From Bacteroidales bacterium (GTDB taxonomy: Bacteria > Bacteroidota > Bacteroidia > Bacteroidales > Muribaculaceae), in contig CAJTEX010000004.1 of NCBI GenBank assembly GCA_910575615.1, forward strand, positions 1-64,000: 64,000 nt of DNA, read 5' to 3'. The position numbers and the translations under genes are program-made. Under the pieces are notes generated by a model. It made no database searches. It saw only the letters and a list, made by a program, of their open reading frames with translations, and was not told where the DNA came from. Shown here one piece after another: positions 1 to 64,000 of the stretch; position 1 is the stretch's first letter, and each line of letters opens with the position of its first letter.

Positions 1-50
1 AAATAAGATTTTAACGAAGAGATAAACGGCTGAAATACAGACACAACAGA

Positions 51-77
51 TTACCCGCTTCGGGCTGAAGCGGGTAA
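51..77 (-). terminator. Hairpin after the DUF5131 gene
   Basis: A perfect 10-bp stem (TTACCCGCTT paired with AAGCGGGTAA) with a 7-nt loop lies 16 nt past the stop codon of the minus-strand gene ending at 93. On the minus strand it is followed by a moderately T-rich stretch (TCTGTTGTGT). This fits an intrinsic terminator for the operon that starts near 4213. Bases 1-50 show nothing else recognisable. Confidence 0.6.
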
Positions 78-92
78 GGGCAGGTATACGCT

Positions 93-857
93 TTATTTTA
101 TCTTAAATGAAAAAGCCGTGCATTTGACCAACCGGGGAGTCGTGTTAAGTCCGGCCTTTAGAGCTTGAGAGTGCTGGTGTTCACGCGGAATCTTGAACAT
201 ACGTCCATCTTTCACCAGATATGACCCGGTCTGATGAAAGCAGAATGGAATCCCTGCCATCTTGCATTGATTATGAATGTCAATGACCCATTCATAGTCA
301 AGCGGCCTGGCGTATCTGCCAGACTCCCCGCCTACCGAGACCTCCTCGACCAACGCCGGATCAAGATAATCGCGAAGGTTGATTTTCTCCAGCATCGGAG
401 CGACAACCACAAGGCGGTGCTTGATTGGCAATGTCAGAAAAAGCGGCAATCTCGCATCAGCCCGGTCTTGGTTCTCAACCGTGCAACCAACGGCGACATT
501 GTCCCATCCCTCTCCCCAATCATCAGGAAGACAGTCGGCAAGCCGTTCAATCCTTTTTGTGAAAAAGAAGAAAGAGCAGTCGCGGCGCTGGCGCATGATT
601 TCCCAGATGTCATCGCGCCAGGCATCGGCCTCCTCAATAAGGAAATCCGATGTGAAGCAAAGCGCGAATTCTGTGTCTGACGGAAATTTCAGGTTCCTTC
701 TGCGGTCACGCCTCAGAGGCATGTCGAAGGAAGCTGTCTTCCTGACCTCATTGGTCGGGGTGATTGTCCCGAAAGCGGCATCTTCCCTGTAAACATAGCA
801 ATGTCTGCATCCGGCACTTATCTTACGACATCCGTGCCAGGGATTCCACATTGGCAT
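93..857 (-). CDS. DUF5131 family protein (phage Gp37/Gp68-like)
   Basis: 254 residues. The N-terminus carries the family signature WNPWHGC..ISAGCRHCY, with Cys10, Cys17 and Cys20 arranged C-X6-C-X2-C, which resembles a radical-SAM-like iron-sulfur cluster site. Later segments (FTSDFL, FFFFTKR, SVGGESG) are also typical of this family, which was first noted in phage genomes (Gp37/Gp68). The biochemical role is not established. It is the last gene of a minus-strand operon, 26 nt after the SPFH gene, and no phage genes are nearby. Family assignment is firm and function is unknown. Confidence 0.85.
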   Translation of the reverse strand: MPMWNPWHGCRKISAGCRHCYVYREDAAFGTITPTNEVRKTASFDMPLRRDRRRNLKFPSDTEFALCFTSDFLIEEADAWRDDIWEIMRQRRDCSFFFFTKRIERLADCLPDDWGEGWDNVAVGCTVENQDRADARLPLFLTLPIKHRLVVVAPMLEKINLRDYLDPALVEEVSVGGESGRYARPLDYEWVIDIHNQCKMAGIPFCFHQTGSYLVKDGRMFKIPREHQHSQALKAGLNTTPRLVKCTAFSFKIK

Positions 858-883
858 AAGTGGTCTCCTTTAAGATTCTGAGG

Positions 884-1831
884 TCAATTGGAAGAGGCGT
901 TCAAGACAGGAGTCGCCGGCTCGTCAGAGCATAAGACAACAAGCAGATTGCTGACCATGGCGGCCTTTTGTGCCGGACTGAAATCCGCGATGTTGTCTTG
1001 CTCGATTTTGTCAAGGGCCATCTCGACCATGCTTACAGCTCCCTCCACGATTTTTTCCCTGGCGGAGATGATAGCCGTTGCCTGCTGGCGGCGAAGCATG
1101 ACGGCGGCGATTTCCGGCGCATACGCGAGATAGTTGATGCGGGCTTCGACCACCTCCATTCCGGCAATGCCGAGGCGCTCATTGATTTTGTGCTCGAGAA
1201 GCTCGTTTATCTCCTCGCCGCCGCCACGCAGGGTCAGCTCGTCGGAAGAGCTGTCGGTGGTGTCATAGGCAAAACGCCCGGTCACCTCGCGGAGGGCGGC
1301 ATCGCTCTGGATGCTGACGAAACTTTCAAGGGCGCGCATATTGAAAGTGCCGTTGGCCGACGATGCCGAGTCGATGTCAAACACCGCCCTGTAGGTGTCT
1401 CGGATTTTCCACACCAGCACCATGCCGATCATCACCGGGTTTCCTTGCTTGTCATTGACCTTGATAGGGTCTATATCCATATTGCGCACACGCAGTGATA
1501 GCTTGCGGCGGGTGATGAATGGGTTGAGCCAGTAATATCCCACTTTGTTGAATGTTCCGACATATTTCCCGAAGAATATCATGACACGGGCCTCATTGGG
1601 CTCTTGCACCACATACCCCATACATCCCAACACGAACAGGATGAACAGCGGCACTGACACACCGAAGGCCAGACCGGGATTGTCATCGACAAACCATCCC
1701 ATCATCACAACGATGATTGCTGGAATCAGTATGAAAGTGAAGAACAGCATGGCGAAACCGGGGACCGCCCAGCTCGCGTAAGGGGTCTCTTTCATTTCAT
1801 GGAAAGTCCCGGGATTGTCTTTAGTTGTCAT
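884..1831 (-). CDS. SPFH (stomatin/prohibitin) domain membrane protein
   Basis: 315 residues. Two hydrophobic segments at about residues 22-46 and 54-74 form an N-terminal hairpin anchor. An SPFH/band 7 domain follows (about 75-270), starting with VVQEPNEARVMIFFGKYVGT and including ALREVTGRFAYD. The C-terminal part (INERLGIAGMEVVEARINYL, RRQQATAIISAREKIVEGAV) is the usual helical oligomerisation stretch. Such proteins scaffold membrane microdomains or regulate membrane proteases. No NfeD or protease partner is next to it. It lies 22 nt after the nucleotidyltransferase gene in the same operon. Confidence 0.9.
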   Translation of the reverse strand: MTTKDNPGTFHEMKETPYASWAVPGFAMLFFTFILIPAIIVVMMGWFVDDNPGLAFGVSVPLFILFVLGCMGYVVQEPNEARVMIFFGKYVGTFNKVGYYWLNPFITRRKLSLRVRNMDIDPIKVNDKQGNPVMIGMVLVWKIRDTYRAVFDIDSASSANGTFNMRALESFVSIQSDAALREVTGRFAYDTTDSSSDELTLRGGGEEINELLEHKINERLGIAGMEVVEARINYLAYAPEIAAVMLRRQQATAIISAREKIVEGAVSMVEMALDKIEQDNIADFSPAQKAAMVSNLLVVLCSDEPATPVLNASSN

Positions 1832-1853
1832 ATTTTATAAATTTAGAGGTTAC

Positions 1854-2615
1854 TCATTGGTTGCCACAAAAGGCTCTTTCCGCGGCTGAAAGCTTTTCGG
1901 ATGAACCGACATCAAACCACCGGCATCCTTCCGGGAGCATATAGCGGCGTATGTCAAGCCTGTTTAACATGGCAAGATAAAAGGGCACGATTGAAAACGG
2001 GGTTATTCCCTCCGGGGCATATTCCTCAAGCAACGTGAAGACCGAGGGATTGACGATATGCACTCCGTTGAAAGGTGAGGGGCTGACATCTTCCCTGGGT
2101 CTGAACCCTTTGGGATTAACCTCTCCGCTTGAAACGTTCTCCCATCCGGCCAGGCGGTCGTCATCCTTGGCGAAATACAGTCTCCTTGAGGAGTGGCGGT
2201 CGCCACACAGGAGGGTCACATCAGCTCCGCTTAGCTTATGGCGTTCAAGCATCATGCCTAGCGGCAAATCGGTAAGTATGTCGGCGTTGTGAAGGAGTAT
2301 CGGCTCTTCCGGCGCTCCGCCGACAAGCAAGTCACGGGCTTTCAGCAGTCCGCCACCTGTGTCAAGGAGGCAATCCGACTCGTCGCTCACAGTTATTTCC
2401 AATCCGAAATTGTCATTCTCACGGAGGAAATCCACAATCTGGGAGGCGAAATGATGCACATTCACAACCACCTCCCTGACTCCAGCCGCGGCCACATTCT
2501 CTATGACCCGCTGGAGCATAGGTTTGCCTCCCACAGTGACAAGCGCCTTGGGATGCTCAAGCGTGAACGGTTTCAGCCGGGAACCGAGCCCGGCGGCGAA
2601 TATCATAGCTTTCAT
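1854..2615 (-). CDS. Sugar-phosphate nucleotidyltransferase, MurU-like
   Basis: 253 residues. The N-terminus MKAMIFAAGLGSRLKPFT is the nucleotide-binding G-x-G-x-R-L signature of sugar nucleotidyltransferases, followed by HPKALVTVGGKPML and a central HNADILTDLPL segment. Length and order match MurU-type N-acetylmuramate-1-phosphate uridylyltransferases, which make UDP-MurNAc in a cell-wall recycling route. The start codon overlaps the stop of the upstream kinase gene (ATGA), so the two are translationally coupled. The pairing with an AmgK-like kinase supports the MurU reading. Other sugar-1-phosphate substrates remain possible. Confidence 0.8.
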   Translation of the reverse strand: MKAMIFAAGLGSRLKPFTLEHPKALVTVGGKPMLQRVIENVAAAGVREVVVNVHHFASQIVDFLRENDNFGLEITVSDESDCLLDTGGGLLKARDLLVGGAPEEPILLHNADILTDLPLGMMLERHKLSGADVTLLCGDRHSSRRLYFAKDDDRLAGWENVSSGEVNPKGFRPREDVSPSPFNGVHIVNPSVFTLLEEYAPEGITPFSIVPFYLAMLNRLDIRRYMLPEGCRWFDVGSSEKLSAAERAFCGNQ

Positions 2616-4213
2616 AACGAATTCGGGATATATGGTTTCTGGGGTTCACGCAGGAATGAATCGAAAACGACAGTCACATCCCTTGGCGGCAACTCCTCGG
2701 CAATGCCTTGCTCGCGATGCGAAAGCAACACCCTCACGCCGTACTTTCCATTAATGTGACGCGCTATGGCATCGGCGGAATACACCGAACGGTGCTGCCC
2801 TCCGGTACATCCGAAATTCACCGCAAGGTCTGTGAAACCACGTTGTATGTAGCGTTCCACTGAGGCGTCGACAAGGCGTTCACACTCCTTTACAAATGGC
2901 TCGATTTCCCCATCTGCCTCAAGGAAATCCCTGACAGGCTTGTCAAGCCCGGTCAGCTTCTTGTAAGGCTCATACCGCCCGGGGTTATGCGGCGCGCGGC
3001 AGTCAAACACAAATCCTCCGCCATTCCCCGACGGGTCGGCAGGGATGCCCTTTTTGTATGAGAAACTGCTGACCCTGACGGTCAGTATGCTGTCTGATGC
3101 CGAAATGTCATATGTGAAAGCATTTCTGCGTTTTGCTTCCGCTTCACGGCCGAAACGCTCCTGAAGTAGCCCTGCGATATGCTTCAGCACAGGGAAATCC
3201 CCTGATAGTTTTTCATATCCCATCACGGCTGCGAGATTGTCAACTCCGGCTGGCACAGACTGCAGGAAATGAGGCTTTCGTTCGACCCATCCCCGGAAGC
3301 CATAAGCCCCCAAGGTCTGCAACGAACGGAACAGCACAAAAAACGGGAGTCTGCTTCTGAACTTGCCGGCATCAAATGATAAATCGAGCTGCTCCATCTC
3401 ATTGACATATGAGTCAATCAGGCATTCCTTCAACCAATCTGGATAACCGGCCTTGGCCTGCCAAAGGAAAGAGGCCACATCGTAGCCACATGGGCCGCGC
3501 CGTCCACCCTGGAAGTCTATCACGGTAAGGTTGCCGTCATCTCCGACCATGACATTACGGCTCTGGAAATCGCGCAACATGAATGTGGCCCAATTATCAT
3601 TTTCCTCAAGCAATACAGTTGCCAGACGGCAAAACTCATCCTGGAGGGCATACTCGTCAAATTCTATACCCGATGGTTTCAGGAAACAATATTTGAAGTA
3701 ATTGAGATCCCAATTTACAAGCCTGCTGTCCATCTCGCATCGAGGATAACACCGGCTGAAATCCATATCTGCGCCCCCGAGATATTGCGTACGGGCAAGG
3801 AGTCGCATGGCCCTCTCAAGTAGCGCTATGTCGGCGGCGGAATATTCGCCTGTTTCCCTCGCGTAGGACAGCGCGGAAAACAGGTCTTTGCTTCCCGCCC
3901 ATGTCTGGATATATGTGCTGGCATCATCAGACACAGCCAACACCCCGGGCACCGGCAAGCCGCATGCCGTCAAATGGCCTGACAAGGCTATGAATGCCCG
4001 GTTTTCAGCGATGTCGTCACCGCATGTCGCCACCAATGTGTCGCCCGACTCAGCCCGCAGGCGGAAATACCTGCGGTTTGACCCGGCACCCGCCAGAGGT
4101 GTGATTTCCACGGATGGTTCTCCGAATTTCTGTGAATACAACTTGATTATGCTGTCGGCATCTTTCTGCCGGCAATCAATCTTTTGGCGGCTGTCGTTTT
4201 CAAAAGGGCGCAT
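2612..4213 (-). CDS. AmgK-like sugar kinase fused to a RapZ C-terminal domain
   Basis: 533 residues in two parts. Residues about 20-345 are an aminoglycoside-phosphotransferase-type kinase: GAGSNRRYFRL near the start, the catalytic loop LRDFQSRNVM (the usual first His is replaced) and the metal site VIDFQGG. Residues about 370-500 match the RapZ C-terminal domain: GGGFVFDCRAPHNPGRYEPY, TGLDKPVRDFLE and FGCTGGQHRSVY. In enterobacteria this domain senses glucosamine-6-phosphate. AmgK phosphorylates MurNAc at C1, and the overlapping downstream gene is MurU-like. The fusion suggests a sugar-recycling kinase with a built-in sugar-phosphate sensor, which is inference. The Walker-type N-terminal domain of RapZ is absent. 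Confidence 0.85.
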   Translation of the reverse strand: MRPFENDSRQKIDCRQKDADSIIKLYSQKFGEPSVEITPLAGAGSNRRYFRLRAESGDTLVATCGDDIAENRAFIALSGHLTACGLPVPGVLAVSDDASTYIQTWAGSKDLFSALSYARETGEYSAADIALLERAMRLLARTQYLGGADMDFSRCYPRCEMDSRLVNWDLNYFKYCFLKPSGIEFDEYALQDEFCRLATVLLEENDNWATFMLRDFQSRNVMVGDDGNLTVIDFQGGRRGPCGYDVASFLWQAKAGYPDWLKECLIDSYVNEMEQLDLSFDAGKFRSRLPFFVLFRSLQTLGAYGFRGWVERKPHFLQSVPAGVDNLAAVMGYEKLSGDFPVLKHIAGLLQERFGREAEAKRRNAFTYDISASDSILTVRVSSFSYKKGIPADPSGNGGGFVFDCRAPHNPGRYEPYKKLTGLDKPVRDFLEADGEIEPFVKECERLVDASVERYIQRGFTDLAVNFGCTGGQHRSVYSADAIARHINGKYGVRVLLSHREQGIAEELPPRDVTVVFDSFLREPQKPYIPNSL

Positions 4214-4242
4214 CCAGACTGTCTTTTATAGATTATCAAGTG

Positions 4243-4250
4243 CAAATATA
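4243..4250 (-). promoter_or_regulatory. -7 box for the kinase-RapZ operon
   Basis: The minus strand reads TATATTTG, a match to the Bacteroidota -7 consensus TAnnTTTG, 29 nt upstream of the ATG at 4213. This would give a short leader. No clear TTTG -33 element was found. Confidence 0.5.
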
Positions 4251-4278
4251 GTCATTTTCATCGGTTCCGGCCCGGCAA

Positions 4279-4317
4279 GTCGTGGATTTTTCGTAACTTC
4301 GCGGAAAAATCCACGAC
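4279..4317 (+). promoter_or_regulatory. Palindrome enclosing a possible prfA -7 box
   Basis: Two perfect 13-bp arms (4279-4291 GTCGTGGATTTTT and 4305-4317 AAAAATCCACGAC) flank TAACTTCG at 4294-4301, a one-mismatch version of TAnnTTTG. A transcript starting about 7 nt later would have a leader of roughly 22 nt before the prfA ATG at 4331. The dyad could be an operator around the promoter or a hairpin ending transcripts from elsewhere. The sequence does not decide. Confidence 0.4.
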
Positions 4318-4330
4318 ACCATATCACTGT

Positions 4331-5440
4331 ATGGCAGAAAACACCCTTCTTGACCGCCTCGACGGCATAGAATCACGCTTTGAGGAAGTTTCGACTCTTA
4401 TAACTGACCCGGCTGTAATCGCCGATATGAAACGTTATGTGCGCCTCAACAAGGAATACAAGGAACTTGAACGGCTCACAAACGCCACTCGTCGTTACCG
4501 GTCGTTGATTGACAATATCGCCGAATCAAAGGAGATACTTGAGACAGAGAATGACGACGAGATGCGTTCAATGGCCCGTGAGCAGCTTGACGAGGCCACT
4601 GCCGCCCTCCCTCTCCTTGAGGAGGAAATCAAGATAATGCTTATCCCGGCCGACCCCGAAGACGCTAAAAACGCCATAGTCGAAATCCGTGGCGGCACAG
4701 GCGGGGACGAGGCCGCACTCTTTGCCGGAGACCTGTTCAAAATGTATTCCAAATACTGCGAGTCGAAAGGCTGGCAGGTTGCCGTGACAAGCTTTTCGGA
4801 GGGAACTGCCGGAGGTTTCAAGGAGATAGTGTTCGCCGTTACCGGCGACAATGTGTATGGCACCCTCAAATATGAGAGCGGTGTGCATCGCGTCCAGCGT
4901 GTCCCGGCCACCGAGACACAGGGCAGGGTGCATACATCGGCTGCCACCGTGGCCGTCTTGCCTGAGGCGGAGGCTTTTGATGTAGAAATCAATGAGGGTG
5001 AAATCAAATGGGAGACATTCCGCAGCGGTGGGGCCGGGGGCCAGAATGTCAACAAAGTGGAGTCGGGTGTGCGCCTGCGGTATATGTGGCGCAATCCGGT
5101 CACAGGCCAGACCGATGAGATTCTGATTGAATGCACCGAGACTCGCGATCAGCCCAAAAACAAGGAACGCGCCCTAAGCCGCCTGCGCACATACATCTAC
5201 GACCGCGAACATCAGAAGTATGTGGATGACATCGCGTCCCGACGCAAGACCCTCGTCTCGACCGGCGACCGATCGGCCAAGATTCGCACTTACAATTTCC
5301 CGCAGGGGCGCATCACTGACCACCGAATCAACTATACCATCTATAACCTCCAGGCATTCATCGACGGCGACATCCAGGACTGCATCGACCATCTGATTAT
5401 AGCCGAAAATGCCGAGAAGCTAAAAGAAGCCGAACTCTAA
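4331..5440 (+). CDS. prfA: Peptide chain release factor 1
   Basis: 369 residues, normal length for RF1. It recognises UAA and UAG in the ribosomal A site and triggers peptide release. The peptidyl-tRNA hydrolysis motif GGQ is at residues 236-238 (RSGGAGGQNVNKVES). The codon-reading motif is PAT at 192-194 (RVPATETQGRVHTS), the RF1 form rather than the SPF motif of RF2. It starts a plus-strand run of genes. Its stop overlaps the next start (TAATG), so prfA and the DUF4153 gene are coupled. Confidence 0.97.
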   Translation: MAENTLLDRLDGIESRFEEVSTLITDPAVIADMKRYVRLNKEYKELERLTNATRRYRSLIDNIAESKEILETENDDEMRSMAREQLDEATAALPLLEEEIKIMLIPADPEDAKNAIVEIRGGTGGDEAALFAGDLFKMYSKYCESKGWQVAVTSFSEGTAGGFKEIVFAVTGDNVYGTLKYESGVHRVQRVPATETQGRVHTSAATVAVLPEAEAFDVEINEGEIKWETFRSGGAGGQNVNKVESGVRLRYMWRNPVTGQTDEILIECTETRDQPKNKERALSRLRTYIYDREHQKYVDDIASRRKTLVSTGDRSAKIRTYNFPQGRITDHRINYTIYNLQAFIDGDIQDCIDHLIIAENAEKLKEAEL

Positions 5441-7182
5441 TGGATAAGAAAAGCAACAACCTTTTTAGGAAACTCGCGGAAGATTGCGGGGAGGCCGTAA
5501 GGGAATTCCCCGTGGCGTTGTTCTTCCTGGCCATCTTCGCGATTGTCATAGGCTGCCCTGATGTCAAGTATCCTTTGACCATGACATTCGGGGTTCCTTG
5601 CTTGTTGGCTTGTGTGGGTTCGCTCGCTGCGAGCCTGGTTTCCGTTGGCAGAAGCAGGATTATGGCTGTGGCCGGACAGGCAACAGTGATTGTGCTGGCT
5701 TTTCTGTATATTCTCATTCTAGACAGGAGCAGTTTTTACGAGTTCAGAAGCTTCAGGTATGACAACCATCTTGAGATATACAGCTCGATTACAGGATATG
5801 CTCTTGTTTTGCTGACTTTGGTTTTCTTCCCGTTTTGGCGTAAGAGCGACAGCGTGGACGAGTCATGGTCAACCACGATGAGAGGCTTTGTCGGCGTGAT
5901 GAGGGCTGCTATTGTGGCTCTTTCGGTACTCATCGCCATGACCATTATAACATTTGGAGGAAATGCGCTGCTGGGAATCGAAATCTTCGGACAGTTCTGG
6001 CTGACATTCGTCCCGATGATGCTGTTTGGGTCCCTCTCAATCGCAAGTTTTTCTATAAAGAACGCTGTCAAAAGGCCGGTCTTCCGGCTGGCGCCTTTTT
6101 CCAAGGGGGCATTCACATTAGTGTCGGTGCCGCTGCTCGTGATATACTTGCTGATTTTCTATATCTATCTTGTGGATGTACTCCTCACCGGGACAACTCC
6201 GGTCCGCGACCTGTCATTCCAGGCCATAGGTGTTTTCCTGGCATATTGCGCCCAGAGATATATCTTCCATCAAGCGTTGCGCGATGGCGACAACGCTGTC
6301 GCGTGCTGGTTCAACCGTCTAAGTCCATGGCTGCTGTTGCTGCCCGTGGTCATGATGAGCTGGGTGATAGGCCACAGGATGATGAAATATGGTCTCACAG
6401 TGAGCCGCCTATATGTATTGCTTGTCAACCTGTGGATGTATGGGGTGATTATTTGGTGGATAATGACCAAAGGGCGGAAAATATGGGTGATACCGGTAAG
6501 TTTCTGCGCGGTCATTGCGTTAAGTTCAATCACACCGCTGAATGTCACTACCGTGACCGAGGCCTCGATGCGTTCCAACCTGAAAAAGGCCATGATTGAC
6601 GCGGGCTGGGCTCTCCCTGTGTCAGATAGCTATTTCCGGCAGCATGCTTGGGAATCGCTCACCGCCAGTCTACGATCCCAGAAAAGCTATCTTGAAAACG
6701 AGATGGGGATTGAGAGTCTTGCCGGCTTGGTGACTTTCGACCACATTAGGAAAGAGAAACAGGATGACAAAGAGACAATCTGGGCGCTATCCGACAATGA
6801 TGACAAAAGGTTGCACATATCCTCAAGGTGCAATTCAAGTTTTGACTCCATCCCTGTCGGGTGTGTGGCCGTCAACCTCGGAGAGGTCGAGGCCAACGAC
6901 ATCGCGTTGGTCAACGACTCTGTGATAGTCAGCATTGGCGATTACGGGGCGCTTGTGTTCAGCCTTGGCCAATTGCGTGCCGTCGGTTACAACGGTTCTG
7001 GATTCGACCGACTGCCAGTGACAACCACTGCCGGCAACATCAAAGGAGCCTCGATTACTTATATCTATCTCAATGCCGAGATAGAGGACGGATGCTTCCG
7101 AGGCGACACATATTGCCGTTTGTCAGGCACCATATTCCTGCCCCGTGAGACGGCGGCCCGATTCAAAGAAGAGACAAAATAA
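5440..7182 (+). CDS. DUF4153 polytopic membrane protein
   Basis: 580 residues. Residues 1 to about 375 contain around ten hydrophobic helices. Residues about 376-580 are a soluble C-terminal region with short beta-like stretches (VDNLxSIP-type segments and [10 protein letters not shown]). This architecture matches the DUF4153 family, whose function is unknown. Its start overlaps the prfA stop, and pyrF follows after 22 nt, so the three are probably co-transcribed. No catalytic motif was seen. Confidence 0.75.
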
Positions 7183-7204
7183 CCCAATACACAATATTAC
7201 CCAT

Positions 7205-8050
7205 ATGACAAGACAGGAAATCATCGACCACATCAAGGAGAAACGCTCGTTTCTATGTGTGGGACTCGATTCCGACATCAAGAAAATGCCGCAATGGCTG
7301 GTGGAGGAAGCTGATGGAGACACCTACAAGGCCATGATGGCGTTCAACAAGGCCATCATAGACGCGACCGCCCCGTATTGCGTGGCCTACAAGCCAAACA
7401 CCGCATTCTACGAGGCGTTCGGCGCGGATGGATGGAAAGCTCTGGCAGACACCATAGCTTATATTAAGGAGAAGCATCCCCGCCATTTTGTCATTGCTGA
7501 CGCCAAACGCGGTGACATCGGGAACACATCGGCGATGTATGCCCGCGCGTTCTTCAACGACCTGCAAGCCGATGCCATCACCGTCGCGCCGTATATGGGA
7601 GAAGACAGCGTGAAACCGTTCATTGGCTACGAGGGGAAGTGGGTGATACTGCTTGCCCTGACCTCCAACAAAGGAAGCCTTGATTTCCAGCTCATACGCG
7701 ACGAGGATGGAAACCGCCTTTTTGAGAATGTCATCCGCAAATCACAGACGTGGGGCACGACCGACGATACGATGTATGTCGTAGGGGCAACCCGCGGACA
7801 GATGTTCGAGGACATCCGTAAGGTCGCTCCCGACAGTTTCCTGCTTGTCCCCGGAGTTGGCGCACAGGGAGGCAGCCTTGAAGAGGTGTGCCGTTACGGG
7901 ATGACCGAGGATTGCGGACTGCTCGTCAACTCGTCAAGGGCCATCATCTACGCGTCTACTGGCAAGGACTTCGCCGAAGCCGCATCTGAAGCCGCCAAAA
8001 CGGTAGCTGAAGAGATGAAAGGATTTCTTGGCACTTATAGCAAAATTTAA
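7205..8050 (+). CDS. pyrF: Orotidine 5'-phosphate decarboxylase
   Basis: 281 residues from the ATG at 7205 ([20 protein letters not shown]). The longer in-frame opening at 7145 lies inside the previous gene and is not conserved-looking. The enzyme converts OMP to UMP, the last step of de novo pyrimidine synthesis. The active-site signature is [18 protein letters not shown], with the Asp-Lys-Asp charge network, and the start [13 protein letters not shown] is typical. The length of about 280 fits the longer type found in Bacteroidota and mycobacteria. Confidence 0.96.
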
Positions 8051-8083
8051 CGCGAGGGGTTTCACCGCCTCGTCGAAAATGGC

Positions 8084-8091
8084 TATATTTG
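8084..8091 (+). promoter_or_regulatory. -7 box upstream of pgk
   Basis: TATATTTG matches TAnnTTTG, 47 nt before the pgk ATG at 8139 and 33 nt after the pyrF stop. It could give pgk its own promoter besides read-through from pyrF. A small GC-rich inverted repeat (CGAGG/CCTCG, about 8052-8072) lies just upstream. Confidence 0.45.
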
Positions 8092-8138
8092 TTGGCTCAA
8101 AACTAAGAAACAAGATTATACCCAAACATATCAGAATC

Positions 8139-9386
8139 ATGAAACTCGACGATTACAATTTTTCCGGCAAAAAGGCCATCGTCCGCGTTGACTTCAACGT
8201 GCCCCTGGACGAGAACGGCAACATCACCGACGACACCCGCATCCGCGGCGCACTTCCCACTCTCAAGAAAATCCTTGAGGCTGGAGGCAGCCTGATCATC
8301 ATGTCACATATGGGCAAGCCCAAAGGCAAGGTCAATCCCAAGCTTTCCCTGATTCAGATCAAGGACGCTGTGGCCAAGGCTCTCGGCCGCGACGTGAAGT
8401 TCGCTCCCGACTGCGCTGATGCCACAGAGGCTGCCGCCAATCTCCAGCCCGGAGAAGTCCTCCTGCTTGAAAACCTCCGTTTCTATCCCGAGGAGGAGGG
8501 CAAGCCTGTTGGCATCGACAAAGCCGATCCCGCATACGAGGCTGCCAAGAAAGAGATGAAAGAGAAGCAGAAAGAGTTCGCCAAGAAACTCGCTTCCTAC
8601 GCTGATGTTTATGTGAACGATGCTTTCGGCACCGCTCACCGCAAGCATGCCTCCACCGCAGTCATCGCTGACTACTTCAAGCCTGAAGACAAGATGCTCG
8701 GCTACCTGATGGAAAAGGAGGTTGACGCTGTCGACAAAATCCTCAGCGACATCAAACGTCCCTTCACCGCAATCATGGGCGGCTCTAAGGTGTCCACCAA
8801 AATCGGCATCATCGAGAACCTCATGGACAAGGTTGACAACCTTATCCTCTGCGGCGGTATGACCTACACCTTCGCCAAGGCTCAGGGCGGAAATGTCGGC
8901 CAGTCGCTTTGCGAGCTTGACAAGCTTGATCTCGCACGCGAAATCATGCAGAAGGCCAAAGAGAAGGGCGTGAACCTCGTGCTTGGCGTAGACTGCGTGG
9001 CAGCCGACGACTTCAAGAATGACGCCAACACCCAGATTTGCTCTGTAATGGACATCCCCGAAGGCTGGGAAGGTGTTGACGCAGGTCCCGAGACCCGCAA
9101 AATCTTTGCTGATGCCATCAAGGGCGCCAAGACCATCCTTTGGAACGGTCCTGCCGGTGTATTCGAGTTTGACAACTTCGCAGCCGGCTCACGCGCCATC
9201 GCAGAGGCTATCGTAGAGGCCACCAACAACGGTGCGTTCTCCCTCGTAGGTGGTGGAGACTCCGTGGCATGCGTCAACAAGTTCGGCCTCGCCGATGAGG
9301 TTAGCTATGTGTCGACCGGTGGCGGTGCCCTCCTCGAGGCTATCGAAGGAAAGGTGCTTCCCGGTATCGCAGCTGTCAAAGGCTGA
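8139..9386 (+). CDS. pgk: Phosphoglycerate kinase
   Basis: 415 residues from the ATG at 8139 ([20 protein letters not shown]), the normal PGK N-terminus. The upstream in-frame start at 8028 overlaps pyrF and adds unrelated residues. It transfers phosphate from 1,3-bisphosphoglycerate to ADP in glycolysis. Visible landmarks are the signature [14 protein letters not shown], the substrate-binding [11 protein letters not shown]-like segment ([12 protein letters not shown]) and the C-terminal nucleotide site [13 protein letters not shown]. Codon use is strongly biased, as expected for a highly expressed gene. It ends at a strong terminator. Confidence 0.97.
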
Positions 9387-9410
9387 ACCCTTGCCGCGAC
9401 ATAGACAAGA

Positions 9411-9450
9411 ATAAAAAACAGGAATCGGATTGTCCGATTCCTGTTTTTTA
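9411..9450. terminator. Strong bidirectional terminator after pgk
   Basis: A-rich run, then the stem CAGGAATCGGA / TCCGATTCCTG with a tight loop, then a run of T. The A and T runs extend the pairing, so the structure works on both strands. It lies between convergent genes (pgk on plus, the gene ending at 9472 on minus) and probably serves both. Confidence 0.9.
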
Positions 9451-9471
9451 TCTGCTGCCACTTGCCAGACT

Positions 9472-9849
9472 TTAATATCCTTTCTTCTGCTCAGTATTTT
9501 TTCGTTTGGGGGTGTATTTTGCCTTGACAATTTCATATGAGCGTTTGACAAGGTCATATATCTCCGAGTCCGCAATGTCGCCGTCGAGATTGAGCTGGAT
9601 CCAGTGGCGGAGGCTCTGGTTAAGTGGCTTGCTTACAGATGAGTGCCGCATCTGTATTTCCTCAATTTCATCTGGCGTGGATTTGACTGTGACGGATGAG
9701 AAATCATCCATATCCACGAAGCAGAACATATGGTCAAGAATGTAAAAGACCAATATAGAGTCGAAACGGCGGGCAAACTTCCCGAATGGATTCTTCTCGG
9801 TCACATCTCCCATTGAAAGACAATATTCACGGAAATGCTCGATGTTCAT
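9472..9849 (-). CDS. MmcQ/YjbR family protein
   Basis: 125 residues from the ATG at 9849 (MNIEHFREYCLSMGDVTEKN). The upstream start at 9945 would overlap the preceding gene and adds a Cys/His-rich stretch that looks non-coding. YjbR-type proteins are small with a double-wing-like fold. Diagnostic pieces are the opening helix and PFGKFARRFDSILVFYILDHMF, then SLRHWIQLNLDG and DLVKRSYEIVKAKYTPK. The family role is unclear and the DNA-binding label is historical. Confidence 0.8.
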   Translation of the reverse strand: MNIEHFREYCLSMGDVTEKNPFGKFARRFDSILVFYILDHMFCFVDMDDFSSVTVKSTPDEIEEIQMRHSSVSKPLNQSLRHWIQLNLDGDIADSEIYDLVKRSYEIVKAKYTPKRKNTEQKKGY

Positions 9850-9935
9850 ATCCTTGATTTGTTGATGATTGCAATGGCTGCGTCGACAAACATTGCAGGT
9901 ATGACTGTCTTCATATGCCAGATGTGGCGCCTTGA

Positions 9936-10478
9936 TTATTGCCACCCATTGGATTTTCTCAGTTGTGCTATTTTTGATTTTGTATGCCGGAATGCGCTCG
10001 TCAGCCCTGGCGACAAGGTCTGGTATCGCATCATATCAAGATGTCTTTCCAGCTCGGTAATCAACTCCGGGAAATGTCGACACATTTTGTACGCAGCATA
10101 TATGCTGAAACATCTGATAGAGCATGATTCACATTCTGAGTTGATTTTCGACAAACAATAGTCGAGGAAATCGGTTCTCACATCCTCCTCACAGTATTCC
10201 TGTTCTCTCAGCAACTGGAGAAGCATGCGTTTTTTACCCGTGTCAGTCTCGACCAACAGCATGTCGATCATTTCATCACGCAAAGGCAAAAGCAATTTTG
10301 CATCAGTTGCCGGCAGATGGGTCATTGACCAAAGCGCGTTCACACACGTCATCCTGTCCTCCGACCGCGCCAGAGACCAAAGTATGGCTATGTTTTCCTG
10401 TGAACCTGAAGCCCATGAAGCCACACTCTTGATTTCCGGCATATTAATCCGCTTCGACAATGACTCTTGGATATTCAT
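9936..10478 (-). CDS. Helical repeat (HEAT-like) protein, function unknown
   Basis: 180 residues from the ATG at 10478 (MNIQESLSKRINMPEIKSV). It starts 8 nt after the META-domain gene ends, so the two are likely co-transcribed. The sequence is almost all amphipathic helix, with repeated patterns such as NIAILWSLARSEDRMTCVNA and KKRMLLQLLREQEYCEEDV that resemble HEAT/ARM-type repeats. There is no catalytic motif or signal peptide. A scaffold or binding protein is plausible but unproven. Confidence 0.6.
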   Translation of the reverse strand: MNIQESLSKRINMPEIKSVASWASGSQENIAILWSLARSEDRMTCVNALWSMTHLPATDAKLLLPLRDEMIDMLLVETDTGKKRMLLQLLREQEYCEEDVRTDFLDYCLSKINSECESCSIRCFSIYAAYKMCRHFPELITELERHLDMMRYQTLSPGLTSAFRHTKSKIAQLRKSNGWQ

Positions 10479-10485
10479 CCCGGCG

Positions 10486-10968
10486 TTACTCCTCTTCTGA
10501 CGTCTTGCGAAGTACGATATATTCCGACGGGTTACGGCTGTCAAGACGAGCGATTGAATCGTTCTCGATGTATACAGTGGCGATATTCGGAAGAATTTTA
10601 CGAAGGGCATCTTCTGTCGCCATATTGTCACAGGCCATTTCTGTCATGGCTCCGTCTCCCAGTGTTATGGAGTCGCCTTTGATTGAAAAAGCCCCAGAGA
10701 AAGTATTGCAGTTAGTGTGTATATGGTATGTGCTGTCCTCGAAGACGATATACTGACACACGCCAGGGACTTCATCAGAGGGACGCACATAGTCGGAGTC
10801 ACTGAATACTATGTTCTCCAGATTCCACTGGCCTTTGATGTCGGCATACGCTGCGACATCCTGAGCCATGCTCTCGTTTGTGACAGCGGTTTCGTTTTTG
10901 TTGCCAGAGCATGACATTGCGCCAATGGCAGCAAATGCAATCAGGCAAAGTTTGATTTCGGGTTTCAT
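10486..10968 (-). CDS. META-domain lipoprotein
   Basis: 160 residues from the ATG at 10968. MKPEIKLCLIAFAAIGAMSC is a lipoprotein signal ending in a lipobox (AMSC), so the mature protein is probably lipid-anchored at the membrane. The remainder, from GQWNLENIVF through NTFSGAFSIKGDSITLGDGAMTEMAC, has the META/HslJ pattern (a conserved C-N-x-F-x-G core followed by T-x-x-A/M-C). HslJ-like domains are linked to stress resistance, but the precise function is unknown. An upstream inverted repeat (11004-11012 with 11034-11042) may form a hairpin in the leader. Confidence 0.75.
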   Translation of the reverse strand: MKPEIKLCLIAFAAIGAMSCSGNKNETAVTNESMAQDVAAYADIKGQWNLENIVFSDSDYVRPSDEVPGVCQYIVFEDSTYHIHTNCNTFSGAFSIKGDSITLGDGAMTEMACDNMATEDALRKILPNIATVYIENDSIARLDSRNPSEYIVLRKTSEEE

Positions 10969-11076
10969 TGTAGAATTGTTTGTCTTTTGTCTGAGTCTTG
11001 AATGCCAATCTCGACATATCGGCAATCATTCTGGAGATTGGCCGAACTTGTGAATTGACATATATGACAGAATTTA

Positions 11077-11126
11077 TAAACAGCGCCCCCAAAGTTGAAT
11101 ATAAAACTTTTGGAGCGCTGTTTTAT
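11077..11126 (-). terminator. Terminator after the ROK kinase remnant
   Basis: A long imperfect stem (AAAACAGCGCTCC / GGGGGCGCTGTTT, with AAAGT paired to ACTTT inside) lies 40 nt past the ROK stop codon at 11166. AT-rich flanks occur on both sides. It probably ended the ROK transcript before the insertion. Confidence 0.65.
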
Positions 11127-11165
11127 TTGATTACACTGTCGTCACATGTCTGTGATTTCCAGTGG

Positions 11166-11429
11166 TCATTTAACGGTTGATGCGGGAACAGTGGCGGGAG
11201 TGGGAGCCACGGGGACGGCCGAGGGGGTGATGGGCTGGAACTTTGCTTCCCATCCGAGTGCGCTCGCACCAAGGACCGCAGCATCAGCCTCTTTCAGCTC
11301 GGAAAGAAGCACCTTCACTTTGCCTTTCCAGATGGGCATCATGTTCTTTTCCATTGATTCGCGCAGTGGCTTCATCAGCAACTCGCCACTTTTTGCGAGG
11401 CCACCGAAGAGGATGAATGCCTCGGGCGC
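11166..11429 (-). pseudogene. ROK-family sugar kinase, C-terminal fragment (IS-interrupted)
   Basis: Reading the minus strand from the insertion point gives APEAFILFGGLAKSGELLMK and then a normal ROK C-terminus (ADAAVLGASALGWEAK), followed by an Ala/Pro/Val-rich tail of about 23 residues. It continues the reading frame of the N-terminal fragment at 12773-13553. Bases 11420-11429 are one copy of the 10-bp target duplication. As it stands the fragment has no proper start and is probably not translated. Confidence 0.92.
11420..11429. repeat. Target site duplication, left copy
   Basis: CCTCGGGCGC, identical to 12773-12782 on the other side of the insertion sequence. The perfect match of both copies indicates a recent insertion. 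Confidence 0.95.
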
Positions 11430-11617
11430 CAGGGCAACCGCATCAAAATTATGTGTGATAAGTAACGGTTGCTTTGAGTCAACGATGATATATGTTGGCG
11501 AAATTCTTTGAATCCAGCATATCCGAAGTCATAATTCTTAGTAATTTTATAGCACAAAAAATGGATAATTGTCTGATTTTTAGTGCTGTAATAATTGTGC
11601 ATCTCATATGTTTTTAG

Positions 11618-11625
11618 TATCTTTG
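11618..11625 (+). promoter_or_regulatory. -7 box inside the insertion sequence
   Basis: TATCTTTG matches TAnnTTTG. Transcription would begin around 11632, after the TTG codon at 11629 but before the ATG at 11659. This argues for the ATG as the transposase start. Confidence 0.5.
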
Positions 11626-11658
11626 TAATTGAAAATCAACAATATAGATACTGAGGCT

Positions 11659-12759
11659 ATGCTGAACGAAATCTTTATGACAGTACCGGATCATCGAGTT
11701 ACAGGTCGTTGCACGTATGCACTTTCCGACCTTTTGACAATCGCTTTGCTGACCTATATCTGCGGAGGCGAGGATTATGTTGACATGAGCGAGTTCGCCT
11801 ATTATCGGGCACGTGATTTTGGTCTTATTGCCGACCGTCCTGACCGCAGCCCGTCACCTGACACTTTCGAGCGGCTGATGAGCGCCGTGGATCCCGATGA
11901 GATTGAGAGATGTCTGGTTGAGCATGGCAGGAAGTTCCTTGACACGCTTGCTGAGAAGCAGGTTGTCATAGATGGCAAAAAGCTCAGAGGCACATCGCCT
12001 AAACAGCATTGCTCGAAAGGCGATTATATCATGAACGCCTATGTCAGCGAGAATCACATTGTGGTAGGACAGCAGCGTCTCAAAGACAAGGAAAATGAAA
12101 TAGTCGCCATACCTCAGCTTCTTGAAAAACTGGATATCGAAGGTGCCACAATCTCGATAGATGCGATTGGCACACAGATTAATATCGCTCAGAATATCCT
12201 TGACCGGAAAGCTCATTACTTCCTTGCCGTCAAGGACAATCAGGGCGCTCTGAACGAACAGGTAATCGATGCATTCCGCTACAATAAGCCCACAGACTCG
12301 GCTTCGCAGATGGATGCCGACCACGGACGTATAGAGACACGCGATTGCCGGATACTCAAAGCCGATACAATCGAAGACAAGGATGTGTTGGCTCGTTGGC
12401 CTGGACTGAAAACATTGGTAGAGGTCACTTCCACGGTTGACTATGGGGACCACACGGCAACTGCCGTCAGAAGGTACATCAGTGACGAGGTTTATCCTAA
12501 GGCTGCGTACTTCAATATGCTGGCTCGAGGGCATTGGTCTATCGAGAATCAACTGCATTGGAATCTTGATGTGACATTCCTCGAAGATGCCTGCCGTGCA
12601 AGGAAAGGGTATGCGTCACTAAACCTCTCGACAATCAGGAAGTTGGCCATGCAGGTTATAAAAGAGCATGTTGACAAAAGCAGTCTAAAGAAAAGGCGCT
12701 TCAAAGCGAGCCTTTCCAACGACTATTTGACCGATATGCTGCTTAAAGCCAAATTTTGA
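11659..12759 (+). CDS. ISAs1-family (H-repeat-type) transposase
   Basis: 366 residues from the ATG at 11659. A TTG at 11629 would add ten residues, but it lies upstream of the transcript start predicted from the -7 box. It is a DDE transposase: the N-terminal ALSDLLTIALLTYICGGEDY is typical of ISAs1, and the acidic residues lie in VIDGKKLRGT, ISIDAIGTQ and GHWSIENQLHWNLDVTF (catalytic Glu region). No frameshift or premature stop is seen. The stop codon lies inside the right inverted repeat. Confidence 0.95.
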   Translation: MLNEIFMTVPDHRVTGRCTYALSDLLTIALLTYICGGEDYVDMSEFAYYRARDFGLIADRPDRSPSPDTFERLMSAVDPDEIERCLVEHGRKFLDTLAEKQVVIDGKKLRGTSPKQHCSKGDYIMNAYVSENHIVVGQQRLKDKENEIVAIPQLLEKLDIEGATISIDAIGTQINIAQNILDRKAHYFLAVKDNQGALNEQVIDAFRYNKPTDSASQMDADHGRIETRDCRILKADTIEDKDVLARWPGLKTLVEVTSTVDYGDHTATAVRRYISDEVYPKAAYFNMLARGHWSIENQLHWNLDVTFLEDACRARKGYASLNLSTIRKLAMQVIKEHVDKSSLKKRRFKASLSNDYLTDMLLKAKF

Positions 12760-12772
12760 TGCGGTTGCCCTG

Positions 12773-12782
12773 CCTCGGGCGC
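12773..12782. repeat. Target site duplication, right copy
   Basis: CCTCGGGCGC, identical to 11420-11429. Confidence 0.95.
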
Positions 12783-13553
12783 TGAGAAGATGGTGAAATC
12801 TGCCAAGGCAGCGCCGAGAATGTCGCCGGTGAATTCAAACACATCCTTGGCGAGCTTGTCGCCAGCGATGGCTGCGTCATACACATCTTTCGAGGTGATT
12901 TCATCGGTGGGCATATTGCGCAGCAGGGAGGGCTCGTTGCTGCGGGCTTCAAGAAATTCGCGTGCAGTACGGGCCACGCCGGTAGCGGAGCAATAGGTCT
13001 CCAGGCAGCCGTTGCGTCCGCAGCCGCAGAGACGGCCGTTGTTGCGCTTCACAATAAGGTGGCCAAGCTCTCCGGCGAATCCGTCATGGCCATAGACGAG
13101 CTGCCCGTTGATGACAACGCCTGAGCCGACCCCGGTTCCGAGTGTTATCATTATGAAGTCTTTTAGGCCACGGGCCGAACCATATGTCATTTCACCGATG
13201 GCGGCAGCGTTGGCATCGTTGGTGATTGACACGGGAACGCCGAACTTCTCGCTCACGAGCTGTGCCAAGGGTATCGGGGTGGGCCAGGGGAGGTTGACAC
13301 CGCTCTCGATTGTGCCGGTGTAATAATTGGCGTTGGGCGCGCCGATTCCGATGCCATGGATTTTATCCACTGCGTCGTTCACTTCGATAAGCTTGGTGAG
13401 TTCGGTGTGAAGCTCGTCAAGATATGCCTCGATGGTATTGTGCTTGCGGGTCTTGATAGAGGAGCTGGCGATGACAACGCCGCGGGCATCCACGATGCCG
13501 AAGACGGTGTTGGTGCCGCCTATGTCGATTCCGACTACATAAGGTTTGCTCAT
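12773..13553 (-). pseudogene. ROK-family sugar kinase, N-terminal fragment (IS-interrupted)
   Basis: From the ATG at 13553, MSKPYVVGIDIGGTNTVFGI carries the phosphate-binding DIGGTNT motif. Next come GIGIGAPNANYYTGTIESGV, NDANAAAIGEM, LGTGVGSGVV and the zinc motif CGCGRNGC of ROK glucokinases. Family members phosphorylate glucose or related sugars at C6. After FSAPEAG the frame runs into the insertion sequence and ends with about 13 foreign residues, so the last quarter, including GGLAKSGE, is lost. Host and IS sequence together encode a 276-residue product that is probably inactive. The MFS transporter upstream on the same strand may have been its sugar-uptake partner. Confidence 0.93.
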
Positions 13554-13637
13554 TGTTTTTATTAGATATGGTAAGATTTTGTTTATTCTGTTTGGTAAGA
13601 AAACAAGAGAGCGGTTTCCTAAGGTTAGATTCTACCG

Positions 13638-13645
13638 CAAAGTTA
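13638..13645 (-). promoter_or_regulatory. -7 box for the ROK kinase gene
   Basis: The minus strand reads TAACTTTG, a full TAnnTTTG match, 85 nt upstream of the ATG at 13553. The rest of the 315-bp gap up to the MFS stop (13554-13868) holds the inverted repeats listed separately. Confidence 0.6.
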
Positions 13646-13665
13646 TGAAAATAATTATATAATAG

Positions 13666-13701
13666 CAATGAAACCGGCCAAAAACTTGGCCGGTTTCATT
13701 G
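13666..13701. repeat. Perfect 15-bp hairpin between MFS and ROK genes
   Basis: Arms 13666-13680 (CAATGAAACCGGCCA) and 13687-13701 are perfect complements with a 6-nt loop. No T-run follows on the minus strand, so it is a weak candidate terminator for the MFS gene, or a structure just upstream of the ROK promoter. Confidence 0.6.
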
Positions 13702-13826
13702 ACAATAGTTCGGTAAAATTTGCATATTCAATTGAATATCAATAAGATGCGATAACAATTCAATATCAATGCAAACTATTGTGTATCAGTGCGATACAGC
13801 TATGCCTGCTCAAAAATTACCGAACT
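13702..13826. repeat. Overlapping, mutually exclusive inverted repeats
   Basis: ACAATAGT (13702-13709) pairs with ACTATTGT (13775-13782). The overlapping AGTTCGGTAA (13707-13716) pairs instead with TTACCGAACT (13817-13826). A 16-nt AT-rich palindrome lies between them (13724-13739). On the minus strand this would be the 3' region of the MFS transcript. Role unknown. Confidence 0.45.
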
Positions 13827-13868
13827 GTTGATTGAAGAATGTCTAAAAAATGTAGCTTGCTTATAATT

Positions 13869-15587
13869 TTATTCCTCAGCGGTTGCCACTTCTGATTCAA
13901 GGACCGCTGTTTCATCACCCTTGATGTTGGGCTCTTCAAGACCAAGGCCCTTCTTGCGGTCTATTACCTTGAGGACGAGACCAAGCAGCAGGGCGGCCAC
14001 ACCGAGGAACGCCAGCATCACTAGCGGCCAGGTGTAGTTGTAGCTGATGGCGGCTGTCTCGGGAGACATTGTGCCGTTGGCCAGGGCCTCTGTAATCTTC
14101 GGGTTGGTGTTGTCAAGCACCTTGCCGATAAGAAGCGGGAAGAGCCAGAGGCCGATATTCTGAATCCAGAAAATCAGGGCATAGGCCGAACCTATGATTT
14201 TGGCGTCTACGAGCTTGGGCACACTGGGCCAGAGGGATGCCGGAACCAGGGAGAATGATGCGCCCAGCACCAGGATTGTCACATATGCCACGCAGACACC
14301 AGCCAGGTCATTCCCTTTGAACATCGGCAGGATGAATGCGAATGTCAGATGGCACGCTATAAGCAATATTGACCCAAGCACAAGCATCGAGGCCGCTTTA
14401 CCTTTGTAATCGACAAACTTGCCGAGAATGGGGGTGATGCCGACCGCCAGGAGGGGGAACACGGCGAAGATTGCGGCTGCCGACTGGCGCATGTATCCCA
14501 TCACGCAATAGCCTACAAGGGAGATGATGGCGATCGCCAGGGTGGAGTATCGTACAACCTTGTTTTTGGAGAAGTTGCTTGCAAAAGCTGCAGCTGCTAC
14601 CACAAGCATTATGACATACTGAAGAACCGTCACGGTGTCAGTTGCCCAGAACGATGCGCTGTCGGGAGGGGTCAGCGTCAGGTTGCACTGGAGCATATTT
14701 ACGGCATATTTCTGGAAGGGGAAGATGGCTGAGTAATAAAGCACGCAAAGGAGTGCTACAAGCCAGAACCCTGCGCTGGTAAGGATTTTGCCAAGGTCGC
14801 TTATCTTGAAAGGATCATCCTTTTCCTCCTCGGCATGTGTCTGCTCGTCGAGTTTCTTGTCCATGAAGAAATAAACGATGAACATAATCAAGGCAATCAT
14901 AAGCAGCACGACTCCGAATGCCACCGAGCGGGCTACGCTCACATGGCCGCCAAGTTCAGCGAACATCGGGGAGAATATCATACAGGTGGCCACTCCAAGA
15001 CGGGCGAGGGCCATTTCCGAACCCATCGCCAAGGCCATCTCGCGGCCCTTGAACCATTTCACGATTCCTCGGCTCACCGTTATGCCGGCCATTTCCACTC
15101 CGCAGCCGAATATCATGAAGCCGACAGCCGAGAACTTGGCCGACGCGGGCATCCCTTCATAGAAAGGGGAGATGCCAAGTTCGTCGAAAACAGGAATATA
15201 GTTGAGATGGTTGGTGAACCATACGTCAAGCGAACTTCCCAGGAAGGCATCTGTGAGGGCATACCAGTTGATTGTCGCACCGACAAGCATCACAGCTCCC
15301 GAGAGAATGGCTGTGAACCTGACACCCATCTTGTCGAGGATGATTCCGGCGAAGATCAGGAAGAAGATGAATACATTGAGGAATGTCTCTGAGCCTTGCA
15401 TCGTGCCGAACGCGGTCGAGTCCCATCCTCTGGTCGACTGCAAGAGGTCTTTGATAGGCGACAAGATGTCCATAAAAATGTAAGAGCAGAACATCGCAAA
15501 AGCGAGCAGCCCCAAGGCGGTCCAGCGAGCCCAGCTCTTATCACTGAGAACGGCTTTTGTTTTGTTCAATTCAGTGGAAATTGCCAT
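13869..15587 (-). CDS. Major facilitator superfamily transporter
   Basis: 572 residues, longer than the usual 400-450, with twelve or more hydrophobic helices. The first begins at about residue 22 (WTALGLLAFAMFCSYIFMDI). The loop after TM2 has the MFS pattern (GIILDKMGVRF, an expected G-x-x-x-D-x-x-G-x-R). Charged loops occur near residues 235-260 (MDKKLDEQTHAEEEKDD), and the C-terminal tail is Glu-rich. The substrate is not evident. The ROK-family sugar kinase downstream on the same strand suggests sugar uptake, which is inference only. The gene has its own -7 box and lies downstream of the channel gene without overlap. Confidence 0.85.
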   Translation of the reverse strand: MAISTELNKTKAVLSDKSWARWTALGLLAFAMFCSYIFMDILSPIKDLLQSTRGWDSTAFGTMQGSETFLNVFIFFLIFAGIILDKMGVRFTAILSGAVMLVGATINWYALTDAFLGSSLDVWFTNHLNYIPVFDELGISPFYEGMPASAKFSAVGFMIFGCGVEMAGITVSRGIVKWFKGREMALAMGSEMALARLGVATCMIFSPMFAELGGHVSVARSVAFGVVLLMIALIMFIVYFFMDKKLDEQTHAEEEKDDPFKISDLGKILTSAGFWLVALLCVLYYSAIFPFQKYAVNMLQCNLTLTPPDSASFWATDTVTVLQYVIMLVVAAAAFASNFSKNKVVRYSTLAIAIISLVGYCVMGYMRQSAAAIFAVFPLLAVGITPILGKFVDYKGKAASMLVLGSILLIACHLTFAFILPMFKGNDLAGVCVAYVTILVLGASFSLVPASLWPSVPKLVDAKIIGSAYALIFWIQNIGLWLFPLLIGKVLDNTNPKITEALANGTMSPETAAISYNYTWPLVMLAFLGVAALLLGLVLKVIDRKKGLGLEEPNIKGDETAVLESEVATAEE

Positions 15588-15641
15588 AAGCTAAAAATAT
15601 GTGATATTGGTTTATAATTCGTAATGATTGATATCATTCTG

Positions 15642-15649
15642 CAAATGTA
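15642..15649 (-). promoter_or_regulatory. -7 box for the MFS transporter gene
   Basis: The minus strand reads TACATTTG, a full TAnnTTTG match, 55 nt upstream of the ATG at 15587. Confidence 0.55.
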
Positions 15650-15727
15650 GGAAAAAAATGCAATATATCCCCGCGCGAATGGCAAAAACTACTAAGGCAA
15701 TTCTATCCTGTATGCCTTTGGGCGGTG

Positions 15728-16513
15728 TCACACTTTGGGCTGTGATGGGGCTGAGGAAGATGATGGGGCAATCGTTCCGGCGGCGGGTGATTCTCCCGGA
15801 CTGTCAGTACTGCCGGTTGTTTCTCCTTTCTGAGAACCTATCACTGCGTTGGTGACATACACTGTGAATACCGGAAACAGTATCAGCCCCTCGCCGGACA
15901 GTATTATGGCAAGCACTTTCCCGGTGGCGGTCATAGGTGAAATCTCGCATCCGACGGTGGTGATGTTGAGCGACGCCCACCACAGTGCGTCCCACCATGA
16001 GCCGACAAGCGGGTTTATGTAATGCTCCTCGACAAAGAAGACCAGTGAGCCAAAATACACAGAGGTTATAACCCAGATTATATAGACAGCCATCATGCTC
16101 AGGGCCTTGTTGGCCGACAATGCTCCTGAAATCAGCGCCAGCACATACCCGGCGCGAATCATCGGGACGAAGCGCATGAGATATGCCACAGGAGGCGACA
16201 TATGCAGATGAAGCGCCTCCACGATGTTAAGCCATGGTATGCTTATGAGTATGAAGAATATGTTTGCCACAAGGTATCTCCACTTCCTGGGGGCGAATAG
16301 CCACTCGACGGCTATGTCAAACAGGAACAGCAGGCATACCCAGAACTGGAATCTCATGTATCCGGGCGCAGACAAGAATGAGACGTTGTCGATAGTCTCG
16401 CGGGTTATCCACGCAATCATGATGACCGAGGCCGCCAGCACCATCAGATGGAGGACGGTCACAAAGCCGCGTTTGAGCGGGGTAAGCGTATGGTCATATA
16501 AAGTAGCCTGCAT
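15728..16513 (-). CDS. Potassium-channel-like ion transporter with an atypical filter
   Basis: 261 residues from the ATG at 16513 (MQATLYDHTLTPLKRGFVTV). A start at 16579 would add 22 residues encoded within an inverted repeat, and is less likely. The layout resembles a six-helix channel: hydrophobic segments at about 17-37, 57-72, 82-100, 118-135 and 140-162, a pore loop, then a last helix at about 198-222. The pore motif is WWASLNITTVGCEISPMTATG, with TVGCE where potassium channels usually have TVGYG. The C-terminal tail is Ser/Pro-rich. Ion selectivity cannot be inferred. It follows the metal permease gene. Confidence 0.75.
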   Translation of the reverse strand: MQATLYDHTLTPLKRGFVTVLHLMVLAASVIMIAWITRETIDNVSFLSAPGYMRFQFWVCLLFLFDIAVEWLFAPRKWRYLVANIFFILISIPWLNIVEALHLHMSPPVAYLMRFVPMIRAGYVLALISGALSANKALSMMAVYIIWVITSVYFGSLVFFVEEHYINPLVGSWWDALWWASLNITTVGCEISPMTATGKVLAIILSGEGLILFPVFTVYVTNAVIGSQKGETTGSTDSPGESPAAGTIAPSSSSAPSQPKV

Positions 16514-16563
16514 GATGTGACAACAATAAGTTTGTCGACTTAGTTGTACAACATCATGCAGGC
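16506..16563. repeat. 13-bp inverted repeat over the channel gene start
   Basis: Arms 16506-16518 (GCCTGCATGATGT) and 16551-16563 are perfect complements, with further partial pairing inside (ACAAC/GTTGT). The start codon at 16511-16513 lies in one arm. In the mRNA this could hide the start codon, or it could end the permease transcript. Confidence 0.5.
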
Positions 16564-16588
16564 GCTTTTGGTTTGTCACGCGTCGATT

Positions 16589-17881
16589 CTATTTCACATC
16601 GAACCCAGAATCGGTGATGGCTTTCACCACTGCCGCCGAATCGAAATCACCTTCGACCGTAGCGGATGCGGCGGAAAGGTCGACTTCGACTTTTTCTACG
16701 CCGGGGATGGCGGCGATGGCTTTTTCTACTGTCATGCGGCAATGGTTGCATGACATCCCGTCGATTTTGAATGTCTGTGTCATATCTGAAGATGTTTGTG
16801 GGTTACTATGATGGTGATGCCTGGTGGCGAAGAATGAATACGTCAGCAGAAAAAGCAGCATTATGGTGCATGATGTCTCAAACCAGCCAAACGAATGATG
16901 GCAGGCGTGGGATGTGGCTCCGGTGGCGTGCCCCGACATCCCAAACCATTCCACCGGCAGAAGGTAGTCGACAATAAGGCCGAAAAGCAGGGCGGTGACA
17001 ATCACCGACATCACATAGATGGCAGTGGCTTTTTTGCCTATGGCGCGTCCAAGCACCATCATCGAGGCGAAGTTGGCGGCTGGGCCGGCCATTAGCAGAA
17101 CGAAGGCAGCCCCAGGATTGAGTCCTTTCAAGACCAGAGACATCGCGATGGGTATGGAGCCGGTGGCGCAGACATACATTGGGACCGCGACTACAATCAT
17201 CGCCAGCATCGCCAGCAACGGACGGTCGCTCAGCGACACCAGGAACTGGTCTGGCACATATACTGTAATCAGCGCGGCCACAACCAATCCTATGACGAGC
17301 CATTTGCCCACACTGGCCACCATGTCCACTAATCCATACCTGACCGCGGCCCACAATCGTGCGGCTATGCCAGTATGGTTGTCCCTGCCGTCTGAGTGGC
17401 AACAGTCTCCGCATACATCGGTACAAGAAGCAGAAGTCTCTTTCCCGGAATCGGCGACATGCTTCTGTTTGTCCCTGTCAAACGCGTTGACCCAGACTCC
17501 GCCGACAAAGCCGCCGACCAGGGCGGCTATGGGCCGCATAACAGCCATCGGCAACCCGAGCAGTGAGTATGTGGCAGCAATGCTGTCCACACCGGTCTGA
17601 GGAGTGGCAATCAGAAACGAGGTGGTCGCTCCCTTAGAAGCGCCCTGGCGGTGAAGCCCGACAGCCGTGGGAAGCACGCCACAGGAACAGAGCGGCAGAG
17701 GCACACCCAGCAGGGCTGCCTTGACGACAGGCTTCCAGCCTTTCCCGGCAAGATGACGGCTCATCGTCTCAGGTTTCACGAATTCATGGAGCAGTCCGGC
17801 GATCAGGAAACCAAGCAATATGTAAGGCGACATCTCATTGAGAATGTCGAGCAATGACGTAAAAAACACATTGAAATCCAT
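16589..17881 (-). CDS. Metal efflux permease (SO_0444-like) with C-terminal HMA domain
   Basis: 430 residues from the ATG at 17881. The permease part (about 1-355) has eight or so helices and the motif VPLPLCSCGVLPTAVGL, typical of the DUF318/ArsP-type permeases related to SO_0444 copper/zinc exporters. Cys/His-rich loops (CTDVCGDCCHSDGRDNH, SHACHHSFGW, RHHHHS) suggest metal binding. Residues about 365-430 are a heavy-metal-associated domain with the MSCNHC pair. A role in exporting a soft metal is likely, with the metal unknown. An HMA-AraC regulator is encoded 3 kb upstream. Confidence 0.85.
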   Translation of the reverse strand: MDFNVFFTSLLDILNEMSPYILLGFLIAGLLHEFVKPETMSRHLAGKGWKPVVKAALLGVPLPLCSCGVLPTAVGLHRQGASKGATTSFLIATPQTGVDSIAATYSLLGLPMAVMRPIAALVGGFVGGVWVNAFDRDKQKHVADSGKETSASCTDVCGDCCHSDGRDNHTGIAARLWAAVRYGLVDMVASVGKWLVIGLVVAALITVYVPDQFLVSLSDRPLLAMLAMIVVAVPMYVCATGSIPIAMSLVLKGLNPGAAFVLLMAGPAANFASMMVLGRAIGKKATAIYVMSVIVTALLFGLIVDYLLPVEWFGMSGHATGATSHACHHSFGWFETSCTIMLLFLLTYSFFATRHHHHSNPQTSSDMTQTFKIDGMSCNHCRMTVEKAIAAIPGVEKVEVDLSAASATVEGDFDSAAVVKAITDSGFDVK

Positions 17882-17899
17882 ATACCTTTTTCTTTTATG

Positions 17900-17907
17900 C
17901 AAAGTTA
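17900..17907 (-). promoter_or_regulatory. -7 box for the metal permease gene
   Basis: The minus strand reads TAACTTTG. The implied transcript start is only about 10 nt before the ATG at 17881, which supports that start over the one 21 nt further upstream. Confidence 0.6.
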
Positions 17908-17994
17908 GCCATAATCGGCAAGTCGGCCGTTAAACAATTGCGGGATAAGATTGCATCATTCCCGATTCGCGAAGAATGCATATATACATAACAA

Positions 17995-18019
17995 AAGAGC
18001 CGGACTAATGCCCGGCCCA
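17995..18019 (-). terminator. Terminator after the outer-membrane protein operon
   Basis: On the minus strand a GGGCCGGGC / AGTCCGGCTC hairpin is followed by TTTTGTTA, 27 nt past the stop codon at 18046. It ends the sigma-factor operon before the permease promoter. Confidence 0.75.
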
Positions 18020-18045
18020 ATTATGATGGATATGGTGTATGAATG

Positions 18046-19112
18046 TCAGAACGAAAGCGTTATGCCGGTCGAGAACGCCCCGAAGTCCATTGCTGTTGAG
18101 TTCTTCAGCACATCCATAGGGGAATAACGGGCATACAGGCCGATGCCATTGTAATGCACCGACAGCAACGCGTCGACAGTCACCGGAGCCTGGGCTATAC
18201 CTGAGCTTTTTATGGAGTAAGACTCGTCACCGACTTTATACTGGGTTTTGATGTTTGCTGAAGTGTTGAAATTGACCACCGGGCCAAATGTCACTCCCCA
18301 TCGGTCTTTCGGCCCGAATGAGAGGGTGCATAACACCGGAACTTCAAGGCTGAACACATTGATGCGCGAGCGTCGGTCGGTCATATAGTCAGCATACGGT
18401 TCGAGAGAGATGCGTCCATCCGGATTCTTGTGAAAATACCGGTTGCCTTTCGTCACGAAATTACGTCCTTCCACGCCCAGACCTGTCGCAACCGCGAGTG
18501 AACGGTAACGCATCTCCACACCCATTACCATCAGCCATGACGCCTCTATGCTTCGCCCCATTGACGCGTCGAATGAAGGTGACGCGCAGGTCGGGGTCAC
18601 CCAGCCCAAGGAGAGTCCGCGTGTCACGATCTGCCACTTGACCGCGTTTCTGTCAGAAAGGCTTATTGCGAAATCGCTCCATTTTTCCCGATATATGATT
18701 TCTGTGAGCGGTTTTCCGGGTCGGCAAATGAGAAATTGTAGCTTTGCGGAGTCCCCTCGGCATCTTGATATGACACTTTCACGTTGTTGGCCGTCTCCAC
18801 CACAAGCACGTCACTTATGTTGCCGCATTTGATTATGAAATGGGAAAATGCGGTCGTATTCTTCCTGGCTTGTGTGTCATAATAGAAATTATCCTCCGTG
18901 TCGTTGAGACCCTTGACTGTGATTTGTGTGAATGACCCGTCAGAATGGATGTCAATGTCTGACGCCTTTGACACATTGAGCAACGTGTCGACAGGCATGC
19001 TCGACACCTCCGGTATCGAATCACAGGTTGACTCCGTAATGCCTGGATTGGCAACTGACAAGAGGGAGCAGGTGAGGGCAGCGGAGAGACAGACAAATAT
19101 TTTACGTAACAT
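18046..19112 (-). pseudogene. Outer-membrane beta-barrel protein gene split by a frameshift
   Basis: The N-terminal part (19112-18663, 149 residues) begins with a signal peptide, MLRKIFVCLSAALTCSLLS, then a beta-rich domain, and stops after IGKNGAISQ. A second frame continues as WSDFAISLSDRNAVKWQIVT and then about 195 residues of porin-like beta strands ending in STGITLSF, a typical barrel C-terminus with final Phe. Adding one base to the T5 run at 18682-18686 (A5 in the mRNA) joins them as GKKWSDFAIS, giving one 355-residue protein. It could be a true pseudogene, a phase-variable tract or an assembly error. It is the last gene of the sigma-factor operon. Confidence 0.75.
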
Positions 19113-19143
19113 AGGATATTTAGGTGTTATGTGTGATGAATGA

Positions 19144-19608
19144 TTATTTTGACAGTTTTTTCACAAACGATTCGGCCTGAGCCTTCGACAATACCCCGTC
19201 GAAGTATATCACCATTACCGTGGGGCTGGCAGGTTTGGCGTTGTATATGTAATAAAGATAACGGTTGTGCTTGCGACCATCGACAGTGACAGGCTTGAGC
19301 ATGAAGAACGCATACTGCAGTTTCCCATCCTTGTATCGGACATTGCGGCCTATGGCCTGAGCGCCGTCGGCAAGCACCAATGGCTGGATTATCGGGGCGT
19401 ATGTCTTCGCCTCGCCTTTGAATGTCGCAAGGTTTGACAGATAGTTCGCACGCAGAAAACGCTGTTCGCCACTCATAATGGTTTCTGTGACAGATGGGTC
19501 GCTCACATATTTTCCTCCGAAAATCTGGTTTATCTGTAACCCGCTCTGGGCTGCCGCCGCCAAAGTGGCGACAATCATCGTCAGGGTCATCAATATGATA
19601 CGTCTCAT
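19144..19608 (-). CDS. Small exported protein of the sigma-factor operon (DUF6108-like)
   Basis: 154 residues. MRRIILMTLTMIVATLAAAA is a signal peptide, and the mature part starts around QSGLQINQIFGGKYV. It resembles the DUF6108 proteins often found beside ECF sigma factors in Bacteroides, but this match is from memory and not certain. No catalytic motif is seen. It lies between the anti-sigma gene (24 nt) and the barrel gene (31 nt), so it probably works in the same envelope response. Confidence 0.6.
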   Translation of the reverse strand: MRRIILMTLTMIVATLAAAAQSGLQINQIFGGKYVSDPSVTETIMSGEQRFLRANYLSNLATFKGEAKTYAPIIQPLVLADGAQAIGRNVRYKDGKLQYAFFMLKPVTVDGRKHNRYLYYIYNAKPASPTVMVIYFDGVLSKAQAESFVKKLSK

Positions 19609-19631
19609 AATGGATATTGAATGTTGGGTTG

Positions 19632-20138
19632 TTAGTTCTCTGTCAGCAGTGGCTGTGACTCGTATATGTCTATCACAGGTATGGCTTCCTCAATCTCGTC
19701 ACGCACGGCCTGGCGAATCTCCAAGGCGCAGTCTCCGAATTCGCGCATGTCAGACTGGAGCTGGCGTATGACCGCGTCCTCGTCTGTGACCCTCTTGCCG
19801 TCGATATAAGCGATGCATGTGGAGTCGACAGAATGCAATCCAGAAGGCAGCATGAAGTGTGTCGCCAAGGATACCGCCACAGCCACCGCCGCGGCGACTC
19901 CGGTAACAGCGACCCAAGATATGCGGGCATTATGTTTCCGGCTTCCGGCTTTTGCAATGTGTCGCAACCCCATGACGGCTTTGGCCTCGTCAATTGCCGG
20001 GTGGGAATAACACGTGGTCGCCACCATAATTCTCAAACACGCCTCCTCCGCGTCTGTCAGCGAGCAATCGAAATACTTTTTGATTAGTGTCAGCAATTGT
20101 GGCAGCGGGATGTCATTGGTTTTCATATCTTCAATCAT
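19632..20138 (-). CDS. Probable membrane anti-sigma factor
   Basis: 168 residues with one transmembrane helix at about 73-92 (WVAVTGVAAAVAVAVSLATH). The N-terminal cytoplasmic part (about 1-70) is helical and includes LTLIKKYFDCSLTDAEEACL. The C-terminal part is periplasmic. The gene overlaps the end of the ECF sigma gene by 8 nt, so the two are made together, and position and topology fit an anti-sigma factor. There is no zinc-finger HxxxCxxC and no FecR domain, so the assignment rests on context. Confidence 0.65.
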   Translation of the reverse strand: MIEDMKTNDIPLPQLLTLIKKYFDCSLTDAEEACLRIMVATTCYSHPAIDEAKAVMGLRHIAKAGSRKHNARISWVAVTGVAAAVAVAVSLATHFMLPSGLHSVDSTCIAYIDGKRVTDEDAVIRQLQSDMREFGDCALEIRQAVRDEIEEAIPVIDIYESQPLLTEN

Positions 20139-20637
20139 GGTTGGTTTTGCGGTAAAGTTCTCGTATTGCTTTCCTGGCGCGGCTGAGGGTCATTCTCACA
20201 TTCTCCTGGGTCATACCGAGGCCTTGCGCGATTTCGGGATATGTGGCCCCTTCGATATCATGCAGCCTGAATACCGTGTATTGTGTCTCATTCAGCGCCC
20301 GACGGCTCAATCTCACCACGGTTGCGTAGGTCTCTTCCTTCTCTCTGGCTGTCAGCGATTCATCCTCATCGGATGGCTGCTCGTGGATGTCGTCCATAGC
20401 CACTCTCGGATGGACGTGGGTTGACCGGAACAAGTCTATGGCGGAATTTCTGACGGCCGTGTAGCTCAGCTTTATGGCTTCCGACTCATCGCCGATATCG
20501 GGATGTCTCGACCAAAGGCGGCAGAAAGCATCATGAAGGACATCCTCCGCGCTGTCAGGGCCGGCAATTCCCGCGGCGACACCGTGGAGCCTGGCTCTGA
20601 AACGCATAAATGTGGATGTGAGGACGTCGGTTTTCAT
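20131..20637 (-). CDS. ECF-type RNA polymerase sigma factor
   Basis: 168 residues. Region 2 is visible at about 28-60 (SAEDVLHDAFCRLWSRHPDI, then YTAVRNSAIDLFR). Region 4 lies at about 110-160, with YTVFRLHDIEGATYPEIAQG followed by MTQENVRMTLSRARKAI, the helix-turn-helix that reads the -35 element. It heads an operon with a putative anti-sigma factor, a small exported protein and an outer-membrane barrel. It therefore probably controls an envelope function and its own operon. Target promoters are unknown. Confidence 0.93.
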   Translation of the reverse strand: MKTDVLTSTFMRFRARLHGVAAGIAGPDSAEDVLHDAFCRLWSRHPDIGDESEAIKLSYTAVRNSAIDLFRSTHVHPRVAMDDIHEQPSDEDESLTAREKEETYATVVRLSRRALNETQYTVFRLHDIEGATYPEIAQGLGMTQENVRMTLSRARKAIRELYRKTNHD

Positions 20638-20736
20638 TTCATATGTATAACGAGGGATGCGGAGGAGTGTAACAGCGGCAGTGTGTTTTTTTCTAAAAAA
20701 GTGTGTCGTTCTGGTGTCTGTGCTTCGTGGAGTCTG

Positions 20737-21297
20737 TCAGACCTGGGTGATTGGCCGGCGGTCATTCTCTCCCTGGCGCAAATACTGGGATGGGGTAAGG
20801 CCTGTCACCTCCTTGAACTGGCGGGAAAGATGCGACACCGAGGAATATCCGGCAAGGTCTGCAATCTCGCTGATGCTCATCTGGTTGTAACTCATCAATT
20901 CCTTCACGAGCTCTATTTTCTGTGCGATGAAATACTTCTCTATCGTACGGCCCTCTTGCGCCGAGAATATCCTGCTTGCCGTGTCATAGGTTATGTCCAG
21001 ATGTTTTTCAAGGCAGGCAGAGAGGTTGAGCGGACAGTCGCGCTCGATACGCACATGCCGTATGATTGTCTTCTTGATATTTTCCACAATCATCGCGTTA
21101 CGGTCTGATATCCTCTCGAATCCGTCAGCCTCCAGCTCCCTGTCGAGGTCTTCAAGGGATATCCCTGCCAACTCTTCGTCAGGAATCCTGACTGTGCCGA
21201 GCATTATCTCCGCATTATGTATGCCGAGCTTTTCAAGTATGGCCTCCACCGCCCGTATGCAATGGCGGCAGACCATGTTCTTTATCATTATGTCCAT
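20737..21297 (-). CDS. AraC-family regulator with an HMA-like N-terminus
   Basis: 186 residues. Residues about 1-65 (MDIMIKNMVCRHCIRAVEAI) look like a heavy-metal-associated fold with Cys10 and Cys13 in a C-x-x-C pair, and then a ferredoxin-like beta-alpha-beta pattern. Residues about 85-180 contain an AraC helix-turn-helix region: MSISEIADLAGYSSVSHLSR, then FKEVTGLTPSQYLRQ. The design suggests a metal- or redox-responsive transcription factor, which is inference. It lies 100 bp upstream of the sigma gene and about 3 kb from an HMA-bearing metal permease, a possible target. Confidence 0.8.
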   Translation of the reverse strand: MDIMIKNMVCRHCIRAVEAILEKLGIHNAEIMLGTVRIPDEELAGISLEDLDRELEADGFERISDRNAMIVENIKKTIIRHVRIERDCPLNLSACLEKHLDITYDTASRIFSAQEGRTIEKYFIAQKIELVKELMSYNQMSISEIADLAGYSSVSHLSRQFKEVTGLTPSQYLRQGENDRRPITQV

Positions 21298-21315
21298 CAG
21301 TTGTCACAAAATTTT

Positions 21316-21347
21316 AAGAGCGGCCCCCGGATCAGGAGACCGCTCTT
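21316..21347 (-). terminator. Hairpin between the TPR and AraC genes
   Basis: Stem AAGAGCGG (21316-21323) pairs with CCGCTCTT (21340-21347). On the minus strand it is followed by AAAATTTT. It lies between the TPR protein stop at 21404 and the AraC start at 21297, and is a likely terminator of the gyrA-TPR transcript. Confidence 0.6.
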
Positions 21348-21403
21348 TGTATTATGAATTGGCGGAAATCCCCGTCAATGATTGTTCATGAATGAATGCC
21401 AAA

Positions 21404-22615
21404 TCACATCGCTCTCACACGTTCCAGATTGGCTTCGTCTCCGACCTTGTAATAGATGGAACGGAGAAGGGTCAGGCAGTCGGTGAGATTCTCATTGATC
21501 TGGTAAGCTTTCTCAAGGTAGCCTGCGGCCTCACGGTAGAGGGGGAAAGTGCGCTCCTGGCAGAATTTGTCATAATCGGCCTGTGACACATTGGCACCTT
21601 CGTTCTGGTCGATGGCATCGGCCTCCTGGCAAAGCTTGTAGGCATACTGGAAGAGCGCGTTGGAGTTGTTCTCGTCAAGTTCGATAGCCTTCTTGTAAAG
21701 GGCCTTGGCCTCATCAGTCTTGCCCTGCTGGTCAAGGATGATGCCCTTGAGGAAGTAGACCTGGCCATTGTTGGGATCCTTGGCGATGTAGGGGTCAAGG
21801 AGTTCCGAAGCCTTGTCATATTCCTTTTTGTCGAGGTAATTGTTGATGATGGTTCCGAGGTAGCTGTTCTCGGGATAAACCTCGTAGGCGGCCTGGGCGA
21901 TTTCGGCAGCCTTGGCAAGGTCTTTCATCTGGGTGGCGGAGGTGATGGCGTAGTCATATGCCTCCTTCTTGTCATAGCCGAGCTTGATGGCTTCAAGGAA
22001 GCTGTTGAGCGCGGGGGCAGGGTCGTTGGCCAGAGAGTAGGCGCAACCGGTGTAGAACTCATACATGCCGACGATGGTGTCGGGTTGCGCCTTCAGGCCG
22101 GCCTTGGCAAAACGCTCATCCTTGGGGAGGTTGATGAACAGAGTCCACGCCTGAGCTGCCTTTGGATAATCGCGGGCATCGTTGTAGAACCACTGTCCGG
22201 CGTCTGCCGTGAGGGGATAATTGTTGACAATCAGTTTGATGATGTCTTTGGAATATTTGGTTTTCACCTTGCCTTTGGCATCGACAACCGAGTCAAGGGG
22301 AAGGGCCTTCTGGAGGTAGTCGAATCCATCAAGCACGAACTGTGCGGCCTGGGGGGCATTGAGTTCGCCAGTCACACGCTGCATTGCGGCTGCGTTGTTT
22401 ACAAAGTCGATGGCACCCTTGCCGGCGACATACCAGGTCTGGGCCTGATTGGCAGACTCGGGATTGGTGAATGCCGGGGTCAGTGTCTCGATGGCTTTGG
22501 GATACGAGGTTACATCTCCTTTGAGCTGATGCTCCACATCCTTGACAACCTGCATCTGGGCCGACATGGAACCCACTGCAAGACAGGCAAGACCTAAGAT
22601 GCTGATTTTCTTCAT
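21404..22615 (-). CDS. Exported tetratricopeptide-repeat protein
   Basis: 403 residues. MKKISILGLACLAVGSMSAQ is a signal peptide. The rest is helical, with TPR units most clearly at about residues 220-350 (TDEAKALYKKAIELDENNSN, NALFQYAYKLC). The central part carries residues typical of large Bacteroidota TPR proteins. A scaffold role in the envelope is likely and partners are unknown. It starts 36 nt after the gyrA stop, so it is probably read from the gyrA promoter. Confidence 0.85.
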   Translation of the reverse strand: MKKISILGLACLAVGSMSAQMQVVKDVEHQLKGDVTSYPKAIETLTPAFTNPESANQAQTWYVAGKGAIDFVNNAAAMQRVTGELNAPQAAQFVLDGFDYLQKALPLDSVVDAKGKVKTKYSKDIIKLIVNNYPLTADAGQWFYNDARDYPKAAQAWTLFINLPKDERFAKAGLKAQPDTIVGMYEFYTGCAYSLANDPAPALNSFLEAIKLGYDKKEAYDYAITSATQMKDLAKAAEIAQAAYEVYPENSYLGTIINNYLDKKEYDKASELLDPYIAKDPNNGQVYFLKGIILDQQGKTDEAKALYKKAIELDENNSNALFQYAYKLCQEADAIDQNEGANVSQADYDKFCQERTFPLYREAAGYLEKAYQINENLTDCLTLLRSIYYKVGDEANLERVRAM

Positions 22616-22651
22616 AACGAAAAAGTTTTATGATATGTGTTGTAAGGTAAT

Positions 22652-25246
22652 TTATTCTTCACTGTCGTCTTGGTTAAGAACGTCGTCGGCGTCATCAATG
22701 TTCTCATCATCTGCCTCTTCCTCCTCCGGTTCTTCGAGTGAGTTGTCGGCAGGGGCCTCGAGAACTTCAGGATTCTCTATGGCCTCCACGGCTTCCTCTT
22801 CAGGATCGGTGTCGACACAGCATACTGACGCGATTTCGTCACCACGCTTGTCAAGGTTGATGATGCGGACACCCTGTGTGGCGCGTCCCATCACACGGAT
22901 GTCTGCCAGGCGGATTCTGAGCGTGATTCCCGAACGGTTGATGATCATCAGGTCGTTGTCGTCGGTGACACTCTTTATGGCCACAAGCTTGCCTGTCTTG
23001 TCGGTGACGTTCATTGTCTTGACTCCCTTTCCGCCACGGTTGGTGATGCGGTAGCCGTCAATGTCGGAGCGTTTGCCATAGCCATTCTCAGACACAACCA
23101 TCACTGTGTGGTTGTCATCGGGTGACATGCAAATCATTCCGATTACTTCGTCATCGCCTCCGTCAAGGCGCATACCGCGCACACCTCCGGTGACACGGCC
23201 CATCTGACGCACGGTGGGCTCATTGAAACGGATGGCGCGGCCGTTGCGGTTGGCCATCAGTATCTCACAGTTGCCGTCGGTCAGTTCAACACCGATGAGC
23301 TTGTCGTCGTCACGAAGGATGATGGCTTTCTTGCCCTTGATGTTGATGCGGGCGTATTCGGTAAGGGATGTCTTCTTGATCTGTCCGAGACGGGTTGCGA
23401 ACACAAGGTTGTGTGAAGCCGTGAACTCGGTGTCGTCAAGATTCTTGATCTTGATGAACGCGTTGACAGAGTCGCCGGGCTCGATGTTGAGCAGGTTCTG
23501 TATGGCGCGGCCCTTGGTGTTCTTGGCCCCTTCGGGAAGCTCGTACACCTTCATCTTGTAGACCATACCTTTCTGGGTGAAGAATAGCAGGTTGTTGTGC
23601 ATCGACGCGGGATAGATGTACTCGATGAAGTCTTCCTCGCGGGTGTTTGAACCACGCGAGCCTACGCCGCCACGGTTCTGGGCGCGGAACTCCGAGAGGG
23701 GAGTGCGCTTGATGTAGCCGAGGTGCGAGATCGTGATGATCATCTCATCGTCGGCAAAGAAGTCCTCAGCGTTGAAGTCTCCGGCGGCATATTCGATTCT
23801 GGTGCGACGCTCGTTGCCGAAGCGGTCGCGGATCTCAATCAGCTCATCCTTGATCACGTTGCGGCATACGGAGTCATCGTTCAGGATAAGTTCCAGGCGG
23901 GCAATGAGCTGCTTGATTTCCTCATACTGGGCGTGGAGCTTGTCCTGTTCCAGACCTGTCAGCTGACGCAGACGCATGTCCACGATGGCCTGGGTCTGGG
24001 CCTCGCTAAGCCCGAATCGCTCGCTGAGTGTCTGGCGGGCGGCATCCGGAGACTCGGCGTGGCGGATAATGTTTATCACCTCGTCGATGTTGTCGCATGC
24101 GATAATCAGACCTTCGAGTATATGGGCGCGCTCCTGGGCCTTGCGCAGCTCAAACTGGGTGCGGCGGATGACCACATCATGACGATGGTCGACAAACGCT
24201 CCCACAATTTCCTTGAGGTTGAGCAGGCGGGGACGGCCATTGACCAGTGCGACATTGTTGACCGAGAAAGTCGACTGCATCGGGGTCATCTTGTAGAGCT
24301 TGTTGAGCACCACATTGGCGTTTGCGTCCTGACGCAGCTTGATGACGATGCGCATGCCCTTGTAATCGCTCTCGTCGTTGAGGTCGGCGATGCCTTCGAG
24401 CTTCTTCTCGTTTACAAGTTCGGCTATATATTTAATGAGTTCGGCCTTGTTGACACCGTAAGGGATTTCGTGCACCACGATGACTTCGTGGTCTTTCTCC
24501 TGCTCGATATCGGCGTTGGCGCGGATGACGATGCGGCCACGGCCTGTCTCGTAAGCCTCCTTGACGCCGTTTGTCCCGAAAATCGTGCCACCTGTGGGGA
24601 AGTCAGGAGCCGGAATCACCTTCATCAGGTCAGCGATTGAAATCTCAGGATTGTCGATATAGGCCACGCAGGCGTTGATTGACTCTGTCAGGTTGTGGGT
24701 CGGCATATTTGTCGCCATACCCACGGCGATACCTGAGGCTCCGTTCACCAGGAGGTTGGGAATGCGTGTGGGAAGCACCACCGGCTCCTTGCGGGCGTTG
24801 TCATATGTTGGCTGGAAGTCTACCGTCTCGCTCTCTATGTCGCGGAGCATCTCCTCTCCGATTTTCTGGAGGCGCACCTCGGTGTAACGCATGGCGGCAG
24901 GACCGTCGCCGTCTATCGAGCCGAAGTTGCCGTGTCCGTCAACGAGGCATTCACGCATTGCCCACCACTGGGCCATACGGACAATTGTCCCGTAAATCGA
25001 GGAGTCTCCGTGAGGGTGATACTTACCCATAACCTCTCCGACGGCGTTGGCGGCCTTCTTGTGGGCCTTATCTGAAGTATTGCCCATTACGTTCATACCG
25101 TACAGCACACGACGATGTACGGGTTTGAGTCCATCTCGGACGTCGGGAAGGGCGCGCGAAACGATGACCGACATCGAATAATCGATGTAGGCCGACTTCA
25201 TTTCGTTTTCAATGTTAATCTTGATAATGCGGTCTTCGTCGAGCAT
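22652..25246 (-). CDS. gyrA: DNA gyrase subunit A
   Basis: 864 residues. Gyrase introduces negative supercoils. The breakage-reunion domain has the catalytic Tyr121 (AAMRYTEVRL), and the quinolone region reads HPHGDSSIYGTIVRMAQ at residues 77-93, with Gly at the position of E. coli Asp87. The C-terminal beta-pinwheel carries the GyrA-box form TNRGGKGVKT, which distinguishes it from ParC. The last 30 or so residues are very acidic (EEPEEEEADDENIDDADD). It heads the minus-strand transcript with the TPR gene behind it. Confidence 0.97.
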   Translation of the reverse strand: MLDEDRIIKINIENEMKSAYIDYSMSVIVSRALPDVRDGLKPVHRRVLYGMNVMGNTSDKAHKKAANAVGEVMGKYHPHGDSSIYGTIVRMAQWWAMRECLVDGHGNFGSIDGDGPAAMRYTEVRLQKIGEEMLRDIESETVDFQPTYDNARKEPVVLPTRIPNLLVNGASGIAVGMATNMPTHNLTESINACVAYIDNPEISIADLMKVIPAPDFPTGGTIFGTNGVKEAYETGRGRIVIRANADIEQEKDHEVIVVHEIPYGVNKAELIKYIAELVNEKKLEGIADLNDESDYKGMRIVIKLRQDANANVVLNKLYKMTPMQSTFSVNNVALVNGRPRLLNLKEIVGAFVDHRHDVVIRRTQFELRKAQERAHILEGLIIACDNIDEVINIIRHAESPDAARQTLSERFGLSEAQTQAIVDMRLRQLTGLEQDKLHAQYEEIKQLIARLELILNDDSVCRNVIKDELIEIRDRFGNERRTRIEYAAGDFNAEDFFADDEMIITISHLGYIKRTPLSEFRAQNRGGVGSRGSNTREEDFIEYIYPASMHNNLLFFTQKGMVYKMKVYELPEGAKNTKGRAIQNLLNIEPGDSVNAFIKIKNLDDTEFTASHNLVFATRLGQIKKTSLTEYARINIKGKKAIILRDDDKLIGVELTDGNCEILMANRNGRAIRFNEPTVRQMGRVTGGVRGMRLDGGDDEVIGMICMSPDDNHTVMVVSENGYGKRSDIDGYRITNRGGKGVKTMNVTDKTGKLVAIKSVTDDNDLMIINRSGITLRIRLADIRVMGRATQGVRIINLDKRGDEIASVCCVDTDPEEEAVEAIENPEVLEAPADNSLEEPEEEEADDENIDDADDVLNQDDSEE

Positions 25247-25340
25247 AATATTGTTAAAGCTGTAAGAATTAGCGCTTTGTCCCGGCGTGCGGGAGAAGGG
25301 AGAGGTTTCGGGGGAGGCGCCGCTCCGCCGAAATAACTTA

Positions 25341-25348
25341 CAAAGATA
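25341..25348 (-). promoter_or_regulatory. -7 box for gyrA
   Basis: The minus strand reads TATCTTTG, a TAnnTTTG match, 95 nt upstream of the gyrA ATG at 25246. The leader in between contains a G/C-rich stretch (25284-25330) but no named element. Confidence 0.55.
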
Positions 25349-25371
25349 GGCATTTTCCCCGAAAGAATTGT

Positions 25372-25379
25372 TATATTTG
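25372..25379 (+). promoter_or_regulatory. Possible -7 box for clpC
   Basis: TATATTTG matches TAnnTTTG and is divergent from the gyrA box 23 bp away. It implies a leader of about 150 nt before the clpC ATG at 25537. No CIRCE-type heat-shock operator was seen in this gap. Confidence 0.35.
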
Positions 25380-25536
25380 CATCAGAAATCATTTCCGATA
25401 AGTACGACACGTTTCATTTAAGGATTTTTAAGCCCGAGGGGCGCTATGTGGAATGCAATTTGGCACACTCTTTGCCGTTATATGATACATATCCACGAAA
25501 CCAAAAGAATCCATTTTCATTGAAGAAAGGAGATAA

Positions 25537-28137
25537 ATGGACATCAACTTCACCGAACAACTGAAAAATATCCTGGAACTCAGCCGTCAGGAGGCTGTGC
25601 GCCACAACAACGACATAATCAACCCCGAACATATGTTCCTGGCAATTCTTGGCGACACCGGCTCGCAAGTGTTCTCGCTACTGGAGAAAATCTCCAGGAA
25701 TGTGTCGGTATACCAGTTGCGCCAGCAGCTTGACGACTCGCTGTTTGATGCTTCCGCCGGACGAATCGGGGGAGATGTCACCGCCAGCGACCTGAGCAAC
25801 CGCCTCATAAAGCTGTCGGTGCTTGAGGCGCGCATGCTGAAAAGCGAGTCGGTAGACGCGATTCATCTGCTGCTTGCGATACTCCACAACCCGGAGGTGC
25901 AGCGCATGAACTTCATCGTCCCCTTCCGTCAGGCTGGCATAGATTACCCTTCACTCCTCGCCCTGTTGCAGAACAATGCTGACTCACCCCGGGCCGGAGC
26001 CGGGTTCACCGACGATGAGGATGATGAGGAAGAAGAGGAGAGAAGCCAGGAAGCGGCATCTCGTCAGCGTCCGGCCGAGGATCGCAACGCCCGGCAGGCA
26101 GCCAAATCAAGAGGCAACAACGACACCCCGACGCTTGACAAGTTTGGCAACGACATGACACGCGCAGCCGAAGATGGCCGTCTCGACCCCGTAGTGGGGC
26201 GCGAGGTGGAAATCGAGCGCCTTGCCCAGATTCTCAGCCGCCGCAAAAAGAACAACCCGGTGCTTATCGGAGAGCCGGGTGTTGGCAAATCTGCCATAGT
26301 CGAGGGGCTGGCATTGCGCATAGTGCAACGCAAGGTATCAAGGATTCTCTTCGACAAGAGGGTCGTGTCGCTTGACATGGCCTCTCTCGTGGCCGGCACC
26401 AAGTATCGCGGCCAGTTTGAGGAACGCGTCAAAGCCATCCTGAACGAACTGTCAAAGAATCCCGACGTGATTCTCTTCATCGACGAGCTGCATACAATCG
26501 TAGGGGCGGGAAATTCCGCAGGGCAGATGGACGCGGCAAATCTCCTCAAGCCCGCGCTCGCCCGTGGCGAAATCCAATGCATCGGAGCCACCACGCTCGA
26601 CGAGTACCGCAAGAACATCGAGAAGGACGGCGCACTCGAACGCCGTTTCCAGAAGGTGATGGTGGAACCGACCACGCCCGAAGAGACGTTGCAGATTCTC
26701 AACAACATCAAGGACAAATATGAGACCCACCACAATGTGAGCTTCACCGACGACGCGCTCAAGGCCTGTGTCAGCCTGACAGAGAGGTATGTCTCAGACC
26801 GCAATTTCCCCGACAAGGCCATCGATGCCCTTGACGAGGCCGGTTCGCGCGCCCACATAACAAACATTATGGTGCCGCAGGAAATCGAGCAGCTTGAGAA
26901 GGACATCGTCGAGGCCGGAGCTTCCAAGCTCGCCGCCGCCCAGTCACAGAACTTTGAGAAAGCCGCCTCGTTCAGGGATAAGGAACAAGAGCTGAAACAG
27001 CAGCTTGCCAAGGCCAATGAACGCTGGGAGAAACAGCTTGAGGCAGACAGGGTGACTGTCGACGAGGACAAGGTGGCTGAGGTTGTTGCCATGATGACCG
27101 GAGTGCCTGTGCAGCGCATAGCCCAGGCCGAAGGCTCGCGTCTCAGGGAGATGGCCCCGAAACTCAAAGGGGACATCATAGGCCAGGACGCGGCCATCGA
27201 CAAGATTGTCAAAGCCATACAGCGCAACAGGGTAGGACTGAAAGACCCCAACAAGCCGATAGGCACATTCATGTTCCTCGGACCGACCGGAGTCGGCAAG
27301 ACCCATCTCGCCAAGAAGCTCGCCGAGTATCTGTTTGACAGCGCCGACACCCTGATTCGTGTCGACATGAGCGAATACATGGAGAAATTCACGGTGAGCC
27401 GCCTGGTCGGCGCGCCTCCGGGATATGTCGGCTACGAGGAGGGTGGCCAGCTTACGGAGAAAGTGCGCCGCAAGCCATACTCTGTGGTTCTGCTTGATGA
27501 AATCGAGAAGGCCCATCCCGATGTGTTCAACCTGCTGCTGCAGGTGCTTGACGAGGGCCGTCTGACCGACAGCCTAGGCCGTCATATCGATTTCAAGAAC
27601 ACCCTGATAATAATGACATCCAACATCGGCACCCGCCAGCTGAAGGATTTCGGGTCGGGTGTCGGATTCGCCACCCGCGACGCGGCCAAGGAGAAAGAAC
27701 ATAACGACTCCGTAATACAGAAAGCTCTCAACAAGGCTTTCGCGCCGGAGTTCCTCAACCGCATCGACGACATCGTGATGTTTGACGCGCTCGACAAAGA
27801 CGCGATTTTCAAAATCATCGACATCGAGTTGCGTGGCTTCCGCAACCGCCTGGAGATAATGGGCTACACGCTCGACATCTCCCCCGAGGCCAAGGAATTC
27901 ATAGCCACCAAGGGATATGACCAGCAATATGGCGCGCGTCCGCTGAAGCGCTCCATACAGAAATATCTTGAGGATCCATTGGCCGAGTTGATAATCAATT
28001 CGGAACTCAAGGCTGGCGACACCATCAAAGTGGACTATGACAAGGAGACTGACAAGGTGCTGACATCCGTAGCGAAGCCGGCTCCCCCAGCGCCCCCTGA
28101 CGAGAGCCAGGAAGAGGGTAACCCTGCCGAGGAATGA
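25537..28137 (+). CDS. clpC: ATP-dependent Clp protease ATP-binding subunit ClpC
   Basis: 866 residues. It unfolds proteins for ClpP and acts as a chaperone. The N-terminal Clp repeat domain is at about 1-145, followed by an acidic linker (DDEDDEEEEERSQE). The first AAA+ module has Walker A GEPGVGKSA and Walker B VILFIDELHT, and the second has GPTGVGKTH. Between them is the UVR-type motif NFEKAASFRDKEQEL, which marks ClpC rather than ClpB. The start has GGAG 8 nt upstream (AAAGGAGATAAATGG). The C-terminal tail is Pro/Glu-rich. No clpP lies nearby. Confidence 0.95.
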   Translation: MDINFTEQLKNILELSRQEAVRHNNDIINPEHMFLAILGDTGSQVFSLLEKISRNVSVYQLRQQLDDSLFDASAGRIGGDVTASDLSNRLIKLSVLEARMLKSESVDAIHLLLAILHNPEVQRMNFIVPFRQAGIDYPSLLALLQNNADSPRAGAGFTDDEDDEEEEERSQEAASRQRPAEDRNARQAAKSRGNNDTPTLDKFGNDMTRAAEDGRLDPVVGREVEIERLAQILSRRKKNNPVLIGEPGVGKSAIVEGLALRIVQRKVSRILFDKRVVSLDMASLVAGTKYRGQFEERVKAILNELSKNPDVILFIDELHTIVGAGNSAGQMDAANLLKPALARGEIQCIGATTLDEYRKNIEKDGALERRFQKVMVEPTTPEETLQILNNIKDKYETHHNVSFTDDALKACVSLTERYVSDRNFPDKAIDALDEAGSRAHITNIMVPQEIEQLEKDIVEAGASKLAAAQSQNFEKAASFRDKEQELKQQLAKANERWEKQLEADRVTVDEDKVAEVVAMMTGVPVQRIAQAEGSRLREMAPKLKGDIIGQDAAIDKIVKAIQRNRVGLKDPNKPIGTFMFLGPTGVGKTHLAKKLAEYLFDSADTLIRVDMSEYMEKFTVSRLVGAPPGYVGYEEGGQLTEKVRRKPYSVVLLDEIEKAHPDVFNLLLQVLDEGRLTDSLGRHIDFKNTLIIMTSNIGTRQLKDFGSGVGFATRDAAKEKEHNDSVIQKALNKAFAPEFLNRIDDIVMFDALDKDAIFKIIDIELRGFRNRLEIMGYTLDISPEAKEFIATKGYDQQYGARPLKRSIQKYLEDPLAELIINSELKAGDTIKVDYDKETDKVLTSVAKPAPPAPPDESQEEGNPAEE

Positions 28138-28171
28138 CACGGCGACTGACACCGGTTAACAATTATTAATA

Positions 28172-28205
28172 AAAAATGCCAATCTTCACGATTGGCATTT
28201 TTTTT
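28172..28205 (+). terminator. Intrinsic terminator after clpC
   Basis: The A-rich stem AAAAAATGCCAATC / GATTGGCATTTTTT has a 5-nt loop and ends in a long T-run, 35 nt past the clpC stop. Confidence 0.92.
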
Positions 28206-28276
28206 GCAGTTTGTTATATCGAAAGGAGGGAGAGCAACTCCCGCTTACTAAACGAAACCAAAAACTTGACATAAAA

Positions 28277-30325
28277 ATGGCAACAACAAAAGGCACTATC
28301 GGCGTTACAACCGAGAACATCTTTCCGGTCATTAAAAAATTCCTTTACAGCGACCACGAGATTTTTCTGCGCGAACTGGTTTCCAACGCAGTCGACGCGA
28401 GCCAGAAAATCCGCACACTATCATCTTTCGGTGAGTTCAAGGGCGAACTCGGCGACCTCAAGGTAAAAGTCACGGTAGACAAAGAAGCAGGCACGCTCAC
28501 CGTGTCAGACCATGGCATCGGAATGACAGCCGAAGACATAGACAAATACATCAACCAGATAGCATTTTCCGGCGCGGAAGACTTCCTGGCAAAATACAAA
28601 GACAACACCAACGCCATCATCGGACACTTCGGCCTCGGGTTCTACTCGGCATTCATGGTGGCCAACAAGGTGGAGATTGTCTCCCTGTCATATAAAGAGG
28701 GGGCTGAGGCCGTGCGCTGGGAGTGTGACGGCTCTCCCGAGTTCACAATGGAGGCCGCCGACAAGAAAGAACGAGGCACTGACATCATAATCCATATCGA
28801 CCCTGAAAACGCGGAGTTCCTTGAACAGGCCCGTATCGACACCCTCCTGAAAAAATACTGCCGTTTCCTACCCATACCCGTCATCTCCGGAAAAGAGCAG
28901 GAATGGAAGGATGGAAAGATGACAGACACCGACCGTGACAAGGTGGTCAACTCCACCGAACCTTTGTGGATGAAGAAACCTGTCGACCTGACCGACAAAG
29001 ACTATGTCGACTTCTACCATGACCTCTATCCGGGCCAGGATGATCCGCTGTTCTGGATTCATCTCAACGTCGACTATCCGTTCAACCTTACCGGAGTGTT
29101 GTTCTTCCCCAAAATCCGCAACAACTTCGAGGTTACGAAAAACCGCATCCAGCTGTACTGCAACCAGGTGTTTGTCACCGATTCAGTAGAAGGTGTCGTG
29201 CCTGAGTTCATGATGCTCCTCCAGGGTGTGATAGACTCTCCCGACATCCCCTTGAATGTCTCGCGCAGCTACCTCCAGAGCGATTCGGCTGTGAAGAAGA
29301 TTTCAGGCTACATCACCAAGAAAGTGGCCTCACGCCTTGACGACCTCTTCAAGGCAGACCGCAAGGATTTTGAAGGGAAGTGGGACGACATCCGCCTCTT
29401 CATCGAATACGGAATGCTGACTGACGACAAGTTCCGTGACGCGGCGATGAAATTCTGCCTGCTGAAAGACACCGACGGCAAATACTACACAATCGACGAG
29501 TACAAGGCTCTCATAGAGACCGCACAGACCGACAAAGACGGCGCCCTGGTGTTTCTTTACTCCACCAATCCCACCGAGCAATACACCTACATCCAGGCAG
29601 CCAATGACAAAGGCTACTCAGTGTTGCTGATGGACGGCCAGCTCGACAGCCATTTCGTGGGCCTTCTTGAACAGAAAATAGAGAAGAGCAGGTTTGTCAG
29701 GGTTGACTCAGACGTTGTGGACAACCTTATTCCCAAGGCTGACAAAAAGAGCGCCGACCTGACATCTGACCAACGCGACATGCTCACCACTCTTTTCAGT
29801 TCCCAGATTCCAGCAGTGGAGAAAGCTCAGTTCTTCGTCACATTCGAGGCCCTTGGAGAGAATGGCGCCCCGATTGTGATTACTCAGAACGAGTATATGC
29901 GTCGTATGAAGGAGATGGCTGCCATGCAACCCGGAATGAACTTCTACGGAGAGATGCCCGACAGCTACAACCTCACGGTCAATGTCGACCAGCCTGTGGT
30001 GGCAAAAATCACCTCAGCTGCAAAAGATGCCCTTGAGGCCCAGTTGTCGCCATTGTCAGCCTCCATCGCCGAGTCAAACTCGAAAATAGAGGAAATCAGC
30101 AAGGAAGTGAAGGACAACAAACCTACTGCCGAACAGGACAAGCAGAAACAGGACCTTATGGCCGCGGTCGAAAAAGACCGGAAGCAACAGACCGGGCTTA
30201 TTTCCGAATATGCCGCAACGCAGCCTGTGATCCGCCAGCTTGTCGACCTTGCCCTGCTTGGCAACGGGCTGCTGAAAGGAGCTGACCTTTCGGCATTCAT
30301 CAGCCGGTCGGTAAAACTATTGTGA
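28277..30325 (+). CDS. htpG: Chaperone protein HtpG (Hsp90)
   Basis: 682 residues from the ATG at 28277 (MATTKGTIGVTTENIFPVIK). The in-frame start at 28211 adds 22 residues and sits right behind the clpC terminator, so it is unlikely. ATP-binding landmarks are LRELVSNAVDAS, DHGIGMTAEDI, and GHFGLGFYSAFMVA. The middle and C-terminal domains follow, with a helical Lys/Glu-rich insert near residues 590-640. It folds client proteins during stress. It lies directly behind clpC but is separated from it by a strong terminator. Confidence 0.96.
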   Translation: MATTKGTIGVTTENIFPVIKKFLYSDHEIFLRELVSNAVDASQKIRTLSSFGEFKGELGDLKVKVTVDKEAGTLTVSDHGIGMTAEDIDKYINQIAFSGAEDFLAKYKDNTNAIIGHFGLGFYSAFMVANKVEIVSLSYKEGAEAVRWECDGSPEFTMEAADKKERGTDIIIHIDPENAEFLEQARIDTLLKKYCRFLPIPVISGKEQEWKDGKMTDTDRDKVVNSTEPLWMKKPVDLTDKDYVDFYHDLYPGQDDPLFWIHLNVDYPFNLTGVLFFPKIRNNFEVTKNRIQLYCNQVFVTDSVEGVVPEFMMLLQGVIDSPDIPLNVSRSYLQSDSAVKKISGYITKKVASRLDDLFKADRKDFEGKWDDIRLFIEYGMLTDDKFRDAAMKFCLLKDTDGKYYTIDEYKALIETAQTDKDGALVFLYSTNPTEQYTYIQAANDKGYSVLLMDGQLDSHFVGLLEQKIEKSRFVRVDSDVVDNLIPKADKKSADLTSDQRDMLTTLFSSQIPAVEKAQFFVTFEALGENGAPIVITQNEYMRRMKEMAAMQPGMNFYGEMPDSYNLTVNVDQPVVAKITSAAKDALEAQLSPLSASIAESNSKIEEISKEVKDNKPTAEQDKQKQDLMAAVEKDRKQQTGLISEYAATQPVIRQLVDLALLGNGLLKGADLSAFISRSVKLL

Positions 30326-30351
30326 TATCAGGCATTATAGACCTTTTTGCC

Positions 30352-30398
30352 ACAAACGCCATCTTTTCCGCCAGTGGCGCGGGGAGGATGGCGTTTGT
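30352..30398 (+). terminator. Hairpin after htpG overlapping the next promoter
   Basis: A perfect 12-bp stem (ACAAACGCCATC 30352-30363 with 30387-30398) lies 27 nt past the htpG stop. There is no T-run, but the right arm supplies the TTTG -33 element of the next promoter, so terminator and promoter overlap. Confidence 0.55.
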
Positions 30399-30425
30399 GT
30401 AATCTTCACAAAATTCGTAACTTTG
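30394..30425 (+). promoter_or_regulatory. Promoter of the barrel-eptA operon
   Basis: TTTG at 30394-30397, a 20-bp spacer, then TAACTTTG at 30418-30425. This is a full match to the Bacteroidota TTTG-N19/20-TAnnTTTG consensus. The ATG at 30456 follows after about 30 nt. Confidence 0.8.
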
Positions 30426-30455
30426 CCGCGAATTTGCAACACTCATCACACTTGA

Positions 30456-31655
30456 ATGAAGTTATCGGAATCTTTGAGAACACTCCTCACCGCCTCCCTC
30501 TTGGGCAGCTCTGCCTGTGTGGCTTCCGCAGACAATGACGGAGTGCCTGCGGATTCCTGCAATGTGTCGGTTGCCGACTCAATCGCTGGCAAGGTTGCAA
30601 AACCGAGACGCAACATCGTAGGGAAAATCATCGATTATTTCAGCCAGACCAACATCGACAAATCCGAGAAAAAGTTTGACATATCAGTGATCGGTGGACC
30701 GAGCTACTCGGCTTCCACATCATTTGAAATAGCCGGACTCGTCTCAGGATTATATAAGTCTCGGTATGACTCCCTGACCCCCCGGAGCGACATTTCCATA
30801 TACGCCGAAGGCTCGGTCACGGGATTCTATAATTTCGGAATAAGGGGCAACCACATTTTCCCTGCCGACAGAATGAGGATTGTCTATGACGGCAATTTCT
30901 GCCATTTCCCGCTTAAATTCTGGGGCATAGGATATGACAACGGCTTCAACAAGGCCAATGAGAGCAAATACACCCTGCTGGAGTCTGCCGCGACAATGCA
31001 GTTTCTGTGGAAACTGCCTCACGACATATTTCTTGGTCCATCGGTCAATTTCAACTATCAGAAAGCCACAAAGATGCAGCGACCCGAGCTGTGGGACGGA
31101 CTGGCCACTGAGGTATTCTCCTACGGAATGGGCATAGTGTTCTCGATTGACACACGCGACCTGGCCTCCAACGCCTCCAATGGCTATTATGTGGGATTGC
31201 ACCAGCAGTTTTTCCCCGGATTCATTGGCAACAGGCATGCGTTTTCGATGACGGAAGTGTCAATGATGTATTACCGCCAGCTATGGTCGTCGGGAGTGCT
31301 GGCCGCCAGACTGCATGGAGCCGGGGCGTATGGCAATCCTCCCTGGGGAATGCTTCCCACCCTTGACAAGGGCAACGCTGTCAGAGGTTATTATGAGGGT
31401 AGATACCGCGACAAGAACGAGGCAGACATTGTTGTGGAACTCAGGCAGCATGTATGGCGTCGCAACGGGATTGTCGTATGGGGCGGGGTTGGGACCGTCT
31501 TCAGCCGGTTCAACCAGATTGGCTGGGACACACTGTTGCCCACATACGGAATCGGCTACCGTTGGGAATTTAAGAAAAAAGTAAATGTCAGGGTTGACTT
31601 CGGCCTCGGAAAAGATTCATATGCCATAAGCTTTGGAATCAACGAAGCCTTCTGA
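30456..31655 (+). CDS. BamA/surface-antigen-like outer-membrane beta-barrel protein
   Basis: 399 residues. A signal peptide covers about 1-25 (LLTASLLGSSACVASA). A short soluble part follows, then about 330 residues of alternating amphipathic strands, e.g. FDISVIGGPSYSASTSFEIA and NVRVDFGLGKDSYAISFGIN, ending in Phe. The sequence resembles the C-terminal barrel of the surface-antigen/BamA superfamily without POTRA domains. Function unknown. It is 23 nt upstream of the phosphoethanolamine-transferase-like gene, so the two are likely one operon concerned with the outer membrane. Confidence 0.75.
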   Translation: MKLSESLRTLLTASLLGSSACVASADNDGVPADSCNVSVADSIAGKVAKPRRNIVGKIIDYFSQTNIDKSEKKFDISVIGGPSYSASTSFEIAGLVSGLYKSRYDSLTPRSDISIYAEGSVTGFYNFGIRGNHIFPADRMRIVYDGNFCHFPLKFWGIGYDNGFNKANESKYTLLESAATMQFLWKLPHDIFLGPSVNFNYQKATKMQRPELWDGLATEVFSYGMGIVFSIDTRDLASNASNGYYVGLHQQFFPGFIGNRHAFSMTEVSMMYYRQLWSSGVLAARLHGAGAYGNPPWGMLPTLDKGNAVRGYYEGRYRDKNEADIVVELRQHVWRRNGIVVWGGVGTVFSRFNQIGWDTLLPTYGIGYRWEFKKKVNVRVDFGLGKDSYAISFGINEAF

Positions 31656-31678
31656 CGCAAACAGAGAAAAGAATTGAC

Positions 31679-33400
31679 GTGAAAACCCTTAGAGTGTTTT
31701 TCAAAAACACAATAGTGTCTCCGCTGAGATGTTTTTTCGGCGACACAAGATGGCTGGCCGTGTGGACGGCCGTCGCCCTCATAGTGCCGAATGTGGTGTT
31801 GAGCATCACCGAACCGGTCTCTCACCTAAGTGCGATTGTCAACGTGGTGCTGCCCTCAGGAATCTATATGCTGGCGATGTCGGCATTCAGACGAATCGGC
31901 ATCTCAGCCCTTGCGATGATTCCGTTCATGTTTTTCGCGGCATTCCAGATTGTGCTGCTGTATCTTTACGGCGGCTCGGTAATCGCTGTCGACATGTTTC
32001 TCAATGTCGTGACCACCAATGTTTCGGAAGCCACCGAATTGCTGGGCAACCTTATGGCCGCGATGGGAGTTGTGATAACACTGTATGTGCCGCCCATAGT
32101 GTGGGGGATATGCGCCACAATCAGAAAATCAGAAATCAGCCCCTCATTCCGTAGGAAGATGACCGTGGTCGGAGTGGTTGTCGCCTCAGTCGGCTGCCTG
32201 CTCGCAGCTGCAGCATCGTTGACCACAAAGGGATACAGCCTTGTTCACGAGACGTTTCCCCTGAACGCCATATCCAATATGGCCGAGGCTTGCCACCGTT
32301 ACAGCGAGACCGAACGCCACGAAGAGCTATCGGCTGGATTCTCATATCGGGCCCGTTTCGATGGCGACAAGTCATCGCGCGAGGCTTACATATTCGTGAT
32401 AGGGGAGACCGCCCGAGGCGACAACTGGCAACTTGGCGGCTACGACCGTCAGACCAATCCGTTGCTTTCCAGTGAGGAGGGGGTGGTGTTTTTCAAAAAA
32501 TCAGTATCTGAGTCAAACACCACCCATAAAAGTGTGCCGATGCTGATAAGCTTCGCGAGCGCTGAGAATTTCGACTCAATCGCCCACTTCAAGAGCATAA
32601 TCACGGCGTTTAAGGAAGCTGGGTTCTCAACCGCTTTCATATCCAACCAACGTCCCAATCGTTCGTTCACAGAGCATTTCGGCAATGAGGCCGACACCAC
32701 GGTTTATGTCACAGGGGCCGATATGGAGACCTATCACTTTGACGAAGCAGTGCTTGAACCTGTCGACAGATTGCTTGGCGACACCCTCCGCCGCAAGCAG
32801 CTTATTGTCATACACACATATGGCTCCCATTTCAAATACCGCGACCGTTATCCCGACAATTTTTCGGTGTTCCGTCCCGATGACGCGATAGATGCCAGCC
32901 TCTCCAACAGAGACCAGTTGATAAACGCGTATGACAACACCATACGGTACACTGATTTCATCCTGCACTCGCTCGTGGCCAAGTTGCGAGACCTGGATTG
33001 CAGAGCGGCACTCACATACGCGTCAGACCATGGGGAGGATATTTTTGATGATGAGCGCCACCGTTTCCTGCACGCGTCACCGACTCCGACCTACTGGCAA
33101 ATCCACCAGGCAAGTCTCGTATGGCTGTCGCCGACACTGCGGGCCGAGAATCCAGAGATGGCCGATGCCTTGAGCAAAAACTCAAGACGGCGCGTATCTC
33201 CACAAAAGTCATTGTTCCCCACCACGATGCAGCTCGCCCGCATAGCTTCGCCTATGGTTGTTGACACATTATCGCTGGTTTCTCCACGTTACAACCCTGC
33301 ACCTGCCGTGTATCTCAACGACCTTAACCAGGCGCGCCCCATCACGGACTGCGGCCTGAAGAAAGCCGACATGGAACAGCTGTCTCCAATATTAGATTAA
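31679..33400 (+). CDS. EptA-like lipid A phosphoethanolamine transferase
   Basis: 573 residues, starting with GTG at 31679 (a less common start, fitting the 23-nt gap). Five membrane helices occupy about 25-185. The periplasmic domain is of the alkaline-phosphatase/sulfatase fold: VIGETARGDNW with the likely nucleophile Thr244, NTTHKSVPMLISFAS, and the zinc region YASDHGEDIFDDERHRFLHA. EptA and MCR enzymes move phosphoethanolamine from phosphatidylethanolamine to lipid A and lower polymyxin binding. Similar proteins modify other glycans, so lipid A as target is inference. Confidence 0.85.
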   Translation: MKTLRVFFKNTIVSPLRCFFGDTRWLAVWTAVALIVPNVVLSITEPVSHLSAIVNVVLPSGIYMLAMSAFRRIGISALAMIPFMFFAAFQIVLLYLYGGSVIAVDMFLNVVTTNVSEATELLGNLMAAMGVVITLYVPPIVWGICATIRKSEISPSFRRKMTVVGVVVASVGCLLAAAASLTTKGYSLVHETFPLNAISNMAEACHRYSETERHEELSAGFSYRARFDGDKSSREAYIFVIGETARGDNWQLGGYDRQTNPLLSSEEGVVFFKKSVSESNTTHKSVPMLISFASAENFDSIAHFKSIITAFKEAGFSTAFISNQRPNRSFTEHFGNEADTTVYVTGADMETYHFDEAVLEPVDRLLGDTLRRKQLIVIHTYGSHFKYRDRYPDNFSVFRPDDAIDASLSNRDQLINAYDNTIRYTDFILHSLVAKLRDLDCRAALTYASDHGEDIFDDERHRFLHASPTPTYWQIHQASLVWLSPTLRAENPEMADALSKNSRRRVSPQKSLFPTTMQLARIASPMVVDTLSLVSPRYNPAPAVYLNDLNQARPITDCGLKKADMEQLSPILD

Positions 33401-33410
33401 GATAACCAAT

Positions 33411-33749
33411 ATGCCAGCCATTGCTCTATCGAAAAACATCCTGGGTCACGACACCTTGATTTCTTTTTCATTTCTGGCCATCTGTTGCATCTTGGGGATT
33501 CTCCGCGCGCCAATTATATGATGAAGTTGAAAAAACTTCCACGAGGGATACTGTCACCCTACATTTTCTGGATTGTCTTTGCGTTGCTTGAATCATTGAT
33601 TTCAGGATTCTCCCAGGGGGAGGGGACACTAACGTGTACTGCTCACGTTGACCTTGGCATCGGTTGTCACTCCGGTGATATTTACCGCGATTTACTTCAT
33701 GCTGAAAAAGCAGTTCCCGACTATTATGAGAATCATTGACGGACGTTGA
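33411..33749 (+). pseudogene. Decayed small membrane protein (three frames)
   Basis: This 412-bp gap (33401-33812) has no intact gene. A 36-codon frame starts at 33411 (HDTLISFSFLAICCILGILR) and ends inside an ATGATGA overlap. A second frame from 33518 encodes LPRGILSPYIFWIVFALLES and then becomes polar. A third frame, ending at 33749, encodes LLTLTLASVVTPVIFTAIYF and then MLKKQFPTIMRIIDGR. Together they look like a membrane protein of about three helices broken by two frameshifts. Overlapping tiny genes are an alternative. Low certainty. Confidence 0.35.
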
Positions 33750-33761
33750 CAAACAAAACAA

Positions 33762-33792
33762 CCGGGTCGCGGCAATCTCTGCTGCGACCCGG
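33762..33792 (-). terminator. Terminator after the M56/TonB gene
   Basis: Stem CCGGGTCGC (33762-33770) / GCGACCCGG (33784-33792). On the minus strand it is followed by TTGTTTTGTTTG. It lies 20 nt past the stop at 33813. Confidence 0.8.
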
Positions 33793-33812
33793 CCTGGTAT
33801 TAGTGTATGATG

Positions 33813-35549
33813 TTATTTGTTTTTGAGATTTATGCGTATTGCAGTTTCTCCAGGGTTCGACTTGTCGATTGTCATGGATTCGATGTCAGATGCCGGGATG
33901 TCTTTCAGGTTCCCGTCAAAACGTTCGCCGTTGACATAATAGGCCACATTGTCGGGCAGTCCATCAGGACTTAGCAGGAAATGGATTGTCTCACCATTCT
34001 CCTTTACATGCACTGACGTATATGTGGATGAGGATGTCTTGCCGGAGTCATCGGTCATAGTCGAGACTGAGGTTGAAACCGAGGTGGATGAGGAATCGTC
34101 GCCGGCAGCCTTTGCATCCTTTGTGTCATCACCCATGGCACGGAAAGTGATGGGGATGGCATACCATACGGCTACATTCTTGCCGTCCTTTATGCCGGGT
34201 GTCCATTTCGGGAATGATTTCACCACCCTGATTGCCTCGGCATCAAGACGGGGATCCAAGGAGCGAATAACCTGCACGTCTCCAATCGAGCCGTCCTTTT
34301 CAACCACAAATTTCAGCACGACTCTTCCGCTGATATTCTCAGTTCCTTTGGGATGCTGCAGGTTGGCCACAACATATTCCATCAGGGCACGCGTTCCTCC
34401 GGGAAACTCGGGCATCTGCTCGACAGCTGTAGACACCTCTTTTTCTTCTGCACCGTCTGTCGTTGCAGCTTTCTGGTCGGTCGCAACCGACTGGGTGGGA
34501 ACGGCAGCGGCAGTTGCAGCACCTCCAGAGGAGACCGTGGTGACGTTCATCACACGTCCGCTGGTGGGGGGGAGTGTCGTGACTGTGACTTGCTTGTCAG
34601 AAGGATTTTCGCTAACTTTGTCGGCGGATACGGCAGATGGCAGTTCGGCAGACGACACAGTCGACAGTGCCGAAGCTACGGCGGGAAGCTGTGAAATCCA
34701 GAATGCGGCCCCGAGAGCGGGCAGCAGCAGCAAGGGGCGCAATGCCCTGCGGCGCGATGTCTTTTGATTGTACATCATAGTGATACGTTTTTTAAGTTTA
34801 CTGTGATTCAGGCTGTTGGCAAGTGACGGGAATCTCGCGCCGACAGCCTTTTTTATTAATAGCATCTGATATTCTTTGACATTGACTCCAGAGGAGATGA
34901 CGCGGTCATCAGCCTGGTATTCATGTATGGTCTTGAGCTCTTCCCGCATCAGCCACGCGGCCGGGTTGAACCATTGCAGCACACATACGGCCTGGGCGAA
35001 GAGCAGGTCGAGCCAATGACAGAATTCCACATGGCTCTTCTCATGCATCATTATCATCTGTCCATATTGCTGGAAATCCACACGCGGGATGACAATGGTC
35101 TTGCAGAAGCTGAACGGGGCGATACCGTCATTATCAGTCAGAATCACCGTGCGTCCATCTACTGTGATTTTCTCTCCGCGCCTGATTATGCCATAGAGTT
35201 TCACAAAATTGGCAACGGTGAGCATAACGACCCCCCCTATGCCGACCAGATACGCGCATACCGCCATAAAAATCCAATAATCGGATGGGGAGGATTCCTC
35301 TATATCGACAGCGACAATGGGGATAGAGTCAATATCTATCGTGACAACCGGAGAGGAGGGCGCGGAAGCAAAGACAAGGGGCAAGGTTTTCCACACAAGC
35401 GGCAAGCCCAGGGATGAGAGATATATCGTCCATACCACCATACGGTTGACCTTGTGGTAGTTTTCAGAGGAAAGAGCCCATTTGTACACAAGATACAGAC
35501 AAGCGAGCAGTATGGATGATGTCAAGGAGTAGGCGAGGAGCTGTCCCAT
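33813..35549 (-). CDS. BlaR1-like M56 metallopeptidase with C-terminal TonB domain
   Basis: 578 residues. The N-terminal half has four membrane helices (about 5-22, 38-60, 92-118, 270-290). The gluzincin motif HEKSH at 169-173 (MMHEKSHVEFCHWLD) holds the zinc, and EYQADDRVI supplies the third ligand region. A Ser/Thr/Ala-rich linker leads to a TonB-type C-terminal domain (about 395-475: GRVVLKFVVEKDGSIGDVQV, YAIPITFRA). A further 100 residues follow. It is 12 nt behind blaI, the usual sensor-protease and repressor pair. The signal is probably a cell-envelope stress, which is inference. Confidence 0.88.
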   Translation of the reverse strand: MGQLLAYSLTSSILLACLYLVYKWALSSENYHKVNRMVVWTIYLSSLGLPLVWKTLPLVFASAPSSPVVTIDIDSIPIVAVDIEESSPSDYWIFMAVCAYLVGIGGVVMLTVANFVKLYGIIRRGEKITVDGRTVILTDNDGIAPFSFCKTIVIPRVDFQQYGQMIMMHEKSHVEFCHWLDLLFAQAVCVLQWFNPAAWLMREELKTIHEYQADDRVISSGVNVKEYQMLLIKKAVGARFPSLANSLNHSKLKKRITMMYNQKTSRRRALRPLLLLPALGAAFWISQLPAVASALSTVSSAELPSAVSADKVSENPSDKQVTVTTLPPTSGRVMNVTTVSSGGAATAAAVPTQSVATDQKAATTDGAEEKEVSTAVEQMPEFPGGTRALMEYVVANLQHPKGTENISGRVVLKFVVEKDGSIGDVQVIRSLDPRLDAEAIRVVKSFPKWTPGIKDGKNVAVWYAIPITFRAMGDDTKDAKAAGDDSSSTSVSTSVSTMTDDSGKTSSSTYTSVHVKENGETIHFLLSPDGLPDNVAYYVNGERFDGNLKDIPASDIESMTIDKSNPGETAIRINLKNK

Positions 35550-35561
35550 GGTTTTGTCTCC

Positions 35562-35981
35562 TTAATGTTTGTTTTTGTCTATTTCCTCCATCGAGCGGCG
35601 CTCGACAAGGTCTATTATCTGTCTCAACTCTTCCACCGAGATTTTTTCCTCCTCCACAAGCGCCGATACCGCGGATTTGTAGGAGTTGTTGAAAAAATTA
35701 GCCACAAGATCGCGGAAAGAACGCTCTCTGAATTGCTCCTGACGCGAGATTGCATGATATCGGTGTGACGAGCCGATGACCTTATGACCGATATGGCCCT
35801 TATCCTCCAGAATCCTGACGGTGGTGGAGACGGTGTTGAAATGAGGTTTAGGCTCAGGATAGAACTCCAGCATTTCTCGCACAAAGAGTGAGCCATGTGC
35901 CCAAAGGATTTTCATCACGGCCATCTCCTTCTCTGTGAGCAGTACTGGTTTTCTGCCGGGTTTGTTTGTTGTCTGTGGCAT
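35562..35981 (-). CDS. BlaI/MecI/CopY-family repressor
   Basis: 139 residues from the ATG at 35981 (MPQTTNKPGRKPVLLTEKEM). A start at 36008 is possible but lies next to the -7 box, leaving almost no leader. The winged-helix part is TEKEMAVMKILWAHGSLFVR followed by HFNTVSTTVRILEDKGHIGH, the BlaI DNA-binding signature. The C-terminal helix dimerises. It probably represses its own operon through the dyads at 36013-36052 and is inactivated when the M56 partner responds. Confidence 0.92.
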   Translation of the reverse strand: MPQTTNKPGRKPVLLTEKEMAVMKILWAHGSLFVREMLEFYPEPKPHFNTVSTTVRILEDKGHIGHKVIGSSHRYHAISRQEQFRERSFRDLVANFFNNSYKSAVSALVEEEKISVEELRQIIDLVERRSMEEIDKNKH

Positions 35982-36005
35982 ACTCGTAGGTTGATGTTGA
36001 CGAGG

Positions 36006-36013
36006 CAAAGGTA
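36006..36013 (-). promoter_or_regulatory. -7 box for blaI
   Basis: The minus strand reads TACCTTTG, a full TAnnTTTG match. Its upstream edge abuts the operator pair, so bound repressor would cover the promoter. Confidence 0.7.
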
Positions 36014-36052
36014 AAACTAATTTTTTAGTTACACAACTAAAAAATTAGTTTT
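36013..36052. promoter_or_regulatory. Double BlaI-type operator
   Basis: Two perfect 18-bp arms (36013-36030 and 36035-36052) surround the 4-nt spacer ACAC. Each arm contains its own dyad, ACTAATTTTTTAGT (36016-36029) and ACTAAAAAATTAGT (36036-36049), spaced 20 bp centre to centre, i.e. about two helical turns. This is what two BlaI dimers on one DNA face would need. Confidence 0.8.
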
Positions 36053-36166
36053 GTCGCAAAAAAAATTAGCAAGGCCTCTGAAACCCCTGCAACGGGGATG
36101 TGAACTTTTCAGCTATGGCATATGTTTAATGGATGAAAAACGAAAACACATATCCTAACTACAGAC

Positions 36167-36733
36167 ATGGAATCAATTATCAACACCCACATTCCTGAAT
36201 TCAAAGTTCAGGCCTATCACAACGGAGAGTTCAAGACCGTAACCGACAAGGATGTCCTCGGCAAATGGGCCATCTTCTTTTTCTACCCTGCCGACTTCAC
36301 CTTTGTATGCCCCACCGAGCTGGAAGACATGGCTGAGAAATATGAGGCATTCAAGAAACTTGGTGTGGAGGTCTACTCTGTAAGCACCGACTCCCATTTC
36401 GTCCACAAAGCCTGGCATGACGCGTCAGACAGCATCAAGAAAATCCAGTATCCTATGCTGGCCGATCCCACGGGGCTGCTCAGCCGCGCGTTCGGTGTCA
36501 TGATCGAAGAGGACGGGATGGCCTACCGCGGCACATTCGTCAGCAATCCTGAAGGCATCATCAAGCTTGTCGAAATCCAGGACAACAGCATTGGCCGAAA
36601 TGCAGAGGAACTCCTCAGAAGGGTAGAGGCCGCCCAGTTTGTCGCCACCCATGACGGTGAGGTCTGCCCCGCCAAGTGGAAACAGGGCCAAGCCACTCTC
36701 AAACCCAACATCGACCTTGTAGGCAAGATCTAA
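36167..36733 (+). CDS. ahpC: Alkyl hydroperoxide reductase subunit C (peroxiredoxin)
   Basis: 188 residues. It reduces hydrogen peroxide and organic peroxides. The peroxidatic Cys48 is in ADFTFVCPTE, and the resolving Cys167 is in DGEVCPAKW, a typical 2-Cys peroxiredoxin. AhpF, encoded 120 bp downstream, regenerates it. The gene follows a short upstream region with CCCCTGCAACGGGG and an AT-rich tract. A terminator-like hairpin separates it from ahpF, which may keep ahpC expression higher. Confidence 0.97.
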   Translation: MESIINTHIPEFKVQAYHNGEFKTVTDKDVLGKWAIFFFYPADFTFVCPTELEDMAEKYEAFKKLGVEVYSVSTDSHFVHKAWHDASDSIKKIQYPMLADPTGLLSRAFGVMIEEDGMAYRGTFVSNPEGIIKLVEIQDNSIGRNAEELLRRVEAAQFVATHDGEVCPAKWKQGQATLKPNIDLVGKI

Positions 36734-36775
36734 GGGCTGCTTTCAAAGCAACCGATCATGACCCATAGATGAGTT

Positions 36776-36827
36776 AACCCGGATAATCCGCTGTTTTTCA
36801 CGGCACAGAATTATCCGGGTTGTTTTC
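36776..36827 (+). terminator. Hairpin between ahpC and ahpF
   Basis: Stem AACCCGGATAAT (36776-36787) / ATTATCCGGGTT (36810-36821) with a 22-nt loop, then GTTTTC. It is a good terminator for ahpC. Some read-through or a separate promoter must supply ahpF. Confidence 0.8.
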
Positions 36828-36853
36828 AAAAACGCTTTGTATTGTAAATAATC

Positions 36854-38413
36854 ATGTTAGACCAAGATATACTAAACCAGTTGAAAGGGATATTCGCCGG
36901 ACTAAAGTCTGAAATCACTTTCAGGATGATTGCCCGTGATGACTCTCCCCAGGCAACGGATATGAAGTCGTTTCTTGAGGATGTGGCATCCACATCTCCA
37001 AAACTTTCTGTGGATACCGTCCAGGCAGATGTAGAAGCTCCGGGGTTTGAAATCCTCAAGAACGGGGAGGCTTCAGGGATAAGTTTCTGCGGTATCCCCA
37101 ACGGACATGAGTTCACAACCTTGCTGCTGGCAGTGCTTAACGCCGACGGCCAGGGGAAGAATCTGCCCGACTCGATATTGCGAGGCCGCATCGAGGCATT
37201 GAAAGGCCCGATAAAGCTCCGCACGTTTGTGTCACTGACTTGCACCAATTGCCCTGATGTGGCGCAGGCGCTCAATCTGGTGGCACTGCTGAATCCGGCT
37301 GTCGAGAACGAGGTGATTGACGGGGCCACAGTGCCCGAACTGGCGGAATCGCTCAACATCCAGTCTGTGCCGACGGTCTATGCCGGCAATCAGGTGCTAA
37401 GCGTAGGCCGCTCCACCTTGGGCGACCTCCTTGACAAACTTGAAGCGATGTATGGCACCGAGGAATCAGGCGAAGCCACCCCGGTCGACAGGGAGTATGA
37501 CATGGTGGTAATAGGCGGAGGCCCGGCTGGCGCGACTGCCGCCATCTATTCCGCCCGCAAGGGGTTCCGCACTGCGGTCGTGGCCAAGGCGGTCGGCGGC
37601 CAGGTAAAGGAGACGATGGGAATAGAGAACCTGACATCAGTGCCGGAGACCACCGGCCCGAAACTTGCCTCAGATATCCGCGAACATTTGTCGGCGTATC
37701 CCATCGATGTGTATGAGAACAGGTCGGTCGACAGCGTGTCATTCGACGGCAACAAGAAATCTGTCATTTGCGGCAAAGAGACTTTTTCGGCTCCGGCCCT
37801 TATCATTGCGTCCGGCGCAGGCTGGCGCAAACTCAGTGTGCCGGGCGAGGAGGAACACATAGGCAAGGGGGTGGCATTCTGCACCCATTGCGATGGGCCA
37901 TTCTACGCAGGGAAGAAGGTGGCGGTCATCGGAGGAGGCAACTCCGGCATCGAGGCCGCGCTCGATCTCGCCGGGATATGCCCGTCGGTTGACGTGTTTG
38001 AATTTCTTGACACCTTAAAAGCAGATGGCGTGCTTCAGGAGAAAGCCAAAGCCGCCGACAACATAAACATACATACATCTACCCAGGTGGTAGAGGTGCT
38101 TGGAGATCCCGGCAAGGTGTCTGGCCTGAAAGTCAAGGACCGAGTGACCGGGGAAGAGAGCATCTATCCCGTGGAGGGAGTGTTCGTGCAGATAGGCCTA
38201 ACAGCCAACAACGCTCCGTTCAAAGACCATCTGCCCATGACCAAGGCTGGAGAGATAATCGTTGACGAGCGTTGCCGCACATCGGTCAAGGGTGTGTATG
38301 CCGCCGGAGATGTCACCAATGTCCCCTACAAGCAGATTGTCATCGCAATGGGGGAGGGGGCAAAGGCAGCCCTGTCGGCTTTCGAGGATTCGATGCGTGG
38401 CGAACTGTCATAA
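36854..38413 (+). CDS. ahpF: Alkyl hydroperoxide reductase subunit F
   Basis: 519 residues. It is an NAD(P)H:peroxiredoxin reductase that passes electrons to AhpC. The N-terminal thioredoxin-fold pair carries Cys130 and Cys133 ([14 protein letters not shown]). The FAD motif [14 protein letters not shown] is at about 219-232. The redox pair Cys343/Cys346 is in [10 protein letters not shown], followed by the NADH site [14 protein letters not shown] and the C-terminal [10 protein letters not shown]. Spacing matches the E. coli enzyme. It follows ahpC after a hairpin. Confidence 0.97.
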
Positions 38414-38450
38414 TCACGGATTATTCCTTTATCATTATACCTATATATGC

Positions 38451-38487
38451 AAAGTTCGGCTGGCAGATGATTGCCGGCCGAACTTTT
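38451..38487 (+). terminator. Terminator after ahpF
   Basis: Stem AAAGTTCGGC (38451-38460) pairs with GCCGAACTTT, with extra partial pairing inside, followed by TATAA. It lies 37 nt past the ahpF stop, and the mirror A-rich side could also serve the convergent gene ending at 38502. Confidence 0.8.
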
Positions 38488-38501
38488 ATAATCAAATCGC
38501 A

Positions 38502-40151
38502 TCACCTCAAAAAGATTTTGTAAGAGTTGCTATTAAGTGTAAGGATATACACCCCGGAGGGGAGTTCTTGGAGGGGAATGTGTCCGGATGCTCCTTGCCG
38601 GATGTTTGCGTTTATGACCGAGCATCCGGTTGGCGACGCGACAGACATGCTGATGGCTTCTTTGTCTGAATCTACATACAGGTCGCGTCCCGATATAGTG
38701 TATGGCCTGTCTTGGTCTGCAAGCTTGTCGCCGACCATTCCGGATGCTATGGGCTTGTCATCAATGGTGACACGGTATGCGCCAAGCAATGAGCCAGGCA
38801 TATACACGAAGAATGTCGTCTGCTGACGGGTTGATTGCGCACTACGGCTTATCTCGTCGCCGTCCATATCGGTGATTGCCGAGGGGATAGAGACGACTCT
38901 AGGACGCAATGTCTCGTAGATTGTAGTGGGACAAGAATTGGCTTTCTCGGGAAATTTCCATAAAGGTTTCAAGGAGGAGAATGTGGTCGGATCGCCCCAG
39001 TGGGCTATCTTGAAGCGCACTCCATCATTGCCGTTTCGTGAATATGGCAACACCAGCATTTTCTCATCACCAACATTAACAGGAAACGCACCGAAGCAAT
39101 GGGGGTCGGAAAACGCAAATTCGGGATCGGTCAACAATTCGGTCTGATTCAACATCCGATATGGTTCGCTGGCGAAAGATGAATGCAGCTCGCCGTTATC
39201 TTTGTAAAGCATGACGGGAGAGTGAGTGGTAGGAGCGGACGTGGTGCCGAAACCCTGAACGAGATGATGGTTGTCATCTACTTCAGACACAAACAGCATT
39301 CCTTTACAAGGGGTTGCAGTTGTTTCGTTATAGATAATCTCAAATTCATAGTTTCCGGAGTCATAGCGGACCACTTCTATCTGTGGAGCCGTGTCTCCTT
39401 TTGAGAAAGCCAGCCTGCAGCGTGACGGATAGTGGGGCTTACTCGTATCTGTGTTGCCCCAGGAGTGCCAGCAACCTATCGAAAGCGCGAAGTCACCGGA
39501 GAGCAAATCACCCGTAATTCCAAGCCATTCATAATTGACGAGAAAGTGATGTCCTACTTCTGCCACTTCAAAAGCGGTAATGGTAGTGATGTATTCAAAA
39601 TCACGGTTATACACTTGAATAATCATCGACATCTCTTTTTTGGATGACAGAGCCTTCAATCCTACCACAGCTATGTGGTCGGCCTCGTCTGGCATCACAT
39701 AACGTTGAAGAGATGAGTCTGTAAGCTCTCCTGAGAAGTCAGAATGCAAGTCGGGCAGCTCCTCGCCGGTGGTAGCGTCAAATCGTCTCAATGTGATTGT
39801 CTCCCCAGGGGACTGATACTTTTCGACATAAACGTAAACGATATTGTCTATGACAAAAAGGTTATGGTTGTTCTGATTGGGGTCATTGCGACCATCCCCA
39901 TTGCCGGCCTGCGACATGTCCATCTCCCACAGGGCCTCCATAGCGGCATACCTGCCGGCTGATGTCGCGTCACTATGCAATTCGACCTCACTGAAGGCCG
40001 AAAGCTCATCGGAAGATGCAAGCCCAGCCTGGGATTGTGCATAAGAGGCCAGGGAAATGTTCAAAAATAACAAACCCATAAGGGTTACCCTTATGGCGCC
40101 GCAGGCGCCATAAGCTTCGAAGTCTTTCAATGACTGAATGTTAAAATTCAT
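38502..40151 (-). CDS. Secreted protein with a T9SS-type C-terminus, function unknown
   Basis: 549 residues from the ATG at 40151 (MNFNIQSLKDFEAYGACGAI). A hydrophobic stretch at about 22-38 (VTLMGLLFLNISLASYA) is a late signal peptide. The body is beta-rich, with segments such as NLFVIDNIVYVYVEKYQSPG and HLVQGFG that hint at a propeller-like fold, but no known family was recognised. The end PSGVYILTLNSNSYKIFLR fits the type A sorting signal of the type IX secretion system, implying export and cell-surface attachment. The signal region contains the compound palindrome listed below. Confidence 0.7.
   Translation of the reverse strand: MNFNIQSLKDFEAYGACGAIRVTLMGLLFLNISLASYAQSQAGLASSDELSAFSEVELHSDATSAGRYAAMEALWEMDMSQAGNGDGRNDPNQNNHNLFVIDNIVYVYVEKYQSPGETITLRRFDATTGEELPDLHSDFSGELTDSSLQRYVMPDEADHIAVVGLKALSSKKEMSMIIQVYNRDFEYITTITAFEVAEVGHHFLVNYEWLGITGDLLSGDFALSIGCWHSWGNTDTSKPHYPSRCRLAFSKGDTAPQIEVVRYDSGNYEFEIIYNETTATPCKGMLFVSEVDDNHHLVQGFGTTSAPTTHSPVMLYKDNGELHSSFASEPYRMLNQTELLTDPEFAFSDPHCFGAFPVNVGDEKMLVLPYSRNGNDGVRFKIAHWGDPTTFSSLKPLWKFPEKANSCPTTIYETLRPRVVSIPSAITDMDGDEISRSAQSTRQQTTFFVYMPGSLLGAYRVTIDDKPIASGMVGDKLADQDRPYTISGRDLYVDSDKEAISMSVASPTGCSVINANIRQGASGHIPLQELPSGVYILTLNSNSYKIFLR
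40078..40114. repeat. Compound palindrome inside the signal-peptide region
   Basis: Two overlapping palindromes sit side by side: CATAAGGGT-T-ACCCTTATG, then CTTATGGCGCC-GCA-GGCGCCATAAG. The motif CATAAG/CTTATG thus appears three times in alternating orientation. It lies within the coding sequence near codons 12-25 of the T9SS-type protein, a region normally free of such structure. Confidence 0.55.
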
Positions 40152-40362
40152 TGTGTGCAAATTATGGATTGGCCGCACCAATTGTAAAGCACGGCGTTAG
40201 TATAACCTTTGGTTTTTTGCCAAAATTAAGACAAATAAACGACACAGTGAAATTTTATTTAATTTTTAACATTTGTGCCAATTTATCCGGTTCGTACCTG
40301 CGCGCACAAGGTGCCTAAAATAAATTTTCGTCCCTCGATTACACTTGCCTGTCGTGGAAATA

Positions 40363-40394
40363 TTTGATTATTTAAATTTTTGTTTGTAATTTTG
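40363..40394 (+). promoter_or_regulatory. Promoter of the polysaccharide locus
   Basis: TTTG at 40363-40366, a 20-bp spacer, then TAATTTTG at 40387-40394, a full consensus match. Transcription would begin near 40402. No inverted repeats flank it of the kind used for invertible capsule promoters. Confidence 0.8.
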
Positions 40395-40402
40395 CACTCG
40401 CT

Positions 40403-40592
40403 TTAACTCTCTCAAACAAGAGATTGAGATTATTTATATGGTTCTCGGAGAGTTAAGGCCAAGATTGCCGACTGAGCCCATGTATATGGAGATGACGGAA
40501 GCCGGACAAGCCCTTTGGCATTACAACCGGTGACAATCAAGCTTCAACTCCCCTGGAGGCGAGACCACCGCCATGGGGAGGAGCTTGAGAAA
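40403..40592 (+). promoter_or_regulatory. Structured leader upstream of UpxY
   Basis: The 5' leader runs about 235 nt to the UpxY ATG. It holds a 9-bp inverted repeat at its start (TTAACTCTC 40403-40411 with GAGAGTTAA 40448-40456) and a later hairpin built from CAAGCT..CTCCCC (about 40538-40553) and GGGGAG.AGCTTG (about 40576-40592). No U-run terminator is obvious. UpxY-type proteins act on such leaders to let polymerase read through the locus. The exact element is not known. Confidence 0.5.
40438..40533 (+). CDS. Possible 31-residue leader peptide
   Basis: An open frame of 31 codons plus stop lies within the leader, from the ATG at 40438 (MVLGELRPRLPTEPMYMEMT) to the TGA at 40533. It begins inside the first inverted repeat and ends just before the second hairpin, so its translation could affect folding. 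No run of rare or regulatory codons is visible. It may be a chance ORF. Confidence 0.25.
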   Translation: MVLGELRPRLPTEPMYMEMTEAGQALWHYNR

Positions 40593-40636
40593 TATCCAGT
40601 CGGAACAGCCTTGGTGATTATTGTTGATTCACAGAA

Positions 40637-41164
40637 ATGAACCCCACCACACATTGGTACGCGATTAAGACCCGAAGCGAGGCCCGCACACAGGCCTTCC
40701 TCGAAAGTGTCGGCGTGACAGTGTACGCCCCCCGCAAGGATGTCAGGAAAGCAGACCACAGCTCCCAGACATCCTCGCAATACATAATACCGCGCGTGCT
40801 GCTTATGCAGACATCAGAAGAGGAAGCGATACGCCTGGAGAAAGAAAGCAGGGGAGAGGCTTATGCGGCATCACCGTTCTGGATTTACAGGCTGCCGGGG
40901 TCAGACCGCATACAACCCATCTCAACAGAGGAATTCAACCTTTTCAGGCTCCTGACGACTGACAATCCCGATATGCAATGTGAGGTTTACGACAAGTCCG
41001 ATTTCCATATCGGCCAGCACGTCAGGGTCACCGCAGGCCCCTTCGCCGGCTACTCAGGCTATACCCGCCGCATCCGCAACAACAAGCATGTCGTTGTCGA
41101 GATCGAAGGCATCTGCGCCATCGCCCTCCCCTTCATCCACCCCTCCCTCCTCCAGGCAATCTGA
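40637..41164 (+). CDS. UpxY-family transcription antiterminator (NusG-like)
   Basis: 175 residues. The N-terminal NusG-like domain starts HWYAIKTRSEARTQAFLESV, then TVYAPRKDVRKADHSSQTSS. A C-terminal KOW-type region follows at about 120-170 (HIGQHVRVTAGPFAGYSGYT). UpxY proteins bind paused polymerase in the leader of their own capsule operon and prevent early termination. It is the first gene of the locus. The usual partner UpxZ, which blocks other UpxYs, is not found next to it. Its GC content is that of the host, unlike the genes right after it. Confidence 0.9.
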   Translation: MNPTTHWYAIKTRSEARTQAFLESVGVTVYAPRKDVRKADHSSQTSSQYIIPRVLLMQTSEEEAIRLEKESRGEAYAASPFWIYRLPGSDRIQPISTEEFNLFRLLTTDNPDMQCEVYDKSDFHIGQHVRVTAGPFAGYSGYTRRIRNNKHVVVEIEGICAIALPFIHPSLLQAI

Positions 41165-41176
41165 CCATTTAGAACC

Positions 41177-41764
41177 ATGAATCCAAGCAGGCTAAAGAAT
41201 CTCATCTATCGTTGCTACAAACTCTTTACCTTGACAGTGGCAAACACATTCTGTGTGCCATATATAGATGGAATACATGGCGGTTTTTGGAATTATCGGA
41301 CTTATTTGATTACACACAATAAGGGCCGGACTCTATTTTATGACGCGTACTTAGATCATAATTGCGCCTCTATCGGCTTGTTGTCTGGGTTTAAAACCAT
41401 CCCCATACTGCCACATGGGCTCCATGGCATACACATAAGCGACGGAGCAGTATTGGGAGAGAATATCACAATATTGCAAAATGTCACCATTGGATCCAAT
41501 GCCTTGAAAGAATCAAAACGCAATGGCGCACCATATATTGGCGACAATGTTTTCATCGGAGCCAACTCTTCTATTATTGGAAACATACATATTGGGAATA
41601 ATTGCAGAATAGGGGCAAATTGCTGCGTATTCCACGACATTGATGATAATCAGACAGTTGTAATGGGGGGGGTAAGAACAATTAGTCATAATACTCCAAA
41701 GGACAACACATTCATTTATATAAATACACTGAACAGTAGTCAAACAAATTCATCCCATAATTAA
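41177..41764 (+). CDS. Serine-acetyltransferase-like hexapeptide acyltransferase
   Basis: 195 residues. The left-handed beta-helix part runs from about 85 to 170 with hexapeptide repeats: LHGIHISDGAVLGENITILQ, NVTIGSNAL, APYIGDNVFIGANSSIIGNI, IGNNCRIGANC. The catalytic-type HG..I motif (PHGLHGIHI) is as in CysE-like proteins of polysaccharide loci. It probably acetylates a sugar of the repeat unit rather than serine. It begins 12 nt after UpxY and opens the A+T-rich block. Confidence 0.85.
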   Translation: MNPSRLKNLIYRCYKLFTLTVANTFCVPYIDGIHGGFWNYRTYLITHNKGRTLFYDAYLDHNCASIGLLSGFKTIPILPHGLHGIHISDGAVLGENITILQNVTIGSNALKESKRNGAPYIGDNVFIGANSSIIGNIHIGNNCRIGANCCVFHDIDDNQTVVMGGVRTISHNTPKDNTFIYINTLNSSQTNSSHN

Positions 41765-41775
41765 AAACAACGTCC

Positions 41776-42759
41776 ATGACAACAAATATGGATTTTAAAT
41801 TAAATCGGCGTGACACATCCATAGACATTCTTCGCTTTATTGCCATTTCGGGTATAATACTGGCTCACAGCAATCCAGGAACATTCTTGACTCAACTCCG
41901 GGGATTTGATGTAGTATTAATGGTTTTTTTGTCTGCTGTGTGCGTAAAAGGGTTTGATGGGGTAAACACACAAGTGTATCTCCGAAAAAGAAGCGTCAGA
42001 CTTATACTTCCAGTATGGATATTTTTCTCATTATATTACATCGGAACATATCTTGTTTACTATCTGCCTCCTTTTAATGACATATTTGCAAGTTTCACAT
42101 TTACATCTGACTTATATGTCTGGATAATACGTATACTTGTTGCGCTATCGTTATTATCACCAATAATTTGGAAACACACTAATCCATTGTCTGCAACAGG
42201 TGTTGTAGTTATCACAACAACGGGCCTAATATTGAGCGAATTGTTGTTTGAGTCGTATTCAAGCAGATGGTTCGACATGGTGTTTATGACGATTCCGTAT
42301 CTTATGATTTATATTCTCGGAATGAATATAAAAAAATTCAGTTTAAATCAGTTATGGATTCTTGCAATAATCGCCAGCATTGTTTTTATAACGCTTTATA
42401 TATATTACTGGAATCAGGCTGACAGAATAATAACAACATCAGAATATAAATATCCGCCTCGCTTGTATTATACATCTTATGGCATTGCATGCACATTGTT
42501 GCTCTGGATTTGCAGAAAAAGGATAGAGCGATTAATTGGCTTGCTTCATCTTTCGCAATTCACCAAGTTTGTCGGGAGCCATACTTATTGGCTATATTTA
42601 TGGCATATTCCTATTGTCGATGTTGTGGGAGATGCGTTTACCCCTGCTATTCGTTTTATACTGATATTTGGCATTGCTTTGGCATGCGTCACAATTCAAA
42701 GTGTAGTTGTCACACAGTTTGTCAGAAAACAAATTCTGATTTCCATATTCAACGGATAG
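41776..42759 (+). CDS. Acyltransferase-3 family membrane protein
   Basis: 327 residues with about ten membrane helices. The N-terminal signature DTSIDILRFIAISGIILAHS has the conserved R and H residues of acyltransferase-3 proteins that move acetyl or other acyl groups onto polysaccharides. It is the first of three such genes in the locus and lies 11 nt after the hexapeptide acyltransferase. Confidence 0.85.
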   Translation: MTTNMDFKLNRRDTSIDILRFIAISGIILAHSNPGTFLTQLRGFDVVLMVFLSAVCVKGFDGVNTQVYLRKRSVRLILPVWIFFSLYYIGTYLVYYLPPFNDIFASFTFTSDLYVWIIRILVALSLLSPIIWKHTNPLSATGVVVITTTGLILSELLFESYSSRWFDMVFMTIPYLMIYILGMNIKKFSLNQLWILAIIASIVFITLYIYYWNQADRIITTSEYKYPPRLYYTSYGIACTLLLWICRKRIERLIGLLHLSQFTKFVGSHTYWLYLWHIPIVDVVGDAFTPAIRFILIFGIALACVTIQSVVVTQFVRKQILISIFNG

Positions 42760-42767
42760 TATCCATC

Positions 42768-44297
42768 ATGCCTGAGAATTCTTCCAATAAGAAAATAGCA
42801 TTCAACACGGTATATATGTATATCCGCCTGTTTATGACCCTCATAATAGGCTTATATACATCCCGAGTGGTCTTGCTTGTTTTAGGAATCTCTGATTATG
42901 GTTTGTATAATGTTGTTGGCGGGATACTCGTGATGTTCACATTCATAAGCAGCTCGTTAAATGCCGCTACCTCAAGATTCCTAAATGTAGAACTCGGCAA
43001 ACCAGATGGGGATGTGAATAAAAGTTATAATTTAAATTTAACCCTCCACGTATTACTTGCCATCATCACATTACTCCTGGCAGAGACCATTGGAGTATGG
43101 TATATACATAATAAGCTCAATGTAGCTGCCGGACAATTGGGGGATGCACTGTTTGTTTTTCACATTTCCATCATATCAGCATGTCTCGGGATTATAAATG
43201 GCCCATGTTCCAGCCTCTTCGTTGCATTTGAGAAATTTGGATTTATGGCAAAATTTGACATAATCAACTCTCTTATACGGCTTGGAGGAATCATGCTGCT
43301 GCAATACTATGAGGGGAATGTGTTGCGTTTTTATAGCATTATAATGTGCCTGACAACCGTCAACACATTTGTAGTCTACTATTGGATTGCTTTGCGAAAA
43401 TGGCCGCAGATTATAAGAATCAAATTTGTCAAAGGATGGCGCAATTATAAGGAGGTCCTTTATTTTGGAGGATGGAATCTGCTCTCTACAATTGCTTTGG
43501 TTGCAAGGTCTTCAGGATGCGACTTGATAATCAATCATTTCTTCAATACAGCGATAAACGGCGCATTCGCTGTAAGCAAAACTGTAAACAACTATATAAC
43601 AACCTTTTCCACTAACTTCGACAGTGCATCTGCTCCCCAGATAATCCAATCATACAGCAATGGCAATCACGACAGATGCAATTACTTGGTGAACAAGCTT
43701 GGACGATTTTGCCTTCTTCTTTTCGAACTGGCATTTTTCCCTCTGTATATAGAACTCGATTTCATACTGCATCTATGGCTGAAGGACGTGCCCGACAACG
43801 TATTGCTTTTCTGCCAGCTGAATTTATTGCTAGCAGCGGTGGCCTTGACCTGCGGAGGCATAGTCCAGATAACAAATGCCTCTGGTAAAATCAAATGGTT
43901 CAAAATCAGTGGCAGTATATCATTTCTAATATGCATACCAGTGGGATATTGGTTATATTCTATTGGTGCGCCAGCATATTCGATGCTGGTATTGTTTATA
44001 ATTGCCGATATTGCGCAACGCGTTGTTCAACTGATTCTGCTGAAAACGATAATCGGATTCAATTCCTGGAATTATGTGAAAGAAGCATATGGACGTCCAT
44101 TTTTAATAGCGGCTATGATGACATTGGTGTTATGGGGGCATTCATTTATCACATACGAGTCTCCAATACTAAAACTACTTAATATTACTGTATGCTTTCT
44201 GATGACAACAACACTTGTCTATTTCATCGGATTAACACCTGGAGAAAAAACAAAAATAACCACTTACGCAAAAAGAAAAATTCGCTTTTTTTGTTAA
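42768..44297 (+). CDS. Polysaccharide flippase, Wzx-type (first of two)
   Basis: 509 residues from the ATG at 42768 (MPENSSNKKIAFNTVYMYIR). The longer upstream frame overlaps the previous gene and is not coding-like. About 12-14 membrane helices are visible, with the typical start TLIIGLYTSRVVLLVLGISD YGLYNVVGG (MOP/MATE superfamily). It would move lipid-linked repeat units across the inner membrane. A second flippase is encoded at 57034, so the two presumably serve different repeat units or one is a leftover. Confidence 0.9.
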   Translation: MPENSSNKKIAFNTVYMYIRLFMTLIIGLYTSRVVLLVLGISDYGLYNVVGGILVMFTFISSSLNAATSRFLNVELGKPDGDVNKSYNLNLTLHVLLAIITLLLAETIGVWYIHNKLNVAAGQLGDALFVFHISIISACLGIINGPCSSLFVAFEKFGFMAKFDIINSLIRLGGIMLLQYYEGNVLRFYSIIMCLTTVNTFVVYYWIALRKWPQIIRIKFVKGWRNYKEVLYFGGWNLLSTIALVARSSGCDLIINHFFNTAINGAFAVSKTVNNYITTFSTNFDSASAPQIIQSYSNGNHDRCNYLVNKLGRFCLLLFELAFFPLYIELDFILHLWLKDVPDNVLLFCQLNLLLAAVALTCGGIVQITNASGKIKWFKISGSISFLICIPVGYWLYSIGAPAYSMLVLFIIADIAQRVVQLILLKTIIGFNSWNYVKEAYGRPFLIAAMMTLVLWGHSFITYESPILKLLNITVCFLMTTTLVYFIGLTPGEKTKITTYAKRKIRFFC

Positions 44298-44313
44298 TCA
44301 ATCAGTTTGCACA

Positions 44314-45246
44314 ATGCGGTTAAATGAGAAGATAAAATGGCGTTTCTGTCAGTTGCTGAAATTCCATTTCCCCTTTTTGTGGTCAAAGCACCTATACAAA
44401 ACCACACTCGGGAAAGTTACCAATTTTAGAAATCCCAAAGACTTGAATGAGAAGATACAATGGCTGATGTTTTTTACAGACACTTCCCGTTGGACATCTT
44501 TGGCTGACAAATACGCTGTAAGACAATATGTGAAAGATAAAGTAGGAGAGAAATATTTGATTCCGCTTCTTGGAAAATGGGATTGTGCGGATGATATTGA
44601 CTTTGAGTCTTTACCTACAAAATTTGTCATAAAGCCTAACAACGGCAGTTACGATACCGTAATCTGCAGTGATAAAAACGACATCGATTTAGAGAAGGTG
44701 CGTGAAAGAATGTCATATTCCCTCGCGAATAAATTCGGATATGAGAACGCAGAACCGCATTACCTCAATATAAAGCCCTGCATAATCGCAGAAGAGCTAT
44801 TGGAAACAGATGATGCCGGAGGGTTGATTGACTATAAAATCTGGTGTTTCAATGGTATTCCTCACAGTTTATTTGTGTGCGTAAACAGAGACAAGAATAC
44901 TCACCATGCAGATTTTTTAGTATATGATTTGAATTGGACAAAACGCCCAGAGATTCTTACGCCTAAGTTTCGCAACTCAAATGAATGTCCTAAACCCAAC
45001 AATTTGGATGAAATGCTGATCGTGGCATCAAAATTATCCGACGGATTCCCTCAGGTGAGAGTGGATTTATATAACATTCAGGGGAAAATATATTTTGGGG
45101 AAATGACTTTCTCTTCAAATTTCGGTATGATGCCGTATTACACAAACGAGGCTTTGTTGGATATGGGACGACACATCAGGATGCCACAACGTTCTGCAAA
45201 GGAGAAAATCACAACATTTGCGAAACGGTGGTTTCCATATGTCTAA
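44314..45246 (+). CDS. ATP-grasp (TupA-like) ligase
   Basis: 310 residues. NPKDLNEKIQWLMFFTDTSR and WTSLADKYAVRQYVKD near the start and FVIKPNNGSYDTVICSDKND are typical of TupA-like ATP-grasp proteins. Further pieces are KPCIIAEELL, YKIWCFNG and the metal site VRVDLYN..GKIYFGEMTFSS. TupA is linked to adding amino acids in teichuronopeptide, so an amide-linked substituent on the glycan is possible but inferred. It lies 16 nt after the flippase. Confidence 0.8.
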   Translation: MRLNEKIKWRFCQLLKFHFPFLWSKHLYKTTLGKVTNFRNPKDLNEKIQWLMFFTDTSRWTSLADKYAVRQYVKDKVGEKYLIPLLGKWDCADDIDFESLPTKFVIKPNNGSYDTVICSDKNDIDLEKVRERMSYSLANKFGYENAEPHYLNIKPCIIAEELLETDDAGGLIDYKIWCFNGIPHSLFVCVNRDKNTHHADFLVYDLNWTKRPEILTPKFRNSNECPKPNNLDEMLIVASKLSDGFPQVRVDLYNIQGKIYFGEMTFSSNFGMMPYYTNEALLDMGRHIRMPQRSAKEKITTFAKRWFPYV

Positions 45247-45255
45247 TCATCTGTC

Positions 45256-46170
45256 ATGACAATGGTAAAATATTCCATAATAATCCCACATTACAATATA
45301 CCTGATCTTTTAGGACGTTGTCTCGCCAGCATTCCTGAACGGGAAGACATCCAAGTCATAGTCGTTGATGACTGCAGTCCTGATGCAAAAGAGTATCCTG
45401 ATGCAATCCCTGAATTATCACGCCCCTTTGTCGAATTTTATTCAACCCCTATTGGGGGGAGTGCCGGCAGGGCTCGCAATATCGGAGTCCAGCATGCGAC
45501 TGGAAAATGGGTTACATTTTTAGATGCCGATGATTTGTTTGTTGACAATGTGGGCCAGATTTTTGACAAGTACAGCGACCGTACTGAAGATGTCATTTAT
45601 TTCAGAGCAGCAAGTGTAATGAGCGATGATTTGTCAAGAATCTCCGACAGGAATATATTTGGCTATCATTTTGAAACATATTTCAAGTCAAACAACGAGC
45701 AATTGTTGCGTTTCGAGTTTGATGCTTTATGGGGTAAGCTTATCAGAAAATCATTGATTGACAAATACAGCATAAGATTTGACGAGGTTCGATACTCTAA
45801 TGACACCTTTTTTAGTGCTGCTATTGGGGTATTTGCAAAAAGCATATGTGTCGCTCCAGAGACAGCCTATATTGTCACAGAGCGGTCTGGTTCGCTGACC
45901 GCAGGCAAAATGAAGACCTTTGAGGAATGGAAAACCAGATATGGCTCGGCAATACATGTCCAAAAATTATTTGACGAGCACCACATTAAGTTTAAACGAT
46001 ATGCATTTGCGGATTTCCTATTGCATATGTGGAATAAAGACAAGTCTCTGTTTATCAAGGAATTTTCAAAGCTGTCATTCCAAAACAAACGCAGGTACAT
46101 TTATTATCATCTAAGGGATTTCTTGACAAAAGTCAGGTCTTTTAAGACGAAATCAATCTCCTGCCTGTAA
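45256..46170 (+). CDS. Glycosyltransferase family 2
   Basis: 304 residues. The GT-A fold begins YSIIIPHYNIPDLLGRCLAS, with VIVVDDCSPD and the metal/nucleotide motif WVTFLDADDLF. It transfers a sugar from a nucleotide donor to the growing lipid-linked oligosaccharide at the cytoplasmic face. Donor and acceptor cannot be read from the sequence. A second ATG two codons in (45262) is an alternative start. Confidence 0.9.
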   Translation: MTMVKYSIIIPHYNIPDLLGRCLASIPEREDIQVIVVDDCSPDAKEYPDAIPELSRPFVEFYSTPIGGSAGRARNIGVQHATGKWVTFLDADDLFVDNVGQIFDKYSDRTEDVIYFRAASVMSDDLSRISDRNIFGYHFETYFKSNNEQLLRFEFDALWGKLIRKSLIDKYSIRFDEVRYSNDTFFSAAIGVFAKSICVAPETAYIVTERSGSLTAGKMKTFEEWKTRYGSAIHVQKLFDEHHIKFKRYAFADFLLHMWNKDKSLFIKEFSKLSFQNKRRYIYYHLRDFLTKVRSFKTKSISCL

Positions 46171-46171
46171 T

Positions 46172-47167
46172 ATGGTTACAGACAAATCTATCGACTACCA
46201 TGGCATAGACATAATGAAATTCGTTATGTCTTTTGCTGTCATTGCGATACATGCTCCGGAATACCTATATCCCGAAGACCGCACATATCCTTTTTTCATT
46301 GATTGGTTCATAAGACTGGCAGTTCCATATTTCTTCATATGTACCGGCTTTCTAATTCAACAAAGAATCGAAGGGTTGCCAACATGGCAACAAAAAGGCC
46401 ATCTCAAATCTCGAGCCATTAAACTATTCCGAATATGGTGTGTGTGGCTTTTGATTTATCTGCCACTTACCGTATATGGATTATGGCATACCACCGGTTC
46501 GTTTTATGATAAAGCAGTGTTGTATTTAGAATCAGTCATATTGACAGGACACACATTATATGCCCAGCCTCTTTGGTTCATATACTCTATGGCGATAATC
46601 TTATTGATTTGGAGCCTATGGGTAAAAAAGGCTTCTCGATTTCGTTTGTGGGAACTGTTTATGCTTTTCACCGCAATTACACTCATAGGATGGATTATGC
46701 CAAATTTTTGGGGTATTTATTCAACCCACATTCATTCCATAACAATATGGATAATGGGTGGGGGAATGCCAATATGCGCCGGAGCTCTTGTCTGCAGCTA
46801 TAATCCCAGCAGGAACATATGCTTCTTAACAGCATTGTCTTGCGTTATCAGCAGCCTTATATTATATAAATTTAATTATCCTTTTTGGCCCTTCTTGGGA
46901 GGAATGGCAGTCTTCTTGATTGCTGTCCAAATCAACATCGCCAATAAGTTTGATTATAATGCCTTGCGCAAAGAGAGCATGTGGATCTATTATATCCATA
47001 TGTACATCATATTTATATTTATGGTTGCCATAAGGCAACTTCACATCTCCGTTTCAGGTATGTTACTCCTGTTATGTGTTTGCATAATCACATTTGGCTG
47101 TTCAAGGATGTTGATTTGGCTTAATAAACATCAAGGATTCAGGCATCTTGAAAAGTTGATAAGATAA
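46172..47167 (+). CDS. Acyltransferase-3 family membrane protein (second)
   Basis: 331 residues, about ten membrane helices. IDYHGIDIMKFVMSFAVIAI followed by HAPEYLY is the characteristic N-terminus with the catalytic His. It lies 1 nt after the preceding glycosyltransferase. It likely adds an acyl group to a sugar. Confidence 0.85.
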   Translation: MVTDKSIDYHGIDIMKFVMSFAVIAIHAPEYLYPEDRTYPFFIDWFIRLAVPYFFICTGFLIQQRIEGLPTWQQKGHLKSRAIKLFRIWCVWLLIYLPLTVYGLWHTTGSFYDKAVLYLESVILTGHTLYAQPLWFIYSMAIILLIWSLWVKKASRFRLWELFMLFTAITLIGWIMPNFWGIYSTHIHSITIWIMGGGMPICAGALVCSYNPSRNICFLTALSCVISSLILYKFNYPFWPFLGGMAVFLIAVQINIANKFDYNALRKESMWIYYIHMYIIFIFMVAIRQLHISVSGMLLLLCVCIITFGCSRMLIWLNKHQGFRHLEKLIR

Positions 47168-47177
47168 TCAATTGGTT

Positions 47178-48332
47178 ATGACAATACTTTTCATTTATGA
47201 CAGTCCGTTAAGACCAGAAGCCGGAGGCACTGAGAGGGCTACAAAATTGGTTATGGATGAACTTCAACGAAAAGGACATCGCACAATTGGACTTCTCCAT
47301 ACCAGCCGTCTTGATCCCGATAACTTTTTCCTAAATGGCGAGCCTATAAACCCCCTCTCTGATTTTCTGTATGAAAACCAGGTTGATGTGGTTGTGAACC
47401 AAATCGCATTCCATGACTGGCTTCTGAAAAACTTCCTGTCCCATGGAGGCCAAGCGTGGAAAGAGAAAGGAGGCAGAATCATCAGCTTTATGCATTTGGA
47501 TCCGACACCTGCTCCGTCCAAGAAATTGTCGGCCTACTTTGAAGATTGGCATAAAAAAACATTTTCAGGGAAAATAAAACGGTTGGGACTACTGGCATAT
47601 TTACCGTTTCTGAACCATAAAGTCAACAAAGAATATCGAAGCAGTCTGCGATTCTTGTATGAGCATTCCGACAGATATGTACTGATGTCCAAGTCTTTCA
47701 CCGACATTTTCCTCAGGCTGACGGGATGTGACAGCACTGACAAACTACGATTCATCACCAATATGTTGACATTCCCTGATATTGAAGATGTGGAGATTCT
47801 GAAACATAAGGAGAAAATCGTGTTGGTAGTAGCCAGACTTGATGATGAACAGAAAAACATATCATTCATAATTGACATATGGAGACACATCTCCAATCAC
47901 AGGGGATACCGTCTTCATATTGTAGGAGATGGAAAAGACTCAGCCAAACTCCAAAAATATGCAGAAGATGTGGATGACATTGTTTTTGAGAAAGCTCAAC
48001 CACCATTGTCTTGGTATCAACGGGCTAAGATATTCTTAATGGCCTCCCCAAGAGAGGGATGGGGACTTACCCTCACTGAAAGCCTGCAATGCGGAGTGGT
48101 GCCGGTAGTGCTCAACACCTCATCGGTCTTCAAAGACATAATCTCAAACGGGGAGAATGGTTTTCTGGCTCAAAATCGACAAGACTACATTGATTGTCTG
48201 GAAATGCTTATGACCGATGAATATCGATGGAAAACAATGGCAGAAACAGCCCTCGCGTCTGCAAGCCGCTTTTCCCCAGCAAATGTAGGCGACAATTGGG
48301 AGAAGTTATTGGCTGAATTTAATCGAAAATGA
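47178..48332 (+). CDS. Glycosyltransferase family 4 (tandem pair, first)
   Basis: 384 residues from the ATG at 47178 (MTILFIYDSPLRPEAGGTER). A TTG two codons upstream is less likely. The GT-B fold is shown by the glycine-rich N-terminal loop AGGTERATKLV, the middle VLVVARLDDEQKNISFIIDI, and the donor-site E-x7-E pattern EGWGLTLTESLQ. It is strongly similar in layout to the next gene (AGG motif near residue 15, EGW.LTLTES near the end), so the two are probably duplicates. Stop and next start overlap (ATGA). Confidence 0.92.
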   Translation: MTILFIYDSPLRPEAGGTERATKLVMDELQRKGHRTIGLLHTSRLDPDNFFLNGEPINPLSDFLYENQVDVVVNQIAFHDWLLKNFLSHGGQAWKEKGGRIISFMHLDPTPAPSKKLSAYFEDWHKKTFSGKIKRLGLLAYLPFLNHKVNKEYRSSLRFLYEHSDRYVLMSKSFTDIFLRLTGCDSTDKLRFITNMLTFPDIEDVEILKHKEKIVLVVARLDDEQKNISFIIDIWRHISNHRGYRLHIVGDGKDSAKLQKYAEDVDDIVFEKAQPPLSWYQRAKIFLMASPREGWGLTLTESLQCGVVPVVLNTSSVFKDIISNGENGFLAQNRQDYIDCLEMLMTDEYRWKTMAETALASASRFSPANVGDNWEKLLAEFNRK

Positions 48333-49507
48333 AAAATCTGTTCATAATTTGGGATGAGCCGCTGGATTTATCTGCGGGAGGAATACATAGGTGTATTGCT
48401 ACTCTTATGCGGTATCTGCCAGACAGAGGTATCAATGTGCATTACCTGTACTCCTGGGATTATTATAAAACATTCCATCTCGATGAATCAGGAAAACCTG
48501 GCAGAATTCTTTCAATTGATGAACTTAGGGAGTACCTGATTGCCTGTAAATGTGACGTGATATTAGGACAAGAAGCAGTGTTCTCCTCATCATTGACGCA
48601 GGCTGTTAAAAATCTGAATCTACCTGATGTCAGATTCATCAACCAATATCACAGCTCCCTTCTGTATTTTAGCAAGAAACTCACTTTTGACTATCTGAGA
48701 CAAGAATGGAGGTTCAATCGTGATTTGTCTACACGCGCAAGCATTGCGATTCGATGCCTGTTGTATCCCTTCTGGAAGCTCAAGGTCAAACGAACGCAAA
48801 ACAACATCTACAGATTCAATTACATCAACAGCACAGTCTCTCTATTGCTCTCAGAATATGAGAAACCCATATTTGCTAAAATAATTGGGAAGAAGAGCCC
48901 GTCAAAATGCCACGTTATCCCCAATCCCCTTTCATGGGAAGATGTCGCGACTCCTGACATATTAAAACACAAGAAAAAAGAGGTGTTGATTGTATCTCGC
49001 ATCTACAATAGCGAAAAAAGGATTGATTTGGCATTGAAGATTTGGAAAATCCTTCAATTGCAAGGGAAGACCGATGGATGGACATTACGTATCGTAGGGG
49101 ATGGCATCCATAAGAATTATCTTATGGAAATAGCCAAATCGATGAATCTGCAAAATGTCATCTGGGAAAAACGTCAGGATCCGCGGCCTTTTTACAAAAG
49201 TGCCAGTATCTTTCTTTTGACAAGCATTGTCGAGGGGTGGGCACTTACACTTACGGAGTCGATGCAGACAGGTGTAGTACCCCTCGCATTCGACAGTTAT
49301 CCGGCAGTAAGGTCCATAATCACCGATGGCAAAGATGGGTATATCGTGCCTTCGAAAGATGTGAAAAATATGGCAAGCAAACTCTGCCTCTTAATGGAGA
49401 ACGACACCTTACGGGAGCGTATGGCATTAAATGGCCTGGACAGCTGCAGACGCTTTGAGATAAATGCAGTTATCGACCAGTGGGAAAGGATGTTAAAAAA
49501 CTTATAA
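48329..49507 (+). CDS. Glycosyltransferase family 4 (tandem pair, second)
   Basis: 392 residues. FIIWDEPLDLSAGGIHRCIA mirrors the start of the preceding enzyme. VLIVSRIYNSEKRIDLALKI and EGWALTLTESMQTGVVPLAF are the donor-binding half. It starts within the ATGA overlap. Sugar specificity is unknown. Confidence 0.92.
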   Translation: MKNLFIIWDEPLDLSAGGIHRCIATLMRYLPDRGINVHYLYSWDYYKTFHLDESGKPGRILSIDELREYLIACKCDVILGQEAVFSSSLTQAVKNLNLPDVRFINQYHSSLLYFSKKLTFDYLRQEWRFNRDLSTRASIAIRCLLYPFWKLKVKRTQNNIYRFNYINSTVSLLLSEYEKPIFAKIIGKKSPSKCHVIPNPLSWEDVATPDILKHKKKEVLIVSRIYNSEKRIDLALKIWKILQLQGKTDGWTLRIVGDGIHKNYLMEIAKSMNLQNVIWEKRQDPRPFYKSASIFLLTSIVEGWALTLTESMQTGVVPLAFDSYPAVRSIITDGKDGYIVPSKDVKNMASKLCLLMENDTLRERMALNGLDSCRRFEINAVIDQWERMLKNL

Positions 49508-49515
49508 CACCAATT

Positions 49516-50742
49516 ATGAAGATACTTTGGATGTCATCTGTGCAGCTATCTGAGCATAAAACACTTATATCCGGCACTTGGATTCCGGGATTGTTTTCTC
49601 TCTTGAAAAGATATTACCCACAGCTTGAGATAATCAATCTCACCAAAGGGAATGCCTCCAAGAGCACAAAGATTAAAAACAGAGACTTGGTTGAATGGAT
49701 AATACCCGCCAACACAAAAATGACAGCAACTGTCATAAACGAAATATCTCGAATCATCACGGAAGAAAAACCTGATGTAATCCAAGTATGGGGCACAGAG
49801 GATATCTGGGGAACATTCCCATTTATGCAGAAATTCCCGGAAATCCCGGCAATATTGGAGATTCAAGGCATATTGGCCAGTGTAAGCGAGGAGTTCTATG
49901 GAGGATTGACACCAATGGAATTGTTAAAATGCTGGAACATAAAAGAGTTCTTAAAACCCTCCTCCTCGTTGCCGGCAATTCGCCGGTTATACTCCCGGAA
50001 TGTCGCCCGTGAACGGTTCATATTACGTAATTTCAACAATATCGGAGTTCAATCCACATGGAGCGCGGATGTCGTTAGGACATTCAATCAGGCGGCCAGA
50101 CTTTATAAATCAGGAATAGCTCTACGTCCTGCATTTTATGAGTCAGGAAAATGGTCATCGGCAAACAATATCAGTGGCCATCCCCGCATATTCTCCACGG
50201 CATTAATCGGACAACCGCTGAAAGGAGCATACACTTTGTTCAAAGCATTTGCTATTGTCAAACAAAGGTTCCCTGATGCCAAATTAGTCCTCGCCGGAGT
50301 AAAAGAGGAGGGCATACGCAAGAGTGGATTTTGCCGTATGCTCACCAGATTCGCGAAGAAGAACAAATTCTTTGACTCCATTCATCATTTGGGAGCATCA
50401 AACGCGGAGCAATTGGCTGAGCAATATAGAACCGCATCTGTGTTTGTAAATCCCTCGAATTGGGAATCTTACAGCGTGGTTACCGCAGAGGCCATGTACA
50501 TAGGGTGTCCTACTGTGGCATCCTACTCTGGAGCAATGCCTGAGCTTGGCCCTGACAGTTCAGTGATGTATTTTCCAAAGGGGGATTTCCGTATATGCGC
50601 ATCACACATCATCAGAATACTTGAAGACAGGAATCTTGCCAATGATCTTTCACATAAGTCTATATTGATTGGTGAAGAGAGGCAAGATCGCGCTAAAATT
50701 GCCGAAAAGCAAATGGAAACATATCTCAAGCTGCTCAATTAA
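49516..50742 (+). CDS. Glycosyltransferase family 4
   Basis: 408 residues from the ATG at 49516 (MKILWMSSVQLSEHKTLISG). The upstream in-frame start at 49480 lies inside the previous gene. The C-terminal half has ALIGQPLKGAYTLFKAFAIV, LVLAGVKEEG and the E-rich donor site NPSNWESYSVVTAEAMYIGC. The N-terminal half differs from the tandem pair upstream. Confidence 0.9.
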   Translation: MKILWMSSVQLSEHKTLISGTWIPGLFSLLKRYYPQLEIINLTKGNASKSTKIKNRDLVEWIIPANTKMTATVINEISRIITEEKPDVIQVWGTEDIWGTFPFMQKFPEIPAILEIQGILASVSEEFYGGLTPMELLKCWNIKEFLKPSSSLPAIRRLYSRNVARERFILRNFNNIGVQSTWSADVVRTFNQAARLYKSGIALRPAFYESGKWSSANNISGHPRIFSTALIGQPLKGAYTLFKAFAIVKQRFPDAKLVLAGVKEEGIRKSGFCRMLTRFAKKNKFFDSIHHLGASNAEQLAEQYRTASVFVNPSNWESYSVVTAEAMYIGCPTVASYSGAMPELGPDSSVMYFPKGDFRICASHIIRILEDRNLANDLSHKSILIGEERQDRAKIAEKQMETYLKLLN

Positions 50743-50755
50743 TTTAGACATATTG

Positions 50756-52006
50756 ATGTTAAACTTCTTGCTAAGCGGCATAGCATTGTTATCATATGCT
50801 GGCTTAAAATTCTGGCGGACAAAAATATTCTATCCCTCCATCGTGTTTTCAACAATGTGGGGATTGGCGTGCGTGGTTACCGGTTTGATTCTTGGAGGAG
50901 CGTTTGGCGAGCTTTTTCTTGATGATTACTATAAGTTCAGCTATCTTGACACTTATATCCCTTGGTTCGCCTTTATTTCCATCTCTGCATTCAGTTTGGC
51001 CCACAAGTTATTCCCAGGCAAGCAAGTCAATCTGTGTTTTAGCCTGGCATTCCTCACAAGGATTGTGAAAAGATACCATTGGATTATGTGGGTCAACTTC
51101 TTTGGAGGAATACTGAGGATAATTTTGATGGTGAGCTTAGTCGGAATTGACAGCGTGATGGATTACCGATTGGCTGCAAATGAAATGATGAACACAGGAC
51201 TGGGCACAGTAGGATTGGTGTTCAGAATCACCTCATATGTTCAGATGCTCGCTAATTTCTATGTCGCGCTGGCCGGCTGTAAAGCGGGAATGCAGACATT
51301 GAAATTTAAAGAGGTTGTATTTTTGTTCATCCTGTATTCTCCCACACAATTGGCAACCGGTGGGCGACTGTTTATACTTTATTTCGTCCTTTTTTATTTT
51401 GGTTCTTTCTTGTTAGGGAGAGGTATTTCTTTGAATAAACATCGGTCGTTTTTGGAAAGACGCGAGAAAAAAACGATTCTCCTGGCTTTTGTAGGAATGC
51501 TTTCTTTGGTTTCTTTGATAGCGTTATCACGCCAATCAGAGACCAAACATGCCAACGAGTCTGCGATTGCTAAGTTTACATACATTTCCGAGGGGATGTT
51601 GGAATCCGAACATTATATGAAATTTTATCCCCCCGAAGAAATTTCTCCAGACTATGGAGAATTTCTTTTGACAGGTCGTTCAGAGATGTATTTGCAATAT
51701 CGCAAATATTTGCTTATGACAAAAATGAGTTCAATAGTAATCAGTGCGATTACTTCTCTTTATACAGGCTTTGGGTACGTTGGCAGCCTTGTTGTCTGGG
51801 GTATTCTCGCATTCATATTGGAGGCGATTTCAATAAAATGCTTACGAAGATTGACCATAATCCGGTTCTTTGTTCTCCTTACAATACTTAAGATAATGTA
51901 TGAAAGTATAATCTCCAATCCTATCCAAGGAAATTATGCTGTTTATGAATTATTAATTTTATTAGCGCTATTTTATAAACCTATTTTTAACGACACAAAA
52001 ACATAA
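50756..52006 (+). CDS. Oligosaccharide repeat-unit polymerase, Wzy-like (first of two)
   Basis: 416 residues from the ATG at 50756 (MLNFLLSGIALLSYAGLKFW). About ten to eleven membrane helices and a large periplasmic loop near residues 270-340 (ESEHYMKFYPPEEISPDYGE). The patch TGGRLFILYFVLFYFGSFLL is common in O-antigen polymerases. It would link repeat units in the periplasm after flipping. Wzy proteins diverge widely, so the call rests on topology, this patch and context. Confidence 0.75.
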   Translation: MLNFLLSGIALLSYAGLKFWRTKIFYPSIVFSTMWGLACVVTGLILGGAFGELFLDDYYKFSYLDTYIPWFAFISISAFSLAHKLFPGKQVNLCFSLAFLTRIVKRYHWIMWVNFFGGILRIILMVSLVGIDSVMDYRLAANEMMNTGLGTVGLVFRITSYVQMLANFYVALAGCKAGMQTLKFKEVVFLFILYSPTQLATGGRLFILYFVLFYFGSFLLGRGISLNKHRSFLERREKKTILLAFVGMLSLVSLIALSRQSETKHANESAIAKFTYISEGMLESEHYMKFYPPEEISPDYGEFLLTGRSEMYLQYRKYLLMTKMSSIVISAITSLYTGFGYVGSLVVWGILAFILEAISIKCLRRLTIIRFFVLLTILKIMYESIISNPIQGNYAVYELLILLALFYKPIFNDTKT

Positions 52007-52016
52007 TCTGTCTTTT

Positions 52017-52160
52017 ATGAAGATTGCTGATAACTGCATAATCTCTACGGGTAGTACTGTCCGGAGAAATCTGGAAACGGCAAATTCTGTATATGGGATG
52101 TCGACTAAAATGATTCAAGAGCTTAAGACCAATGTGTCTTGGACAAAAGACGTATTCTGA
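52017..52160 (+). pseudogene. Relic of a hexapeptide acyltransferase C-terminus
   Basis: In the 182-bp gap between the polymerase and the tandem glycosyltransferase is a 47-codon frame. MKIADNCIISTGSTVRRNLE and TANSVYGMSTKMIQEL line up with the C-terminal coil of LbH acetyltransferases (typically GDNCVISAGSVVTKD..NSVVAGNPAKVI). The N-terminal nine-tenths is missing, so it is probably the remains of a deleted gene. It may mark an old recombination point. Confidence 0.5.
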
Positions 52161-52188
52161 GTAGCGAATAAACTTTGATAGCATCATT

Positions 52189-54297
52189 ATGAGGATTTTC
52201 CTTGGTCATTTTCTGCCCCCACACATTGCGTCCAAAGCTGGCATAAGTGTAGCGGCAAGCAATTTTTCATACGACATTGCAACCAGCGGCATCTTTGATA
52301 TGTCGTATTCTATCCTGCCAAATATCGCAAATAAGAATATTGACATACAAAAGTTTCGAGAGGAACGTTTACATATTTTCAATTCTAAGATAAGGGGCTT
52401 ACCGTATCCATTTTGCAAATTAGCGCCTATAGTTGAACAATTGGCGCTTTTTGCCAGAATCCCTCGCGGCTCAAACTTGTGGGTATATAACATAACCCTT
52501 CTTAATCGGCTGCTATTGGCTATGCTTCGTGTATTTAAACCGTCTGTGGGCATATATCCCATAGTTTTGGACTATACACCCGGAACACCTTCTGCTGACA
52601 AGGAATTGAAAATCATCAACCAATCGCCTGGAAGAATTTCCCTGTCAAATTATCCTGAGATAAGCAAAGTCAACTTCAAATGTATGCCAGGCATAACGCC
52701 TGAAGATTGCACTCATCCTGAACTTGCAACGCCGGACTGCAGGTTCCTCTTGTCGGGAGTCTTATTGGAACAAATATCTTCCTTGTCAAAGGTCATCAAA
52801 GCTTTCAAGTCTTTGCCATCTGCGACATTGTTTCTGACTGGAGATATTTCCATCCGTAAAGATTTAACTGAGGAGTTGGCAAAGACTCCAAACATCAAAG
52901 TATTAGGCAACCTTAACAGAGATGAATTCCTTCGAGTTCTGAATGATGTCACATTCATCTTATCCACAAGGGATTCGTCCTATCCAGAGAACTTATGCAA
53001 TTTCCCATCTAAGATAATCGAGGGGCTTCTCCATAACCGGGTTATAGTCTCCACCATCGAGTATCCTCAATTAGCCGACATTAAATATTTCAAGATTGGT
53101 GAAGATGTAGCTTCGATGACCAATGACCTCGGGCATATAATGTCATTGCCTCCCACAGAAATCAAAGAATACGCAAACCAAAGCCAACGAACCAAGACTC
53201 TGTTTTCTACATCTGTATGGCGAGAAGAGATGGGAATAATTGAGCGCCCATATGATTATGTGTATCTGACCAATACCCCAAGTTTCTACAAACTCCAACT
53301 TTGCCGCCAAATCGTTTCATCTGGCAAGAAAGTTTTACTTGTATTTTATGGATACGATTCTGCAGCTGTCAACATAAAGTTGGAGCGTTCTGGCGGAAAT
53401 ATAGATGGCGTTGATTATGTATTCATCAATAACGGGGATGCGGATAAACGGAATGCCTTCAAAATGTTTTTTAAGATCAGGAAACTTCTCCGCCATCTCA
53501 GATATCACAAATTGCTCTATTCGGGATGGATGGCTCCGGAATATAACCTGCTGAGCCTCTTCACCCCTCGGCATAATAATATCCTTATTTGCGAATCTTC
53601 AGTTTTTGATACCGACTTTTCTGGATTCAAGGGTCTAATAAAGCGTTTGATTGTTAGCAGGATGGGGGCTGTGCTGCCATCAGGAAAGCCTCACGCTGAG
53701 TTGTTTAAAAATATCGGATTCAAAGGCAAATGTAACGTGACAGGTAGTGTTGGCATCTTCAACAAAGGGCCACGCGAGTTTAAATTGAAATCTGCTAACA
53801 AACCATTGAAATACCTCTATGTGGGTAGACTTGTCGATGTCAAGAATGTGGAACTGCTTATTGATGTGTTTAACAGCAATGGCCAGTCGCTGACCATTGT
53901 CGGAGATGGCCTGCTTGCAGACACGCTGAAGTCCAAAGCAAAAAGCAATATAAAATTCCGAGGATTCATCGCCAATGAGCTGCTTGGAAATTTATATCAG
54001 GAACACGATGTGTTTATTCTGCCTTCGAAATATGAACCTTGGGGGCTGGTGGTGGAAGAGGCCCTGTATTGGGGGCTGCCGGTGATTGTGAGCGACCGGG
54101 TAGGTAGCTCCATCGACATGGTAAAGGATTTGGGCACCGGATTGATTTTCAAGTCGGGTGACAAAAATGACCTGCAGACATGCGTCGACAAGATGGAAAG
54201 GGAACATGACAAATTCCTCGGAAATGTCAAAGCCATAGACTGGATTGAAAAAGACAAGCGCCAGGTCGAGGCTTACCTTGATTTGATTGAAGGCTGA
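52189..54297 (+). CDS. Tandem glycosyltransferase: two GT4-like halves fused
   Basis: 702 residues, nearly double the length of a GT4 enzyme. Half one (1 to about 360) has MRIFLGHFLPPHIASKAGIS, and the donor-site region LSTRDSSYPENLCNFPSKII. Half two (about 365-702) begins anew with YDYVYLTNTPSFYKLQLCRQ and has its own KYLYVGRLVDVKNVELLIDV and the donor-site patch PSKYEPWGLVVEEALYWGLP. No stop or obvious linker separates them. The first two-thirds is A+T-rich and the last part GC-rich. It may add two sugars in sequence, or be a recombination product. Neither can be proved here. Confidence 0.8.
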   Translation: MRIFLGHFLPPHIASKAGISVAASNFSYDIATSGIFDMSYSILPNIANKNIDIQKFREERLHIFNSKIRGLPYPFCKLAPIVEQLALFARIPRGSNLWVYNITLLNRLLLAMLRVFKPSVGIYPIVLDYTPGTPSADKELKIINQSPGRISLSNYPEISKVNFKCMPGITPEDCTHPELATPDCRFLLSGVLLEQISSLSKVIKAFKSLPSATLFLTGDISIRKDLTEELAKTPNIKVLGNLNRDEFLRVLNDVTFILSTRDSSYPENLCNFPSKIIEGLLHNRVIVSTIEYPQLADIKYFKIGEDVASMTNDLGHIMSLPPTEIKEYANQSQRTKTLFSTSVWREEMGIIERPYDYVYLTNTPSFYKLQLCRQIVSSGKKVLLVFYGYDSAAVNIKLERSGGNIDGVDYVFINNGDADKRNAFKMFFKIRKLLRHLRYHKLLYSGWMAPEYNLLSLFTPRHNNILICESSVFDTDFSGFKGLIKRLIVSRMGAVLPSGKPHAELFKNIGFKGKCNVTGSVGIFNKGPREFKLKSANKPLKYLYVGRLVDVKNVELLIDVFNSNGQSLTIVGDGLLADTLKSKAKSNIKFRGFIANELLGNLYQEHDVFILPSKYEPWGLVVEEALYWGLPVIVSDRVGSSIDMVKDLGTGLIFKSGDKNDLQTCVDKMEREHDKFLGNVKAIDWIEKDKRQVEAYLDLIEG

Positions 54298-54299
54298 TC

Positions 54300-55241
54300 A
54301 TGAGGAGTTATAAGGAGAACACGACAAAGCACAGCTGGGTCGATGTGTCAAAAGGGATAGCAATATGCCTTATGGTCGTAGGCCATTCCTCCCTGCCACC
54401 GGTGGCAGGGAGATGGATATTCTCTTTCCATATGCCTTTTTTCTTTTTCATTTCGGCCTTGTTCACCAACTGGGACAAGGACACGCCGCGGCAATTCATC
54501 CTGAGAAAATCCAAAATCTTCCTTATTCCTTTCATTATATACTCCGCCATCAACCTCATTCTTCTTCCGCTCTCCCAAGGCATGTCTTTCTCGGAATACG
54601 CGTCAGAGGTATTGCGGGAAGGCTGGGGTGGGATAGCCCTGTGGTTCGTGCCGGTGTTCTTCCTGTCTTTGCTTGTGTGCAAGATGACTCCCAGACGATT
54701 CGTGTTCAACGCGGGCCTGTTGCTTCTTCTCGCCGGTTCGTTATTGAGCGAGTTCAACATCATTCTGCCGTGGGCACTCTCTTCGGTGCCTTTCGGAGCC
54801 GCTATAATGCTTTTCACAAGATATTTCAGACATGGAATCCGCGGTTTCATCAGCCGCCAGACCTTTACAGGCTGGCTGATTGTGATGGTTGCAGGATTGG
54901 TGGCATCGCTGTTCATCTCTCATTATTTCCGTCTGGATATGGCCTGCAACGACATATCTCCGACGATTCCTATCATCGCAGGCATAATCGGTGGAATATC
55001 CGTATGTGTCAGTTTGGCCAATCTTGCCTGTCGTTTGGAACTGCCGAAAGCCCTGCTGACTCACATCGGACGCAACACATATGAAATAATGGCCCTGTCG
55101 CAGGTGAGCATCCTGACGGCAGCTTTGTTTATTCCCCATATGCCTATCTTACGGTATCTCATCATGATTATCGTATTGGTGGCTGCGGTCTACCTAAGGA
55201 AATTCATCGAGGGTAAGTACTCCCGAGTGGAGGCAATCTGA
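54300..55241 (+). CDS. Acyltransferase-3 family membrane protein (third)
   Basis: 313 residues, about ten helices. HSWVDVSKGIAICLMVVGHS is the family N-terminus with the conserved His, and RWIFSFHMPFFFFISALF follows. This resembles the OatA/WecH-like group. It opens the GC-richer half of the locus, 2 nt after the tandem glycosyltransferase. Confidence 0.85.
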   Translation: MRSYKENTTKHSWVDVSKGIAICLMVVGHSSLPPVAGRWIFSFHMPFFFFISALFTNWDKDTPRQFILRKSKIFLIPFIIYSAINLILLPLSQGMSFSEYASEVLREGWGGIALWFVPVFFLSLLVCKMTPRRFVFNAGLLLLLAGSLLSEFNIILPWALSSVPFGAAIMLFTRYFRHGIRGFISRQTFTGWLIVMVAGLVASLFISHYFRLDMACNDISPTIPIIAGIIGGISVCVSLANLACRLELPKALLTHIGRNTYEIMALSQVSILTAALFIPHMPILRYLIMIIVLVAAVYLRKFIEGKYSRVEAI

Positions 55242-55250
55242 CAGTTGTTT

Positions 55251-56420
55251 ATGAGAATACTTCATACCATTGAGGGCTTTGGAGCCAAGTTTGGAGGCAT
55301 CGCCTCCTGCACACGCGATTTGCTGGCGGCGATGCAAAACGGCAAGGATGTGGTCGAGTTGCTCACACCCGGACTTAGAGACCATAGCGACAGGTTTCTG
55401 GGCGATGGCACCGCCTGGACTCGCAAGTGCGTCAATGACGGCATCGGTCCTTTCAACTATTCCCGGACAGTGACCAGGGAGCTGGACGCGGCCGGTTATG
55501 ACATATACCATGTCAACGGCCTCTGGCAACATATCGACCACGCGACATGCTCATATGCCCGCAAGCATAGCAGGCCATATGTGATAACACCCCATGGAAT
55601 GCTATATCCCACGGCTTTGAAAATCAGCTATTGGAAAAAATGGCCGATGTTAAAGCTTTGGTTCGACCGCGACATTCGGCTTGCATCCTGTATGCATGCC
55701 ACATGCGAGGTCGAATATAACCATATCCGCGATTTCGGATACAAAGGTCCAGTTGCAATAATCGGCAATCCTGTCAATGTGCCGCCGTTCATTGACGAGA
55801 TTTTTTCTTCACGTGAACGCGATATATGCAATGACTCTAAGGCAGTCACCAAGATCGGATTCCTTGGCAGGTTGCACCCCATCAAAAGAATAGAGGCCAT
55901 AATACATGGAATGGCGGAGGCCACGCATCGCGCTGATGTCAGACTTGTGGTGATGGGGTCAGGAGACAAGGCGTATGAAGAGTTTCTGCATCGTGAAGTC
56001 AAACGGCTCGGGCTGGAGAAACAGGTGGAGTTTGCCGGATTTGTCAACGGGGAAGAGAAATTCAGAAAACTGTCACAGTTGTCTGCTTTGTTCGTCACGA
56101 GTGATATGGAAAACTTCGGTATGATTGTGCCGGAGGCATTGCTGGTCGGCACTCCGGTAATGGCCAGCCTCGGCACACCATGGAAGGAGTTGGAAGACCA
56201 CAATTGTGGCTGGTGGCGCGACAATTCCCCTGAATCCGTTGCCCGGGTCATTGATGAGATTGCCGAAAAATCCCCGGCCGAACTGCTTGCGATGGGAATG
56301 AGAGGCCGGGAACTTGTCCTTGAAAAATATGAGGCCTCAAAAGTCGCGGCCAAAATGCTTCAATTATATTCCTGGTTGCTCAGGAAAGGGGAGAAACCTG
56401 ATTTTGTCCACCTATCCTGA
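55251..56420 (+). CDS. Glycosyltransferase family 4
   Basis: 389 residues from the ATG at 55251 (MRILHTIEGFGAKFGGIASC). The TTG two codons upstream is less likely. Glycine-rich loop GAKFGGIASC, then YVITPHGMLYPTALKISYWK, IGFLGRLHPIKRIEAIIHGM and the donor site TSDMENFGMIVPEALLVGTP. It lies 9 nt after the acyltransferase. Confidence 0.92.
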   Translation: MRILHTIEGFGAKFGGIASCTRDLLAAMQNGKDVVELLTPGLRDHSDRFLGDGTAWTRKCVNDGIGPFNYSRTVTRELDAAGYDIYHVNGLWQHIDHATCSYARKHSRPYVITPHGMLYPTALKISYWKKWPMLKLWFDRDIRLASCMHATCEVEYNHIRDFGYKGPVAIIGNPVNVPPFIDEIFSSRERDICNDSKAVTKIGFLGRLHPIKRIEAIIHGMAEATHRADVRLVVMGSGDKAYEEFLHREVKRLGLEKQVEFAGFVNGEEKFRKLSQLSALFVTSDMENFGMIVPEALLVGTPVMASLGTPWKELEDHNCGWWRDNSPESVARVIDEIAEKSPAELLAMGMRGRELVLEKYEASKVAAKMLQLYSWLLRKGEKPDFVHLS

Positions 56421-56456
56421 CATCTTCGGATTACCAATATTACCACACGACCGCAA

Positions 56457-56993
56457 ATGACCGACCTCAGCAAATATGACAATTCCTGGTACAACCCTGG
56501 AGGCAACAGCCTAAAGCGGTTGCTCTGGTATTTTGTCAACGCATTAGTAATCAAAAACCATCTCAACCCAATATCTGCCATACGAGTGAACGCCTTGAGA
56601 CTCTTCGGGGCAAAAATCGGCAGGGGAGTAGTAATCAAGCCTGGCGTGAATGTCAAATATCCCTGGCATCTCAAAATCGGTGATTACTCCTGGATAGGAG
56701 AGGATGTCTGGATTGACAACCTCACGTCTGTCTCAATCGGCTCCAACTGTTGCGTGAGCCAAGGGGCAATGCTCCTTTGCGGCAACCACAATTTCCGTAT
56801 GCCGACTTTCGACCTGATGGTGAAACCGATAACCGTGGAAGACGGAGCCTGGGTAGGCGCGAAAAGCGTGGTGTGTCCCGGTGTAACAGTGGGTCGGGAT
56901 GCGATTCTGACTGTCGGATCGATGGCGACCGCCAATCTTGAAGCCGGGAAAATCTACCAGGGGATTCCGGCAGCGGCGAAATCCGTGAGATAG
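56457..56993 (+). CDS. WcaF-like colanic-acid-type acetyltransferase
   Basis: 178 residues. The N-terminal segment KYDNSWYNPGGNSLKRLLWY and FGAKIGRGVVIKPGVNVKYP are characteristic of WcaF-type LbH acetyltransferases, and the beta-helix follows with WIGEDVWIDNLTSVSIGSNC and a catalytic His region CGNHNFR. It would acetylate a sugar of the repeat unit. Confidence 0.9.
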   Translation: MTDLSKYDNSWYNPGGNSLKRLLWYFVNALVIKNHLNPISAIRVNALRLFGAKIGRGVVIKPGVNVKYPWHLKIGDYSWIGEDVWIDNLTSVSIGSNCCVSQGAMLLCGNHNFRMPTFDLMVKPITVEDGAWVGAKSVVCPGVTVGRDAILTVGSMATANLEAGKIYQGIPAAAKSVR

Positions 56994-57033
56994 CGTCAAA
57001 ATCCGGGCAGTACCATCGAGACATCACAACATA

Positions 57034-58473
57034 ATGTATGATCATATTTCAGGAAAAGGCATCATAAACGGAATCTCATGGAGCGCGTTTGAACGTTTCT
57101 CCGTGCAGGGCATCCAGTTTGTGGTCTTTGTGTTGATGGCGAGAATACTGATGCCGACCGATTACGGTCTGGTCAGTATGCTTGCCTTTTTCATTGTCAT
57201 CGCACAGCTCATAGCCGAAGGGGGACTGTCGCAGGCCATAATCCGCAAGCTCGACCACACTGAGGATGATTGTTCCACTGCGTTCTTTGTCAATGTAGCC
57301 ATCGGCATCGGATCATACCTTGTTTTGTTTCTCATGGCTCCGGTCATTGCCAGGTTTTATGAAGAGCCGGAGCTGACTTGCCTGCTGCGTGTTCTCGCGC
57401 TCTGCATCATAATACAGTCCACACTGGTGGTCCACCGGGCCATACTGACATCCTGTCTTGACTTCAAGACTCAGGCGAAATCCACATTGGTGGGTGCCTT
57501 GGTTTCCGGCATCACTGGGCTGTTGATGGCCTACAACGGTTGCGGGGCGTGGTCTATCGTGGGGCTCCAGATAACCAACCAGGTGGCCACGGCCATCACT
57601 CTGTGGATAGTCACCGACTGGCGCCCGAGAATGCGTTTCTCCACCCGGTCGTTCCGCAACCTGTTTGGATTCGGCTCAAAATTGCTTGCCTGCAATGTGC
57701 TTGACAGCATCTACCAAAGCCTCTGCACCCTTGCCATCGGCAAGGTCTTCTCGGCTTATGCCCTTGGATGTTACAGCAATGCCAGGCAGCTTGGAAGCAT
57801 CTCATCGGAAAACCTGTCTCGTGTGGTACAACGCGCCACATATCCGTTGTTCTGCAATTTCCAGAAAGACCTGCAACGTCTCCAGAACGGGGTGAGGAAT
57901 TATCTCCGGCTCGCCACATTCTTCATATCACCGCTTATGATCGGTCTGGCTGCCATCGCCGAACCATTGACGCTGGCCCTCATCGGCCAGCAATGGCTCT
58001 ACACCGCACACCTGCTGAGACTCCTCTGCTTCTCATTCATGTTTTTCCCGCTGAATTCGATAAACTACATGATTCTTGAGATCAAAGGCCATGGCTCCAC
58101 CTACCTGCGCCTGCAGACTTTCAACGTGGTCTGCGGCCTTGTGCTGCTGGCCGCCATGTTGCCGTTCGGACTGTCGGCGGTCTGTTGCGGCCTTTTCGCC
58201 AATTCCGTGATAAGCTTCGCGGTCAACGCCCATTTCGCCGGCTCAAAAATCGGCCTTGGCATCATGAGCCAGGTCAAGGCGATACTGCCATCGCTCGCCA
58301 ACGCTGCCATCACCGGGATAGTGGTGTATGGAGTACAGTCGATACTGGTGGGAGAGTGGCTGCGGGTTCTGGTGGGCATACTCGTAGGTTTGCTGTCATA
58401 CATCGGCCTGTCGGTGGTTTTCCTGACAGGCACATGTGAACTTGTCGTCGATCTGTTGCGCAACAAGAAATGA
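57034..58473 (+). CDS. Polysaccharide flippase, WzxC-like (second of two)
   Basis: 479 residues, about 12 helices. INGISWSAFERFSVQGIQFV and ILMPTDYGLVSMLAFFIVIA are typical of the WzxC/polysaccharide transport family (MOP superfamily), and LDHTEDDCSTAFFVNVAIG is the usual second loop. It is a different subgroup from the flippase at 42768, so the locus encodes two. Its stop overlaps the next start (ATGATG). Confidence 0.92.
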   Translation: MYDHISGKGIINGISWSAFERFSVQGIQFVVFVLMARILMPTDYGLVSMLAFFIVIAQLIAEGGLSQAIIRKLDHTEDDCSTAFFVNVAIGIGSYLVLFLMAPVIARFYEEPELTCLLRVLALCIIIQSTLVVHRAILTSCLDFKTQAKSTLVGALVSGITGLLMAYNGCGAWSIVGLQITNQVATAITLWIVTDWRPRMRFSTRSFRNLFGFGSKLLACNVLDSIYQSLCTLAIGKVFSAYALGCYSNARQLGSISSENLSRVVQRATYPLFCNFQKDLQRLQNGVRNYLRLATFFISPLMIGLAAIAEPLTLALIGQQWLYTAHLLRLLCFSFMFFPLNSINYMILEIKGHGSTYLRLQTFNVVCGLVLLAAMLPFGLSAVCCGLFANSVISFAVNAHFAGSKIGLGIMSQVKAILPSLANAAITGIVVYGVQSILVGEWLRVLVGILVGLLSYIGLSVVFLTGTCELVVDLLRNKK

Positions 58474-59714
58474 TGTCATCCATCAATAGCCTCCTCACAA
58501 ACGACAGAGCGAACCGCGTCTTTTGCCTGGCACTCGTCATACTTATGTGTCTTCGCCATGCCGTCGGTGTCGCGATACCGCTCTCGTTCGTCTCATTACT
58601 GTCCCTGGCGGTTTTCTTGACATCACATCCACGGCGTACTTTCCTTAACAAATCTCTCGCGTGCTTTGTCGCCATCTACGGACTAAGCCTGTTGTTGCAT
58701 CCCGCTCCGGAGCCTTGGCTGAGAACACAGCGATTCCTGGCATTCCTGATAGGGATGCTATGTTTTTCCCCGTTGTTGACCTCAGACAGCCTTGCGAAGA
58801 CCCGTCTAAGAATCTCCGCAATAACCTATTATGTCTTGTCTGCTATGGTTTTCCTCTCATTTCTTGTCTGGCTTGCCAGCTTCATACGGTTTGGAGAGGA
58901 TGGCATATGGAAATCCGGAATCCATAATTACGGATTCTGTGGGATATTCAAGGTGGGAATGGTGTTGTCTCCGGTTTCGGCCATAATCGCCATAACGTCG
59001 GCATTCCTGCTGCTGGAAGGTAAATGCAAAATCAAGCCATTTCTTAATGGCCTCATACTCTTTACTGGGATAATAATGTGTGTGGCCGGAGGTTCGCGGA
59101 TTGCATCCGTCGGTCTTTTCCTGTCGCTCGCCTCTCTTCTGATTATCAAACGCCACGTTCTGGCACAAATGCTGCATAGCCGGCTGGCGATAGCAATGGC
59201 CCTGTCTGGCACAATCCTTCTGATTGCGTCGTCTCCATATGCCTTGTCTGTCATCCGGCATAAAAACATGATAGGGGAGAGCCATGGCTCACTGTTCTAT
59301 TCGCGGGAGCGACTATGGCATGACCGCATCGAGGAGTTTGCCTCATCTCCACTCACTGGTATCGGATATGCCAATGAGTTCCCGTCGGAAAGAAACAAAG
59401 GCAGTCTCACAGAAATCGAGCCTGGCTCATCCTGGCTCGCCCTGATGAGCTACGGGGGGCTGGTCGGCCTCGGTTGTTTCCTGTGGTTTTCAAGCAGCCT
59501 TGCCAGGATGCTTTATCGCATCCGTGACGACGGGCGGTTTCCCATCTGCCTGGCCATTCTGCTGTTTCTCGTCATCAACGCCTTCACCGAAGGCTGGCTC
59601 ATGTTTGCCGGCTCCATCATCTTCCCGGTTTTCTGGCTTGCGACATCAGCGGTCTGGGCTGCGACATGCAACCGAAAAAAGCATAACATCAAATCCTCAT
59701 ATGAAAACGACTGA
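58470..59714 (+). CDS. O-antigen ligase/polymerase-like membrane protein (second of two)
   Basis: 414 residues, about 11-12 helices. The periplasmic loop holds FYSRERLWHDRIEEFASSPL and TGIGYANEFPSE, the pattern seen in the WaaL/Wzy (O-antigen ligase) family. It may polymerise repeat units or transfer glycan to a lipid, and sequence alone does not tell which. It overlaps the flippase stop and the next start. Confidence 0.8.
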   Translation: MMSSINSLLTNDRANRVFCLALVILMCLRHAVGVAIPLSFVSLLSLAVFLTSHPRRTFLNKSLACFVAIYGLSLLLHPAPEPWLRTQRFLAFLIGMLCFSPLLTSDSLAKTRLRISAITYYVLSAMVFLSFLVWLASFIRFGEDGIWKSGIHNYGFCGIFKVGMVLSPVSAIIAITSAFLLLEGKCKIKPFLNGLILFTGIIMCVAGGSRIASVGLFLSLASLLIIKRHVLAQMLHSRLAIAMALSGTILLIASSPYALSVIRHKNMIGESHGSLFYSRERLWHDRIEEFASSPLTGIGYANEFPSERNKGSLTEIEPGSSWLALMSYGGLVGLGCFLWFSSSLARMLYRIRDDGRFPICLAILLFLVINAFTEGWLMFAGSIIFPVFWLATSAVWAATCNRKKHNIKSSYEND

Positions 59715-60519
59715 AGACTCTTTCAAGAAAAATCCTGTGAAGATTTCTGTGATCACAGCCACTTGGAATTCAGGGGCCACCATTGAAGACACCCTCCGCA
59801 GCGTGCTTGACCAGACATACGGCAATGTAGAGCATATAATAGTCGATGGCAACAGCGACGACTCCACAATGGAGACCGTCAGGAAATACGCCGACAAATA
59901 CCGCAGCCGCGGGCTTGAGCTGAAATGGGTCTCCGAGCCTGACAACGGCATATATGACGCTATGAACAAGGGCATCACCCTCGCCTCTGGAGACATCGTA
60001 GGGCTGCTGAACTCAGACGACTTCTTCACCGCTCCTACCGTCCTTGAAAAAATCGCGTCAGCGTTTCATGGCAAAGGAAACGAAATCGATGCGGTCTATG
60101 GCGATGTCCACTATGTCAACCCAGACAGGCTGGGCAAATCAGTAAGATATTACAGCTCCAGGGCCTTCACCCGCGATAGGATGAGGATGGGATTCATGCC
60201 GGCCCATCCATCGTTTTATTGCCGACGTGGCATATACAAGGAGTATGGCTTGTTCGACATATCTTTCAAAATCGCCGCCGACTTCGAGCAGCTGTTGCGG
60301 ATGATTTATATCCATCGGATAAAGACCCACTACATTCCGATGGATTTCGTCACGATGCGCACCGGGGGCGCGTCATCCTCTGGTTTCAAGTCCCACCGCC
60401 GTATTTATGCCGAACATCGCAAGGCATATGAAAAAAATGGCGTTAACTCCAATTTCTTCCTTGAATCACTCAGATACCTCTACAAGATAACAGAGGTTTG
60501 CAAAGCCAACCTGCATTAA
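59701..60519 (+). CDS. Glycosyltransferase family 2, WcaA-like
   Basis: 272 residues from the ATG at 59701 (MKTTEDSFKKNPVKISVITA). The longer frame from 59500 sits in the previous gene and is not coding-like. Motifs TATWNSGATIEDTLRSVLDQ, IIVDGNSDDSTMET and GLLNSDDFF with the metal-binding Asp pair. The overlap of 14 nt with the upstream gene indicates coupling. It is the last gene of the polysaccharide locus. Confidence 0.9.
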   Translation: MKTTEDSFKKNPVKISVITATWNSGATIEDTLRSVLDQTYGNVEHIIVDGNSDDSTMETVRKYADKYRSRGLELKWVSEPDNGIYDAMNKGITLASGDIVGLLNSDDFFTAPTVLEKIASAFHGKGNEIDAVYGDVHYVNPDRLGKSVRYYSSRAFTRDRMRMGFMPAHPSFYCRRGIYKEYGLFDISFKIAADFEQLLRMIYIHRIKTHYIPMDFVTMRTGGASSSGFKSHRRIYAEHRKAYEKNGVNSNFFLESLRYLYKITEVCKANLH

Positions 60520-60559
60520 GGTAAAAGCGCTGTATCAATCATATAAAATCATATGTGAT

Positions 60560-60600
60560 ATGCCGGTCACTCATAACGAGAACCGGCATTGTCATTTTAT
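60560..60600 (+). terminator. Terminator of the polysaccharide locus
   Basis: Stem ATGCCGGT (60560-60567) / ACCGGCAT (60582-60589) with a 14-nt loop, then TGTCATTTTATT. It lies 40 nt past the last stop. The rest of the 351-bp gap (60520-60870) is A+T-rich and holds only the nrdD promoter region. Confidence 0.75.
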
Positions 60601-60781
60601 TAGTCCGCCGTCGAATCTGCCGACCAACGCATATGTCAGTTTTCAAAAGTTCTCCAAAATAAATCACAAACATCTATATTTCAATCAGATACATTTTGCC
60701 TATCCCTAAAAAGTTTTCCAAAACAGAAAACTTTTATCATTTTTATTCGTCAAAAGTATTGCCTGTTTGTCAATTTCTGAT

Positions 60782-60789
60782 TAACTTTG
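60782..60789 (+). promoter_or_regulatory. -7 box and leader hairpin for nrdD
   Basis: TAACTTTG matches TAnnTTTG, 81 nt before the nrdD ATG. The start of the predicted leader could fold: CTGATG (60790-60795) with CATCAG (60820-60825), and inside it TGCCT with AGGCA. No -33 TTTG at the right distance and no clear NrdR box were found. Confidence 0.5.
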
Positions 60790-60870
60790 CTGATGGTTTG
60801 ATTGCCTCCCGCCAGGCATCATCAGCTTATCTGTTAACATACAATTTCTTACCGGAAAACCCCAATAAAA

Positions 60871-63078
60871 ATGATACAGACCGTACTCAAACGCGATGGC
60901 CGCGTTGTCGGATATAACGAAGAAAAAATCAAAGCCGCCATACGCAAGGCCATGCTCCAGACTCCGCTCGGCGAAGACGAGTCGCTAATCCACAAAATCG
61001 CCGACCGCATCGGAGTTTCCGGCAAGGAACAGATGACAGTGGAGGAGATTCAGGACCGCGTGGAGCTGGAACTCATGAAGTCCCCCCGAAAGGAGGTGGC
61101 CAAGAGATATATCGCCTACCGTGACCAGCGCAGTATAGCCCGCAGGGCCAAGACCCGCGACATATTCCTGGAAATCATCGAGGCCAAAAACAACGACATC
61201 ACCCGCGAGAACGCCAATATGAACACCGACTCGCCAGCGGGAATGATGATGAAGTTCGCGTCGGAGACCACCAAGCCGTTTGTCGACGACTACCTGCTCA
61301 CGCCCGAAGCCCGGCAGGCCGTGAAAGACGGATACCTCCACATCCACGACAAAGACTATTACCCCACAAAATCCCTTACCTGCGTGCAACACCCGCTGAA
61401 CAACATCCTTCAGCACGGGTTCATTGCCGGGCATGGCGAGTCAAGGCCCGCCAAACGAATCGAGACTGCAAGCGTGATCGCCTGTATCTCACTTGAGACT
61501 GCCCAGAACGAGATGCACGGCGGCCAGGCAATTCCAGCCTTTGACTTCTACCTCGCGCCATTCGTGAGATTTTCTTACATAGAGGAACTGAAAAAAGCTG
61601 AAGCGATAACCGGCGAAGACCTGTCTGACATATATGAAGCCCCTGTCAAGGATTACATCAAGCGTCCGCTCGATGGGCTGAAAGGGAAGAATCGCGCCAT
61701 GCAGCACGCTATGAATTGCACTGTCAGCCGCGTTCACCAGGCCATGGAGGCTTTCATCCACAACATGAACACCATCCACTCCCGCGGAGGCAACCAGGTG
61801 GTTTTCTCCTCAATCAACTACGGCACCGACACGTCTGCCGAGGGCCGTTGTGTGATCCGGGAGTTGCTGCAATCCACATACGAAGGCGTTGGCAATGGAG
61901 CCACTGCCATTTTCCCTATACAGATTTGGAAAAAGAAACGCGGCGTGAACTATGAGGAGGGTGACCCCAACTACGACCTCTACCATGAGGCCTGCAAGGT
62001 CACAGCCCGACGCTTTTTCCCCAACTTCGTCAACCTCGACGCCACATTCAACCACCACGAGAAATGGGACGCCTCAGACCCCGAACGTTATTTGTATGAG
62101 GTGGCCACCATGGGATGCCGCACACGCGTGTTTGAGAACCGATACGGCGAAAAGACATCGATTGGGCGAGGTAACATCAGCTTCTCCACAATCAACATCG
62201 TCAGAATCGCCATAGAATGCATGTCTATACGCGATGAGGAGGAACGCATCGAGCGCTTCTTCAAGAAGCTCGACGATGTGATGGAAATCACCGCCCGCCA
62301 GCTGAACGACCGGTTTGACTTCCAGAAGACAGCCCTCGCCAAGCAGTTCCCGTTGTTGATGACCCGCCTTTGGAACGGTTCTGAAAAGCTTGGCCGCACC
62401 GACACCATTGAGCCGGTGATCAACCAAGGGACACTCGGAATCGGATTCATTGGCCTCGCCGAATGCCTCGTGGCACTCACAGGCAAACATCACGGCGAGT
62501 CGGATGACTCGCAGAAACTCGGCCTGCGCATCATCTCCCACATGCGTTCGCGCGCAAATGAGTTCTCTGAGGTTTATGGCCACAACTTCTCAATCCTCGC
62601 CACTCCGGCAGAGGGGCTGTCTGGAAAGTTCACATCCAAAGACCGCAAGAGCTTCGGAATACTCCCCGGCATCACCGACAAAATCTACTACACCAACTCC
62701 AACCATGTGCCGGTCTACTACAAATGCTCTCCCCGGCACAAGGCAAAAATCGAAGGTCCTTACCACGAGCTGACGCGCGGCGGACACATTTTCTATGTGG
62801 AAATCGACGGCGACGCCACCCACAACCCGCAGGCCATAGCCGACATCGTGGACCTGATGGACAAGAACAACATAGGATACTGCTCTGTCAACCACAACCG
62901 CAACCGCTGTATGGAATGCGGCTATGAAGACGCGTCAGAGAACCTGGAGTGTTGTCCTAATTGTGGAAGCCACGACATAGACAAGCTACAGCGAATAACC
63001 GGCTATCTCGTTGGCACCACCGACAGATGGAACTCCGCGAAACTCGCCGAACTCAAAGACCGCGTGATCCACAAATGA
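60871..63078 (+). CDS. nrdD: Anaerobic ribonucleoside-triphosphate reductase
   Basis: 735 residues. This class III enzyme makes dNTPs without oxygen, using a glycyl radical. An ATP-cone regulatory domain is at about 1-100 (VLKRDGRVVGYNEEKIKAAI). The C-terminal zinc site is CMECGY...CPNCGSHD, and the radical glycine is probably Gly711 in RITGYLVGTTDRWN. It overlaps nrdG by 4 nt (ATGA), and NrdG makes the radical. This gene supports a strictly anaerobic lifestyle. Confidence 0.97.
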   Translation: MIQTVLKRDGRVVGYNEEKIKAAIRKAMLQTPLGEDESLIHKIADRIGVSGKEQMTVEEIQDRVELELMKSPRKEVAKRYIAYRDQRSIARRAKTRDIFLEIIEAKNNDITRENANMNTDSPAGMMMKFASETTKPFVDDYLLTPEARQAVKDGYLHIHDKDYYPTKSLTCVQHPLNNILQHGFIAGHGESRPAKRIETASVIACISLETAQNEMHGGQAIPAFDFYLAPFVRFSYIEELKKAEAITGEDLSDIYEAPVKDYIKRPLDGLKGKNRAMQHAMNCTVSRVHQAMEAFIHNMNTIHSRGGNQVVFSSINYGTDTSAEGRCVIRELLQSTYEGVGNGATAIFPIQIWKKKRGVNYEEGDPNYDLYHEACKVTARRFFPNFVNLDATFNHHEKWDASDPERYLYEVATMGCRTRVFENRYGEKTSIGRGNISFSTINIVRIAIECMSIRDEEERIERFFKKLDDVMEITARQLNDRFDFQKTALAKQFPLLMTRLWNGSEKLGRTDTIEPVINQGTLGIGFIGLAECLVALTGKHHGESDDSQKLGLRIISHMRSRANEFSEVYGHNFSILATPAEGLSGKFTSKDRKSFGILPGITDKIYYTNSNHVPVYYKCSPRHKAKIEGPYHELTRGGHIFYVEIDGDATHNPQAIADIVDLMDKNNIGYCSVNHNRNRCMECGYEDASENLECCPNCGSHDIDKLQRITGYLVGTTDRWNSAKLAELKDRVIHK

Positions 63079-63593
63079 CTGCGACAAGCCGAGCCTGTAA
63101 TAGCCCAACATTGAGAGTGCTTGACATAATCCCCGGGACATCAGTAGATGGTCCGGGGTTGCGCACCTCCATATATTTCGCCGGCTGCGCCCACAGGTGT
63201 CCTGGTTGCCACAACCCGCAGTCATGGGATTTCACTGCCGGGAATGAAATGAGCATCAACGAAATCGTGGAGGAGGTCGACCGACACGGATTCAATGTCA
63301 CCTTTTCAGGAGGAGACCCGCTCTATCAGCTTCCGGCCCTGATTCCGCTGGCCAAGGCCCTGCGGGAAAAGGGTTACACTATCTGGTGCTACACTGGTTT
63401 CAGATATGAGGAAGCAATATCCATCCCGGAGGCATGGAGCTTGCTCGAAAACATCGAAGTGCTTGTCGACGGCCCATACATAGAGTCGGCAAAAGACTCG
63501 TCCCTGCTTTTCAGGGGTTCGTCCAACCAACGTCTGATAGACATAGCATCAACTTCACCCGGCAACATACATCCCTGGCATACATCGTTTTAA
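63075..63593 (+). CDS. nrdG: Anaerobic RNR-activating radical-SAM protein
   Basis: 172 residues from the ATG at 63075, which overlaps the nrdD stop. The upstream frame to 62961 is inside nrdD. The radical-SAM cluster motif is FAGCAHRCPGCHN (C-x3-C-x2-C), with the glycine-rich FSGGDPLYQ after it. It uses S-adenosylmethionine to form the glycyl radical on NrdD. Confidence 0.95.
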   Translation: MTATSRACNSPTLRVLDIIPGTSVDGPGLRTSIYFAGCAHRCPGCHNPQSWDFTAGNEMSINEIVEEVDRHGFNVTFSGGDPLYQLPALIPLAKALREKGYTIWCYTGFRYEEAISIPEAWSLLENIEVLVDGPYIESAKDSSLLFRGSSNQRLIDIASTSPGNIHPWHTSF

Positions 63594-63744
63594 ATTTGAC
63601 AGCAAAATATGCCGTCAGTCAAAGCGGCTCCTATCCCGAACCATTTCAGACAGCACGTTGTTTAAAATTCGTGTAGATGTTTGAAAGAACCTAAAACAGA
63701 TTCATAAATCTCGACCGAATTTTATCATTAATGTTTTAAAGAAA

Positions 63745-64000
63745 ATGAAAAAGTATCTTTTAGTGCTTGTCGCCGTCATCGCGACCGCATTCGCCTCACA
63801 GGCCCAAAGGGCAGAACTCTACTTTGGCTACGGCGGCTACACCCAGATGGATGCCACAGACATGCACGACGACTGGGACCATGTCAACAACGCCTGGGGC
63901 GCTGTGACCATCGGCGTGAACTTCAATGTGGCCCCCAAATTCTGGTTAGGCCCAAGTTACTCGATCTCCAGCACGACAACAAAGGGAGGCCCCCACCACT
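63745..64000 (+). CDS. Outer-membrane beta-barrel protein, N-terminal part (cut by window end)
   Basis: At least 85 residues from the ATG at 63745. MKKYLLVLVAVIATAFASQA is a signal peptide, and the mature part has strand-like segments with aromatic residues (ELYFGYGGYTQMD, GAVTIGVNFNVAPKFWLGPS) as in small OmpW/porin-type barrels of Bacteroidota. The end lies outside the window. The gap of about 150 nt after nrdG has no clear promoter match. Confidence 0.75.
   Translation, partial: MKKYLLVLVAVIATAFASQAQRAELYFGYGGYTQMDATDMHDDWDHVNNAWGAVTIGVNFNVAPKFWLGPSYSISSTTTKGGPHH

Follow-up and report, generated by a model that had tools for sequence, protein, structure and literature searches.

A sugar kinase gene recently interrupted by an ISAs1-family insertion sequence in a Muribaculaceae genome

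Insertion sequences of the ISAs1 family duplicate 8–10 bp of their target. A literature search for this family in Bacteroidales turned up nothing specific. For the ROK-family sugar kinase described here, the best solved relatives are two ROK glucokinases (PDB 2qm1 and 3vgk), with which the joined protein aligns over residues 6–317; the present gene differs in being interrupted, and is glucokinase-like as judged from its sequence alone. In Bacteroidales, RokA of Bacteroides fragilis is a broad-specificity ROK sugar kinase (PMC10017367), and may serve as a model for the function lost here, the likeness being drawn at the level of kinase type.

The window, that is, the whole stretch of DNA analysed (64,000 nucleotides), contains an insertion sequence of 1343 bp at 11430–12772 (plus strand). 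Its terminal inverted repeats of 21 nt (11430–11450, plus strand, and 12752–12772, minus strand) are 100% complementary. A perfect 10-bp direct repeat, CCTCGGGCGC, lies flush with this inverted pair on both sides of the element, the left copy of the target-site duplication at 11420–11429 and the right copy at 12773–12782. The length, the perfect ends and the perfect duplication given in the initial annotation are thus all exact. Across the 64 kb the arms of the element are the sole perfect 21-nt inverted pair with a spacing of ≤5 kb which, together with the flush 10-bp repeat, excludes chance.

The single long gene of the element encodes a transposase in an intact frame (11659–12759, plus strand), of 366 aa if read from an ATG or 376 aa if read from a TTG further upstream (11629), and its stop codon is inside the right inverted repeat. 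The protein matches NF033564, the NCBIfam profile for the ISAs1 family, with 287.9 bits (E = 9e-86, profile positions 2–314 of 314) against a cut-off of 70 bits, confirming the proposed family assignment, and it also matches PF13808 and PF01609. In its transposase family, its one long transposase gene, its 21-bp terminal inverted repeats, its length and its target duplication of 10 bp, within the range of 8–10 bp, the element resembles the ISAs1 family, with no difference of note.

The gene split by the element is on the minus strand, running from 13553 down to 11166 including the stop codon. Its 5′ part (12773–13553) comprises ∼260 codons and continues for 16 codons inside the element to a stop at 12723, giving a 276-aa ORF, while the 3′ part (11166–11429) comprises the last ∼84 codons and the stop. 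When the flanks were joined in silico and a single repeat was retained, one open frame of 344 codons without a stop resulted, as had been predicted for removal of the element, with the duplicated target at codons 258–261. For the 3′ part in this joined frame, the genome search gave 97% identity over residues 255–344 of the joined protein. Compared with the uninterrupted genes of relatives, the two fragments align as one protein; the opposite outcome had been named as counting against the reading. The proposed ROK identity is borne out by a PF00480 match to the N-terminal part (E = 2.4e-52), and the joined protein contains CGCGRNGCLE, which fits the cysteine motif CxCGxxGCxE. The score against TIGR00744, 197.5, was obtained with the N-terminal part alone and is below the cut-off of 260.35.

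The account we favour, with a probability of about 0.92, is that a multicopy ISAs1 element recently inserted into the kinase gene with a 10-bp duplication, and that the kinase is likely inactive. An ISAs1-family DDE-transposase element, multicopy in this Muribaculaceae genome, would have transposed into codons 258–261 of the ROK-family glucokinase-like gene, duplicating 10 bp of target, and the kinase would have lost its last ∼84 residues, among them the FGG segment and some of the ROK fold. Since the missing residues are part of the fold over which the solved glucokinases align, the interrupted kinase is most likely inactive. A return to the intact gene may be possible in principle; it would require the element to be cut out precisely, together with one repeat.

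It is improbable that the truncated 276-residue protein still works and that the insertion is close to neutral. The sugar-binding half and the cysteine motif CGCGRNGC do survive in the N-terminal 260 residues; however, the solved structures align as far as residue 317, and the 64 core codons that were lost, which are no longer translatable as part of the kinase, show 0 nonsynonymous and 30 synonymous differences from the gene of one of the nearest species (locus L045).

Next to the kinase on its upstream side, and likewise on the minus strand, is an MFS transporter gene (13869–15587; 572 aa, PF07690). The initial annotation had connected this neighbour with a change in sugar use; the adjacency stands, but the transporter is not a conserved partner: of 80 related loci, 3 (L045–L047) have it next to the kinase, some of the 80 being cut by contig ends. 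At L048, L050, L052 and L082 the position is taken by other genes that differ from each other. The substrate of the kinase therefore cannot be read from this neighbour, and the link was discarded as a pointer to function. In the window, a stretch of ∼1.6 kb (9472–11025) with three small minus-strand genes separates the PGK gene from the kinase. Since these two genes are immediate neighbours in L045 and L046, this stretch is, by gene order, an insertion or rearrangement specific to the window lineage.

The genome has another ROK gene, encoding a 371-aa protein on contig C11 that is close to the solved structure 3mcp (named glucokinase) and may give partial back-up. Hexokinase profiles were uninformative: neither PF00349 in the window's own genome nor PF03727 in the genus found a match, and control genomes also gave none. 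On contig C31 (C31:3806–4021; L146:2307–2522) there is a decayed relic from the N-terminal part of another ROK kinase gene, with 64% identity over residues 2–73 and its start region damaged. It lies just downstream of a beta-glucosidase-like gene, and the sequence after the relic resembles a stretch of contig C29. The relic was not found in six other genomes tested. There is a slim chance that the loss is adaptive and has recurred. In that case silencing of an almost invariant ROK kinase would benefit this strain, or perhaps just part of its population, and the C31 relic, the remains of a second gene of this kinase type, would be another case.

The recent insertion that we favour was compared with related loci. 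The kinase is carried at 80 loci from other genomes, many of them Muribaculaceae or Bacteroidales, and is in one unbroken piece in 11 of the 13 other genomes of the genus. Both exceptions, G010 and G013, are incomplete genomes. G013 (88% complete) gave a distant ROK match only, and the split kinase of G010 was rejected as a second disruption because both pieces run to contig ends. When the three nearest relatives were aligned, each showed the target site once, with the element absent. Alignment with relatives lacking the element, the check first proposed for this locus, thus found uninterrupted genes and no fixed insertion with decayed flanks.

The kinase protein is 99% identical to those of the two nearest species (L045 and L046), with synonymous sites near saturation (dS >1 and dN 0 to 0.007 over the core). 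Within 321 core codons, no amino-acid change is specific to the window genome: at T50A and S205G it is L045 alone that differs from the window and L046, and at I56L it is L046 that differs from the window and L045. Apart from these sites, the sole differing region is the variable tail past residue 321, which varies among intact relatives too. Judged by this comparison between species and by the absence of decay, the insertion is recent on the substitution clock of the kinase gene, because the protein is so nearly identical although synonymous sites approach saturation, and has no window-specific change in its core. The empty site in the nearest relatives and the intact state of both kinase halves agree with the recent date first suggested. 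An old insertion, fixed in the lineage, is highly unlikely: no point in its support was found, the genomes of the nearest species are without the element, and neither fragment has decayed.

Against L045 and L046 the kinase has a dN/dS ratio of ∼0.005 or less; constraint this strong is unusual for a sugar kinase that apparently stands alone and has unconserved neighbours. The nearby MFS and PGK genes have a dN of 0.006 each against L045, so the constraint on the kinase is shared by genes around it.

The search for other copies of the element in the same genome, also proposed at the outset, found a left end at the end of contig C34, right ends at the ends of contigs C2 and C3, and three truncated relics on C29 (∼196 bp), C5 (121 bp) and C8 (28 bp). 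The flanks on C34 and C2 have GGGGATTAA in common, 9 of the 10 bases that a duplication would have, pointing to one more copy bridging the two contigs. The several copies and the intact transposase frame would suggest present transposition activity. On C5 (C5:120397–120518; L011:1501–1621), the left-end relic abuts an apparent other insertion sequence (end ATTACTGTCCGCTAAAC) and the remainder of the element is absent. The 28-bp right-end copy on C8 (C8:66190–66217; L007:1501–1528) stands alone upstream of an OmpA-like gene, with no remainder of the element, and may be a relic or else mark the end of a distant relative. Since the assembly is a draft, the internal sequence of the element in the window may be a consensus of copies.

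Element-related DNA was found in 15 of 297 genomes of the family, the window's own included. G101, a single-contig genome from another genus, has two identical copies that match the element at 98.07% identity, both of them bordered by a perfect 10-bp duplication; within the window's own genus, only one of the 13 other genomes, G007, shows a relative (73% identity). Arrival by horizontal transfer would be the natural reading. Plasmids gave no match to the element, viral contigs held no relative of it, and phage records gave transposases only, at ∼35% identity or less.

A misjoin of a repeat copy into an intact kinase gene was rejected as very improbable: although the element is repeated in a draft genome in which other contigs break inside it, a misjoin would leave no perfect 10-bp target duplication right at the two ends, and the sequences on either side belong to the same gene in a single reading frame.

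The core reading of an element inserted in a kinase gene is real and correct, and the event is an ordinary one, involving a common type of element and of low novelty. It illustrates clearly how an insertion can cost an uncultured gut lineage a gene. Loss of the kinase would probably cost fitness, because its amino acids hardly change between the nearest species although synonymous sites approach saturation, and the interrupted allele could be used to follow, in a gut population, how selection acts on a newly arisen knockout.
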